From an uncultured Alphaproteobacteria bacterium (GTDB lineage Bacteria; Pseudomonadota; Alphaproteobacteria; HIMB59), in contig CABYWI010000003.1 in the NCBI GenBank assembly GCA_902522585.1, positions 1 through 48,668 on the forward strand: DNA of 48,668 bases. Direction: 5' to 3'. A program made the translations under genes and the position numbers. The notes under the pieces were generated by a model that saw only the letters and a list, made by a program, of their open reading frames with translations, was not told where the DNA came from and did no database searches. Positions 1 to 48,668 of the stretch are shown in pieces; position 1 is the stretch's first letter, and each line of letters begins with the position of its first letter.

Positions 1-2
1 AT

Positions 3-92
3 GATGTTAAGTGGCATCACAAAGTTCCTAGTGATCAAGAATTCCAATTAGCCATTGATGAATTAAACCAAAAGTTAAATAGTTATGCATAA
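3..92 (+). CDS. Transketolase, N-terminal subunit (3' end only)
   Basis: Only the last 29 codons are in the window; the gene enters from the left edge and is too short for the ORF track. The reading frame gives a tail with WHHKVPSDQEF, which resembles the C-terminal end of split transketolase N subunits (thiamine-diphosphate domain). The stop TAA overlaps the start of the following transketolase C-terminal subunit by 8 bases, the usual order for the split enzyme. The two chains would together form one transketolase of the non-oxidative pentose phosphate pathway. The identification rests mostly on the neighbour. Confidence 0.75.
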   Translation, partial: DVKWHHKVPSDQEFQLAIDELNQKLNSYA

Positions 93-1035
93 TAAAATTG
101 GCAAACCAAATTTAGAGATATTTTCCCAAACTCTATTAGAGCAAGCTAAGCTAAATCAAAATATCTTAGTAGTTACTAGCGACTCTAGAGGTTCTGGAAA
201 GCTAGTTCCTTACGGTGAACAGTTACCAAATCAAATTATTGAAGTTGGTATAGCTGAACAAAATTTGGTTGGTGTTGCGGCAGGCTTGGCATTGGGTGGA
301 AAAAATGTATTTGCAGTATCACCTGCTAGTTTCTTGACTGCAAGATCTTTAGAGCAGATTAAGAATGATATAGCATATTCTGATCATCCAGTAACTCTAG
401 TTGGAATTAGTGCGGGCATCAGTTATGGTCAATTAGGATCAACACATCATTCTTTACATGATTTTGCTGCATTAAGAGCAATTAATAATATGACAATTGT
501 TTCTCCAGCTGACAATTTTGAGACTGCAGAGGCAATAAAATCCGCAGTTCATTATGAAAAACCCCTTTATATAAGGTATGGAAAGAAACCTATGATGGAT
601 TTAAATGATAAAAATTCAAATTTTGAAATTGGTAAAGCTTCAATAATTAGACAAGGTAATGACATTTCTTTAATAGCAACTGGAGAGACCGTGCAGAGAG
701 CTTATTTAGCTAGTTTACTACTTGAAAAAAAGGGCATAAGCGCAGAAGTGATTAGCATGCATACAATAAAACCTTTTGATACTCAGGGCTTGTTAAAATC
801 TATAAATAAAACTAATGCTTTAGTTACTATAGAAGAGCATAGTATTTATGGCGGTCTTGGTGAATGTTGTTCGAGTATAATTTCACAAAGCGATAAAAAA
901 GTTAAATTTAAAATATTAGGTATTCCTGACGAGTACATGATGAATGGTTCTCAAAGTGATGTTCTTGACCACTATGGTATGAGTCCTGAAAAAATATCAA
1001 AAACTGTTACCGACTTATTATCTATAGATAAGTGA
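85..1035 (+). CDS. Transketolase, C-terminal subunit
   Basis: This 316-residue protein carries the pyrimidine-binding and C-terminal domains of transketolase. Visible motifs are EVGIAEQNLVGVAAGLA, with the conserved Glu of the thiamine-diphosphate site, and IEEHSIYGGLGE in the C-terminal domain. The length fits the C half of a split transketolase (about 310-320). It moves two-carbon units between sugar phosphates such as xylulose-5-P and ribose-5-P in the cytoplasm. It overlaps the N-subunit gene by 8 bases and its stop overlaps the GTG start of the next kinase, so the three genes look translationally coupled. The sugar-kinase context suggests a catabolic copy that drains pentose phosphates made by this island. 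Whether the genome has a second, full-length transketolase cannot be told from here. Confidence 0.93.
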   Translation: MHNKIGKPNLEIFSQTLLEQAKLNQNILVVTSDSRGSGKLVPYGEQLPNQIIEVGIAEQNLVGVAAGLALGGKNVFAVSPASFLTARSLEQIKNDIAYSDHPVTLVGISAGISYGQLGSTHHSLHDFAALRAINNMTIVSPADNFETAEAIKSAVHYEKPLYIRYGKKPMMDLNDKNSNFEIGKASIIRQGNDISLIATGETVQRAYLASLLLEKKGISAEVISMHTIKPFDTQGLLKSINKTNALVTIEEHSIYGGLGECCSSIISQSDKKVKFKILGIPDEYMMNGSQSDVLDHYGMSPEKISKTVTDLLSIDK

Positions 1036-2513
1036 GTTATATCTCTTTAGACTCGAGTACTTCTTCAACAACAGTTGTTGTTTTTGATGAAGATTTATCC
1101 ATTAAAAAAAAATTTCAAAAAGAACATCGACAAATTTTTACTCCTGAGGGGTTTGTTGAACATGATCTTGAGGAAATTTATAACAATTTAATAGAGCTGA
1201 TAAAAAAAGCTGCTGAAATAGCACCCGATCCTAAGCTAATTAGTATCACTAATCAAAGAGAGACGTTCACTCTTTTTAACAAATTAACAGGTAAGCCCGT
1301 AAGAAATGCAGTTGTATGGCAATGCACTCGTGGTGAAGAAATTTGTGAAAAAATATTAAATAACAAAGAGTATTCAGAACTTATTACTCAAAAAACAGGT
1401 TTAAAGGCGAATACTTTTTTTTCAGCAAGTAAGCTTAAATGGGTAATAGAAAACGAACCGCATATCAAAGAAGGTTTAATAAAAGGAAATATATTATTTG
1501 GAACCATAGACACTTACCTTCTTTATCGCCTCACCAAGTGTAAAGAGTATGTGACAGACACAACGAATGCTTCTCGAACTTTATTATTTAATTGCATTGA
1601 TAATCGCTGGGATAAAGAACTATTTTCAATTTTTGAAATTGAACAATTTAAACTTGCTGATGTGAAGTCTAGTTCAAGTAATTTTGGTTCTAGTAATTTT
1701 GAGAATAGTTTTTTAAAAGAAATCCCCATTTCAGGTGTTGCTGGAGATGCACAAGCGTCTTTCTTTGCTAATTTATGCTTTAGCCCTGGGGATAGTAAAA
1801 TTACTACAGGCACAGGCTTTAACATACAAACAAATATTGGAACTTCATTTAAAATTGATACTAACGCTTTTACTACTCTTGCCTTTAGTCATAATAAAAA
1901 AAATTATTACTCTCTTGAGTGTCTAGGTTCAGTTGCTGGTGCTACAATTTCTTGGCTAAAAAATAATCTAAAATTGATTGATAAAGTAAGTGAAAGCGAA
2001 AGTCTCTCTCTAGGGATTGAAGACTCTGGGGGTGTCGCTTTGATACCCGCTTTTACGGGACTAGGTCCTCCTTTTTGGAAGGCAAACGCTCGTGCTGCTT
2101 TTATTGGTATCAATGCATCAACAACTAAAAAACAAATTGTAAGAGCCGCTCTCGAGTCAGTTGCATTTCAAATGGTCGTATATCTAGAATTTCTGCAGAG
2201 AGATAATAAGTTTGAATTAAAAAATCTCATAGTGGATGGGGGGATGATTAAAAATAAATTATTCCTTCAAATGATCGCAGATCTTTTAAAGATTGAAATT
2301 ATGGTACCCGATATAGAAGAGATGTCTTTGTATGGGGCGTTGCTCTTTGGGATACAGCAACAAAAAAATATTTCTAAGTTAAGCGATTTAAATAAATTTG
2401 CGGTAAAGCGAAAAACTATAAAATACCAAGAAAATCAAGGCATTCATAAATCTTATCAACATTGGAAAAAATTAATTGATAGATATTTCATGTCAAATCA
2501 AGAGAAAAATTAA
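1032..2513 (+). CDS. FGGY-family carbohydrate kinase (glycerol kinase-like)
   Basis: The protein (493 residues) has the two-domain FGGY fold. The N-terminal phosphate loop reads LDSSTSST, ITNQRE and VVWQCTRGEE match glycerol-kinase-type motifs, the middle has GVAGDAQASFF, and the C-terminal domain has PAFTGLGPPFW and DGGMIKN. It would transfer phosphate from ATP to a sugar or polyol. Sequence features are nearest to glycerol kinase, but the first loop is DSST rather than DQGT and the setting is a sugar cluster. A polyol or ketose substrate is therefore as likely as glycerol. The GTG start overlaps the previous stop (GTGA), so coupled translation with the transketolase is likely. Family certain, substrate unknown. 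Confidence 0.85.
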   Translation: MSYISLDSSTSSTTVVVFDEDLSIKKKFQKEHRQIFTPEGFVEHDLEEIYNNLIELIKKAAEIAPDPKLISITNQRETFTLFNKLTGKPVRNAVVWQCTRGEEICEKILNNKEYSELITQKTGLKANTFFSASKLKWVIENEPHIKEGLIKGNILFGTIDTYLLYRLTKCKEYVTDTTNASRTLLFNCIDNRWDKELFSIFEIEQFKLADVKSSSSNFGSSNFENSFLKEIPISGVAGDAQASFFANLCFSPGDSKITTGTGFNIQTNIGTSFKIDTNAFTTLAFSHNKKNYYSLECLGSVAGATISWLKNNLKLIDKVSESESLSLGIEDSGGVALIPAFTGLGPPFWKANARAAFIGINASTTKKQIVRAALESVAFQMVVYLEFLQRDNKFELKNLIVDGGMIKNKLFLQMIADLLKIEIMVPDIEEMSLYGALLFGIQQQKNISKLSDLNKFAVKRKTIKYQENQGIHKSYQHWKKLIDRYFMSNQEKN

Positions 2514-2516
2514 GAA

Positions 2517-2545
2517 TTTATATTTAAACTAAGTGTAAATATAAG
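2517..2545 (+). promoter_or_regulatory. Candidate promoter and operator of the sugar ABC transporter operon
   Basis: A -35-like TTTATA (2517-2522) and a -10-like TATAAG (2540-2545) are 17 bases apart. The spacer is bounded by a perfect inverted repeat, ATATTTA (2520-2526) and TAAATAT (2536-2542). A repeat across the -35/-10 interval is a plausible repressor site, but such short AT-only arms can occur by chance. A strong Shine-Dalgarno (AAGGAGGA, 2567-2574) lies 5 bases before the ATG at 2580. Confidence 0.4.
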
Positions 2546-2579
2546 CTAATCTCAAACCGATTATAGAAGGAGGATTACT

Positions 2580-3605
2580 ATGAGAAAATTATCTCTAGTA
2601 CTGGCTTCGTTTTTGGCTTTTGCTTTTACATTTGCTACTACAGCAGCAAAAGCGGACATTGAAGCTTGTCTTATTACTAAAACTGACATCAACCCTTTCT
2701 TTGTAAAAATGAAAGAAGGTGCTGAAGCACGCGCAAATGAACTTGGTGTCAAATTATCATTCTTTGCGGGTAAAATTGATGGTGACCACGAAACTCAAGT
2801 GAGAGCTGTTGAAACTTGTATCGCTTCTGGAGCAAAAGGTATTTTAATTGCCGCTTCAGATACAAAAGCGATCGTACCTGTTCTTAAAAACGCACAAGAT
2901 AACGGTCTTCTAGTTATTGCACTAGATACTCCGCTTGAGCCTATCACTGCTGCTGACTCTACTTTTGCAACAGATAACTTTAAAGCCGGTGAATTAGGTG
3001 GTGCTTGGGTAGCTGCAAAATTAGGAGCTGATACTGCTAATGCTAAAATTGCAATGTTAGATCTTAATGAAAGTCAGCCATCTGTTGGTGTTCTTAGAGA
3101 CCAAGGTTTCTTAACTGGTTTTGGTATTGACGTAAAAGATGTATCAAAATGGGGTGATGAAGATGACCCACGTATCATTTGTAACGAAGTTACTAATGGT
3201 AATGAAGAAGGCGGAAGAACCGCAATGGAAAAATGTCTACAAAGAGATCAAGACATTAATGTTGTTTACACAATCAATGAGCCAGCTGCTGTAGGTGCTT
3301 ATGAAGCACTTAAGGCGATTGGTAAAGATGATGGTAGCGTTCTTATTGCTTCAGTTGACGGTGGTTGCCCTGGTGTAGCTGACGTTGAAAGAGGTATTAT
3401 TGGAGCAACATCTCAACAGTACCCACTATTAATGGCTTCACTAGGTGTTGAGGCTATTAAAGCATGGGCTGAAGATGGAACTAAACCTGAAAATACTCCA
3501 GGACTTGATTTCTATAACACAGGTGTGAACCTAGTTACTGATAATGCAGCTGCGGGTGTAGAGTCTATTAGTGTCAAAGAAGGCATGGATAGATGTTGGG
3601 GCTAA
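2580..3605 (+). CDS. frcB: Sugar ABC transporter substrate-binding protein, fructose/ribose class
   Basis: This 341-residue periplasmic binding protein belongs to the peripl_BP_4 (RbsB/FrcB) class. It begins with a signal peptide (MRKLSL, a hydrophobic core, then AAKA) probably cut near residue 25. The two-lobe ligand-binding protein follows, with [16 protein letters not shown] near the mature N terminus and later [17 protein letters not shown] and [14 protein letters not shown]. It would catch a sugar in the periplasm for the permease and ATPase encoded next. The strong Shine-Dalgarno and own promoter suggest high expression, usual for binding proteins. The separate short ATPase and nearby FrcK-like kinase point to the Frc fructose system of rhizobia. 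Ribose, mannose or another sugar is not excluded. Confidence 0.88.
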
Positions 3606-3626
3606 TCCAATAATAAATCAATTTTT

Positions 3627-3650
3627 CAGGGCAGATTAAATTCTGCCCTG
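3627..3650 (+). terminator. Intercistronic hairpin after the binding-protein gene
   Basis: CAGGGCAGA and TCTGCCCTG form a perfect 9-bp stem with a 6-base loop, by far the most GC-rich structure nearby. No T-run follows on the + strand. It therefore looks more like a 3'-end stabiliser or partial attenuator than a full terminator. Such hairpins between binding protein and permease genes commonly keep the binding-protein transcript in excess. Confidence 0.7.
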
Positions 3651-3669
3651 ATATCTAAAAAAATATTTG

Positions 3670-4764
3670 ATGAATAAAATATCTGAAGACATCTCTAAGG
3701 ATCTTAAAGACCAACCTAAATTTTCTGGTGATATTGGTTCAAAAGATCAAGATCACCATTCATTTGAATTAGGTGAACAAACAACATTAAAAAAAATTCA
3801 ACATTTCCTTCATGGAAATCCTACCATTGTTCCAGTAATTATTTTAATTCTCAGCGTTATAGGTTTTGGTTTTATAGCCGGTGGAAAATTTTTCTCTGCA
3901 TTTAATTTATCTTTAATTGTTCAACAAGTGACAATCGTTGGAATTTTAGCTGCAGCTCAAACTTTAATTATTTTAACAGCAGGTATTGATTTAAGTGTCG
4001 CAGCCATGATGGTGCTTGCATCAGTGTTCATGGGAAAACTTTCTGTCGAAATGGGGATCCCTACTTTACCTGCTATCATGGTTGGAATGATTTCAGGGGT
4101 TGCAACTGGTGCCTTTAATGGATTGCTAGTTACAAGACTTCGACTTCCTCCCTTTATTGTTACTTTAGGGACTTGGAATATATTTTTTGCTTTAGTAATT
4201 TTCTTCACTGGATCTCAATCAATTAGAAGTTCAGATATTGAAATTAATGCCCCCCTTCTTCATTTTTGGGGTGAAAGAATAAATCTGGGCGGTTTTGTAT
4301 TTACTTATGGTGCATTTCTTATGATTGGTATATTTGTCTTTTTGTGGTTTTTACTGAATAAGACAGCATGGGGTCGCCATGTTTATGCTATAGGAGATGA
4401 TAAAGATGCAGCAGAACTTTCTGGGATAAGAACAGATAGAATGTTGGTGTCTATATATGCCGTAGCAGGTTTAGTTGTTGCAATAGGTGCTTGGGTCTCT
4501 ATTGGTCGAGTGGGGTCTGTTTCGCCAACAAGCTTTTATGAAGGAAACCTTGACTCAATAACAGCAGTTGTGATTGGTGGTACATCCTTATTTGGAGGTC
4601 GAGGAACAATTATAGGTTCTCTTTTTGGAGCGTTAATCGTTGGCGTCTTCAGCTCAGGTTTGTCTATAGCGGGTTTAGATGTTTTATGGCAAAGATTTGC
4701 ATTAGGTTGTCTAATTATTATTGCTGTTGGTATAGATCAGTGGATTAGAAAGGTGTCAAACTAA
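3670..4764 (+). CDS. frcC: Sugar ABC transporter permease, fructose/ribose class
   Basis: This membrane protein of about 364 residues (BPD_transp_2, RbsC/FrcC class) has a hydrophilic N-terminal stretch of about 45 residues and then many hydrophobic segments, starting with PVIILILSVIGFGFIAGG. The family motif LTAGIDLSVAAMM is present, as is the late VIGGTSLFGGRGTIIGSLFGALIVG. It would form the transmembrane channel for the sugar. The ORF track starts at TTG 3667; the adjacent ATG at 3670 is taken here. No clear Shine-Dalgarno precedes it, so expression may depend on read-through past the hairpin just upstream. Its stop TAA shares one base with the ATG of the ATPase gene (TAATG). Confidence 0.9.
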   Translation: MNKISEDISKDLKDQPKFSGDIGSKDQDHHSFELGEQTTLKKIQHFLHGNPTIVPVIILILSVIGFGFIAGGKFFSAFNLSLIVQQVTIVGILAAAQTLIILTAGIDLSVAAMMVLASVFMGKLSVEMGIPTLPAIMVGMISGVATGAFNGLLVTRLRLPPFIVTLGTWNIFFALVIFFTGSQSIRSSDIEINAPLLHFWGERINLGGFVFTYGAFLMIGIFVFLWFLLNKTAWGRHVYAIGDDKDAAELSGIRTDRMLVSIYAVAGLVVAIGAWVSIGRVGSVSPTSFYEGNLDSITAVVIGGTSLFGGRGTIIGSLFGALIVGVFSSGLSIAGLDVLWQRFALGCLIIIAVGIDQWIRKVSN

Positions 4765-5528
4765 TGGAACCTATCCTTGTAGCTAAAAATTTATCTAAGA
4801 AGTATGGTAAGGTTGTGGCATTAGACGATGCTAACTTAGAGCTCTATCCTGGGGAAGTTCTAGGAGTAATCGGGGATAACGGTGCAGGAAAATCAACACT
4901 TATCAAAGTGCTCTGTGGTGCTGTCATTCCAGACAGCGGTGAAATTCTATTAGATGGCAAACAGGTTAGCTTTACATCTCCTATAGAAGCCAGAACACTT
5001 GGAATTGAAACAGTTTATCAGAACTTAGCTCTCTCTCCTGCTTTATCAATAACCGACAATATGTTTTTGGGTCGAGAAATCAGACAAAAAGGTTTTATGG
5101 GTAAATTTTTAAGATTTCTGGATAAAAAAGCTATGGCTGAAGAAGCGAGAAAAAGACTCTCAGAATTAGGACTTCTAACTATTCAAAATATAAATCAGCT
5201 TGTAGAAACTTTATCTGGTGGTCAACGTCAGGGTGTCGCTGTAGCACGCGCCACTTCCTTTGGTACTAAGGTTGTAATCATGGACGAACCTACCGCTGCT
5301 TTAGGCGTAAAAGAAAGTCGAAGAGTTTTAGAGTTAATTGGTGAGGTAAGAGCAAGAGGGATACCAATCATTTTGATCTCTCATAATATGCCTCACGTTT
5401 TTGAAGTAGCTGACAGAATTCATATCCATCGTCTAGGCACAAGATTATGTGTTATTGACCCCAAAAAATATGAAATGTCTGATGCTGTTGCTTTTATGAC
5501 TGGCGCAAAAGAACCACCTGCAAATTAA
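4764..5528 (+). CDS. frcA: Sugar ABC transporter ATP-binding protein, single ABC domain (FrcA-like)
   Basis: This 254-residue ABC ATPase has Walker A GDNGAGKST (residues 37-45), signature LSGGQRQGV near residue 150, Walker B VVIMDEPTAALGV, and the switch His in ILISHNM. It would energise sugar uptake. It has one nucleotide-binding domain, unlike RbsA or XylG (about 500 residues, two domains), which matches FrcA of the fructose system. It is coupled to the permease by a TAATG overlap. Its stop overlaps the stop of the convergent FrcK-like kinase by 4 bases, leaving no intergenic room for a terminator. Confidence 0.9.
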   Translation: MEPILVAKNLSKKYGKVVALDDANLELYPGEVLGVIGDNGAGKSTLIKVLCGAVIPDSGEILLDGKQVSFTSPIEARTLGIETVYQNLALSPALSITDNMFLGREIRQKGFMGKFLRFLDKKAMAEEARKRLSELGLLTIQNINQLVETLSGGQRQGVAVARATSFGTKVVIMDEPTAALGVKESRRVLELIGEVRARGIPIILISHNMPHVFEVADRIHIHRLGTRLCVIDPKKYEMSDAVAFMTGAKEPPAN

Positions 5529-6157
5529 TTCTCCAAATAGTAATCTGCTTTAATACTATTTTTAATTACACTAACTCCATTGGGTAAATCATTTTCATAA
5601 ACTTTTTGATTTATTTGGTCCTGATTTAAATCAAAACCTTTCCATCTTTCAATTAATCTCTTTTCAAGAATTGAATCTTCACAATGAATCATGATGCTTG
5701 AATCAAAATAATCTTTAAGAGCGTTCCATGGATGTGAATTTAATAAAAGATAATTCCCTTCAACAATGATTGTTTTTTTATTTTCCGAAATGGTGACTGC
5801 TGATGATCTTGATAACTCTAAAGAGCGATCAAAGACAGGGATAACAACCTCTGGTTCATTAGCTAATCTGATCAGAAAATTTTTTAGACCCATGACATCA
5901 AATGTTTCTGGTGAACCTTTACGAGAAAGAAGATTTTTAGAACTTAAAATTGCATCATCAAAGTGAAAACCATCCATTTGTAATATTTCTGAAGGAAAGC
6001 CTTTGGAATTAAGATCCTCGTTTAATTTATTAGATATTGTACTTTTTCCAGATGCCGGGGGTCCGGCTAGAGCAATAAAATAACGATTTTGAGAGTTATT
6101 TTGGTCTAAATTATAAGTCAAGATTGACAACAACTCATAATAATCAAGAGATTTCAT
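5525..6157 (-). CDS. frcK: P-loop kinase of the uridine kinase/PanK-like type (FrcK-like)
   Basis: The protein (210 residues) is a small P-loop kinase with Walker A GPPASGKST (residues 32-40), a QMDGFHFDD segment typical of the uridine kinase/phosphoribulokinase/PanK-like group, and TIIVEGNYLLLN. In Sinorhizobium the homologous frcK closes the frcBCAK operon; its exact substrate is not firmly known to me, with sugar phosphorylation or a regulatory role proposed. Here the gene lies on the opposite strand, tail to tail with frcA and downstream of xylB, so it is probably transcribed with xylB. Its ATG at 6157 is 9 bases past the xylB stop. The function is inferred from family and location. Confidence 0.75.
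   Translation of the reverse strand: MKSLDYYELLSILTYNLDQNNSQNRYFIALAGPPASGKSTISNKLNEDLNSKGFPSEILQMDGFHFDDAILSSKNLLSRKGSPETFDVMGLKNFLIRLANEPEVVIPVFDRSLELSRSSAVTISENKKTIIVEGNYLLLNSHPWNALKDYFDSSIMIHCEDSILEKRLIERWKGFDLNQDQINQKVYENDLPNGVSVIKNSIKADYYLEN
5535..5563 (+). terminator. Weak terminator of the ABC operon, inside the convergent kinase gene
   Basis: AAATAGTA (5535-5542) and TACTATTT (5554-5561) are perfect inverted arms with an 11-base loop, ending in TTTTT. The stem is AT-rich, so efficiency is doubtful. It sits just after the ATPase stop and overlaps the 3' end of the opposite-strand kinase gene. Confidence 0.4.
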
Positions 6158-6166
6158 AGGTTCCTT

Positions 6167-7618
6167 TTACTCCTCTTTGATGTAAAAATTTTTCCAGTTT
6201 TGAAATCTTTCATTTAATAAATCAGAAAGCTTAGGATCTTTCTCGATTGTTTTGATAACTTTTGGGGCCGAAAGGGATTCTTTAGGTTTTAGATTATTAA
6301 ATCCCAGATATGCAATACGAGCAGCACCATAAGCGGCCATCGCCTCTGATGCGTCAGTAAGAGATAAATTTCGATTTAAAATTGAAGCAAGTAATTTAAG
6401 CCAAGAGTCATTTTTGGAACCTCCACCGATTGCATAAATATTTTCTAATTTTATTCCAGTTTTCGATAAAGCTTGATAGTTGTCATTGAGGCCAAAAGAT
6501 ATACCTTCAATTAAAGCATAAATTAGAGAAGTCCTATCACTGTCAATTCCCATTTGATGAAAGCTTGCCCTTGCATGAGGATCATTTATTGGAGTTCGTT
6601 CACCTGTTAAATAGGGGAGAAAATAAGGAGCATTATTTATTTCCTCTTTAGAGCTCATAACTTTTGATAACTTTTCTGTGATTTCATTAATAGATGAGTC
6701 AAATGTATTTATAAACCAATTAACATTAGAGGTGCATGAAAGCATCACAGACATTAAATGCCAAGTATTAGGTAAGCAATGACAAAAAGAATGTATAGCA
6801 TCATCATAATTTTTTAAAAAACTTTTTGTTGAACCAAAAATTACACCCGATGTTCCCAAAGAGATGGATGCATCACCTTCTTCGTATAATCCAAGTCCAA
6901 CAGCAGCAGCAGCATTATCTCCTGCCCCACCATATACTTTACAGCTTGCATCAAAGCCGTATTGTTCAGCGATCTCTTTTTTTAAAATCCCTGTTTGTTC
7001 AGTTCCCTCACATAATGCAGGCATTTGATCTAATCTCATTGAACTAGCCTCTAATAAAACAGATGACCATTTGCGATGACCAACATCTAGCCAATATGTT
7101 CCAGATGCATCAGATAAATCGCTAAAGTATTCTCCAGTCAGATAAAGTCTTAAATAGTCTTTCGGTAACAAGACTTTATGTATTTGATCAAATATTTTTT
7201 GTTCATTGTGCTTGAGCCATAATACTTTAGGAGCAGTAAAACCAGCCATTGCAATGTTTCCAGAGATATCCAAAACTGAACTATCTGACATAATTTCCTT
7301 ACAAGCTTGATGACTTCGGGTGTCATTCCACATCATACAAGGTCTTAAAACTTCGTTATTTTTATCAATACAGGTCGCACCATGCATATGACCAGAAAAG
7401 GAAATAGATTTAATTTTATTTAAATTAATATCATCTTTTAATTTAAGAAGGCATTGATCGAGGGCCTTAATCCATAGTCTTGGATCTTGCTCAGACCATC
7501 CGCTATGTAGGTTTATTAATGGAATTTCTTCACTCGATACTGATTTGATAAGTTCTTGTTCTTCCCCGATGAGCAGACATTTCATAGAGGAAGTTCCTAA
7601 ATCGATACCTAAATACAT
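6167..7618 (-). CDS. xylB: Xylulokinase (FGGY family)
   Basis: This FGGY kinase of about 483 residues begins MYLGIDLGTSSMKCLL and contains SFSGHMHGA, RPCMMWNDTRS, GGAGDNAAAAVG, SLGTSGVIFG and YLTGERTPINDP, all characteristic of xylulokinase. It phosphorylates D-xylulose to xylulose-5-phosphate, the donor substrate of the transketolase encoded nearby. The ORF track starts at a TTG (7636); the ATG at 7618 is chosen because FGGY kinases begin right at the GIDLGT strand. A TATAAT lies only 7 bases before this ATG, so the transcript may be nearly leaderless. The lyxose isomerase of this island could supply xylulose. Confidence 0.92.
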   Translation of the reverse strand: MYLGIDLGTSSMKCLLIGEEQELIKSVSSEEIPLINLHSGWSEQDPRLWIKALDQCLLKLKDDINLNKIKSISFSGHMHGATCIDKNNEVLRPCMMWNDTRSHQACKEIMSDSSVLDISGNIAMAGFTAPKVLWLKHNEQKIFDQIHKVLLPKDYLRLYLTGEYFSDLSDASGTYWLDVGHRKWSSVLLEASSMRLDQMPALCEGTEQTGILKKEIAEQYGFDASCKVYGGAGDNAAAAVGLGLYEEGDASISLGTSGVIFGSTKSFLKNYDDAIHSFCHCLPNTWHLMSVMLSCTSNVNWFINTFDSSINEITEKLSKVMSSKEEINNAPYFLPYLTGERTPINDPHARASFHQMGIDSDRTSLIYALIEGISFGLNDNYQALSKTGIKLENIYAIGGGSKNDSWLKLLASILNRNLSLTDASEAMAAYGAARIAYLGFNNLKPKESLSAPKVIKTIEKDPKLSDLLNERFQNWKNFYIKEE

Positions 7619-7625
7619 TGTAAAT

Positions 7626-7631
7626 ATTATA
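7626..7631 (-). promoter_or_regulatory. -10 box of xylB, close to the start codon
   Basis: On the minus strand TATAAT lies 7 bases before the xylB ATG. A start point about 7 bases downstream of the box would fall at or next to the ATG, giving a leaderless or nearly leaderless mRNA. No good -35 is seen at 16-18 bases. No Shine-Dalgarno precedes the ATG. Confidence 0.45.
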
Positions 7632-7687
7632 TACAAGTCATAGGGTTTTTCTATTTATACAATTAAAGAAAGTGGTAAATTATATAG

Positions 7688-8680
7688 ATGCCAAAATCAC
7701 TTAAATTAAAGTTAGAAAGAATTAGAAATCAAAAATATAAATCAAAGGATTTTATCATTGCGGATGCTAAAGATGGAGATCTAGCCATGGGAATAACTAC
7801 CCCTGGGCCTCAGAGAGATAATAAAGGAAAAATTATTCAAGTCTTTAAAAAACTTAAAGATTATAAAAAGGCAATGGAGGTTATGACAAAATCTAAATTA
7901 GTTGACATCATGCTAATGTCAGCTTCTGTAGGAGAGTCTTTGGTAGAAAAAAAAATATTTAAAAGCTCACCAGTTACTCCAGCTATTAGAATGAATGATA
8001 CAAGTGATATTTGGTTAATGAGAAATAGTAATTATCGCTCTACCAATCCTCGTCCCTTTCAATCTGCAAGAATTGATAGAGTTAGTAAATTAGTTAATCT
8101 GGGATTATTTTCTGTGACATTTTCTAAAAATGTAGATTTTGATTTAGCAATGTTAAATTCTTATAGAAATTTTAGAATGGAGTCCTTAAAATATAAATTC
8201 TCCCATTTTTTAGAAGTATTTAACCCACCAATAGATGTTGGAATGAATAATGAGGAATTAGGTGACTATGTTAATGATTGTATTATCAAAGCTATTGCAG
8301 GACAAACAAAGGAGGAAAGACCACTTTTTTTAAAGATTGCATATAATGGTCCTAAAGCCATGGAGGATTTAGCAAGTTACGATCCAGAGAATTTAATAGT
8401 TGGAATTTTGGGAGGCAGCAAAGGGACAACAAGAGATTGTTTTGAATTAATTCATAAAGCCAGTAAATATGGTGCAAAAGTTGCTCTTTTTGGAAGGAAA
8501 ATTAACCTATCAGAGGATCCAATTGGCTTAGTTAAATTAATGAGAAAAGTTGTGGAAGAAAATACAACCCCAAAAGAGGCTGTCAAAATCTATCATGATC
8601 AACTTAACAAGAAAAAATTAATCCCTGATCGAAGCCTTAAAAAAGATCTTGAAATTACTGACTCAATTTTAAAATTATAA
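7688..8680 (+). CDS. Class I aldolase-like protein (DeoC/FbaB/LacD superfamily)
   Basis: No named family was recognised at full length, but this 330-residue protein shows the marks of a Schiff-base TIM-barrel aldolase. LFLKIAYNG contains a KxxY motif (Lys216) where FbaB/LsrF-type aldolases hold the catalytic lysine. Then GILGGSKGTT (from 239) and ALFGRKI (267-272) match the C-terminal phosphate-binding GG...GR(N/K)I motifs. It probably cleaves or forms a phosphorylated ketose. It starts just downstream of the divergent xylB promoter and runs tail to tail into the PfkB kinase gene (6-base stop overlap). A PfkB product such as a ketose phosphate is a plausible substrate; this is inference. Confidence 0.65.
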   Translation: MPKSLKLKLERIRNQKYKSKDFIIADAKDGDLAMGITTPGPQRDNKGKIIQVFKKLKDYKKAMEVMTKSKLVDIMLMSASVGESLVEKKIFKSSPVTPAIRMNDTSDIWLMRNSNYRSTNPRPFQSARIDRVSKLVNLGLFSVTFSKNVDFDLAMLNSYRNFRMESLKYKFSHFLEVFNPPIDVGMNNEELGDYVNDCIIKAIAGQTKEERPLFLKIAYNGPKAMEDLASYDPENLIVGILGGSKGTTRDCFELIHKASKYGAKVALFGRKINLSEDPIGLVKLMRKVVEENTTPKEAVKIYHDQLNKKKLIPDRSLKKDLEITDSILKL

Positions 8681-9649
8681 TTTCTTTATATTAGGTAGGT
8701 TTCCTGATGATGAGTCTATTTTCATCATAGCGCTACCCGCAGCATGTGCTTTTTTTAATATTTTTTTCATATCCCAAGACTCATGTACTCCATAAATAAA
8801 AGCTGCACAGAATGCATCACCCGCACCTACAGAATTAATTATTTTTTTTCTATTTATTGACATAGAACTAGTGTGAATGATTTCTTCTCTTGAAATATAC
8901 AATGACTCTTTTGAATGATGTATAACCAAAGCTTTACTAATTCCCTTTGAAAATAATTTTTTTGATATATTGATTATTAATTTTTTGTTTAATCTTTTTT
9001 TTGAGTTGATTACTGTTTTTTTAAATAATAATTCTGCTTCGATTTCATTTAAAAGCAAATAATCAGTAAAAGGTAGTGCGCTTAATACTATCTTTTGAAA
9101 AGAAGAATCATTATTAGAAACTAAATCTAAAACTGTGGTAATATCTTTTTTTTTTGCTTGTGACAAAACTCTAGAAAGGCGAGTGTTTTTTCCAGAAAAT
9201 TTATCTAAATTTCCTAAAAGAGTAATATAGCCTACGTATAGAATTTTAGGGTCAGATTTTAATTTTTGGATTTGAAAATGATTTATATCTAATAAGTTAT
9301 TTGCTCCAGCATGATACAAAAATGTTCTTTCATTTTTTTTTTCAATCATACATACCGTATGGGATGTAGGAGCTTTTTGAGTCGGTTTTAAGAATTTTGT
9401 ATCAATTTTATTTTTGCGACAATGTTTTTTTATATAACTCGCATTTTCATCTACTCCAATCGAACCCATGGCAATCATAGGATATTTAAATCCAAGTGAG
9501 TATAAATCCGAGAGTACATTTGAAGGTCCACCTCCAACACACTGGAAGCTCTCAATTATAGGTTCTAATTTACCCCGCTGTGGTAAAGTATTGATTTTGT
9601 ATGTAGTATCTACACACCACATACCTAATCCAATAATTCCTTTGGGCAT
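8675..9649 (-). CDS. PfkB-family sugar kinase
   Basis: This 324-residue kinase carries the PfkB/ribokinase motifs GGGPSNVLSDL (residues 39-49, substrate binding) and SVGAGDAFCAAF (273-282) with catalytic Asp278. It would phosphorylate a sugar or sugar acid with ATP in the cytoplasm. Its ATG overlaps the stop of the lyxose isomerase gene by one base (TAATG), so isomerase and kinase are made together. That suggests the kinase acts on the ketose made by the isomerase (xylulose or fructose). The region from about 209 to 235 is very lysine-rich and probably a surface insertion. Substrate and position of phosphorylation are unknown. Confidence 0.85.
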   Translation of the reverse strand: MPKGIIGLGMWCVDTTYKINTLPQRGKLEPIIESFQCVGGGPSNVLSDLYSLGFKYPMIAMGSIGVDENASYIKKHCRKNKIDTKFLKPTQKAPTSHTVCMIEKKNERTFLYHAGANNLLDINHFQIQKLKSDPKILYVGYITLLGNLDKFSGKNTRLSRVLSQAKKKDITTVLDLVSNNDSSFQKIVLSALPFTDYLLLNEIEAELLFKKTVINSKKRLNKKLIINISKKLFSKGISKALVIHHSKESLYISREEIIHTSSMSINRKKIINSVGAGDAFCAAFIYGVHESWDMKKILKKAHAAGSAMMKIDSSSGNLPNIKKL

Positions 9650-10314
9650 TAAATTTCATTCCACAAAGGATGAACAGGCTCCTCATCTTCTTCTATTTTT
9701 GTAAAACGACCCACTGGCTCTAAGAAATAATTATCATTATTATCATCATTTACTTGTGAAACTTCACCAGCCATTACCATTCCAGTGCCCTTAGCTGCAT
9801 AAAATTTATGATAAATATTTCTTTCTACAGTTACGCTTTGGCCTCTTTTTAAAATTAAAGGCTCATGAGGTGAGACTTCAACTTCAAAACCATCAACTAA
9901 AATAGTAATTTTATCATCTTTATCTTTTAACTCTTCGTCAACCTTTACAAATTCAATAGCTAAATCTCCGCCTCCACGATTAATGATGTCTTCTAATTTT
10001 ACTTTATGACTATGATAAGGAATTTCTTGACCTTCTTGCATGAACAAGAGTTTTTCAGCGTAAGGCTTATCTTGTGTATTTCCTTGAATGCCATTTCTTA
10101 TACAAAATAAAGTTATTCCTTGTTGCTTGAATAACCCTTTGCCAAAATCAGTAACATCCCAACCCATTTGGTGCTCTTTTAAGTATTTAGATGTAATGGG
10201 TTGTTCTAAATATTCAGCTTTAGACCAATATCCCCATTGAGGCAAAACCCAAAGATATTCATCCATCATCTTTTTTGCATTAACAATAGCTTTGTTAATT
10301 TCAGATCTTTTCAT
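9649..10314 (-). CDS. D-lyxose/D-mannose ketol-isomerase (cupin)
   Basis: This cupin isomerase of about 221 residues begins MKRSEINKAI, as D-lyxose isomerases do, and has WGYWSKAEYLEQ and metal ligands in IPYHSHKVKLEDI (His101, His103) and IYHKFYA (His169). Members convert D-lyxose to D-xylulose and often D-mannose to D-fructose using Mn2+. The ORF track begins 17 codons earlier at a start inside the divergent promoter; 10314 is preferred from family alignment. It is coupled to the PfkB kinase gene by TAATG. It shares a 45-bp divergent promoter region with the dehydrogenase gene. A D-lyxose to xylulose to XylB to transketolase route is complete in this window. Confidence 0.85.
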   Translation of the reverse strand: MKRSEINKAIVNAKKMMDEYLWVLPQWGYWSKAEYLEQPITSKYLKEHQMGWDVTDFGKGLFKQQGITLFCIRNGIQGNTQDKPYAEKLLFMQEGQEIPYHSHKVKLEDIINRGGGDLAIEFVKVDEELKDKDDKITILVDGFEVEVSPHEPLILKRGQSVTVERNIYHKFYAAKGTGMVMAGEVSQVNDDNNDNYFLEPVGRFTKIEEDEEPVHPLWNEI

Positions 10315-10323
10315 CAAAGATAG

Positions 10324-10353
10324 ATTATCAAAAAAATAAATAATTGGTATAAT
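10324..10353. promoter_or_regulatory. Divergent promoter region, isomerase versus hydroxyacid dehydrogenase
   Basis: On the + strand TATAAT (10348-10353) follows a TTATCA (10325-10330) at 17 bases and ends 6 bases before the dehydrogenase ATG (10360), implying a leaderless mRNA. On the - strand GATAAT (10324-10329) ends 9 bases before the isomerase ATG (10314). The two promoters overlap face to face, so the polymerases would interfere and a single bound protein could control both. Confidence 0.5.
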
Positions 10354-10359
10354 CGTTTG

Positions 10360-11376
10360 ATGCAAACAATTCTTATAGATCCTTACCCAAGGGAGATGAA
10401 ATTAATTTTTACTCCAAAAAAATTACAACTTTTAAAAAAAAAATATCAATTAATTAACGTACCCAATAAGAATAAACAAAAATTTTATGAAAAGAATATA
10501 GCTAAAGCAGACTTTATTATTGGACAACCTGACTTACCCTCCTCTCTTTTAATGAAAGCAAAAAAATTAAAAGCAATATTTAATGTTGAAAGCAATTTTA
10601 TGGACAATATGGACTATGAATATTGTTTTTCTAATAATATCTATGTTTTATCGACAGCTCCTGTATTCGCACAAACAGTAGCCGAGATAGCGGTAGGTTT
10701 CACATTTTCTTTGAAAAGAGATATTCACCAATCGCACTTGGACTTTATTAAAGGACAAGAAAAATATGGCCTTGAAGGAAACAAAAGCAGTAGTTTATTA
10801 AAAAATAATCAAATTGGATTTATTGGCTATGGAGATCTTGCTAAAAACCTTCATCCATTATTAAAACCTTATACTGATAATTTTTTTGTATATGACCCTT
10901 GGCTTTCTGAAAAGCAATTAAGAGATTGGGGCACAGCTCCCTGTTCCCTTAATAAAATTTTCAAGAATTGTGATGTTATTTACATTTTAGCGACAATTAC
11001 TACAAAAAATCAAAATATGATTGATCACAAACTTTTAAATTTAATGAAGGAAAATGCTTGTTTGCTTATTTTAAGTAGAGCGAGTGTTATCAATTTTAAT
11101 GATTTAATTAAAACAATTAGAAAGAAAAATATTAAAGTTGCTACTGACGTTTTTCCTGAAGAACCAGTTAAAAAAAATGATCCCATAAGAAAAGAAAAAA
11201 ATATTTTGTTTTCTGCCCATCGTGCTGGCGCTTTAAATGAAGTTTTTTATGAAATGGGAGAGATTGTTTTTGAAGATTTACTACTATTGAGCAAAGGATT
11301 ACCACCGAGACTCTGCAGAAAAGCAGAATTAGAAACTGTAAAAAGCCTTCGTTCTAAACCAGTTGATGTTAATTAA
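10360..11376 (+). CDS. D-isomer 2-hydroxyacid dehydrogenase family protein
   Basis: The protein (338 residues from the ATG at 10360; the track starts at the preceding TTG) has the two-domain D-2-hydroxyacid dehydrogenase layout. NAD(P) is bound by IGFIGYGDLAKNL (near 152-164). The catalytic trio is visible as Arg in LSRASVIN (about 240), Glu in DVFPEEP (about 268) and His in SAHRAGA (about 287). It would interconvert a 2-keto acid and a D-2-hydroxy acid, for example glyoxylate or hydroxypyruvate reduction, or sugar-acid oxidation. Its setting between the isomerase/kinase pair and the fucU-rbsK run suggests a role in handling aldolase-derived fragments. Substrate unknown. Confidence 0.85.
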   Translation: MQTILIDPYPREMKLIFTPKKLQLLKKKYQLINVPNKNKQKFYEKNIAKADFIIGQPDLPSSLLMKAKKLKAIFNVESNFMDNMDYEYCFSNNIYVLSTAPVFAQTVAEIAVGFTFSLKRDIHQSHLDFIKGQEKYGLEGNKSSSLLKNNQIGFIGYGDLAKNLHPLLKPYTDNFFVYDPWLSEKQLRDWGTAPCSLNKIFKNCDVIYILATITTKNQNMIDHKLLNLMKENACLLILSRASVINFNDLIKTIRKKNIKVATDVFPEEPVKKNDPIRKEKNILFSAHRAGALNEVFYEMGEIVFEDLLLLSKGLPPRLCRKAELETVKSLRSKPVDVN

Positions 11377-11416
11377 TTTTATTGAATTAATGCAATTTAT
11401 TTAGTTCTATCATTAT

Positions 11417-11875
11417 ATGTTAATTAATATCGACCCAATTTTGAGTCCTGAAATCCTTCATACTCTTAGATCTATGGGTCATGGTGATAAATTAATTTTA
11501 AGTGACTCTAATTTTCCAGCTTACTCAATGAATTCAAGAGTGCACCGCTTAGACGGTGTGGATGCCGCGAGGGCTGCAAAAGCGATTTTATCTATATTTC
11601 CTCTTGATAGTTTTATTGAGTCCCCAGTTCAAAGAATGGAAATTGATGGAAAACCTGAAGAACTCAATGAGGTTCATAAAGAAATGATGCGAACAATAGC
11701 TGAAGTTGCAGGTGATCATTGGAAAGTTTCATCTATAGAGCGATTTAAGTTTTATGAAGAGTCCAAGAAGGCTTATGCCATCATTGCTACCAATGAAACA
11801 AGACCATTTGGTTGTTTCATTTTTACCAAAGGGGTCGTCAAACCCGATGGCTCTGTTTGGTTATTAGATCAGTGA
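11417..11875 (+). CDS. RbsD/FucU-family sugar mutarotase
   Basis: This 152-residue protein belongs to the RbsD/FucU fold, with SMGHGDKLILSDSNFPA near the N terminus (His22 and Asp24 in the active-site loop) and RLDGVDAARAAKAIL. Sequence and length fit FucU (about 140-150) better than RbsD. It would speed interconversion of alpha and beta (or pyranose and furanose) sugar forms so that the next enzyme receives the right anomer. It overlaps the ribokinase-like gene by 4 bases (GTGA), strongly linking the two. No Shine-Dalgarno is clear before the ATG; TATCAT ends 3 bases upstream. Confidence 0.88.
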   Translation: MLINIDPILSPEILHTLRSMGHGDKLILSDSNFPAYSMNSRVHRLDGVDAARAAKAILSIFPLDSFIESPVQRMEIDGKPEELNEVHKEMMRTIAEVAGDHWKVSSIERFKFYEESKKAYAIIATNETRPFGCFIFTKGVVKPDGSVWLLDQ

Positions 11876-12786
11876 GCATTTCAATACTAGGAATTTTTGT
11901 TGCAGATTTATGTTTTTTTGGTGATGAAATTCCTGTCCCAGGAAAAACAGTTCTTGGGAAAAAATATATAATTGGCCCAGGAGGTAAAGGTTCTAACCAA
12001 GCAATTGCAGCCTCTCGAGCAGGAGGTGATGTCTCATTTATTACTAAGCTAGGCCAAGATACTTATGCTGACATGGCCCTAAAACTGTATCAAGAAGCAG
12101 GGGTGGATACTCAAGCTGTTGTACTTGACTCTAATTTAAGCACTGGTGCTGCTGGAATTTTAATTAATCAACAGACTGGAGAGAATGCAATAAATGTAAT
12201 TCCAGGAGCTGCTGCAACAATCGATCGTAAGTTCATTGATGATAATTTATCCATTATCAATAATTCTAAAATTTTTTTAGCTCAATTAGAGACTTCAATT
12301 GATGCTACGATGTATGCTCTTAAATTGGCAAAAAAAAATGGATGTACTACTATATTAAATCCTGCTCCAGCCACAAATCTTCCTGAAGACTGTTTTGAGA
12401 ATGTTGATTTTTTTACACCTAATGAAACAGAGGCAGGTTTTTTTATCAATCAATCAATTGAAAGTGAAAAGGACTGCCAATCTGCCGCTAAAGTATTTTT
12501 AAAAAAGGGAATGAAAAACATTTTGATAACTCTGGGAGAAAAAGGATGTTTTTTTAAAAATAATGAAGAAGAATTATTAATTCCTGCAAAAAAACTTTCT
12601 GTTCCTGTTGTAGATACAACAGGAGCAGGTGACGCTTTTAATGGGGCTTTTAGTGTCGCTTTATCAAAGAATAAAAACTATAAAGAAGCAATTGAGTTTG
12701 CTAGTTTGGTAGCAGGAATTTCGGTTACTCGTGAGGGTGCTGCGAATTCAATGCCCACAATTGTTGAAATAGAAGAGAATTTATAA
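11872..12786 (+). CDS. Ribokinase-like PfkB-family kinase
   Basis: From the GTG at 11872 the protein has 304 residues, typical of ribokinase. It begins MSISILGIFVADL, continues with the substrate motif GPGGKGSNQAIAASRAGG, and ends with the catalytic DTTGAGDAFNGAF. The ORF track extends 20 codons upstream, but that part reads through the end of the mutarotase gene in another frame and lacks family similarity. The GTGA overlap with the mutarotase stop supports the start. It would phosphorylate ribose or a related sugar supplied by the ABC transporter. Its stop overlaps the following reductase ATG (TAATG). Confidence 0.88.
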   Translation: MSISILGIFVADLCFFGDEIPVPGKTVLGKKYIIGPGGKGSNQAIAASRAGGDVSFITKLGQDTYADMALKLYQEAGVDTQAVVLDSNLSTGAAGILINQQTGENAINVIPGAAATIDRKFIDDNLSIINNSKIFLAQLETSIDATMYALKLAKKNGCTTILNPAPATNLPEDCFENVDFFTPNETEAGFFINQSIESEKDCQSAAKVFLKKGMKNILITLGEKGCFFKNNEEELLIPAKKLSVPVVDTTGAGDAFNGAFSVALSKNKNYKEAIEFASLVAGISVTREGAANSMPTIVEIEENL

Positions 12787-13814
12787 TGAGTTATTCAGCA
12801 AATAAAAATCGATATCAAAATATGCAGTATAGAAATTGTGGAAGTAGTGGATTAAAACTCCCCCTTTTATCAGTTGGTCTTTGGCATAACTTTGGAGGAA
12901 ACAAAGGCATGTCTACTGAGTCCAAAAAAATTCTTTTTACCTCTTTTGATGCTGGTATTACACATTTTGATTTAGCCAATAATTACGGTCCTCCTTATGG
13001 AAGTGCTGAAGCTAATTTTGGAAAAATTATGCAAAGTGATTTTAAAAAGTATCGAGATGAAATGATTATCTCTTCAAAAGCTGGATATGACATGTGGAAT
13101 GGACCTTATGGAGAATGGGGATCTAAAAAACATGTTATTGCAAGTTGTGATCAAAGTTTAAAGAGAATGAAAATCGATTACGTAGATATTTTCTATTCTC
13201 ATAGGTTTGACCCGAATACACCTTTAGAAGAAACTGCTGACGCACTTGAGAGTATTTATCGATCTGGTAAAGCTTTGTATATAGGTATTTCTTCTTACTC
13301 GGCAAATAAAACTAAAGAAATGATAAAAATTTTAAAAAGCCGTGGCATTAAATTATTTATCCATCAACCGTCTTACTCCCTAATTAATCGATGGATCGAA
13401 AAGGATTTAACTAAAACATTAATTAAAAATGGAGTTGGTTGTATTGCCTTTTCCCCACTCGCTCAGGGCTTTCTATCAGATAAATATTTAAAAGGAATTC
13501 CTAGAGGAACAAGGGTAAGTGAGAATAGTTCTTTTAGTAAAGATTTAATTACTAAAAATAATTTAAAAATAATTAATAATCTTAATTCCATTGCTAAGAA
13601 ACGTGGTCAATCTCTCTCTCAATTAGCATTGGCTTGGGTTTTAAATAATAAGGCAGTAACATCAGCTTTAATTGGAGTTCGCACTGTAGCCCAACTTAAA
13701 GATAATTTGGCTGCCCTAAATAATTTAAAATTTACCAAAGATGAAATCAAAAAAATTGATAAAAACGCCAAAGAAGGAAATATAAATCTTTGGGCACCCT
13801 CTAGTTCATATTGA
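12786..13814 (+). CDS. Aldo-keto reductase, YghZ/L-glyceraldehyde-3-phosphate reductase-like
   Basis: This 342-residue aldo-keto reductase closely follows the YghZ (Gpr) pattern: YRNCGSSGLKLPLLSVGLWHNFG at the start, HFDLANNYGPPYGSAE with catalytic Asp and Tyr, SSKAGYDMWNGPYG with Lys, and YVDIFYSHRFDPNTP with His. YghZ-type enzymes reduce aldehydes with NADPH and were described for L-glyceraldehyde-3-phosphate and methylglyoxal. Here it may detoxify or recycle aldehydes formed by sugar cleavage. It is coupled on both sides, TAATG with the kinase and TTGA with the SGNH hydrolase, so it sits in a four-gene run. Family assignment is firm, the physiological substrate is not. Confidence 0.88.
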   Translation: MSYSANKNRYQNMQYRNCGSSGLKLPLLSVGLWHNFGGNKGMSTESKKILFTSFDAGITHFDLANNYGPPYGSAEANFGKIMQSDFKKYRDEMIISSKAGYDMWNGPYGEWGSKKHVIASCDQSLKRMKIDYVDIFYSHRFDPNTPLEETADALESIYRSGKALYIGISSYSANKTKEMIKILKSRGIKLFIHQPSYSLINRWIEKDLTKTLIKNGVGCIAFSPLAQGFLSDKYLKGIPRGTRVSENSSFSKDLITKNNLKIINNLNSIAKKRGQSLSQLALAWVLNNKAVTSALIGVRTVAQLKDNLAALNNLKFTKDEIKKIDKNAKEGNINLWAPSSSY

Positions 13815-14476
13815 AAAGAATTTTAGTTTTTGGTGACTCCAATAGTTGGGGTTACACAGATGAAGATAATGGTCAAAGATATGAAAAAAGATGGCCGGTA
13901 TTATTAAATGAGCAGTTAATTCAAAAGGGTTTCAATATTGAAATTCTTGAGGATTGCCTTCCTGGAAGAACGACAAATATTGATGACCCTCGAGATGGCA
14001 TACATTTAAATGGTGCCAGAGTATTAAAATCATCTTTATTATCTCACTCCCCAATCGATTTAGTACTATTAATGCTAGGAACCAATGACCTCAAAGTCAG
14101 ATTTCAAAGAACTGCCGAAAATATTGCTGAGGGAATTAAAGAATTAATTCAAATTATTTTAGAAACAAACTCTGGATCGGGTGCCTGGCATGATGTAAAT
14201 AAATCAAATTTGGCAGTCATTTGCCCACCTGATCTTGGAGAAAAATCTAATGACCCTGCTTGGATAAATTATAAAGAGTGGGAAGGAGGTCTAAATAAAT
14301 CTAAAGAACTACATTTTTCATTTGAAAAAGTTTGTAGCAAAACTGGAGTTGATTTAATTGATGCTAATAAATTTTGTCAATCATCAGCCATAGACCCTAT
14401 TCATTGGTCAAAACCAATGCATGTGAAATTTAGTGAAAATTTATCAAAAATTATAGGGCAAAAAATTAAATTTTAA
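13811..14476 (+). CDS. SGNH/GDSL-family hydrolase (arylesterase-like)
   Basis: This 221-residue protein shows the SGNH blocks: block I FGDSNSWGY (nucleophile Ser), block III LGTNDLK, and a C-terminal DPIHWSKPMH holding the catalytic Asp and His. No signal peptide is seen, so it probably acts in the cytoplasm on esters or acetylated sugars. The start is TTG (TTGA overlap with the reductase stop). In a sugar operon, removal of acyl groups from carbohydrates is a reasonable role, as seen for related carbohydrate esterases; this is inference. Its 3' end overlaps the convergent Gfo/Idh gene by 11 bases. Confidence 0.82.
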   Translation: MKRILVFGDSNSWGYTDEDNGQRYEKRWPVLLNEQLIQKGFNIEILEDCLPGRTTNIDDPRDGIHLNGARVLKSSLLSHSPIDLVLLMLGTNDLKVRFQRTAENIAEGIKELIQIILETNSGSGAWHDVNKSNLAVICPPDLGEKSNDPAWINYKEWEGGLNKSKELHFSFEKVCSKTGVDLIDANKFCQSSAIDPIHWSKPMHVKFSENLSKIIGQKIKF

Positions 14477-15473
14477 CCCAAGTGCCTTTTTTGATCGATT
14501 TAAAAGTAGCATCTAATACTTTCATATTGTATTTAGCGTCTTTTAAGTCGTAATCAACTTTAGTTTTTTTGATCAAGTGATCAGAAAAAGCTGTTGCTTG
14601 ATGTTCATATTGATCTGCTGCTGTAAAGATTTTTACCGTATTTTCTTTTCGATAAATCGACCGTCCATTATATATCACCACGGTTGTAGGCTTGAAAGCA
14701 ACGGCATTAAATGGATTTTCAACCACTATAGTTTTTTTGGTTCCTAAAATAATTACTTGTTGAGATACGTTGCTTTGAGTAGCGACTGTATATGAAGAAA
14801 AGATACCACCAAAGTCTAACATTACAGATGATAAGACATCTGTTTTAAATTTTTTATCCTTTGTTGCGGTAGCTACAACTCTTTTAGGCTCCTTATCAGT
14901 AAGAAACCTAGAAATGACTGTAGGATAGCAACCAATATCGTAAATAGCCCCTCCACCATATTTTAAGATATTTCTAATATTTTTTGGGTCTTTGTTTGAG
15001 TATGAGAAGACCGTAGAGATACTACTAATGCTTCCAATTTTTCCATCTTTAATAAATTTTTTTACCCATTGCCATTGAGGATGATGGCGCACCATGAAAG
15101 CTTCTTTAATAAAAACTTTATTTTTTTTGGCAGATTTAATTAATGGATCGATATCTTTTGCTTTAAGAGAAAGTGGTTTCTCTAAAAGAATATGTTTTCC
15201 ATATGATGCTGCTTTTAAACTAGTTTGAATATGTAAATGATTTGGAAGAGGATTATAAATAATATCAATGTCTGGATCCTGATAAAGCTCTTCATAGGAT
15301 CCGTAGCTCTTTGAAATTTTAAATTTCTTACAAAGCGACTTTGCTTTATTTAAATCTCTACTTGCAAGACCTAAAACTTTACTGTTTTTGGATTTTTGAA
15401 TAGCTGGAATGACATGCTCCCATCCAATTTTAGCAGTACTTATGATGCCCCAATTCACAATATTTTTTTTCAT
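14466..15473 (-). CDS. Gfo/Idh/MocA-family oxidoreductase
   Basis: The protein (335 residues) has an N-terminal Rossmann domain (NWGIISTAKIGWEHVIPAI), the family motif LLEKPLSLK with the catalytic Lys, and a C-terminal beta-sheet domain with GGGAIYDIGCYP. Such enzymes oxidise or reduce sugars, inositols or sugar derivatives with NAD(P). The sequence resembles the xylose/glucose dehydrogenase-like branch, though the exact substrate cannot be read. It is divergent from the ROK kinase gene across a region with an inverted repeat, suggesting joint control. The 3' end overlaps the SGNH hydrolase gene. Confidence 0.85.
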   Translation of the reverse strand: MKKNIVNWGIISTAKIGWEHVIPAIQKSKNSKVLGLASRDLNKAKSLCKKFKISKSYGSYEELYQDPDIDIIYNPLPNHLHIQTSLKAASYGKHILLEKPLSLKAKDIDPLIKSAKKNKVFIKEAFMVRHHPQWQWVKKFIKDGKIGSISSISTVFSYSNKDPKNIRNILKYGGGAIYDIGCYPTVISRFLTDKEPKRVVATATKDKKFKTDVLSSVMLDFGGIFSSYTVATQSNVSQQVIILGTKKTIVVENPFNAVAFKPTTVVIYNGRSIYRKENTVKIFTAADQYEHQATAFSDHLIKKTKVDYDLKDAKYNMKVLDATFKSIKKGTWVKI

Positions 15474-15519
15474 ACTAAAATCTTATCTTAATTTAGAAAA
15501 AATTTGAAAAAAATTTAAC

Positions 15520-15566
15520 TGTACAATAAGAAACTTGAGAAAAGTTTAAATTGATATAATTGTACA
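15520..15566. promoter_or_regulatory. Divergent regulatory region with a nested pair of inverted repeats
   Basis: Outer arms TGTACAAT (15520-15527) and ATTGTACA (15559-15566) are a perfect inverted repeat with 31 bases between. Between them AAACTT-GAGAA-AAGTTT (15531-15547) is another. A TATAAT (15555-15560) precedes the ROK kinase ATG (15572) by 11 bases and touches the right outer arm. A regulator bound here could control both divergent genes. No regulator gene is adjacent. Confidence 0.5.
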
Positions 15567-15571
15567 CTTAG

Positions 15572-16498
15572 ATGAATAAAAATTTTAAAATAGGAATTGA
15601 TTATGGAGGTACCAAAATTGAGGGTATCTTAATGGATCAAAGCGGAAAAGAGGTTCTAAGAAAGCGCTCTACCTATGATAAAAATTATCAAAGTGGTATT
15701 GACACGGTAAAGTCACTTGTTGAAGACTTAGATCAGCATAGTAGCTCAAAAAATACTGTTGGTATCTGTATTCCAGGCTTTTCCTCTCGAGAGACAGGTT
15801 TAGTAAATAATGCTAATTGTGTTTGGATCAACGATCAGCCTTTTAAAAAAGATTTAGAAAAAACTCTTGATAGAGAAATAAGAATTATGAATGATGCAAA
15901 TTGTTTTGCTTTATCAGAGGCTATTGATGGATCGGGAGCTAATTATCGTTCTGTTTGGGGGATAATTATTGGGTCCGGTTTTGGAGGATCATTTGTTTAC
16001 AACAAACAGGTTGTCGAGGGAGTGAATCAAGTAGCTGGAGATTGGGGACATCAACCTTTACCCTATCCTACAAAAGAAGAATACAGTCTAAATGTTCAAT
16101 GCAAAGTTGGTAATTGCAAAAGACCTCTTTGTGCTGAACAGTTTATTTCTGGAATTGGTTTTACTAAAATTTTTAATCAAAAATATGGAACAGATTTAAG
16201 AACACGTGAAATTGTTGCTCTTGAGGCTAACGGTGATGAACGAGCTAAAAAAGAATTTGAATTATATGAAGATAGGTTTGCACGTCTAATTGCAGTCATG
16301 ATTGGTATAGTCGATCCAGACGTAATAGTTTTAGGTGGAGGTATGTCAAATGTTGGAAGAATTTATAATAATATTCCAAAACTTCTTCCAAAATATACAT
16401 TTAGTGATAAAGTGCGAAACAAAGTTCTTCGAAATACTCATGGCGACTCTAGCGGTGTGCGTGGGGCAGCATGGTTATGGGACTCAGATAAGTTTTAA
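15572..16498 (+). CDS. ROK-family fructokinase/glucokinase (Mak-like)
   Basis: The 308-residue ROK kinase starts IGIDYGGTKIEGIL (phosphate loop), has catalytic Asp in NDANCFALSEA, GSGFGGSFV, and the ROK zinc site spread over DWGHQPLPYP (His) and NVQCKVGNCKRPLC (three Cys). The layout is that of manno(fructo)kinase Mak. It would make fructose-6-phosphate (or glucose-6-phosphate) in the cytoplasm. The next gene, a phosphofructokinase, begins on the base after its stop, so the pair would carry fructose to fructose-1,6-bisphosphate. This fits a fructose-class transporter. Glucose or mannose as substrate remains possible. Confidence 0.88.
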   Translation: MNKNFKIGIDYGGTKIEGILMDQSGKEVLRKRSTYDKNYQSGIDTVKSLVEDLDQHSSSKNTVGICIPGFSSRETGLVNNANCVWINDQPFKKDLEKTLDREIRIMNDANCFALSEAIDGSGANYRSVWGIIIGSGFGGSFVYNKQVVEGVNQVAGDWGHQPLPYPTKEEYSLNVQCKVGNCKRPLCAEQFISGIGFTKIFNQKYGTDLRTREIVALEANGDERAKKEFELYEDRFARLIAVMIGIVDPDVIVLGGGMSNVGRIYNNIPKLLPKYTFSDKVRNKVLRNTHGDSSGVRGAAWLWDSDKF

Positions 16499-17581
16499 GT
16501 GAAAAAAATAGGAATTTTAACAAGTGGTGGTGATTGCGGCGGATTAAATGCAGCTGTCCGTTCTATTTTTTTTCGTGCTAAAAATACCTACGGTATGGAA
16601 GTTCTTGGAATTCGAGATGGTACTGTAGGCTTAATGCAACGACCAGTTGCCTTTCTTCCTTTAGATTATCAAACATTCAGCGGTGCCTTATTAAGACAGG
16701 GTGGAACTTTTTTAGGAACAACTAATAAAGGTAATCCATTTAAATTCCCTATGGCTGATGGTTCTTTTAAAGATCGCTCTCAAGAAATTATAGATGGGTA
16801 TCACGAACTAGAGCTTGAGGGTTTAATTGTTATTGGTGGTGATGGAAGTATGGCAATTTTAACTGAAATTGCTAAACGAGGAAATTTGAAGATAGTCGCT
16901 ATTCCCAAAACAATTGATAATGATGTCGGAGCCACAGAAAGTTCAATTGGCTTTAATACTGCGGTAAATGTTGCTACTCAAGCACTTGATAACCTTCAGT
17001 CAACTGCAGCAAGCCACCATAGAACAATGATTTTAGAGGTGATGGGAAGAGATGCTGGTCATATAGCTATTAATGCAGGTATTGCTGGAGGGGCTGATGT
17101 GATTTTAATCCCTGAGCTTAATTACTCAATTAAAGGTGTGGTAAATAAGCTAACCGAAATGAAAAACAGAGGAGTTGTTCACTCTTTAATTGTAGTTGCA
17201 GAGGCTGTCAAAACTGAAGAAGGCAAAACATATGAAGTGGAATTTGCTGATGGCCAAAAAAGACTTGGTGGCATTGGTACTTATTTATCTGAAGCTATAA
17301 TGAAAAACACTGATATTGAATGCCGTGTAACTTCATTAGGTCACGTCCAAAGAGGTGCGCCTCCGACACCTAGGGATAGAATTTTGGCAAGTGCATTTGG
17401 TGTATATGCTGTTGATTTACTTGCTGAAGGTAAGTTTAATCGTATGGTAGCATGGAGAGATCGAAAAGTAATTGATGTTCCGATTTCGGAAGGTATTTCA
17501 ACTTACAAAGTTGTTGATCGTACCGACCCTCTTATTGAAACTGCATTAGCACTCGGCGTGTACGTCGGTGATATTTCTTAA
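16499..17581 (+). CDS. pfkA: 6-phosphofructokinase, group III type
   Basis: This 360-residue PFK begins MKKIGILTSGGDCGGLNAAVR. GGDGS (residues 113-117) has Gly where PPi-dependent enzymes have Asp (E. coli position 104), which favours ATP. IPKTIDND has Lys137 at the position equal to E. coli 124, where ATP-PFK A1 has Gly. This Gly/Lys pair is known from group III, 'mixed-substrate' PFKs such as the ATP-using actinobacterial enzyme. It would phosphorylate fructose-6-P, giving a working upper glycolysis. Start is GTG directly after the ROK stop. Many streamlined marine alphaproteobacteria lack PFK, so it is informative about lifestyle. Confidence 0.9.
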   Translation: MKKIGILTSGGDCGGLNAAVRSIFFRAKNTYGMEVLGIRDGTVGLMQRPVAFLPLDYQTFSGALLRQGGTFLGTTNKGNPFKFPMADGSFKDRSQEIIDGYHELELEGLIVIGGDGSMAILTEIAKRGNLKIVAIPKTIDNDVGATESSIGFNTAVNVATQALDNLQSTAASHHRTMILEVMGRDAGHIAINAGIAGGADVILIPELNYSIKGVVNKLTEMKNRGVVHSLIVVAEAVKTEEGKTYEVEFADGQKRLGGIGTYLSEAIMKNTDIECRVTSLGHVQRGAPPTPRDRILASAFGVYAVDLLAEGKFNRMVAWRDRKVIDVPISEGISTYKVVDRTDPLIETALALGVYVGDIS

Positions 17582-18412
17582 TTGTTTGCGCCTATATCGC
17601 ATATAGAAAATATAGCTCAATTTAAAAAAGAAATTTTTAATGGCAAAATTTATGTTTTTGAAAGATCTAAAATTGCAAGTCAACTTGTAGATCAAATTAA
17701 AAAAAAAATTGGAATTGAATACTCTGGGAAATTAGAAAAGCTACATCACCATTCTAATTGTGAGGAAATAAGTACCCATTTAATCGCTAATCTAAAAAAT
17801 ACTGAAATTTTTAAAAAACTATTTTATGAATTCTTAAATTCTATAAATTTTTTACAAGGAGAAAGTTACTGGGATAAGTTTGTTGTTCGTGTTGCGCCAG
17901 CTAAAAATAAATTTGGATATCGAGAAGCATCTAGAATAGGAGTTCATCGAGATACTTGGGGTACCAATATTCACCAACAAATAAATTGGTGGGCACCAAT
18001 TAGCTCAATTGAAGAAACAAACACAATGGTTTTCTTTCCTGAATATTTTGATAAACCTGTTAAAAATTCTACTAGCTCTTGGGATTTAAATATCTATTTG
18101 GAGAATCGAAAAAAAGGAGATTTCTCCTATCCCTCGGCCCCACAATTATTAGAAAACCTACCCGAAAATGTAAGAATTTTTCCCGTCACTATCAAACCCG
18201 GGGAAATCTTGTGCTTTTCTGGAAGTCATCTTCATAGCTCCTCAAAAGACAAATCTGAGTATACAAGGTTTAGCTATGAAGTTAGGACAGTTTGTCAAGG
18301 TGACTTGGACTCCAAAAATGAGGCGCGCAACATTGATTGTGAATTAAAATGGCAATTTCCTAAAATCTTTCGAAATATGAAAGACAATTCGCCAATGAAA
18401 ATAACTAGCTGA
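17582..18412 (+). CDS. Fe(II)/2-oxoglutarate oxygenase-like protein (PhyH-like)
   Basis: No specific family was recognised, but this 276-residue protein shows the double-stranded beta-helix iron site: GVHRDTWGTN (His122, Asp124), FSGSHLHSS (His216 or 218), and TRFSYEVRT with Arg229 where 2-oxoglutarate is bound. KPGEILCF before the distal His is also typical of phytanoyl-CoA dioxygenase-like enzymes. It would hydroxylate a small molecule or remove a methyl group oxidatively. It starts with TTG on the base after the PFK stop, and 28 bases separate its stop from soxB, so it bridges the sugar and C1 blocks. A role on a methylated amine or sugar derivative is speculation. Confidence 0.65.
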   Translation: MFAPISHIENIAQFKKEIFNGKIYVFERSKIASQLVDQIKKKIGIEYSGKLEKLHHHSNCEEISTHLIANLKNTEIFKKLFYEFLNSINFLQGESYWDKFVVRVAPAKNKFGYREASRIGVHRDTWGTNIHQQINWWAPISSIEETNTMVFFPEYFDKPVKNSTSSWDLNIYLENRKKGDFSYPSAPQLLENLPENVRIFPVTIKPGEILCFSGSHLHSSSKDKSEYTRFSYEVRTVCQGDLDSKNEARNIDCELKWQFPKIFRNMKDNSPMKITS

Positions 18413-18440
18413 ATAATTATTTTTTTGTTAGTTTTCATTC

Positions 18441-19691
18441 GTGAAAAAAAAATATTCTATTTTTAGTATAGCTAGAAACGCTTTTTCAGGACATAAAAAT
18501 TGGCCTAAAATGTGGCGTAGCCCTGAACCGAGGGAATTTTATGATGCAGTAATCATAGGTGGAGGGGGTCATGGATTAGGAACCGCTTACTATTTAGCGA
18601 AAGAACATGGATTAAAGAATATTGCTTTAATAGAAAAAGGCTGGCTTGGCGGAGGCAACACGGGACGTAATACTACTATTATTCGATCAAATTATTTATG
18701 GGATGATAGTGCTCACTTATATGAGCATTCTCTGAAGCTTTGGGAAAATCTATCTCAAGAACTCAATTACAATGTGATGTTTAGCCAAAGAGGTGTAATG
18801 AACTTAGCTCATAATGAACATGACATTAAAGAAATTAAAAGACGTGTAAGCGCTAATAATTTAAATGGTATCGACTCAGAATGGTTATCTAAAGAAGAAA
18901 TTCAAAAAATGGTTCCTATTATGAATACGGATAATCTCCGATATCCAGTTCTAGGTGCTTCATTTCAACCTCGTGGAGGTGTAGCTCGACATGATGCAAT
19001 AGCTTGGGGCTTTGCAATGCGCGCAGATGAAATGGGAGTTGATATTATTCAAAATTGTGAGGCAAAACAAATTAGAACTAAAAATGGAAAAATTGAAGGA
19101 GTTGAAACTTCGAAAGGATTTATTAGAGCAAATAAAATTGGTGTTGTAGCTTCTGGTCATACAGGTGTTCTTGCGGAGACCGCTGGGGTAAGACTTCCAC
19201 TTCAAAGTAAACCTCTTCAAGCTCTTGTCTCTGAGCCTATTAAACCAATTATAAATACTGTTGTTATGTCATCAGCAGTTCATGCTTATGTTAGTCAATC
19301 AGATAAAGGGGAGCTAGTGATTGGAGCAGGAACAGATAGTTATAATTCATTCACTCAACGAGGAGGATTTAATATTATAGAGGAAACTATTCGCGCAATG
19401 GTGGAACTTTATCCTGTGTTTGGTAAAATGAAAATGCTCAGACAGTGGGGTGGAATTGTTGATATTTGTCCTGATGCAAGTCCTATAATTAGTAAGTGTG
19501 ATGTGCAGGGTTTATTCTTCAACTGTGGTTGGGGCACTGGTGGCTTCAAGGCTACACCTGGTAGTGCTAATGTATTCGCTCATACCATTGCAAAAAATGA
19601 ACCACATCAAATAAATGCAGCATTTAATTTAGATCGTTTTGTAAGCGGTAAATTAGTTGATGAACATGGGGCTGCAGCAGTAGCTCATTAA
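18441..19691 (+). CDS. soxB: Sarcosine oxidase, beta subunit
   Basis: The 416-residue flavoprotein subunit has the dinucleotide-binding motif [20 protein letters not shown] (34-53) and [26 protein letters not shown] with His184 lies where the family attaches FMN covalently. It forms the catalytic core of heterotetrameric sarcosine oxidase, which oxidises sarcosine to glycine, passing the methyl carbon to tetrahydrofolate and electrons to O2. The start is GTG. The gene order soxB-D-A-G is that of classic sox operons, with 6 bases to soxD. Assignment is very sure. Confidence 0.95.
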
Positions 19692-19697
19692 AATTCA

Positions 19698-20048
19698 ATG
19701 TTGTTAATAGACTGCCCTTATTGCGGACCTCGAGATCAATCTGAATTTTCTAATGGTGGTGAAGCTCACGTTAAACGGCCAGATGGATCTGAGGAAATAA
19801 GTGATCGAGAATGGGGAGAGTATGTTTTTATTCGTTCCAATCCAAAAGGCTTATTTTATGAAAGATGGGTACACACTCATGGATGTCGTAAATGGTTTAA
19901 TTGTATTCGTGATACCTCAACTGATGAAATTTTAGAAGTTTACAAATTAGATGATCCTCAACCGCCTATGAAAAAATTTGAAAATAAAATTAAAACTCCA
20001 TCTGGAGAACCAGATGTTGGTTCAGGTAACTTTACAGTAAAGAAATGA
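19698..20048 (+). CDS. soxD: Sarcosine oxidase, delta subunit
   Basis: This 116-residue zinc-binding subunit has Cys6 and Cys9 (IDCPYCG) and His59 and Cys63 (WVHTHGCRKWF), the ligand spacing known for sarcosine oxidase delta chains. It has a structural role in the alpha-beta-gamma-delta complex. The stop overlaps the ATG of soxA by 4 bases (ATGA), so stoichiometric synthesis is likely. The length is slightly above the usual 90-100 residues because of a charged, lysine-rich tail. Confidence 0.95.
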   Translation: MLLIDCPYCGPRDQSEFSNGGEAHVKRPDGSEEISDREWGEYVFIRSNPKGLFYERWVHTHGCRKWFNCIRDTSTDEILEVYKLDDPQPPMKKFENKIKTPSGEPDVGSGNFTVKK

Positions 20049-23023
20049 AAGATCTAAATAATCATAATAGTCCTTTTATAAACTTTAATCAGAGAATTAA
20101 TTTCAAGTTTGATGGAGTAAAATATTATGGCTACAAAGGTGATACTATTGCCAGTGCCCTACTTCGTCATGGAACAAAAATAATTGGGAGAAGTTTTAAA
20201 TATCATCGACCTCGAGGTATTTATACTTGTGGTATTGAAGAGCCCAACGCCCTTGTTCAAATTGTAAGTGAATATTCAGAACCCAACGCTCGAGCAACTA
20301 TTAAAAAAATTTATGAAGCGATGGAAGTAGAAAGTCAAAATCGATGGCCATCTCTTGATTTTGATGTTGGAAGTATCAATAATATTTTCTCTCCCCTTTT
20401 TTCTGCTGGTTTTTATTATAAGACCTTTATGGGGCCTCATAAAAGTTTTTGGAAAAAAATTTATGAACCTCTTATTAGAAAAGCAGCAGGTCTTGGCAAA
20501 CCCCCGAAAGAGTTTAAAGCGATCAGTTCTCATCTCCATCACAATGTTGATATTGTTATTGTTGGCGGTGGTCTAAACGGTTTACTAGCAGCGTCTTCTT
20601 TTATTGATACAAACTACGATGTCTTATTAATTGAAAGCGATAATCAACTGGGAGGTATATTAAATAATTCTTCAAAAATAAATGAAATTGATGGTAAAAA
20701 ACCTCAAGATTGGGTCAAGGATACCATTGAAAATATTGAAAAATCTAAAAATATAAAAATTCTTAAAAATACTCTTCTTACTACTTATAATTATATTAAT
20801 CATTTAATTGCAGTTGAGGATAAATATGTAGGCGCCAAGCCTGCAGAGGATAAAGTCAACAGCACTCTTCACAAAATTAGATCAGATCATGTTATATTAA
20901 GCAACGGTCACATAGAGCGTTTTCTATCTTTTCAAAATAATGATCTTCCTGGGATTATGCTTGGAGCCTCTTTTGAGAAATATGTATGTCGTTATGGTGT
21001 CATACCATCAAAAGAGCCAGTGATTTTTAGTAATAATTCAAATTCTAATAGCTTACTTCAATCACTACTTCAATTGGACATCAAACCCAAAGCCTATGTT
21101 GACTCTAGATCTGGTGAGCAAATAGAGAGTGAATTATTTGATTTAATTCGAAAGAACGATATTCCTTTATATACAAATGCTCAAATTAAAGCTGCCTATG
21201 GAAATAAAAAATTAGAAAAGATTGTTATTGAAGATAGTTCTGGTGGTACTAATGAAATTGCTACAGATTTTTTATGTGTTTCAGGAGGCATTAATCCTGA
21301 TGTGCACCTCTTTACACAATCAAAAGGATTATTAGATTGGGATGAAAAAGATCTTACTTATAAGCCCTCAAAACCTTTTCAAAAAACCATTAACCTAGGC
21401 TCAGCTAGTGGTCAATTTAATTTTGAGGAAGTAGAAAATGAAATTAATAAGAAGCTAAAAATTTTTAAACTTAAAAAAATTAAAGTTGAAATTAATTTGA
21501 ATTCTCCCTCTAAATATAAAATTCAAAAATTATGGGAAGTGTCACCTCATAAGCCAAGTATGTGGTCCAAATCATTCATCGATTTACAAAATGATGTTAC
21601 TACAAAAGATATTAGACAGGCTATTTCAGAGGGTTTTGATCGCATTGAACATCTCAAGCGTTTTACTACAAATAGCATGGGAACTGATCAAGGAAAAATT
21701 AGTAGTATTAATGCACTAGGAATTGTTTCTGACCTTTTAGACAAAAAAGTCAATGAAGTAGGAACAACGATTTATCGTCCTCCTTATGCTCCTCTCAGCT
21801 TTGCAGCTATAGCTGGGAGAAATTCATATGAATTTTATGACCCTGAGAGAAAGTCACCAATTCATCAATGGCATATTAAAAATGGTGCTGTTTTTGAAGA
21901 TGTAGGTCAATGGAAAAGACCGTGGTATTTCCCAAATTCAAAATCAGAGTCAATGCACGATGCAGTTCAAAGAGAAAGTAAGAATGTGCGCGAAAATGCA
22001 GGTATTTTAGATGGAAGCACTCTTGGAAAGATAGAAATTAAAGGAAAAGATGCCCTTCAATTTATGAATTTAATCTATACCAACAGTTTTACAAAAATGA
22101 AACCTGGTTACTCTCGATATGCCTTAATGCTTGGGGAGGATGGAATGGTTAAAGATGATGGAATTATTTGCAAAATTTCTGATGAGCACTTCATATCTAC
22201 CACTACAACTGGTGGGGCCGCGAATGTCTTAGCTTGCATGGAAGAATACGCTCAAACAGAATGGCCAAATTTAAATGTCTACATGAATTCGATCACAGAA
22301 CAGTTTGCTACATTTAATATTAGTGGGCCAAAAACTCGTGACATTATGAGAGAAGTTTTTTCTGAGATTGATTTTTCGAATGAAACTTTTCCTTTTATGA
22401 CTTTTCAATTCCATGAGTATCAAAAAACTCAAATACGAATTATGCGAGCAAGTTTTACTGGAGAAATGGGTTATGAAATCTATGTGCCTGCTAATTCTGC
22501 TTCTAAAATTTGGGAGAGAATTCAAGAAGTAGGAAAAGGATTTGGTTTAATACCTTATGGCACTGAAACAATGCATCTTTTAAGAGCAGAGAAAGGTTAC
22601 ATTATTGTTGGGCAAGATACAGATGGTTCTATCACCCCAATTGATCTTGGTTTAAATTGGATGATAGGAAAAACTAAGACTGATTTTATTGGGAAAAGAT
22701 CTCTTACTCGATCTGATACTGTTCGTCCAGATCGAAAACAACTCGTGGGTATCATCCCATCAAATAAAGAAGATCAAATTCAAGAAGGACAGCATATTCT
22801 TTTACAAGAAGCTTTTCAAACACCTGTTCCAATGTTGGGGCATATCACTTCAAGCTATCACAGTCCCACAATGGGGCATACTTTTGGACTAGCGGTAATC
22901 AAAGATGGTCACAGATTAATTGGCACCAAAGCTTTTGCCTCTACTTCTGAACAAAAAACAATTCCTATCGATATCGTTAAACCAATTTTCTATGATGAGA
23001 AAAACGAAAGGCTTGTTTCATGA
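20045..23023 (+). CDS. soxA: Sarcosine oxidase, alpha subunit
   Basis: The 992-residue chain has an N-terminal ferredoxin-like fold (FKFDGVKYYGYKGDTIASALL, YHRPRGIYTCG), then an NAD-binding domain (DIVIVGGGLNGLLAASSF, about 170-190). From about residue 600 it has a GcvT-type folate domain (GSTLGKIEIKGKDALQFMN; FTGEMGYEIYVP). The alpha chain binds NAD and tetrahydrofolate and turns the methyl group of sarcosine into 5,10-methylene-THF. Length and domain order match the family (about 970-1000). It overlaps soxD at the start and soxG at the end, both by 4 bases. Confidence 0.95.
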   Translation: MKDLNNHNSPFINFNQRINFKFDGVKYYGYKGDTIASALLRHGTKIIGRSFKYHRPRGIYTCGIEEPNALVQIVSEYSEPNARATIKKIYEAMEVESQNRWPSLDFDVGSINNIFSPLFSAGFYYKTFMGPHKSFWKKIYEPLIRKAAGLGKPPKEFKAISSHLHHNVDIVIVGGGLNGLLAASSFIDTNYDVLLIESDNQLGGILNNSSKINEIDGKKPQDWVKDTIENIEKSKNIKILKNTLLTTYNYINHLIAVEDKYVGAKPAEDKVNSTLHKIRSDHVILSNGHIERFLSFQNNDLPGIMLGASFEKYVCRYGVIPSKEPVIFSNNSNSNSLLQSLLQLDIKPKAYVDSRSGEQIESELFDLIRKNDIPLYTNAQIKAAYGNKKLEKIVIEDSSGGTNEIATDFLCVSGGINPDVHLFTQSKGLLDWDEKDLTYKPSKPFQKTINLGSASGQFNFEEVENEINKKLKIFKLKKIKVEINLNSPSKYKIQKLWEVSPHKPSMWSKSFIDLQNDVTTKDIRQAISEGFDRIEHLKRFTTNSMGTDQGKISSINALGIVSDLLDKKVNEVGTTIYRPPYAPLSFAAIAGRNSYEFYDPERKSPIHQWHIKNGAVFEDVGQWKRPWYFPNSKSESMHDAVQRESKNVRENAGILDGSTLGKIEIKGKDALQFMNLIYTNSFTKMKPGYSRYALMLGEDGMVKDDGIICKISDEHFISTTTTGGAANVLACMEEYAQTEWPNLNVYMNSITEQFATFNISGPKTRDIMREVFSEIDFSNETFPFMTFQFHEYQKTQIRIMRASFTGEMGYEIYVPANSASKIWERIQEVGKGFGLIPYGTETMHLLRAEKGYIIVGQDTDGSITPIDLGLNWMIGKTKTDFIGKRSLTRSDTVRPDRKQLVGIIPSNKEDQIQEGQHILLQEAFQTPVPMLGHITSSYHSPTMGHTFGLAVIKDGHRLIGTKAFASTSEQKTIPIDIVKPIFYDEKNERLVS

Positions 23024-23541
23024 GAGAAGTCATTCGTTCTAATGATGTTGAGATTAAAACTTTTTCAACCCACCAAATAATTATTAGAGGATCGGGTAAT
23101 TCCGAGTTTAACAATATTTTAAATAAAAAACTGAAGTTACTACCACCCTCAGACAATCTGAGAATAGTATCTGATGATAATCATATTTTAGCAAAAATGT
23201 CCTTTGACCAATGGAATTTGATTTTCCTCAATGACAATAAGGATTTTAAAGTTCAAAAAATTTGTCAGGATTTTAATGAAAAAGCTTCAATTTTGGCAAC
23301 TAATTTCTCTGATGCTCAGGTTTTTTTTCAAATCATTGGGATCAACACATTTTATATGTTGAATAAATTGACTCATTTCGATTTTAGAGAAAAGAATTTC
23401 AAAGCTATGACTGCAGCTCAAACACTAGTAGCTAAGATAGACTGTAATATTTATAGATTAGAAAATCATATACTCATTAGTTGTAATCGATCTTTTGCTG
23501 ATTATTTTGAAGATCGATTAATTGACGCAGTAAATTTCTAG
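23020..23541 (+). CDS. soxG: Sarcosine oxidase, gamma subunit
   Basis: This 173-residue protein is the poorly conserved gamma chain. It is identified by position after soxA (ATGA overlap) and a pattern of GcvT-N-like fold segments such as FFQIIGINTFYMLNKLTH and DCNIYRLENHILISCNRSFADYFEDRL. It completes the heterotetramer. The last codons are followed by a run of nine Ts without a strong preceding stem, so any termination here is weak. Identification depends mainly on operon order. Confidence 0.85.
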   Translation: MREVIRSNDVEIKTFSTHQIIIRGSGNSEFNNILNKKLKLLPPSDNLRIVSDDNHILAKMSFDQWNLIFLNDNKDFKVQKICQDFNEKASILATNFSDAQVFFQIIGINTFYMLNKLTHFDFREKNFKAMTAAQTLVAKIDCNIYRLENHILISCNRSFADYFEDRLIDAVNF

Positions 23542-23554
23542 TTTTTTTTTCATA

Positions 23555-23610
23555 TTGACATCAAAATTTTGAACTGATTAGCTAATACTAACATCTAATA
23601 TTAGGAGGGG
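23555..23610 (+). promoter_or_regulatory. Promoter region with palindromes upstream of the dimethylglycine dehydrogenase gene
   Basis: TTGACA (23555-23560) is a perfect -35 element, but no good -10 lies at 17 bases; TAATAC occurs at 22. Three perfect palindromes lie here: TCAAAATTTTGA (23561-23572), TTAGCTAA (23578-23585) and CTAATATTAG (23595-23604). The last touches the strong Shine-Dalgarno AGGAGGGG (23603-23610) before the ATG at 23613. This could be an activator- or repressor-controlled promoter. Confidence 0.45.
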
Positions 23611-23612
23611 AA

Positions 23613-26087
23613 ATGTCTCGTAAGTCTCGTATCATCATCGTTGGAAGTGGTATTGTTGGAGCTAGTACTGCTTATCACTTAGCTCAACTAGGCTGGAAAG
23701 ATATGCTAATTTTAGATCAAGGTCCCCTATTTGAAACTGGTGGCTCTACGAGCCACGCACCTGGAGGTGTATTCCAAACAAATCCTTCTCGTATGATGTG
23801 TAAGTTTGCTCAATACACTGTTGATTTACTTCGATCTCTAACCTATGAAGGAAAACCATGTTTTCATACCGTAGGTGGTATCGAAGTCTCTAAAACCAAA
23901 GAACGTCATGAGGATTTATATCGAAAACTAGGCATAGCTCATAGTTATGGTCTCACTGATGCAAAAATAATTTCACCAGATGAAGTGCTTACAATGAGTC
24001 CTTTTATTGATCCAGAAAAAATTCACGGGGGTTATTATGTTCCTACTGATGGACTTGCTGCACCAGTTCGGGCTGTACGAGCAATGGCAAAATATGTAAC
24101 TGATTTAAAAGCAGGAGAATTTATTGGAGACACTCCAGTAACAGGTTTTAAAATTTCTAATAATCAAATTCGTGGAGTGGAAACACCTCACGGAGAATAT
24201 GAAGCAGATATCGTTTTGGTTTCTACTGGAATTTGGGCACCTAAAATGGGCAGACTTGCAAATATCTCTTTGCCGTTAGTGCCTTGTGAGCATCAAATGG
24301 CATGGCTAGAACCTTTTGACGAGTTAAAAGAATTTCAAGCTGAACACAAAGAGGCTCAAGTTAAACATGCATTGATGAGACATCAAGATTACAGTCTCTA
24401 TTTCAGACAATGGAATGATACTTATGTCATTGGCAACTATAGACATGAGCCTCGAATATTAGAGTCGGAAGAATTAAAAAAACCTGAAGATGCTGAGGAA
24501 ATGCCGTCTTTAGTTGATTTTCGACCTGATGATTTTGCGGGTGCTCATCAAGAATCTAATTGGCTATTTCCTAAATTTGCTGAAAAAAAACTAACTAGAA
24601 AAATCAATGGTCTTTTTTCTTTTACGACAGATGGAAATCCTCTTATGGGAGAAACTTCAATTAAAGGTCTCTGGACAGCTAATGCTGTCTGGATTACTCA
24701 TGCAGGTGGAGTTGGAAAAGCTATGGCAGAATGGATTGCAAATGGTGAGCCTGAGCTTGATGTTCGACAAGGGGACATTAGCCGTTTTCATCCTCATCAC
24801 CATGTAAGAAAATATTTGCGCGCCCGAGGTAAGCAAAATTATCGTGAGGTTTATGACATTATTCACCCTCTTCAACAAATGGAACAACCTCGACCACTTC
24901 GTCGCAGTCCTTTTTATAGTCGCCTTGAAGGACAGAAGGCATATTTCTTTGAAACGATGGGTTGGGAAAGACCACAATGGTATGAATCTAATGCAGAATT
25001 AATTAAAGGAAAAAATTTTCCCAATAGAACCGGTTGGGCAGCTAAGTATTGGTCACCCATTCAAGCAGCTGAGCATTTAGTCACTCGTCAAACAGGTGCG
25101 CTTTTTGATATTACGGGATTCGTGAAAATCGAAGTAAATGGAAAAGGTGCTTTAAATCTTTTACAAAAAGTTTGTACAAATAACATAGATGTTCCTGTTG
25201 GAAAAGTAGTCTACAGTGTTATTTCCAATATTTATGGTGGGATAAAAAGTGATTTAACAATTAGCAGATTAGAAGAAAATAAATTTTGGGTATTAGCTGG
25301 AGCAGGTAATGGAATGATTGATATTAATTGGCTACGTGTTAATGCACCAAATGACGGAAGCGTTCAAATAATTGATTGGACGTCTGCTTTAGCTGGGATT
25401 GGCCTATGGGGACCGAATTCAAGAAATGTTCTTGAAAAATTATGTGATGATGATGATATTTCCAATGAAGCATTCCCATTCTTCTCTATTAAAAGAATAT
25501 CCATTAGCAACGTTCCTTGTGTAGCTGTTCGAATTTCTTATATAGGTGAGTTAGGTTGGGAGATTTATACTCCAACTGAATATGGTTTAACTCTATGGGA
25601 TGAACTTAGAGATGCTTCTAGAGAATTTAATATGATTTGTTCGGGTGCTGGTGCTTTTGAGTCTCTTCGTTTAGAAAAAGGTTATCGCTCACTTGGCTCA
25701 GACATACACACTAATACAAACCCCTATGAGTCTGGATTAGGTTTTACAGTAAAACTAAAAAAAGATACTGATTTTATTGGCAAAGAGGCACTTTCTAAAA
25801 TCAAAGAGGCACCTATTAAAAAAAAATTGGCTTGTATGATATTAGATGACTCTGAAGCAATAGCCTTAGGGACCGAGCCAATTTACAGTGATGGAAAAGC
25901 AGTAGGATATGTTACAAGTACAAACTATGGATACTTTGTAGATAAGCATATTGTTTATGGATACCTACCCTCAGAACTTTCCTCTACAGGTACAAAATTA
26001 GAGTTAGAATACTTTGGAAAAAGATATCCTTTGACCGTGACTAATGAACCTCTTTTAGATCCTGAAAATACTAGATTAAAATCTTAA
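23613..26087 (+). CDS. Dimethylglycine/sarcosine dehydrogenase family protein (FAD oxidase + GcvT domains)
   Basis: The 824-residue protein has an FAD oxidase half (IIIVGSGIVGASTAYHLAQLG, residues 7-27; GSTSHAPGG with His48 at the site of covalent FAD attachment in the dimethylglycine dehydrogenase family). A folate-binding GcvT half follows from about residue 425 (RTGWAAKYWSPIQAAEHLV, YIGELGWEIYTP). It would demethylate dimethylglycine or sarcosine, giving methylene-THF. It starts its own transcription unit with a very strong Shine-Dalgarno. Together with soxBDAG it covers dimethylglycine to sarcosine to glycine. Sarcosine dehydrogenase is the main alternative reading; with soxBDAG present, dimethylglycine is the likelier substrate. 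Confidence 0.88.
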   Translation: MSRKSRIIIVGSGIVGASTAYHLAQLGWKDMLILDQGPLFETGGSTSHAPGGVFQTNPSRMMCKFAQYTVDLLRSLTYEGKPCFHTVGGIEVSKTKERHEDLYRKLGIAHSYGLTDAKIISPDEVLTMSPFIDPEKIHGGYYVPTDGLAAPVRAVRAMAKYVTDLKAGEFIGDTPVTGFKISNNQIRGVETPHGEYEADIVLVSTGIWAPKMGRLANISLPLVPCEHQMAWLEPFDELKEFQAEHKEAQVKHALMRHQDYSLYFRQWNDTYVIGNYRHEPRILESEELKKPEDAEEMPSLVDFRPDDFAGAHQESNWLFPKFAEKKLTRKINGLFSFTTDGNPLMGETSIKGLWTANAVWITHAGGVGKAMAEWIANGEPELDVRQGDISRFHPHHHVRKYLRARGKQNYREVYDIIHPLQQMEQPRPLRRSPFYSRLEGQKAYFFETMGWERPQWYESNAELIKGKNFPNRTGWAAKYWSPIQAAEHLVTRQTGALFDITGFVKIEVNGKGALNLLQKVCTNNIDVPVGKVVYSVISNIYGGIKSDLTISRLEENKFWVLAGAGNGMIDINWLRVNAPNDGSVQIIDWTSALAGIGLWGPNSRNVLEKLCDDDDISNEAFPFFSIKRISISNVPCVAVRISYIGELGWEIYTPTEYGLTLWDELRDASREFNMICSGAGAFESLRLEKGYRSLGSDIHTNTNPYESGLGFTVKLKKDTDFIGKEALSKIKEAPIKKKLACMILDDSEAIALGTEPIYSDGKAVGYVTSTNYGYFVDKHIVYGYLPSELSSTGTKLELEYFGKRYPLTVTNEPLLDPENTRLKS

Positions 26088-26106
26088 TGCTCTGTAATTT
26101 AATCAA

Positions 26107-26988
26107 ATGAGCAAAGATAATATTGTGTCTTTAATTCAAGGATTTACGATTGAACTCAATCCTAAAGTTAGATTTAAATTAGATACAATACCCTTAGATA
26201 CTAAAAACCATGTTTACATTACTTACCTGCCTGATGCTTCTGAAAACGATATCTTAGAAACTATAGAATTTGTATCTAATCAAAGATTAATTCCTATCCC
26301 TCATCTTCCTGCCAGAACAATGAAAGATTTAAATCATGTCAAAAATTTTTTAACAGAAATTCGTAATAGAACAGATAGCGAAAAGATTTTAGTCATCGGT
26401 GGAGGTGGCGACCAAACAGGAGAAATTACATCTTCTTTAGATATCTTGGAGTCTGGTTTATTGACTGAGTTTGGATTTCATCATATTGGAATAGCCGGTC
26501 ATCCAGAGGGATCTCCAGATATCAATCAAGAAACTATTGATCAATTTCTTAGTAAAAAATTTGAGCTATCTAAATTAAAAAATTTAAATTTTGAATTGGT
26601 TACTCAATTTTTCTTTAACGCTGAGCCTTTCATTACGTGGTGTGAAAAACTAAAATCAGAAAATATCGATCTTCCTGTTAGAGTGGGCTTCCCAGGTCCT
26701 GCCTCTTTTAAGACTTTACTTAACTTTGGTTTGATGAGTGGCGTTGGTAACTCTTTAAACTTTTTAAAAAAGAATTCTTCCAAAGTCTCTGATTTACTTA
26801 CCAAGACTTCCAATGATGAAATGTTATTGGGCCTCTCTAATTATGCTAGCTTGGATTCCCCGCTTAAATCCTTCCATTGCTTTCCTTTTGGGGGCTTTGA
26901 AAAAACCTGCATGTGGCTAAATGAAGTTCAATCTGGCTCATTTTCTCTTGAAAATGATAAATTAAAGCTCCACAAAAAAATCTTCTAA
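26107..26988 (+). CDS. Methylenetetrahydrofolate reductase-like protein
   Basis: This 293-residue protein has the MetF TIM-barrel pattern: IPIPHLPARTMKDL, ILVIGGGGDQTGE, and the hallmark HIGIAGHPEGSPDI (MetF: GYPEGH). Length is that of bacterial MetF. The N-terminal strand reads FTIELNPK, where classic MetF has FEFFPP with the catalytic Glu, so the active-site start diverges. It would interconvert methylene-THF and methyl-THF. It sits 19 bases after the dehydrogenase gene and just before a DmdA-like gene, so it could connect methyl-THF from demethylation to the oxidised C1 pool. Best read as a specialised MetF paralogue. Confidence 0.85.
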   Translation: MSKDNIVSLIQGFTIELNPKVRFKLDTIPLDTKNHVYITYLPDASENDILETIEFVSNQRLIPIPHLPARTMKDLNHVKNFLTEIRNRTDSEKILVIGGGGDQTGEITSSLDILESGLLTEFGFHHIGIAGHPEGSPDINQETIDQFLSKKFELSKLKNLNFELVTQFFFNAEPFITWCEKLKSENIDLPVRVGFPGPASFKTLLNFGLMSGVGNSLNFLKKNSSKVSDLLTKTSNDEMLLGLSNYASLDSPLKSFHCFPFGGFEKTCMWLNEVQSGSFSLENDKLKLHKKIF

Positions 26989-27003
26989 GATTGAATTTTT
27001 TGA

Positions 27004-27066
27004 TTGCAACATAAAATAAAAGAAATTAATTTTTCGAGATTGCTAAAAAATAGCTTTATAGGAGGG
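27004..27066 (+). promoter_or_regulatory. Candidate promoter and strong ribosome-binding site of the DmdA-like gene
   Basis: TTGCAA (27004-27009) and TAATTT (27027-27032) are 17 bases apart and could be a promoter. GCTA-AAAAA-TAGC (27042-27054) can form a small hairpin just before the strong Shine-Dalgarno AGGAGGG (27060-27066). The ATG is at 27070. A structure so close to the ribosome site could modulate translation; evidence is weak. Confidence 0.35.
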
Positions 27067-27069
27067 TAA

Positions 27070-27561
27070 ATGAAGCTAACACATCCAAGTACTGTGGATC
27101 AGTCTGATAGACTTGTCCCCTACAATTTAAGACAATCTGGACCTACTCCACAACAAATGTTGATTTCAACAAGAGTTAGAAAATCACCATATTGGCATTT
27201 AGCTGTAGAGGCTGGTTGCTGGAGATGTACAGTTTATAATCGTATGTATCATCCAAGAGGTTATGTAAAACCTGAAGATGGTGGTGCAATGGTTGAATAC
27301 GATGCTCTTGTTAATCATGTTACTATGTGGAATGTAGCTGTTGAAAGACAAATCAGAGTCAAAGGACCAGATGCCTTAAAATTTACAAATTATGTAATTA
27401 CAAGAGATGCATCACGAATTGAAATCATGCATGGTAAGTATGTTATTTTGTGTAATAGTAAAGGTGGTGTTCTTAATGATCCAATCTTATTAAGAGTTGC
27501 AGAGGATGAATTTTGGTTTTCTCTTTCAGACTCTGACATCATGTTTTTTTACAAGGTGTAA
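27070..27561 (+). CDS. DmdA-like GcvT-fold demethylase, N-terminal part (frameshifted)
   Basis: These 163 residues are the first part of a folate-dependent demethylase related to GcvT and DmdA: RVRKSPYWHLAVEAGCW, VYNRMYHPRGY, DALVNHVTMWNVAVERQI, VITRDASRIE, GGVLNDPILLRVAEDEFWF. The family is intact to SDSDIMFF, then the frame breaks after a T7 run (27544-27550) and a stop follows. The rest of the protein continues in another frame to 28373. With one more T the two parts join as MFFLQGVNHDKSFNV and give about 434 residues. DMSP demethylase or a related methyl donor is possible; the exact substrate is uncertain. Confidence 0.75.
   Translation: MKLTHPSTVDQSDRLVPYNLRQSGPTPQQMLISTRVRKSPYWHLAVEAGCWRCTVYNRMYHPRGYVKPEDGGAMVEYDALVNHVTMWNVAVERQIRVKGPDALKFTNYVITRDASRIEIMHGKYVILCNSKGGVLNDPILLRVAEDEFWFSLSDSDIMFFYKV
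27544..27550 (+). other. Poly-T frameshift site
   Basis: Seven Ts follow ATG within the DmdA-like gene. In the present sequence the upstream frame reaches TAA at 27559-27561. Adding one T gives TTT TTT TTA CAA GGT, which joins both halves in frame with a family-like LQGVN. The site is either a one-base deletion, a sequencing/assembly homopolymer error, or a slippage site used by polymerase or ribosome. Confidence 0.8.
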
Positions 27562-28373
27562 ATCATGACAAGAGTTTCAATGTAACTATTGATGAGATAG
27601 ATGTTTGCCCAGTTCAGATTCAGGGTCCTAAATCAGTTGATCTTATGGCTGACTTGGTCGGTGATGCTGTAAGAGATATTCCTTATTATGGACTCATGGA
27701 GGCAAAAGTTGGTGGTAGAGATTGTATTATTTCACAAACTGGTTTTACTGGTGAGAAAGGTTATGAAATATATTTAAAAGATGCAACAAAGTATGCTGAT
27801 GATATGTGGTATGCTGTTCTTGAAGCTGGAAAAAAACATAATCTAAAGGTTATTGCTCCTGCTCATCATAGAAGAATTGCAGCTGGTATTTTATCTTGGG
27901 GTCAAGATCTTGATGCTGAAACATATCCTTTTCAATGTAATCTTGGTTATCAGGTTCCTAGGAAAAAGACTGCAGATTATATAGGTAAAGAAGCTTTAGA
28001 GGCTATGAGAGCTAAAATGGAAGCTGGTGAAAAACCATATAGTAATCAGTTGGTTGGTTTTGTTTTAGGAGGGAAGCAAATTGAGGAGTATGCTCCTGAT
28101 TTTTGGCTTATCTCAGAAGATGGAAGTACGCCAATTGGATATTTAACATCTCCATGGTACTCACCTGAGCTTGAGACAAATATTGCAATGGGTTATGTGC
28201 CTTATGAAAAAAAAGACATAGGTAATAAATTTAAATTCCATTTACCAGATGAATATTGCGATACTCCAGGTCAACCAGTTGATGGAGAAATAGTAGAAAT
28301 GCCTTTTAGACCATCTGTAAATCCTAATGCGAGAGAACTTGCCAAATCTAAAGGCAGAGACTCAGCTTTTTAA
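27555..28373 (+). CDS. DmdA-like GcvT-fold demethylase, C-terminal part (frameshifted)
   Basis: This frame carries the rest of the demethylase: GVNHDKSFNVTIDEIDVCPVQ, QGPKSVDLMADLVG, ISQTGFTGEKGYEIYL (GcvT folate-domain motif), RRIAAGILSWGQDLDAE and YQVPRKKTADYIGKEAL. It has no credible start or ribosome site of its own; the first in-frame ATG is at 27645, inside the conserved domain. It shows no other stop or decay, so the break is recent or artificial. It follows the MetF-like gene and ends before a strong terminator, closing the C1 block. Confidence 0.75.
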   Translation, partial: GVNHDKSFNVTIDEIDVCPVQIQGPKSVDLMADLVGDAVRDIPYYGLMEAKVGGRDCIISQTGFTGEKGYEIYLKDATKYADDMWYAVLEAGKKHNLKVIAPAHHRRIAAGILSWGQDLDAETYPFQCNLGYQVPRKKTADYIGKEALEAMRAKMEAGEKPYSNQLVGFVLGGKQIEEYAPDFWLISEDGSTPIGYLTSPWYSPELETNIAMGYVPYEKKDIGNKFKFHLPDEYCDTPGQPVDGEIVEMPFRPSVNPNARELAKSKGRDSAF

Positions 28374-28386
28374 TCATAATTTAAAT

Positions 28387-28417
28387 AAAAGCCCAGTTTG
28401 AATACTGGGCTTTTTTT
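28387..28417 (+). terminator. Rho-independent terminator at the end of the C1 cluster
   Basis: AAAAGCCCAGT and ACTGGGCTTTT form an 11-bp perfect stem with loop TTGAAT, followed by a run of Ts. It lies 14 bases after the stop of the DmdA-like gene and separates it from ribA. Confidence 0.93.
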
Positions 28418-28455
28418 ATTGTTTTAATACGTAATACAATTACATTAAGCCACCA

Positions 28456-29484
28456 ATGTTAGAAGATATTAATAGACTACATATTGAGTTAGATTATGGC
28501 GAAGTTGTAAATTTTAATAATCGTTATTTCACATTATCAGCTTCCGAAGAAAATTTTAAAAAACACAATAAACTATTAATTGGTTCTTATATTGTTTTGC
28601 CTGTTTACTTGCTAAAATATCTAGGTGAAGATTTCAATACTGCTGAAGAATTTTTAAAATTTCCTCTTATTAAAAAACCAAAAAAAATGAATGATCTATT
28701 GATGAATAAAAATATATCAAAATTTATTCATATTGAAAAATCCTCAAAATTAGACTCTTCAGAAAAAAAAATTATTTCAATTTTTAAAAAATTAAATATC
28801 TTGCCTTTTCCAATTTTTCTAAAACGTAAACCCTATAAATTAAAATTTTCTTTTGATTTAAAAAAAATAAAAAGTTCTGTAATAAAATCAAAAATTGTCT
28901 ACAAAGACTCTACTAATCTTCCCCTTAAAAAAAATAGTAATGTTGAAATTGTAATCTTTGATGATTTGACATTAAAAAATACACACTATGCTCTTGTTTT
29001 TAATAAAGATAAGAAAATAGGAAATCCTACAGTTAGAGTGCACTCCTCATGCCTAACTGGAGATTTAATGGGAAGTCAAAAATGTGACTGTGGATATCAA
29101 TTAGAAACTGCACTTAATTATATGAGTAAAAGTAAAAATATGAGTATACTCATTTATCTTAATCAAGAAGGAAGAGGACTGGGAATACATAACAAAATTA
29201 TTAGCTATAATATTCAAGAAAAAGGATGGAATACATATCAAGCAGATAATATCTTGGGATTTAGTGGAGATGAAAGAGACTATAAAGCTGCAGCTGAAAT
29301 ATTAAAATTTTTTAAAGTTAAAAAATTAAGTTTAATTACTAATAACCCTGAAAAAGTAGAATATTTAAAGAAAAATAAAATAACTGTGAATAAAATGATC
29401 AAAATTAAACCTGGAATAAACCCTCACAACAAAAGATATTTAGAGACAAAGAAGATTATTGGAAAACACTTATTAAATCTTTGA
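28456..29484 (+). CDS. ribA: GTP cyclohydrolase II
   Basis: The C-terminal two thirds of this 342-residue protein are GTP cyclohydrolase II: VRVHSSCLTGDLMGSQKCDCGYQLE with the three zinc cysteines, LNQEGRGLGIHNKI with the catalytic Arg, and SLITNNPEKVEYL. It opens GTP to start riboflavin synthesis. The N-terminal 150 or so residues lack the DHBP synthase motifs; such extensions are common in alphaproteobacterial RibA. The flavin product supports the several flavoenzymes encoded just upstream (sox, dimethylglycine dehydrogenase, MetF-like), though the terminator between suggests separate transcription. Confidence 0.9.
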   Translation: MLEDINRLHIELDYGEVVNFNNRYFTLSASEENFKKHNKLLIGSYIVLPVYLLKYLGEDFNTAEEFLKFPLIKKPKKMNDLLMNKNISKFIHIEKSSKLDSSEKKIISIFKKLNILPFPIFLKRKPYKLKFSFDLKKIKSSVIKSKIVYKDSTNLPLKKNSNVEIVIFDDLTLKNTHYALVFNKDKKIGNPTVRVHSSCLTGDLMGSQKCDCGYQLETALNYMSKSKNMSILIYLNQEGRGLGIHNKIISYNIQEKGWNTYQADNILGFSGDERDYKAAAEILKFFKVKKLSLITNNPEKVEYLKKNKITVNKMIKIKPGINPHNKRYLETKKIIGKHLLNL

Positions 29485-29517
29485 CAATCTAAATTCACTT
29501 AATGTAATCTTTTAGTA

Positions 29518-29877
29518 ATGAACTTAGCGATTGATTTAAAATTTGAAAAACTCAATGATTTATGTGATCAAGTTTTTGATTACTTTAATTTAACCTATTA
29601 TGACTTAGAGTCTAAAATTGATAATGAATTAAATATTAATAGCATCAAAAGTAAGTTTGAGACTTTTGCAGATAAACATTTTAAATCAGCAATAAAAGAT
29701 TTTGAAAATGAAATTCAATATTTAAAAGATAAATCTCCCAATGAATTAATAAAACTGGAAAAAATCTCCTCTGAAATACATCAATATTTTAACCAACTTG
29801 TTAATCATAAAATCTTCGATAGTGAATTATTGCTTAAATTGAGAAAAAAAGCTAAAGAAAGCTTAAGTAAGATTTAA
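29518..29877 (+). CDS. Small hypothetical protein
   Basis: This 119-residue protein was not recognised. It is rich in Lys, Glu and Leu and predicted by eye to be mostly helical (for example SKFETFADKHFKSAIKDFE and LLLKLRKKAKESLSKI), with no membrane segment, signal peptide or metal motif. It begins with ATG 33 bases after ribA and is followed 39 bases later by rmuC on the same strand, so it may share a transcript with one or both. Base composition matches the surroundings. No function is proposed. Confidence 0.6.
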   Translation: MNLAIDLKFEKLNDLCDQVFDYFNLTYYDLESKIDNELNINSIKSKFETFADKHFKSAIKDFENEIQYLKDKSPNELIKLEKISSEIHQYFNQLVNHKIFDSELLLKLRKKAKESLSKI

Positions 29878-29916
29878 AATTTTTGATTAATTTTTTTTTA
29901 GGTTATAGCTAAAAAT

Positions 29917-30870
29917 ATGACATTTGAATTAGTAGTTATTGCCCTTCTAGTATTAATTTTTACTGTTTTGCTTTTTTTATTGATTAAATCTTCCAAAAAA
30001 AATCAATTACAAGGAAATCAAGATATCGAAAAAATTGAAAAACAGTTAAATTCTCTTCTTCATAAGACTTTGGAGCAAAGTGGATATGTTAATTCCAAGA
30101 TTGATGAAATTGGAGATTTGACAAAAAAAATGACAAATGCAATGACTTCTAATATCTCGGATATGGGGCAAATGGGCGAGGTAATTCTTGAAAATATTCT
30201 GCAAGACTGTGGCATGACAAAAAATCGTGACTACAAAACACAATATACTGATTACAATGAAGAGGGACAACAGTTTAGGCCTGATGTGGTAGTTTTTTTA
30301 CCCGAAAATAGAAATATTATAATTGACTCAAAGGTCCCTATGAAAGACTGGTATGAATTTCAAAATTCAGAAGTTCAATCTATAAAGGAAAATTCAATTA
30401 AAAGTTTTTCCAATGCTATTAAAAATCACATTAATCAAATTAGTAAAAAAGATTATAGAAAATTATTAAGTATTAATTCTCCAGATTATATCTTCATATT
30501 TATGCCCCATGAATTTGCTCTAATAACTGCTCAAAAATATGATAATTCTATAGCTTCATATGCCCAGCAAAAACATATAATAATTGTGGGACCTTCTACA
30601 TTAATAATGTGTATGAAATTAGTTGAAAGTATTTGGAAACTTGAAAAACAAAATAAAAATTCAAAAGAAATAGCTGAAATTGCTGGAAGTATGTATGATC
30701 AAATTGCCAAAACTATTAGTTTATTAGAAAAAACACATACCTCATTATCAAAATCATTAGAAAATGTAGAAGATACTAAAAAATATATAAAAGATGGTAG
30801 AGGTAGTTTATTTTCAAAAGCTAATAAAATGAAAGAACTAGGAGCTAGTACAAAAGAGCCTATTAAATAA
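29917..30870 (+). CDS. rmuC: DNA recombination protein RmuC
   Basis: The 317-residue protein starts with one transmembrane helix (VVIALLVLIFTVLLFLLI), then a helical segment and the RmuC nuclease-like core: MGQMGEVILENILQDCGM, PDVVVFLPENRNIIIDSKVPMKDW and YIFIFMPHEFALITA. RmuC limits inversions at short inverted repeats and is thought to act on DNA structures at the membrane. It is shorter than E. coli RmuC (about 475 residues), as in other reduced genomes, mainly by loss of coiled-coil sequence. Its 3' end is tail to tail with a glycosyltransferase gene. Confidence 0.88.
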   Translation: MTFELVVIALLVLIFTVLLFLLIKSSKKNQLQGNQDIEKIEKQLNSLLHKTLEQSGYVNSKIDEIGDLTKKMTNAMTSNISDMGQMGEVILENILQDCGMTKNRDYKTQYTDYNEEGQQFRPDVVVFLPENRNIIIDSKVPMKDWYEFQNSEVQSIKENSIKSFSNAIKNHINQISKKDYRKLLSINSPDYIFIFMPHEFALITAQKYDNSIASYAQQKHIIIVGPSTLIMCMKLVESIWKLEKQNKNSKEIAEIAGSMYDQIAKTISLLEKTHTSLSKSLENVEDTKKYIKDGRGSLFSKANKMKELGASTKEPIK

Positions 30871-30883
30871 TCTATTATTTAAT
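30862..30883. terminator. 22-bp palindrome at the rmuC/glycosyltransferase convergent junction
   Basis: ATTAAATAAT-CT-ATTATTTAAT is a perfect inverted repeat with 10-base arms and a 2-base centre. It covers both stop codons of the convergent genes. It may act as a bidirectional terminator, but all arms are A/T and no long T-run follows, so chance or weak function is possible. Confidence 0.4.
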
Positions 30884-31648
30884 TCCAGATTGGTAAATTT
30901 TTGCTCTCAAATAGGAAACTAAGGGGAATAAACCTGCAAACAAAGAAATTAAAAAACCCATTAAGCCCTCATCTTTACCTCTTCGTTTATAATAATTTTT
31001 TAAAAATCTAGTAAAAACTCTTCTTATGTTTCTGAATAGATTTTCATTATTTATCTTTTCACTATCTATAAGGTCTAAAGCCTTCAAATGAGTCCAATGA
31101 TTAAATTTTTCAAATAAACCTGAAATATTTTCGACAAATTTATGTTTTATTGTATTTACCAAAGCAGGACCCTCTTTGCCTTTTAAAGAGATTTCTGGAT
31201 GTACTCTTTGATGTCCCCAAATCTTAAAACCTTTTTGAAAAAGACAATTCACACCACCTCTTCCAAAAGTAGATCCCCAACCATATTTCACTAACTTATC
31301 TCCAATATAATTATCAATTTTTATATTGTAATAGTTATAGTCATTTGAAGAATTTATACGTTGCAATATTTCTTCAGATAAATTTGAATTAACAAATTCA
31401 TCTGCGTCAATTTCTAATATCCAATCTTTAGTACATTTAGAAATTCCAAAATTTCTTCTTTCACCCTCTATTTCCCAAGATCCACTAAAAATTTTATTTG
31501 TATATAATTTAGAAATTTCTTCGGTATTATCATTGCAATTATCTAAAACAATTACAATTTCATCTGCAAATTTTAATAAGGATAAACATTCATTAATTAT
31601 TTTTTCTTCATTATGTGCGATAATTAATACTGAAATTTCTTTTTTCAT
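30875..31648 (-). CDS. Glycosyltransferase family 2 (LPS core WaaE/KdtX-like)
   Basis: From the ATG at 31648 the protein has 257 residues. It begins MKKEISVLIIAHNEEKIINECL (GT2 nucleotide-sugar fold), has VLDNCNDNTEEI and the metal-binding DAD in EIDADEF, then GERRNFGI and GWGSTFGRGG. This matches the WaaE/KdtX-type glucosyltransferases that add a sugar to the lipopolysaccharide inner core at the cytoplasmic face. The C-terminal hydrophobic stretch (GFLISLFAGLFPLVSYL) could contact the membrane. The track's longer start runs into the divergent promoter and lacks family similarity. It is divergent from a family 9 glycosyltransferase. Confidence 0.85.
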   Translation of the reverse strand: MKKEISVLIIAHNEEKIINECLSLLKFADEIVIVLDNCNDNTEEISKLYTNKIFSGSWEIEGERRNFGISKCTKDWILEIDADEFVNSNLSEEILQRINSSNDYNYYNIKIDNYIGDKLVKYGWGSTFGRGGVNCLFQKGFKIWGHQRVHPEISLKGKEGPALVNTIKHKFVENISGLFEKFNHWTHLKALDLIDSEKINNENLFRNIRRVFTRFLKNYYKRRGKDEGLMGFLISLFAGLFPLVSYLRAKIYQSGIK

Positions 31649-31681
31649 TAAAGAAATTATATATTTTAATAATTCAAAAAC

Positions 31682-32656
31682 ATGAAAAAAATATTGATTT
31701 TTAGTCAAGGTGAAAAGCTGGGTGATGGAATTATTAAAATTCCATTCATTTATGATTTAAAAAAAGAAATACCCAACTCTTTAGTTTACTGGGTAGCAAA
31801 TGGCACCACAGTTTACAAAAATATTTTAAATTCATTTGTTAGAGAAAAAATAGATTTTATATATGAAGATTTAAGTATTGGGATTCATTCAATTTATAAA
31901 TCTAATAAATTGTTAAAAGAGTTATCAAAAAATGAATATGATTTAATCATAGATACCCAAAAGACTTTCATTAAGAGCTTTTATCTAAAAAAATTTAAAA
32001 CAAAAATATTTTTATCGAATTGTGCTAATGGCTTTTTTTCTAATATTAAAAATTATAAAAAATTGGATAATGATAAAAAACGATATTATTTGGATAACAT
32101 CTATAATCTTTTAGAATTATATTTATTTAAAAAAATCAAAGAAAGATCAAATATTGAATATCCAGATCATATTTTAACTAAAATTTCAAAATTATTTGAT
32201 CCTAAAAAAAAATATTTTGGGATAGCGCCAGGTGCCGGTGAGAAAGAAAAAATATGGCCAATAGAAAAATATATTGCAATTATTAAAAAATTTCAAAAGA
32301 TTGGATACACTCCATGCTTTTTTTTAGGACCTGATGACGAATGGGCAAAAAAGGAAATTCAAATGAATTTTGATGAAATTTTTGAACCAGAAAAATACTT
32401 TAAAGAAATTCCAAATGTACACTGTATTATGGCTTGTACTAAATTTTTGTCTTTTGCGATCTCTAATGATAGTGGCGTAAGTCATATTCTATCAACTGGT
32501 GATTGCAGTTTATTTAAATTGTTTAATAACAAAATACCATCTAAGTTTACTAAAAATTATAATGATATTCACTATATTGAGCCTACTTTGAAAAATGATA
32601 TTAGAAGTATTGAAGTAAATGAAGTTTATAACTTTATAAATAAAAAATTAGAATAA
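31682..32656 (+). CDS. Glycosyltransferase family 9 (heptosyltransferase-like)
   Basis: This 324-residue protein shows the GT9 fold: KKILIFSQGEKLGDGIIKIPF at the N terminus, FGIAPGAGEKEKIWPIEKYIAII in the middle (donor-binding region), and SFAISNDSGVSHILS near the end. GT9 enzymes attach heptose or similar sugars to the LPS core. It is divergent from the WaaE-like gene with a 33-base AT-rich gap that must hold both promoters. It is more diverged than the second GT9 at 39.4 kb, so sugar specificity is uncertain. Confidence 0.8.
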   Translation: MKKILIFSQGEKLGDGIIKIPFIYDLKKEIPNSLVYWVANGTTVYKNILNSFVREKIDFIYEDLSIGIHSIYKSNKLLKELSKNEYDLIIDTQKTFIKSFYLKKFKTKIFLSNCANGFFSNIKNYKKLDNDKKRYYLDNIYNLLELYLFKKIKERSNIEYPDHILTKISKLFDPKKKYFGIAPGAGEKEKIWPIEKYIAIIKKFQKIGYTPCFFLGPDDEWAKKEIQMNFDEIFEPEKYFKEIPNVHCIMACTKFLSFAISNDSGVSHILSTGDCSLFKLFNNKIPSKFTKNYNDIHYIEPTLKNDIRSIEVNEVYNFINKKLE

Positions 32657-32686
32657 GCTTATAAAAATAAGGTTTTTTTAAAATAA

Positions 32687-32776
32687 TGGCGGAGAGAGTG
32701 GGATTCGAACCCACGATAGAGTTTCCCCTATACACGCGTTCCAGGCGTGCGCCTTAAACCACTCGGCCATCTCTCC
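32687..32776 (-). tRNA. tRNA-Ser (anticodon GGA)
   Basis: On the minus strand the 90-base sequence folds as a class II tRNA with acceptor GGAGAGA/TCTCTCC, D arm with GGCCGAGTGGTTTAAGGC, anticodon loop CTGGAAC (GGA at 32740-32742), a long variable arm, T arm GGGTTCGAATCCC, and encoded CCA. It reads UCC and UCU serine codons. Its 5' end lies only 4 bases after the lepA stop on the same strand, so it is probably cotranscribed and released by RNase P. Confidence 0.97.
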
Positions 32777-32780
32777 CTAA

Positions 32781-34580
32781 TTAATCGTTATCTCCAATTT
32801 TCAAAGCTTCAAAAAATGCAGTTTGCGGAATTTCAACATTACCAAATTGTTTCATTCTTTTCTTTCCTTTTTTTTGCTTTTCCAAGAGTTTCTTTTTTCT
32901 ACTTACATCACCACCATATAACTTAGCAGTAACGTCTTTTCTAAAAGCTTTTATTGTCTCTCGTGCAATAATTTTACCATAAATAGCAGCTTGAATAGGT
33001 ATTTGAAAATTTTGACGGGGAATTAAGTCTTTCAATTTGTTACAAATTCTTCTACCAATTATCTCTGCCCTAGTTTTATGAACAATATTGGAAAATGCAT
33101 CCACTGTTTCTGAATTAACTAAAATATTAAGCTTTACTAAATCTCCTTCAAAATAATCGTAAACTTGATAATCAAAACTAGCATAGCCTTTAGAATATGA
33201 TTTTAATTTATCATAAAAATCGATGACTATTTCATTCAAAGGTAACTCCATTTCCAAGATAGCTCTATTATTTTGAATATTGAGATTGGTTTGTTTTCCT
33301 CTTTTTTCGATACATAAATTTATTACTGTTCCTAAATAATCTTGAGGTACTATGATTGTTGATTTTACCCAAGGTTCTAATATTTTATCAATTTCTGCAG
33401 GATCGGGAAGTTCAGAGGGATTTCTAATGATTTTTTCATTTTTGTTTCTATCAATAATTTTATAAACAACACCAGGGGCCGTAGTAATAAGGTCTAAATC
33501 AAACTCTCTTCTTAATCTCTCAGTAATTACTTCTAAGTGAAGAAGTCCTAGACACCCACATCGAAATCCGTAACCAAGGGCGGCACTTGTCTCATTCTCA
33601 TAGGTAAAACTAGAATCATTTAAAGCGAGTTTTTCAAAACTTTCTTTTAAATGCTCATAATCAGAGGTATCTACAGGGTAGATTCCACAAAAAACAACTG
33701 GTAATGAGGGTTTAAATCCAGGTAGAGGCTCAACTGTATTATTATTAAGCTCTGCTATGGTATCTCCTACTTTACAATCAGCAACGGATTTAATACTAGC
33801 ATTAATAAATCCAATCTCACCAGCTTTAAGAGAGTCACAATAGTTAATTTCAGGAGTAAAATATCCAATACGATCAATATTGTATTGTTGACCATTAGAT
33901 AAAAATTTTACTTTCATTCCTTTTTTCATTTCGCCATCTAATATTCTAACTAAAACTGTTACACCTAAGTAATTATCATACCAACTATCTACTAATAGAG
34001 CTTTTAAATCATTACCTTCTGTTAATGGTGAAGGAAGTTTAGAAATAATCTGTTCAATTAATTCTGTTACACCTTGTCCCGTTTTAGCAGAAACTAAATG
34101 AGCTTCTGAGGCATCAATTCCAATAGTCTGTTCAATATCTTCTTTTACTCGCTCAGGCTCTGATGCTGGTAGGTCAGCCTTGTTTAAAACAGGTAATATT
34201 TCATGATTTGCATCAATGGCTTGATATGCGTTGGCAAGAGTTTGTGCTTCAACTCCTTGAGTGCTGTCAACTACAAGTAAAGATCCCTCGCAAGCAGACA
34301 AAGATCTAGAAACTTCATATGAAAAATCAACATGTCCAGGAGTATCAAGAATATTTAGCTGATATGAATTTCCATCAGTTTGTTTGTAGTTTAATCGAAC
34401 TGTTTGTGCTTTTATTGTAATACCACGTTCTCTTTCTATATCCATAGAGTCAAGAACTTGGTCTTTTTTTGTTCTCTCATCCATGCCTCCACATATCTCA
34501 ATAATTCTATCTGCCAATGTAGATTTTCCATGATCAATATGTGCAACAATAGAAAAATTTCTAATTTTAGAAATTTCCAT
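32781..34580 (-). CDS. lepA: Elongation factor 4 (LepA)
   Basis: The 599-residue translational GTPase has G1 AHIDHGKST (residues 13-21), switch [12 protein letters not shown]4 NKADLP and the LepA-specific C-terminal end ([25 protein letters not shown]). It acts on ribosomes, with proposed roles in back-translocation or 30S assembly. Length equals the usual 595-605. Its ATG overlaps the pheT stop (TAATG), which places it in the infC-rpmI-rplT-pheST transcript; the serine tRNA follows immediately. Confidence 0.97.
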
Positions 34581-36973
34581 TAAGATCTTATTTTTGCGTC
34601 AAATTTATTTGAAACTTTATCAATGATATTTTGATGAATTTGTTCTAAGTCTTTTTCCTCTAATGTTTTCTCAAGAGATTGGATTGTTACTTTAAAAGCA
34701 ATACTCTTTTTATCAAAACCAATCTCACTAGATAGATATTCATCGAAGAATTCTAATTTTTGGATTAGTTTTTTATCAATTCCTAATACAAATCTATAAA
34801 CCTCATAAAGATTTTGATCTTTATCAAATATAAAAGAAAAGTCTTTTTCACTATGTTGAAAATTCGACTCATTTTTTGAGTTTTTATTTCTTCTAAACAT
34901 AGAATCTAATGGAAGATTTTCGAAGTAAAATTCAATACCATAGGTATTAGACAATTTTGGAAAGTTTTCTAAAATTAATGGATGTATTTTGCCGTATCTG
35001 ACAATTAAATTCTTTCCCATATGCAAATCTGCAGATTGACCAGGATGAAAAATATTACTACTGGATCTAGTAATATTAAACTGTTTGATATCAAAATTAA
35101 CTGAGCTTAAAATTTTTGAGATTATTTTAGTTAAAAAATAATAATCTAAATTATCCTCTTCAAAATATTTATTTTGGTTTTTATTATTTGATGTAAGGGC
35201 AAAAAGAATGTTTTCTTGTAATTTTGAATTATTATAAACTGGTCCAATTTCAAATACAGAAAGTTTATTAAGCCCTTTTTTGCGGTTATTCTCTAAAGAC
35301 TCTAGGTGATTAAAAAGCATAGAACTTCTCATAAATGCATGATCTTCACTTATCGAATTAGAAATTTTTAAAGAGGGGTCACCGCTCAAAAGCTCATGAG
35401 CCTGTAGAGATTGGAAAGAAAAAGTTATAATTTCATCAAAATTATTAGATATAAGAGATTTTTTTAATTTTTTAATTACTTTGTATTTTTTATTGATTAA
35501 TGAGTTTAATATTTTTTTTTGTTCATTAGAGGAAGATGTGGGGTAATTTGTTTTTATTTTATCATAACCATGAATTCGAATTATCTCCTCAATAAGATCT
35601 ATATTTTTTTTAATATCATTTCTCCATGACGGAATAGTTACATTGCAAGTCCCATCTTTATTTTCTTTAGTTTCAAAAAGTAGATTATTTAATATCTTAA
35701 TTTGATCTTTCTCAGATAACTCTATTCCAATAATTTTTTCAAAAAAGTCAAATTTATATGAAATAATGTTTTTATTTAGATCTAATTTTCCCGCATGAAC
35801 CTTTTTGCTAAATGATCCCCCACAAATTTCATTAATAAGTTTGGTAGCATAATCTAAACCATCATTAACTATTTCTAAGTCTAAGCCTCTTTCAAAACGA
35901 TATCTTGCATCAGAATTTATTCCAAGTTTCCTTCCTGTCTTTGCAACCATAGAAGGTTTAAATACTGCAACTTCTAAAAAAACATTTTTAGTTTCGAGGG
36001 TGCAGCCACTATCATTTCCACCAATAATCCCAGCAATTGCTAATGGGTTTTTATTATCTGCAATAACGGTAGTAGTGTCATTTAATGAATATTCCTTATT
36101 ATCTAATGCCAATAACTTTTCTCGGTCATTAGATAACCTCATATTTAATTTATTTCCAATTTTATTAGCATCAAATACATGAAGTGGTCTGCCCAAGTCC
36201 ATGGTTATAAAATTAGTAATATCTACTAAAGCATTGATGGGTCTAAGACCGATGCTCAGCAATTTTTTTTGCAACCATTCTGGTGAAATTGAATTTTTTA
36301 TATCTTTGAAATATCGACTAACAACAAATGAACAGCTATTTCCATCATTATGAATAGACCAAGTTATAGGGCTTTCAAATTCTTCACTTGTTGGTTTCTT
36401 TATATTTATTGGTTTAAGTGTGCCAATACCTTTGGCGGATAAATCTCTAGCTATTCCTCTAACACTCAAACAATCTCCTCGATTAGGAGTAACCCCAATT
36501 TCAAAAATAGGATCATTTAAATCCAATGCGGTAACTGCATCTGTTCCATTTGGCAGATTTCCTTGAACCTCAATAATTCCCTCATGATTATCACTAAGAT
36601 TTAACTCTCTTTCAGACAAAAGCATACCTTCGGATACCTCACCACGAATTTTGCCTTTTTTTAAGGTTATATCTGTGCCAGGAATATACATTCCATCAGC
36701 AGCGAATATTCCTTTCATCCCTTTCTTTACATTAGGTGCGCCGCAAATTACTTGAAATGTTTTTTCTCCATTTTCCACAGTGCAAATATTTAATCGATCA
36801 GCATTAGGATGTTTTTTAAAATCAACTATTGTAGCTACCACAAATTGGGCGTAAGAGCTGTAATCAGTTAAACTCTCCAATTCTAAACCAATATTGGTAA
36901 GTGTTTCGGCTATTTCTGGTGGAGATAATTTAGTATCTAGATGATCACAGAGCCAAGAGTAGCTAAATTTCAT
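34580..36973 (-). CDS. pheT: Phenylalanyl-tRNA synthetase, beta subunit
   Basis: From the ATG at 36973 the protein has 797 residues and starts [18 protein letters not shown], as PheT does. An N-terminal tRNA-binding domain follows ([20 protein letters not shown]), then the B3/B4 editing domain, the B5 domain, the catalytic-like domain, and the C-terminal anticodon-binding FDX-ACB domain ([19 protein letters not shown]). It pairs with PheS to charge tRNA-Phe. The 14 codons upstream in the track overlap pheS and are not used. The stop of pheS is 2 bases before this start. Confidence 0.96.
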
Positions 36974-36975
36974 TA

Positions 36976-38025
36976 TTAATAGTCTCCTAATCCAAAACCA
37001 TTTTGGTTTATCCAATTAAGATTAGCATTAAAGAAAGATCTTATATCAGTTAGACCATGTTTAAGCATAGTAATCCTATCAAGGCCCATGCCAAAGGCAA
37101 AACCTTGGTATATTGAATTATCGATTTTACAATTTTCTAAAACAACAGGGTTGACCATTCCACATCCTAATATCTCTAACCACTTATCTCCCTCTCCGAT
37201 ATGCAAAGAATTATTTTTAACATGGTAAGCTATATCCATTTCCGCTGAGGGTTCAGTAAAAGGAAAATAACTTGGTCTAAATCGAACTTTTAAATCTTGA
37301 ACTTCAAAGAATTGTTTACAAAACTCGATTAAGGTTCCTTTTAAATCACTCATATTAGCATTTTCGCTAATGAATAATCCTTCAACTTGATGAAACATTG
37401 GTGAGTGAGTAGCATCTGAGTCACAACGATAGGTTCTACCTGGGGCTATAATTTTAATTGGAGGCTCCTGACTTAACATTGTTCGGATTTGTACTGGGCT
37501 TGTATGAGTTCTTAAAACAAAAGGTTTGTTTTCTTCGTCTTTATCTTCAATATAGAAAGTATCTTGCATCTCTCGAGCAGGATGGTCTTCAGGAATATTT
37601 AAAGCAGAAAAATTATAAAAATCAGTCTCTATATCGGGGCCTTCAGCAACAGCATATCCCATAGATCCAAATATACTAATTACTTCATCAAATGTTTTTG
37701 AAATTGGATGAACTTTTGCATCTATACTAGATGGTGGAGGGAAAGAAATATCGATTGATTCATTTAGGAGTTTAGAATTTATTTCATCTTTTTTAATTTT
37801 TAATAATTTTCCTTTAATAAGTGAGTCTACACTGTCTCTTAAAGAGTTTATCTGAGCTCCTATAGTTTTCTTTTCTTCTAAGGATAAATCCTTTAAAGAT
37901 TTAAGAAGCTCAGTAATTTTTCCCTTTTTACCTAGATACGATACTTTTAAGTTCTGTATATCTGCTTGCGAATTTGCTAGCCCTATTTCTTTAGAAGCAT
38001 CTTTTAGGACTTGATTAATGTCCAT
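36976..38025 (-). CDS. pheS: Phenylalanyl-tRNA synthetase, alpha subunit
   Basis: This 349-residue class II synthetase subunit has an N-terminal coiled coil (about residues 1-85), motif 2 region PGRTYRCDSDATHSPMFHQ, and motif 3 FGMGLDRITMLKHGLTDIR. It carries the aminoacylation site of the alpha2-beta2 PheRS. Length is usual. It lies 8 bases after rplT in the order rplT-pheS-pheT, conserved in many bacteria. Confidence 0.96.
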   Translation of the reverse strand: MDINQVLKDASKEIGLANSQADIQNLKVSYLGKKGKITELLKSLKDLSLEEKKTIGAQINSLRDSVDSLIKGKLLKIKKDEINSKLLNESIDISFPPPSSIDAKVHPISKTFDEVISIFGSMGYAVAEGPDIETDFYNFSALNIPEDHPAREMQDTFYIEDKDEENKPFVLRTHTSPVQIRTMLSQEPPIKIIAPGRTYRCDSDATHSPMFHQVEGLFISENANMSDLKGTLIEFCKQFFEVQDLKVRFRPSYFPFTEPSAEMDIAYHVKNNSLHIGEGDKWLEILGCGMVNPVVLENCKIDNSIYQGFAFGMGLDRITMLKHGLTDIRSFFNANLNWINQNGFGLGDY

Positions 38026-38033
38026 TTTTTAAA

Positions 38034-38393
38034 TTAATTAGCTAAAGTTGATTTAGCTTTTTCGACTATTGACTTAAATTGTGCTGGCTCATGAAACGCG
38101 ATTTCAGATAGTATTTTTCTGTTGATTTCAATATTAGCTTTTTTTAGTCCATCAATAAACTTAGCATATGTTAGGCCATATTCTCGAACACCTGCATTGA
38201 TTCTTTGTATCCATAATCCACGAAAGTCTCTTTTTTTGTTTCTTCGGTCACGATAGGCATATTGAAGTGCCTTATCCATGCTTTGTGTTGCTACTCGATA
38301 AACATTTTTTCGACGTCCACGGTGGCCTTTTGTAAATTCAAAAACTTTTTTATGTTTTGCTCTAGCTGTTACACCTCTTTTAACTCTTGGCAT
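38034..38393 (-). CDS. rplT: 50S ribosomal protein L20
   Basis: The 119-residue protein is unmistakably L20: [42 protein letters not shown] and [14 protein letters not shown]. It binds 23S rRNA early in 50S assembly and, in enterobacteria, represses its own operon. A GGAGAGG ribosome site precedes the ATG. It lies 19 bases after rpmI. Confidence 0.98.
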
Positions 38394-38412
38394 TTTTTAG
38401 ATCCTCTCCTAA

Positions 38413-38613
38413 CTATTTTCCATACGGCATCATTGATTCAACAATAATCGATGCAGATTTTGATAAAACTCTTGTTCCTTTAGAGCTTCTAATAAATGAA
38501 TTTGTGCGTTTAGACATTCCGTGTCTTTTACCCACATTACCCACGACAAGTTTTCCAGTAGAGGAAGTTTTAAAGCGTTTTTTTACGCTACTTTTTGTTT
38601 TCAATTTGGGCAT
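38413..38613 (-). CDS. rpmI: 50S ribosomal protein L35
   Basis: This 66-residue basic protein begins [21 protein letters not shown] and contains [14 protein letters not shown], the L35 pattern. It is part of the large ribosomal subunit. The ATG is preceded by AAGGAG on the minus strand. It lies between infC and rplT in the standard order, with a 93-base gap to infC. Confidence 0.97.
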
Positions 38614-38652
38614 TTTATCTCCTTAAGTAAGTTTGTTATTTTTTTAAGTCTT

Positions 38653-38672
38653 GAGGCATACCCTTTAGCCTC
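38653..38672 (-). promoter_or_regulatory. Hairpin in the infC-rpmI intergenic region
   Basis: In the 93-base gap the minus strand can pair GAGGC with GCCTC around a 10-base loop. As are found after it rather than Ts, so it is not a terminator. The position, before rpmI-rplT, is where L20-dependent autoregulation acts in other bacteria, so an L20 target or mRNA processing site is possible but unproven. Confidence 0.3.
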
Positions 38673-38706
38673 TTCGACTGATTAGGGACGTTTTATAACA
38701 TTAATT

Positions 38707-39252
38707 CTATTTTGGCGCAACAACAAGGAAGGCTTGTCTTCCTTCAATTTTAGGTTCCATTTCTACTCTGATATACTCCTCAAGGTCACTCTTTACTCTT
38801 TTTAGCATATCGATACCTAAATTTGAGTGTTCCATTTCTCTGCCTTTAAAGCGAAGGCTAAACTTTACTCGGTTACCCTCTTTTAGAAATTTTTGTGCAT
38901 TTTTGATTTTGACTTGATAATCATGTTCGCCTGTACCGGGTCTTATTTTAAGTTCTTTTGTTTCAATTACTTTTTGCTTTTTTTTAGCCTCATTTTTCTT
39001 TTTTTGTTCTTGGTATTTGAATTTTCCATAATCAACTATTTTACAAACAGGAGGTTTATTGTTTGGCGCGATTTCAACTAAGTCTAAACCTCTTCCTTTA
39101 GCGATATCAATTGCTTCATTTTTTGTCATAACACCTAGTTGTTCACCATCATCTAGGATAACTCTCACATCAGTGGCAGAAATGAAATTATTTATTTTAT
39201 GTAGATCTCTTTTACCACGAAAATTATTATTTTTATTAAAAGGTCTATTCAA
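38707..39252 (-). CDS. infC: Translation initiation factor IF-3
   Basis: The 181-residue protein shows the IF-3 signature: INNFISATDVRVILDDGEQLGVM, AIDIAKGRGLDLVEIAPNNKPPVCKIVDYGKF, then the lysine-rich linker and the C domain with LRFKGREMEHSNLG. It keeps 30S subunits free and proofreads start codons. There is no ATG at the front: the track start is TTG (39252), and the codon just before is ATT (39255). AUU is the well-known autoregulated infC start in other bacteria, so ATT is a real alternative. It heads the infC-rpmI-rplT-pheST-lepA operon. Confidence 0.95.
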   Translation of the reverse strand: MNRPFNKNNNFRGKRDLHKINNFISATDVRVILDDGEQLGVMTKNEAIDIAKGRGLDLVEIAPNNKPPVCKIVDYGKFKYQEQKKKNEAKKKQKVIETKELKIRPGTGEHDYQVKIKNAQKFLKEGNRVKFSLRFKGREMEHSNLGIDMLKRVKSDLEEYIRVEMEPKIEGRQAFLVVAPK

Positions 39253-39331
39253 AATATTATTGGGAAAGAAACAAAGAGAAGATTAGCAAAAAGACGAACC
39301 TTTTGGAGTTGGTTTAAAAATCATTAGAGGA

Positions 39332-39359
39332 TTAATAGCAAACACTGACAGATTGTAAA
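39332..39359 (-). promoter_or_regulatory. Candidate infC operon promoter
   Basis: On the minus strand TTTACA (39354-39359) and TATTAA (39332-39337) are 16 bases apart, inside the 109-base gap between the glycosyltransferase gene and infC. This would give a leader of roughly 70 bases. The leader holds no obvious Shine-Dalgarno near the infC start. Confidence 0.45.
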
Positions 39360-39361
39360 TA

Positions 39362-40279
39362 CTAAATATTTAAGATGTGATCAATTTTTTTAATAACTTG
39401 ATTTGGATGAATGTCTTTAACACTTTTTGATTTAATTTTATGAACATTTTTACCTAAAGGATGGCAAGAAAATGAAATTTTATTATCATTTGCTAACCAA
39501 ATTAAGTGCCGATTAGTTAAACCAGCAATATGTGCTGGTCCCGTATCATTGGATATAATTAAACTTGATTTAAGACATAAGTCATAAAAGTCATCAATTT
39601 TAGACTCTTTGATCTTATTTTTTGCAACTGAACATATTTTAATAATTTCATTAATTACACGCTCATCAAGTTTAGAGCCGGTAAGATAAATATCATAATT
39701 TTTATCAGTTAAATAATTAGCAATTGCTCCATAATTATTAGTTGGCCATCTTTTATAGTCTCCTGTTTTAGAGGCGCCAGGTATAAAAATTACATAGGGC
39801 TTTTTTTTATCAACCTTATCTTTTTTTATCATCCAATTTAAATTAGAGGTTTGATAATTATTAATTCCTATTTTACTTAGCTGATCTTTATGATTATCTG
39901 TAATGTGTTGGAGGCCAAGTGGTTTTTGATGATACGTGTAAGTTGAAAATTTTCTTGCTGACAAAATTTTTGCTCTTGTAAAATACTTAATAAAAAAATT
40001 ATAAAATTGTGTTCTTGAAGAATTTTGGAAATCTATGATTAAGTTTATCTGATGTTCGTTAATAAATCCTAATATCTTTGAAATAGATTGAATGATAAAG
40101 CCCCTATTGTCTTCTAAGATAGTATAAACTTCGGGTAACTTCTTCAGAATATTTTTATAATTAGATTGTGTTAAAAGAAATAACTTTGCATCTGGATAAT
40201 GTTGCTTAATACTTTGAATTGAGCCTACAGAAAGAAAGATATCACCCAAGGAGCCATGTTTAATAACAAGAATATTCAT
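39362..40279 (-). CDS. Glycosyltransferase family 9 (LPS heptosyltransferase-like)
   Basis: This 305-residue GT9 protein begins MNILVIKHGSLGDIFLSVGSIQSIK and has VIFIPGASKTGDYKRWPTNNYGAI in the donor-binding domain and SLIISNDTGPAHIAGLT near the C terminus, the usual heptosyltransferase signature. It would add heptose or a related sugar to the lipopolysaccharide core at the inner membrane. It overlaps the upstream family 4 glycosyltransferase by 4 bases (ATGA). It is about 40 residues shorter than enterobacterial WaaC/WaaF. Confidence 0.87.
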   Translation of the reverse strand: MNILVIKHGSLGDIFLSVGSIQSIKQHYPDAKLFLLTQSNYKNILKKLPEVYTILEDNRGFIIQSISKILGFINEHQINLIIDFQNSSRTQFYNFFIKYFTRAKILSARKFSTYTYHQKPLGLQHITDNHKDQLSKIGINNYQTSNLNWMIKKDKVDKKKPYVIFIPGASKTGDYKRWPTNNYGAIANYLTDKNYDIYLTGSKLDERVINEIIKICSVAKNKIKESKIDDFYDLCLKSSLIISNDTGPAHIAGLTNRHLIWLANDNKISFSCHPLGKNVHKIKSKSVKDIHPNQVIKKIDHILNI

Positions 40280-41373
40280 AAATTAATTAAATTTTGATAA
40301 ATATTTACAGTGTTTTTACACATTAAGTCTGCGCTATAGTTTTCTTTGACGTAGCTTCTTGCATTTTTTGAAATTTTCTTATGATTATTAATTGCATATT
40401 CCAAAGCTTTAAAAAATGACTTAAAGCTGTTGATATCAAATAAAAGTTTAGAGTTAAAGTTTCCTAGTTGTTCTTTTGTACCCCCCGTATTAGGAGCAAT
40501 AACAGGACAAGAAATAGATAGGGCTTCTGATACCGTTCTTCCGAAACCTTCTGGCCTAATAGAAATATTTATAACTAAAAAACTCAATTCATAAATTTTT
40601 TTTATATCAAGAGTGGGCTTAATAAAATCTATACTTTTATTTAAATTATATTTTTTAATAATTCTATCTACTTTGATTTCATCACTTGAACTATGAGATG
40701 AAATAAATAACAATTTATATTTATCTTTGTATTTTTTTGGCAATTGCAAAAAATAATCAAGCAATAAATCATGACCTTTCCAGCTAGATATACGAGAAGG
40801 AACAAAAAGATAATTATTCTTGTTATACAATATTTTTTTTGATTTAAAATAAGTTATATCTATTCCCCTACTAATTACAGATGACTTCATATTAGGTAAA
40901 AGTAAATTTTCATAACTATCCCGAACAAAATATGAATTAAAAATTATATGATCACCATGTAACAAATGATTATTGTACCAACTTTTCAAAAAATTCTCTG
41001 ATTTGTATTTATTGTGAACACTTGTAACAATCTTGATATCAATTTTTTTTAAAAATTTGATAAGGAAAAAAGCAGGGGCTCTTGATGAAATATGAACCAA
41101 ATTAATTTTTTTTTGTCTAATGAACTTTTTTAAAAATATTTTAATTTTTTTTTGATCGAAAAGGTTTTTAAAACTTAAATTTTTTAGGTAAATAATATCG
41201 AGATTGTCACTTTTCAAATTTTTTTTTGAAGACTCGCATAAAATGAAATTTCTTATCTTCTTTTTATTTAAATATTCTGCAATATTTCTTGCACCTGTCT
41301 CAACTCCTCCAATGCCCATAGAAGGAATAATTTGTAAACATACAAGCTTTTTTATATTCTTTTGAGGTGTCAA
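40276..41373 (-). CDS. Glycosyltransferase family 4
   Basis: The 365-residue protein has the GT-B layout: N-terminal LQIIPSMGIGGVETGARNIAEYL (acceptor side), FVPSRISSWKGHDLLLDYF, and RPEGFGRTVSEALSISCPVIAPNTGGTKEQL with the E-x7-E-type donor site. It likely transfers a sugar during LPS or other glycan assembly, with its GT9 partner. The start is a TTG at 41373 with no Shine-Dalgarno. It overlaps by 7 bases the GTG start of the divergent hydrolase gene, so the real starts of one or both may lie further in. Donor sugar unknown. Confidence 0.87.
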   Translation of the reverse strand: MTPQKNIKKLVCLQIIPSMGIGGVETGARNIAEYLNKKKIRNFILCESSKKNLKSDNLDIIYLKNLSFKNLFDQKKIKIFLKKFIRQKKINLVHISSRAPAFFLIKFLKKIDIKIVTSVHNKYKSENFLKSWYNNHLLHGDHIIFNSYFVRDSYENLLLPNMKSSVISRGIDITYFKSKKILYNKNNYLFVPSRISSWKGHDLLLDYFLQLPKKYKDKYKLLFISSHSSSDEIKVDRIIKKYNLNKSIDFIKPTLDIKKIYELSFLVINISIRPEGFGRTVSEALSISCPVIAPNTGGTKEQLGNFNSKLLFDINSFKSFFKALEYAINNHKKISKNARSYVKENYSADLMCKNTVNIYQNLINL

Positions 41374-42092
41374 AATTAAATTACTTTTTAAAAGGCAATA
41401 CCAAAATAGCTTATAGATATTACAAAAGAAGTAAAAAAAGTATCGTATTTATTCATGGTTTGATGTCTGATATGAATGGTAAAAAGTCCACATATTTCAA
41501 TAATTACTGTCGAAGAAAAAAAATATCGTTTTTATGTTTTGATCTTCAAGGACATGGAAAATCAAATGGAGATTTTGTAAATTTTGGAATTGGAGATTGG
41601 TTTACAAATTTAAAAGATCTTTTAAACTATTTAAAAATTGAACAGCCAATATTGATTGGAAGTAGCATGGGTGGATGGGTTGCTATGCTATACGCGCTTT
41701 ATTATCCAAATAAAGTCAAAAAACTTATTGGAGTCGCCCCGGCTCCAGATTTCACAATTGATTTACTATGGAAAGAATTGTCAATGAAAGACAAAAAAAA
41801 AATCAAATCAAATCAAATAGTTGAAAAAAAAGTAACTAATGATTTTATATATAAATATTCACCTAAATTATTTTTGAATAGTGAAAAGTATTTAATTAAA
41901 AATCTAAAAAAAACTTACAATGGTGAAGTGATCTTATTTCACGGAAGTGAAGATTTTACTGTTCCACACAATTATAATGATCAGTTTTATAAAAATAAAA
42001 ATTTTCCAAAGTTAATAAATATAACCCTCAAAAGCGCTGATCACAGTATGTCTGACTCCTTTAGCTTAAAGAATATTTCTATTTTTATTTAA
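41367..42092 (+). CDS. Alpha/beta hydrolase (ABHD10-like thioesterase/esterase)
   Basis: This 241-residue protein has the catalytic triad of alpha/beta hydrolases: oxyanion region FIHGLMSDMNG, nucleophile elbow GSSMGG (Ser100), Asp in FHGSEDFTVP and His in SADHSMSD. The pattern GLMSDMNGKKS and the small size resemble ABHD10-type esterases/thioesterases. It may hydrolyse acyl esters or thioesters in the cytoplasm. Start GTG at 41367, after a GAGG. It is divergent from the family 4 glycosyltransferase, with overlapping start codons, and its stop overlaps gltB by 4 bases. Confidence 0.83.
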   Translation: MSKLNYFLKGNTKIAYRYYKRSKKSIVFIHGLMSDMNGKKSTYFNNYCRRKKISFLCFDLQGHGKSNGDFVNFGIGDWFTNLKDLLNYLKIEQPILIGSSMGGWVAMLYALYYPNKVKKLIGVAPAPDFTIDLLWKELSMKDKKKIKSNQIVEKKVTNDFIYKYSPKLFLNSEKYLIKNLKKTYNGEVILFHGSEDFTVPHNYNDQFYKNKNFPKLINITLKSADHSMSDSFSLKNISIFI

Positions 42093-45000
42093 GCAATCTT
42101 ATGATTTTCTTTTACAGGAAAACGTAGTTTATCAATTACTTCATCTGGAACTACATGAACAAACTTAGAAATTTCTTGGTCGAAGTTTTCAATTATGAAC
42201 GCTGCTCTCTTAGACTTTGATTGTTTGTTAAAATCAACTAAAATTTTGAATAGATAGTTTTTCCAATTTTCATCAATAACTTGGTAAGTATCAATATTTT
42301 CTTTATTCATCATTTCTATTAAATTTGTTTGGTCAGAATAAATAAAAGCCGAACCTCCAGTCATGCCGGCACCAAAATTATCTCCGATACTTCCAAGTAT
42401 TATTGCACTTCCACCAGTCATATATTCACATCCATTAGCGCCACATCCTTCAACTACGGCTAGGGCTCCTGAGTTTCTGACACAAAATCTATCACCCGCT
42501 TGACCAGCTGCATATAAAGTCCCGGCAGTTGCGCCATATAAAGTTACATTACCAATTATGACATTTTCATGACTTGGTTGAGTAAATGAACTTCTCGGTT
42601 GTACTATAATTTTTCCACCAGATAGACCTTTTCCAACATAATCGTTTGCATCTCCAAAAACTCTTAATGTTAGACCTTTAACAGCAAATGCTCCTAATGA
42701 TTGTCCTGCAGAGCCTCTCAATTTTAAAGTAACGTGGTCATCAGATAAATTATTCATTCCATAGTTTCTTGTAATAAAAGAGGAGATTTTTGTTCCTATG
42801 GTTCTTAGGGTATTTTGAATATTATAAGTTAATTCAATTTTTTGACCCGATTCAATAAATTGCTTTCCATCTTTTTCAAATAAATCATCGAGAGTTTTAG
42901 GAACTTCATTTCTAAACTTTTCGGAGTGATAGTCATAAATTTTACCATCATCAATTTTTGTAAGGATAGGGTTAAGATCTAGATTGTCCAAATCACTAGA
43001 ACCATAGTGTGCTTGAGATAATAGCTCTGTTTTGCCAATTACATCTTTAAGAGAGGTATAGCCTAAAGAAGCTAAAATTTCTCTGACTTCTTCAGCAACA
43101 AATGAAAAAAGATTAATAACTTTTTCTGGAGTGCCTCCAAATTTTTCTCTAAGTTTTTCATCTTGTGTACAAACACCTACAGGGCAAGTGTTAGAATGAC
43201 ATTGACGAACCATAATACAGCCCATAGCAACCAAAGAGGCAGTTCCGATACCATACTCTTCTGCGCCCAAAATAGCTGCTTTAACAATATCTCTTCCAGT
43301 TTTAATTCCACCATCAGTTCTTAAAATTACTTTGTCTCGTAATCCATTCAATGAGAGAATTTGATGAACTTCACTAATACCAAGCTCCCATGGCAGTCCT
43401 GCATACTTAATGCTTGATTGTGGACTAGCCCCAGTTCCACCGGAGTGGCCTGAAACTAAAATTACATCTGCTTTAGCTTTTGCTACGCCTGCGGCTACGG
43501 TACCTATACCTGACTGGGCAACTAACTTCACACACACTTTTGCATTGGGATTAATTTGCTTTAAGTCGTATATAAGCTGGGCTAAATCCTCAATGGAGTA
43601 TATGTCGTGGTGCGGAGGTGGACTTATAAGTGTAACGCCCTTTGTGCTATGTCTAAGATGAGCAATAAGATCAGTTACTTTAAAGCCTGGTAGTTGACCG
43701 CCCTCTCCTGGTTTCGCTCCTTGCGCAATTTTAATCTCAATTTCGCTACAATTATTTAGATATTCAGCAGTTACTCCAAACCTTCCACTGGCTACTTGCT
43801 TTATAGATGAACTTGGGTTGTCTCCATTTTCTAATTTTGAGTACCTGGCTGAGTCTTCTCCTCCTTCACCACTATCTGATTTAGAACCAATTCTATTCAT
43901 GGCAATGGCGAGTGTCTCATGCGCTTCTGGACTTAAAGCGCCAAGTGAGATACCTGGAGATACAAAGCTTTTTCTAATTTCTGAAATACTCTGAACGTAA
44001 TCTAACTTAAGAGGTTTTTGCGATTCATTGAATTGAAGAAGATCTCTAATATGAATCGGTTTCATATTATAGATTCTTTGAGCATAATTTTTATACAAAT
44101 TATAAGAGTCTCTTGTTACGGCTTCTTGTAACATATGTATGGAAACTCCCTCATAAGCATGTAATTCATTATTTGCTCTAAATCTAAATTCACCACCAAT
44201 ATCCAAAACCACGTTATCAGATTGAAAGGCTGATTGGTGTTGACGTCGAACTCTCTTTTCTAACCCATCAAGTCCTATACCGGATATTCTAGATGACATT
44301 CCGGGAAAAAAGCTCTCGACCATACTTCTGCTTAAGCCGATGATTTCAAAATTTTTACCTCCTCGATAAGAGCTAATAATTGAAATTCCCATTTTACTAA
44401 TAATTTTTCGAAGACCCTTTTCAATTGCTTTTTTATAATTTTTTAAAAGAGTAGAAAAAGAAATATTCTGATAGATGTTTTTATTAAGTCTATCATTAAC
44501 TATGTTTTCAATTAAAGATGCATTAACAGTTGTTGCCCCAACTCCAATTAAAACAGCAAAGTAATGGACATCAAGACATTCAAGAGATGAAACATTTAAG
44601 GAAGTAAATGTTCTAAGGTTATTTTTAACTAAATGACTGTGAACAGCACTAGTCGCTAAAATCATTGGTAAAGCTATTCTGTCTTTAGATATATTTTTAT
44701 CTGTGATGATTAAATGTTGGGAGCCAGACCTTACAGCCTGTTCAGCTTCAGCACAAACACGTTGAATTTCATTTAAAAAATCAGTTTTAGAATTGACATC
44801 ATAAGTACAATCTATCTCTGTAGTAAATTGGTTTAGATGATTTTTGAGAGTTGAGAGTTCATGGTTAAGAAGAACTGGGCTTTCAAGAAGTACAAGATTG
44901 CATTGCTCCGAGTCTTCCTCAACAATATTACCTAAGTTTCCTAAACGAGTTTTTAAACTCATTACAACCTGTTCTCTTAGGCTGTCGATCGGAGGATTGG

Positions 45001-46600
45001 TGACTTGACTAAAATTCTGTTTGAAAAAACTATGTAATCCTCGATATCTTTCTGTAAGCACACTCAAAGGCGCATCATCTCCCATTGAGCCAGTTGCCTC
45101 TTGGCATGTTTTTACCATTGGATCTAAAATTAAATCCAATATTTCTAAGGATAGATTGAAAGATTTTGCCTGCTGATAAAAAAAGGAGTCTTTTTCTAGT
45201 TTTGGTTGGTCAATTTGTTCAGATGCCAGAATTGCGTCTAGTTGTACTGTTTTTTTATTCCAATCTGAAAAATCTTGTCGATTGCTTAAAATATTTTTTA
45301 GCTCTACGCTCTCGTAAAATTTTTTGTCTTTATAATTGATCGCCACTAACTCTCCAGGACCCACACGACCTTTTTTTAAAATATCTTTTTCTTCAATATT
45401 GATCATTCCAACTTCAGAACCTGAGATTAACAAACCATCATTAGTTAAAATGTATCTAAGAGGTCTTAAACCGTTTCTATCCATTCCAGAAATTATCCAA
45501 TCGCCAAAATTTCCACAAACTGCAGCAGGACCATCCCAAGGTTCTATTACTGCGTTACAGTAGGCGTACATATTTTTCAATTCTTCGGACATATCAGGAC
45601 GATTAGACCATGCTTCAGGGATAATCATTGATTTTGCCATTGGTAGGTCACGATCAGTTTGGACTAGTAATTCAAATGCGGCATCTAGAGAAGCTGAATC
45701 AGAAGCATCTGAGTCTAAAATAGGTTTAAGATCATTAATTCTTTCATTAAAAAAAGGGTGTGTAATTCTTGGCTCATGGGCACTCATCCAATTAATATTA
45801 CCTTTGAGTGTATTAATTTCTCCATTATGAGCTAGAACCCTAAATGGCTGTGCCAAAGACCAAGTAGGGAAAGTATTAGTGGAATAACGTTGATGGTAGA
45901 TAGCAAACTTAGATTTGAAGTCAGGATCTAAAAGATCAGGATAAAACTCAGATAACTGCTCTGCTAGAAACATGCCTTTGTAGACAATAGTTTCAGTTGA
46001 TAAGGAGCAAATATAAAAGTCATTTATATTTAATGCCTTAATTTTATTTTCAATTCTTCTTCTTGTTAAATAAAGTCTTTTTTCTATATTTTCGTGAGAG
46101 TCTTTTGGAGTAAAAATTATCTGTTCAATTTCTGGTTTAGTAAAGTTAGCTTTTTCACCTATGATTTCTGTATTGACTGGTACTTGTCTCCATCCATACA
46201 AACTCATTCCGGCTTTTATGATTTCATATTCAACTATTGCTCGACACTTTTCTTGAGCTCCAAAATCCCTTTTGGGAAGAAATATCATTCCAACACCAAG
46301 TAAGTTATCATGTTCAGCTAGATGACCGGTTTTAGTAACTTGTTTACTAAAAAATGAGTGTGAGACTTCGAGCATAATACCTGCGCCATCTCCAGTTTTG
46401 CCGTCAGCATCAACAGCTCCTCGATGAAAAACTGCCTTAAGAGCCTCCACTCCTTTTTCAACAATATCTCTCCTGGATTCGCCTTTGATATCTGCGACTA
46501 ATCCAACACCACAATTGTCATGTTCATAGCTATCTTTATAAATGTGGTTCTTCTTAAGAAGCTCTCTATATTTGATAAAATCTTTTATTTCTTGACACAT
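42089..46600 (-). CDS. gltB: Glutamate synthase (NADPH), large subunit
   Basis: The 1503-residue protein has a 29-residue propeptide before Cys30 ([13 protein letters not shown]), the nucleophile of the class II glutamine amidotransferase domain. A central and an FMN-binding synthase domain follow ([39 protein letters not shown]). The 3Fe-4S cysteines are seen in [12 protein letters not shown], and the C-terminal GXGXG beta-helix has [21 protein letters not shown]. With GltD it makes two glutamates from glutamine and 2-oxoglutarate, the main nitrogen assimilation step. It is coupled to gltD by a TAATG overlap. Confidence 0.98.
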   Translation of the reverse strand: [1503 protein letters not shown]

Positions 46601-48015
46601 TATGAAGCTTTCTTTTTAACTAATTTATTTTCTAGATATTGATGAATAGATTTAGCTACTTCTCTACCATCATGTATTGCCCATACTACAAGAGATGCTC
46701 CTCTAACGATGTCTCCTGCTGCAAATACTTTTGGGTTACTTGTTTGAAACTTTTTAAAGTCTACTTTTATTGTATTCCAACTAGTTAACTCTAAATCTGT
46801 ACCAAAATTTTGGTTGAGATCTTCTGGCTCAAATCCAAGGGCCTGAATAATAAGATCACTTTTAATTTGTTTTTCAACGCCTGTATCAATGGGTTTACGT
46901 CTACCCGTCTCATCCGCCTCTCCTAAAGTTGCAACTTTGTAGGCAAGACTAGATGCAGATTTATCTTGTGAAATGATTTTAGAAGGAACAGAAAGCCAGT
47001 TGAATTTTATTCCTTCCTGTTCAGCATTTAATACTTCTCTTGCAGATCCAGGCATATTTTCTTTATTCCTTCGATACAGACATGTTACTTCTTTTGCTTT
47101 TTGTCGGATAGCTGTTCTGACACAATCCATCGCAGTATCCCCACCACCAATTACAACAACATGTTTATCTTTTGCATCTAAAAATTTATTTTTCGATGGG
47201 GTATCCCCTAAACCAACCCTATTACTTTCAATTAAAAAATCTAATGCAGGAAGAGAATTTTCAATATTGTTAGTCTCAATATCTAATTGCCTAGCTTTGT
47301 AAACGCCAGTAGCAACGAGTATTGCATCATAATCTTTTTCAAGTTCTTGAAAGGATATGTGTTTTCCTACTTCTTTATTTAAATGAAATTTTACTCCGCT
47401 TTCTGATAGCCATTCAGTTCTTCTCTCTACGACACTTTTATCTAATTTGAAGTTAGGTATTCCATAAATCATTAAACCACCAGCTCGATCATTTTTTTCA
47501 AAAATATCTACAAAATAACCTTGTTTTACCAAGTAAAAGGCTGCCGCCATACCAGCTGGGCCAGACCCAATAATTGCAATTTTTCGATTATTAGGACTTG
47601 TTGAATGGCTTTTTTCTATCCATCCTTTTTCCCATGCTACTTCAGTTAAATATTTTTCAAGATTACCTATTGTGATTGCACCAAAGCCAGCTTGTTCAAC
47701 AACACAATTTCCTTCACATAATCTATCTTGAGGACAAACCCTTCCACAAACTTCTGGGAATGCATTTGTTGAAGTTGAAATTTCATAAGCCTCCTTCAAT
47801 CTGCCCTCTGCTATATATTTTAACCAATCAGGAATATTATTGTTTAGAGGACAGTGGATTTGACAGAATGGAACACCACATTGAGAGCATCTAGATGACT
47901 GCTCAACAGACGTATTTTGATCAAACTGTCTGTAAATTTCTTGAAAATCCTTTATTCTTTTTTCAGGATCTGTTTTATCAGGATTCTGTTGATTTTTTTT
48001 ATGAAACTCTAACAT
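46600..48015 (-). CDS. gltD: Glutamate synthase (NADPH), small subunit
   Basis: This 471-residue subunit has N-terminal cysteines for 4Fe-4S clusters (CSQCGVPFCQIHCPLNN; CGRVCPQDRLCEGNC), an FAD site (IIGSGPAGMAAAFYL) and an NADPH site (VVVIGGGDTAMDCVRTA). It passes electrons from NADPH to GltB. Here gltD comes before gltB in transcription, and the stop overlaps the gltB ATG. The upstream region of about 95 bases, shared with uppP, must hold its promoter. No clear Shine-Dalgarno is seen. Confidence 0.97.
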   Translation of the reverse strand: MLEFHKKNQQNPDKTDPEKRIKDFQEIYRQFDQNTSVEQSSRCSQCGVPFCQIHCPLNNNIPDWLKYIAEGRLKEAYEISTSTNAFPEVCGRVCPQDRLCEGNCVVEQAGFGAITIGNLEKYLTEVAWEKGWIEKSHSTSPNNRKIAIIGSGPAGMAAAFYLVKQGYFVDIFEKNDRAGGLMIYGIPNFKLDKSVVERRTEWLSESGVKFHLNKEVGKHISFQELEKDYDAILVATGVYKARQLDIETNNIENSLPALDFLIESNRVGLGDTPSKNKFLDAKDKHVVVIGGGDTAMDCVRTAIRQKAKEVTCLYRRNKENMPGSAREVLNAEQEGIKFNWLSVPSKIISQDKSASSLAYKVATLGEADETGRRKPIDTGVEKQIKSDLIIQALGFEPEDLNQNFGTDLELTSWNTIKVDFKKFQTSNPKVFAAGDIVRGASLVVWAIHDGREVAKSIHQYLENKLVKKKAS

Positions 48016-48110
48016 GATAATAAAATATTACTTTTTAAACATAATTTTTAAAAGAAAAGAATTTATATTGACTAATTAAAATTATGTAAATATTTATTTG
48101 ATAATAATTT
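48016..48110. promoter_or_regulatory. Divergent promoter region gltD/uppP
   Basis: This 95-base gap, almost entirely A/T, lies between the divergent gltD and uppP starts. On the + strand TTGACT (48068-48073) resembles a -35 box, with TATTTA at 17 bases, and GATAAT (48100-48105) is just before the uppP ATG. No repeat or known operator is evident. Confidence 0.35.
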
Positions 48111-48668
48111 ATGACTATTCACTATCTTTTTTATGCTTTTTATTCGATTATTCAAGGTGTCACCGAATTTATTCCAATTAGCTCAAGTGGCCATCTTAAT
48201 TTGCTAGAGTTATTGTACAATAAAAGCGATACACGAAATTATTTATATGAAACTACTGCCCATTTTTCATCTTTATTGGCATTAATATTATATTTATTTA
48301 AGCAAAATCATCTTAAATTTAATAACATCAAACTAAATTTTATTCCGATTGCATTAGCTACAATTCCGGCAATCATTGTCGGCGCATTCCTCAAAATCTT
48401 TAATTTAAGCTTTTTTAGCCTTCAAATTATTGGCTATACTTCAATTTTGGGAGGAATATTACTTTACTTATCAGATTTGAAAATTTTTCAAGTAATAAAA
48501 ATTTCTAACATAAAAATAAAATTTTTTGTGGCAGGTTTCTTTCAATGCCTTGCTTTTTTACCTGGCTTCAGTAGATCTGGAAGTTGTATAATTGCTTTTA
48601 GATTGATGGGGGAGGATAGGAAAAACTCATCAGTAATGAGTCTTTATTTGGGAATTCCAATAATTCTT
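48111..48668 (+). CDS. uppP: Undecaprenyl-diphosphatase UppP/BacA (5' part, runs off the window)
   Basis: The gene begins at ATG 48111 and stays open to the window end (186 codons). It is absent from the ORF track because it has no stop here. The conserved IIQGVTEFIPISSSGHLNL and PGFSRSGS motifs of UppP are present, with several hydrophobic helices between. The enzyme dephosphorylates undecaprenyl-diphosphate at the membrane, recycling the lipid carrier for peptidoglycan and LPS glycans. A GATAAT ends 5 bases before the ATG, again hinting at a short or absent leader. The usual length is about 260-270 residues, so roughly 80 are missing. Confidence 0.93.
   Translation, partial: MTIHYLFYAFYSIIQGVTEFIPISSSGHLNLLELLYNKSDTRNYLYETTAHFSSLLALILYLFKQNHLKFNNIKLNFIPIALATIPAIIVGAFLKIFNLSFFSLQIIGYTSILGGILLYLSDLKIFQVIKISNIKIKFFVAGFFQCLAFLPGFSRSGSCIIAFRLMGEDRKNSSVMSLYLGIPIIL

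Follow-up and report, generated by a model that had tools for sequence, protein, structure and literature searches.

The window, by which we mean the whole 48,668-nucleotide stretch of DNA that was analysed, comes from an uncultured alphaproteobacterium of the HIMB59 lineage and carries three tightly packed genes: one for an aldolase-like protein of 330 aa (7688..8680, plus strand), one for a PfkB-family sugar kinase of 324 aa (8675..9649, minus strand) and one for a D-lyxose/D-mannose ketol-isomerase of 221 aa (9649..10314, minus strand). All three reading frames sit where a preliminary description of this DNA had placed them, and the arrangement it reported was also found, as the isomerase stop and the PfkB start have one base in common (TAATG), in keeping with translational coupling, and the 330-aa gene runs convergent with the PfkB gene, overlapping it by 6 bases. 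Among genomes of the window's own family (f1), aldolase and isomerase are both present in 43, both absent from 9 and never found one alone. This identical presence and absence indicates that the arrangement is not chance, but the two genes adjoin and assembly gaps can drop both together, so the 43/9 figure overstates their independence.

Upstream of these genes is a transporter made up of an FrcB-type solute-binding protein (2580..3605, plus strand), an FrcC-type permease (3667..4764, plus strand) and an FrcA-type ATP-binding subunit (4764..5528, plus strand), followed by an FrcK-type P-loop kinase of the PRK09270 family (5525..6157, minus strand; PRK09270.1-5, 244 bits against a cut-off of 250). 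The four are 66, 54, 77 and 43% identical, respectively, to genes of the same types at an frc-like locus of S. meliloti, forming an orthologous set. The S. meliloti locus also holds a ROK regulator and FucU, and Neorhizobium homologues of the window transporter are annotated frcBCA (fructose); based on this synteny and annotation we take the S. meliloti record to be frcBCAK. In S. meliloti, frcBCAK takes up fructose, and mannose and ribose compete for uptake. The window transporter matches the FrcBCAK type, also with FucU nearby, and is a predicted fructose importer; a PDB search for the ligand of its binding protein returned distant matches only. FrcB and FrcK are parts of fructose transport (PMC2848018). 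Here the FrcBCAK-type genes are joined to the aldolase, PfkB and isomerase genes, whereas the S. meliloti-type locus has no adjacent aldolase. Binding proteins 60–72% identical to that of the window adjoin aldolase-PfkB pairs in Aureimonas, Bauldia and Rhodobacterales.

Divergent from the aldolase gene is a gene for the FGGY xylulokinase XylB (6167..7636, minus strand; TIGR01312, 515 bits against a cut-off of 380), which may form xylulose 5-phosphate. Beyond the isomerase, all on the plus strand, are a D-2-hydroxyacid dehydrogenase (10357..11376; PF02826), an RbsD/FucU sugar mutarotase (11417..11875; PF05025) 37% identical to the FucU beside the S. meliloti frc-like genes, a ribokinase (11812..12786; TIGR02152, 319 bits against 299.65) and an aldo-keto reductase of the L-glyceraldehyde 3-phosphate reductase subfamily (12786..13814; NF007388, 473 bits against 448). 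The dehydrogenase could catalyse a downstream step and the aldo-keto reductase is a possible aldehyde reductase. The earlier suggestion that these two enzymes use the released aldehyde or its acid finds mostly local links, with the pair of 2-hydroxyacid dehydrogenase and FucU recurring near the aldolase elsewhere in four Aureimonas loci only. Further out, the window edge carries the C-terminal half of a split transketolase (85-1035), whose partner half would fall outside the window, and then an FGGY kinase (1032-2513) that most resembles glycerol kinase (466 bits against a cut-off of 590). At 17582-19691, a weak match to a 'sporadic carbohydrate cluster' 2OG-Fe(II) oxygenase adjoins a sarcosine oxidase beta-type protein.

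A Pfam search placed the 330-aa protein in no family, and none of 46 diverse members of its own family matched a Pfam aldolase family (PF01791 etc.). Against the NCBIfam models for LsrF, ADH synthase and archaeal FBP aldolase, with cut-offs of 241–430, the family scores 22–34 bits, and 37 of the 46 diverse members weakly match ADH synthase; the window protein reaches roughly one tenth of the curated cut-offs, and its matches extend over the C-terminal phosphate region alone. With every Pfam and NCBIfam aldolase cut-off missed, the protein does indeed fit no named aldolase, as had been claimed. A sequence search of the PDB gave weak matches to MJ0400 and LsrF, in which K216 aligned with the lysine of MJ0400; in the LsrF alignment from the profile search, the lysine pairing with K216 is off by one. 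An AlphaFold model built from 46 sequences, taken from the window and related loci and leaving out plasmid records, showed a confident eight-strand (TIM) barrel pattern (pLDDT 92.6, pTM 0.92), and the best PDB matches in Foldseek were ADH synthase with DHAP or F1,6P bound, LsrF, archaeal FBPA and LacD (including 2qji, 3glc and 1ok6; 2qji with E 3e-10 and probability 1.00). Model and structure search both describe a (beta/alpha)8 barrel. The preliminary description had tied its aldolase reading to a lysine within such a barrel, and this reading stands, with K216 inside the predicted barrel on strand 6 (residues 215-217).

Nine residues (D26, K28, E176, K216, G242, G243, G269, R270 and K271) are invariant in all 83 dereplicated relatives, which are <80% identical to one another. 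The last five, unchanged in 83/83, are those of the GG...GRK phosphate motif that had been noted from the sequence. The KxxY motif fared less well, as its lysine, K216, is kept throughout and its tyrosine varies (Y in 71, F in 12). E176, the invariant acidic residue of strand 5, may serve as a general acid/base. The protein resembles LsrF, ADH synthase (MJ0400) and archaeal class I FBP aldolase in its TIM barrel, the presumed Schiff-base lysine on strand 6 and the C-terminal GG...GR phosphate site, but identity to them is only 14–18% over the structure alignments, and conserved blocks at both termini are additional features of the 330-aa family. Fold and residues together make a strong case for a predicted class I (Schiff-base) aldolase, with K216 as the candidate catalytic lysine on which the Schiff base would form.

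The window kinase matches PF00294 alone in Pfam (115.9 bits), reaches no NCBIfam equivalog cut-off and falls below the Pfam gathering score for PF25270 (prokaryotic ketohexokinase). The GAGD motif is found in 95 of 98 partner kinases and, together with PF00294, identifies them as PfkB kinases. We predict a ketose (fructose) 1-kinase, although phosphorylation at C1 is a regiochemistry that the sequence does not fix. The isomerase matches PF07385 (Lyx_isomer) with 261.4 bits (gathering score 20.8) and PDB entry 3kmh with E=3e-44, and scores 207 bits against the NCBIfam equivalog LyManIsomGneg (NF051472), below its cut-off of 350. PF07385 enzymes use lyxose and mannose alike.

At least 552 loci in the genome collection encode the aldolase, mostly as 'hypothetical'. 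It is present in 45 of 100 relatives of the window genome (close loci belong to alpha proteobacterium HIMB59 and uncultured Alphaproteobacteria) and in 24 genomes out of 132 in the Pelagicoccus order. Matches also occur on 47 plasmid records, most of them from Rhizobiaceae, and annotated copies are nearly always named 'hypothetical protein'. A spread sample of Pseudomonadota (n=399) had the aldolase in just 3 other genomes and the isomerase in 39, with zero overlap, suggesting that the isomerase is an optional part of the set; outside the trios of the HIMB59 clade, Halioglobus and Opitutales, PF07385 genes show no link to the aldolase. Besides an intact cluster on a different contig, one genome (G038) has a further, broken version of the entire cluster (locus L038, contig C6), in which genes are fragmented and the aldolase is interrupted by one in-frame stop.

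Gene neighbourhoods were compared across 65 dereplicated loci flanked by 2 kb or more in each direction, with neighbour genes in GC-rich loci called from stop-to-stop frames. A sugar kinase is found within 4.5 kb of the aldolase in 56 of these loci, and 39 have a member of one and the same PfkB subfamily no more than 250 bases away. Over 83 dereplicated loci, the PfkB subfamily is directly adjacent to and co-directional with the aldolase in 40; the corresponding counts are 12/17 for the isomerase, 1/28 for FGGY, 1/16 for CUT2 binding proteins and 0 for other neighbour classes. The aldolase-PfkB linkage recurs across phyla, and homologues lying consistently away from PfkB and isomerase genes, the outcome named beforehand as damaging to the proposal, were not what the survey found. 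Elsewhere the kinase is swapped. Some aldolase loci have an FAD polyol-phosphate dehydrogenase and an FGGY kinase, joined in Vibrio by an aldehyde dehydrogenase, and a polyol kinase with this dehydrogenase would likewise yield a ketose phosphate. In Opitutales, the PF25270 'prokaryotic ketohexokinase' takes the PfkB slot; DhaK/DhaL are located 3' of the aldolase in Lichenicola and near it in L081; and in Sinorhizobium americanum a protein of the ADP-dependent glucokinase/phosphofructokinase family adjoins it. Loci L138, L142 and L240 make up this ADP-PFK-family group, with the Pleomorphomonas and G406 copies labelled by similarity. The aldolase tree requires many changes of kinase type, and its isomerase-linked members fall in three separate regions.

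The trio of aldolase, isomerase and kinase recurs in HIMB59-clade bacteria, Halioglobus (isomerase, aldolase, PfkB) and Opitutales. Twelve Opitutales loci have both aldolase and isomerase, 7 with PfkB and 4 with ketohexokinase; the order in Pelagicoccus mobilis is DeoR regulator, aldolase, isomerase, ketohexokinase. A GH38 alpha-mannosidase or GH2 gene lies downstream in 5 of the 12 Opitutales loci with the isomerase and in 0 of 14 without it (Fisher p=0.012), and one of these five carries an Ig_mannosidase domain. Aldehyde dehydrogenases adjoin the aldolase in two Opitutales loci, as in Vibrio.

Several other neighbours were seen along the way. A 373-aa protein without a Pfam family is encoded between isomerase and PfkB in one locus (L216:9500-10618), and L212 and L225 have homologues of it close to their aldolase genes. 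The aldolase homologue of L055 (G062) has as neighbours a transketolase-like E1 beta and a lipoyl-alpha/beta hydrolase protein similar to components of acetoin dehydrogenase. In some clade members (L053, L073 and L074), the isomerase adjoins two genes, 276 and 281 aa long, the 276-aa gene of L053 being a PF01116 class II aldolase; the PF01116 gene of L241 comes after genes for an IolB-like protein and a sugar kinase. The 228-aa upstream neighbours in L076-L080 proved to be DUF2161 and unrelated.

We propose that the FrcBCA-type ABC transporter would import free fructose and mannose, the PF07385 isomerase would convert mannose to fructose, and PfkB would phosphorylate fructose at C1. The K216 Schiff-base aldolase would then cleave fructose 1-phosphate (F1P) to DHAP and D-glyceraldehyde, with DHAP passing into glycolysis and glyceraldehyde reduced or oxidised by neighbouring enzymes, perhaps the nearby aldo-keto reductase or 2-hydroxyacid dehydrogenase. 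We think it quite probable that the substrate is some ketose 1-phosphate; that it is F1P, with the whole mannose/fructose route, we hold to be slightly better than an even bet. The chain put forward in the preliminary description, from aldose to ketose to ketose phosphate to DHAP plus an aldehyde, is upheld in its sequence of steps by the conserved gene set (complete in Opitutales and Halioglobus), but less so in its substrate. Among the candidates listed there without a choice between them (xylulose 1-phosphate, fructose 1-phosphate and tagatose phosphates), F1P is favoured by the FrcBCAK-type transporter, the substitution of ketohexokinase for PfkB and the neighbouring mannosidases. Counting against the F1P reading, the window also holds a ROK fructokinase-like gene directly followed by an ATP-dependent 6-phosphofructokinase (15572-17581; 560 bits against a cut-off of 544), which amounts to a classical way of metabolising fructose within this island, and against the mannose link, the Opitutales mannosidase association amounts to 5 loci.

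A pentose substrate would work through the same enzymes: the isomerase would turn D-lyxose into D-xylulose, PfkB would add a phosphate at C1, and the aldolase would release DHAP and glycolaldehyde. PF07385 takes in D-lyxose isomerases, class I ketose-phosphate aldolases can be promiscuous, and the xylulokinase gene beside the aldolase indicates that xylulose is handled at the locus; its position between transporter and aldolase keeps a D-lyxose/D-xylulose role in play. However, a 1-phosphate route would be superfluous for xylulose where a xylulokinase exists, and the FrcBCAK-type transporter and the mannosidases at the Opitutales trios indicate hexoses, making a xylulose 1-phosphate aldolase unlikely. 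Judging by titles and abstracts, the papers that a literature search returned on such an aldolase deal with synthetic pathways or are reviews, and a search for 'prokaryotic ketohexokinase' returned nothing. To us it is less likely again that the protein cleaves FBP (or tagatose bisphosphate) and that PfkB is a 1- or 6-phosphofructokinase. The fold neighbours do include FBP and tagatose-1,6-bisphosphate aldolases and an ATP-PFK lies within the same window, but a PF01791 aldolase is present in 9 of 9 HIMB59-clade genomes tested, and a PF01116 class II member also occurs in the clade. The one PF01791 member inspected (L243) is FbaB, above its NCBIfam cut-off, and adjoins a GAPDH-like gene; we therefore ruled out a housekeeping FBP aldolase here and consider FBP cleavage improbable as the main job. 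Since the ABC importer brings in free sugar, a 1-phosphofructokinase would also be without substrate unless a ketose 1-kinase exists. A search for PF00274 aldolases gave no match in the genomes examined, and none in the control genomes either.

The presence of DhaK/DhaL after the aldolase in Lichenicola and near it in L081 would suit a fructose 6-phosphate aldolase releasing DHA, for phosphorylation by DhaKL, and glyceraldehyde 3-phosphate. We give this a very small chance, as the proteins nearest in fold are aldolases of the DHAP type that have the GG...GR phosphate site, a ketohexokinase takes the place of PfkB, and DhaKL might equally phosphorylate glyceraldehyde or a ketose. It seems just as improbable that the protein has a non-catabolic role as a carbon-carbon ligase or thiolase-like enzyme in the manner of ADH synthase or LsrF; these two are its nearest sequence models, but at the low scores and limited C-terminal coverage given above, and the context is one of sugar import and phosphorylation rather than quorum sensing or aromatic synthesis.

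In animal fructolysis, ketohexokinase, aldolase B and triokinase take fructose through F1P to DHAP and glyceraldehyde, and the proposed F1P cleavage follows the same course. It differs in using an aldolase of the LsrF/ADH synthase/archaeal FBPA type instead of the PF00274 type, a PfkB or PF25270 kinase, and an isomerase that adds mannose. Among prokaryotes, a 2024 study found that a haloarchaeal ketohexokinase forms F1P in vivo (PMC11519228). In that fructose/mannitol route of Haloarcula hispanica, which also has an aldolase gene in the ketohexokinase cluster, F1P is phosphorylated again by 1-PFK and the resulting FBP is then cleaved (PMC11519228), whereas no 1-PFK was recognised in the operon at the aldolase-ketohexokinase loci studied here.

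We put at about even the odds that this is a bacterial counterpart of liver fructolysis, in which one hitherto unannotated aldolase family cleaves F1P directly and is served by interchangeable ketose 1-kinases (the PfkB subfamily, PF25270, and possibly DhaKL or a polyol kinase with the FAD dehydrogenase) and an optional mannose isomerase, in hosts as diverse as streamlined marine bacteria, rhizobia and Verrucomicrobiota. If so, a 'hypothetical protein' of several hundred genomes would acquire a function, and a new F1P-type aldolase would become available for biocatalysis. Bacteria would have a fructose/mannose route with direct F1P cleavage, whereas the prokaryotic ketohexokinase route demonstrated by experiment adds a second phosphate first (PMC11519228), and this would explain the possible use of mannose and fructose by a streamlined open-ocean lineage.
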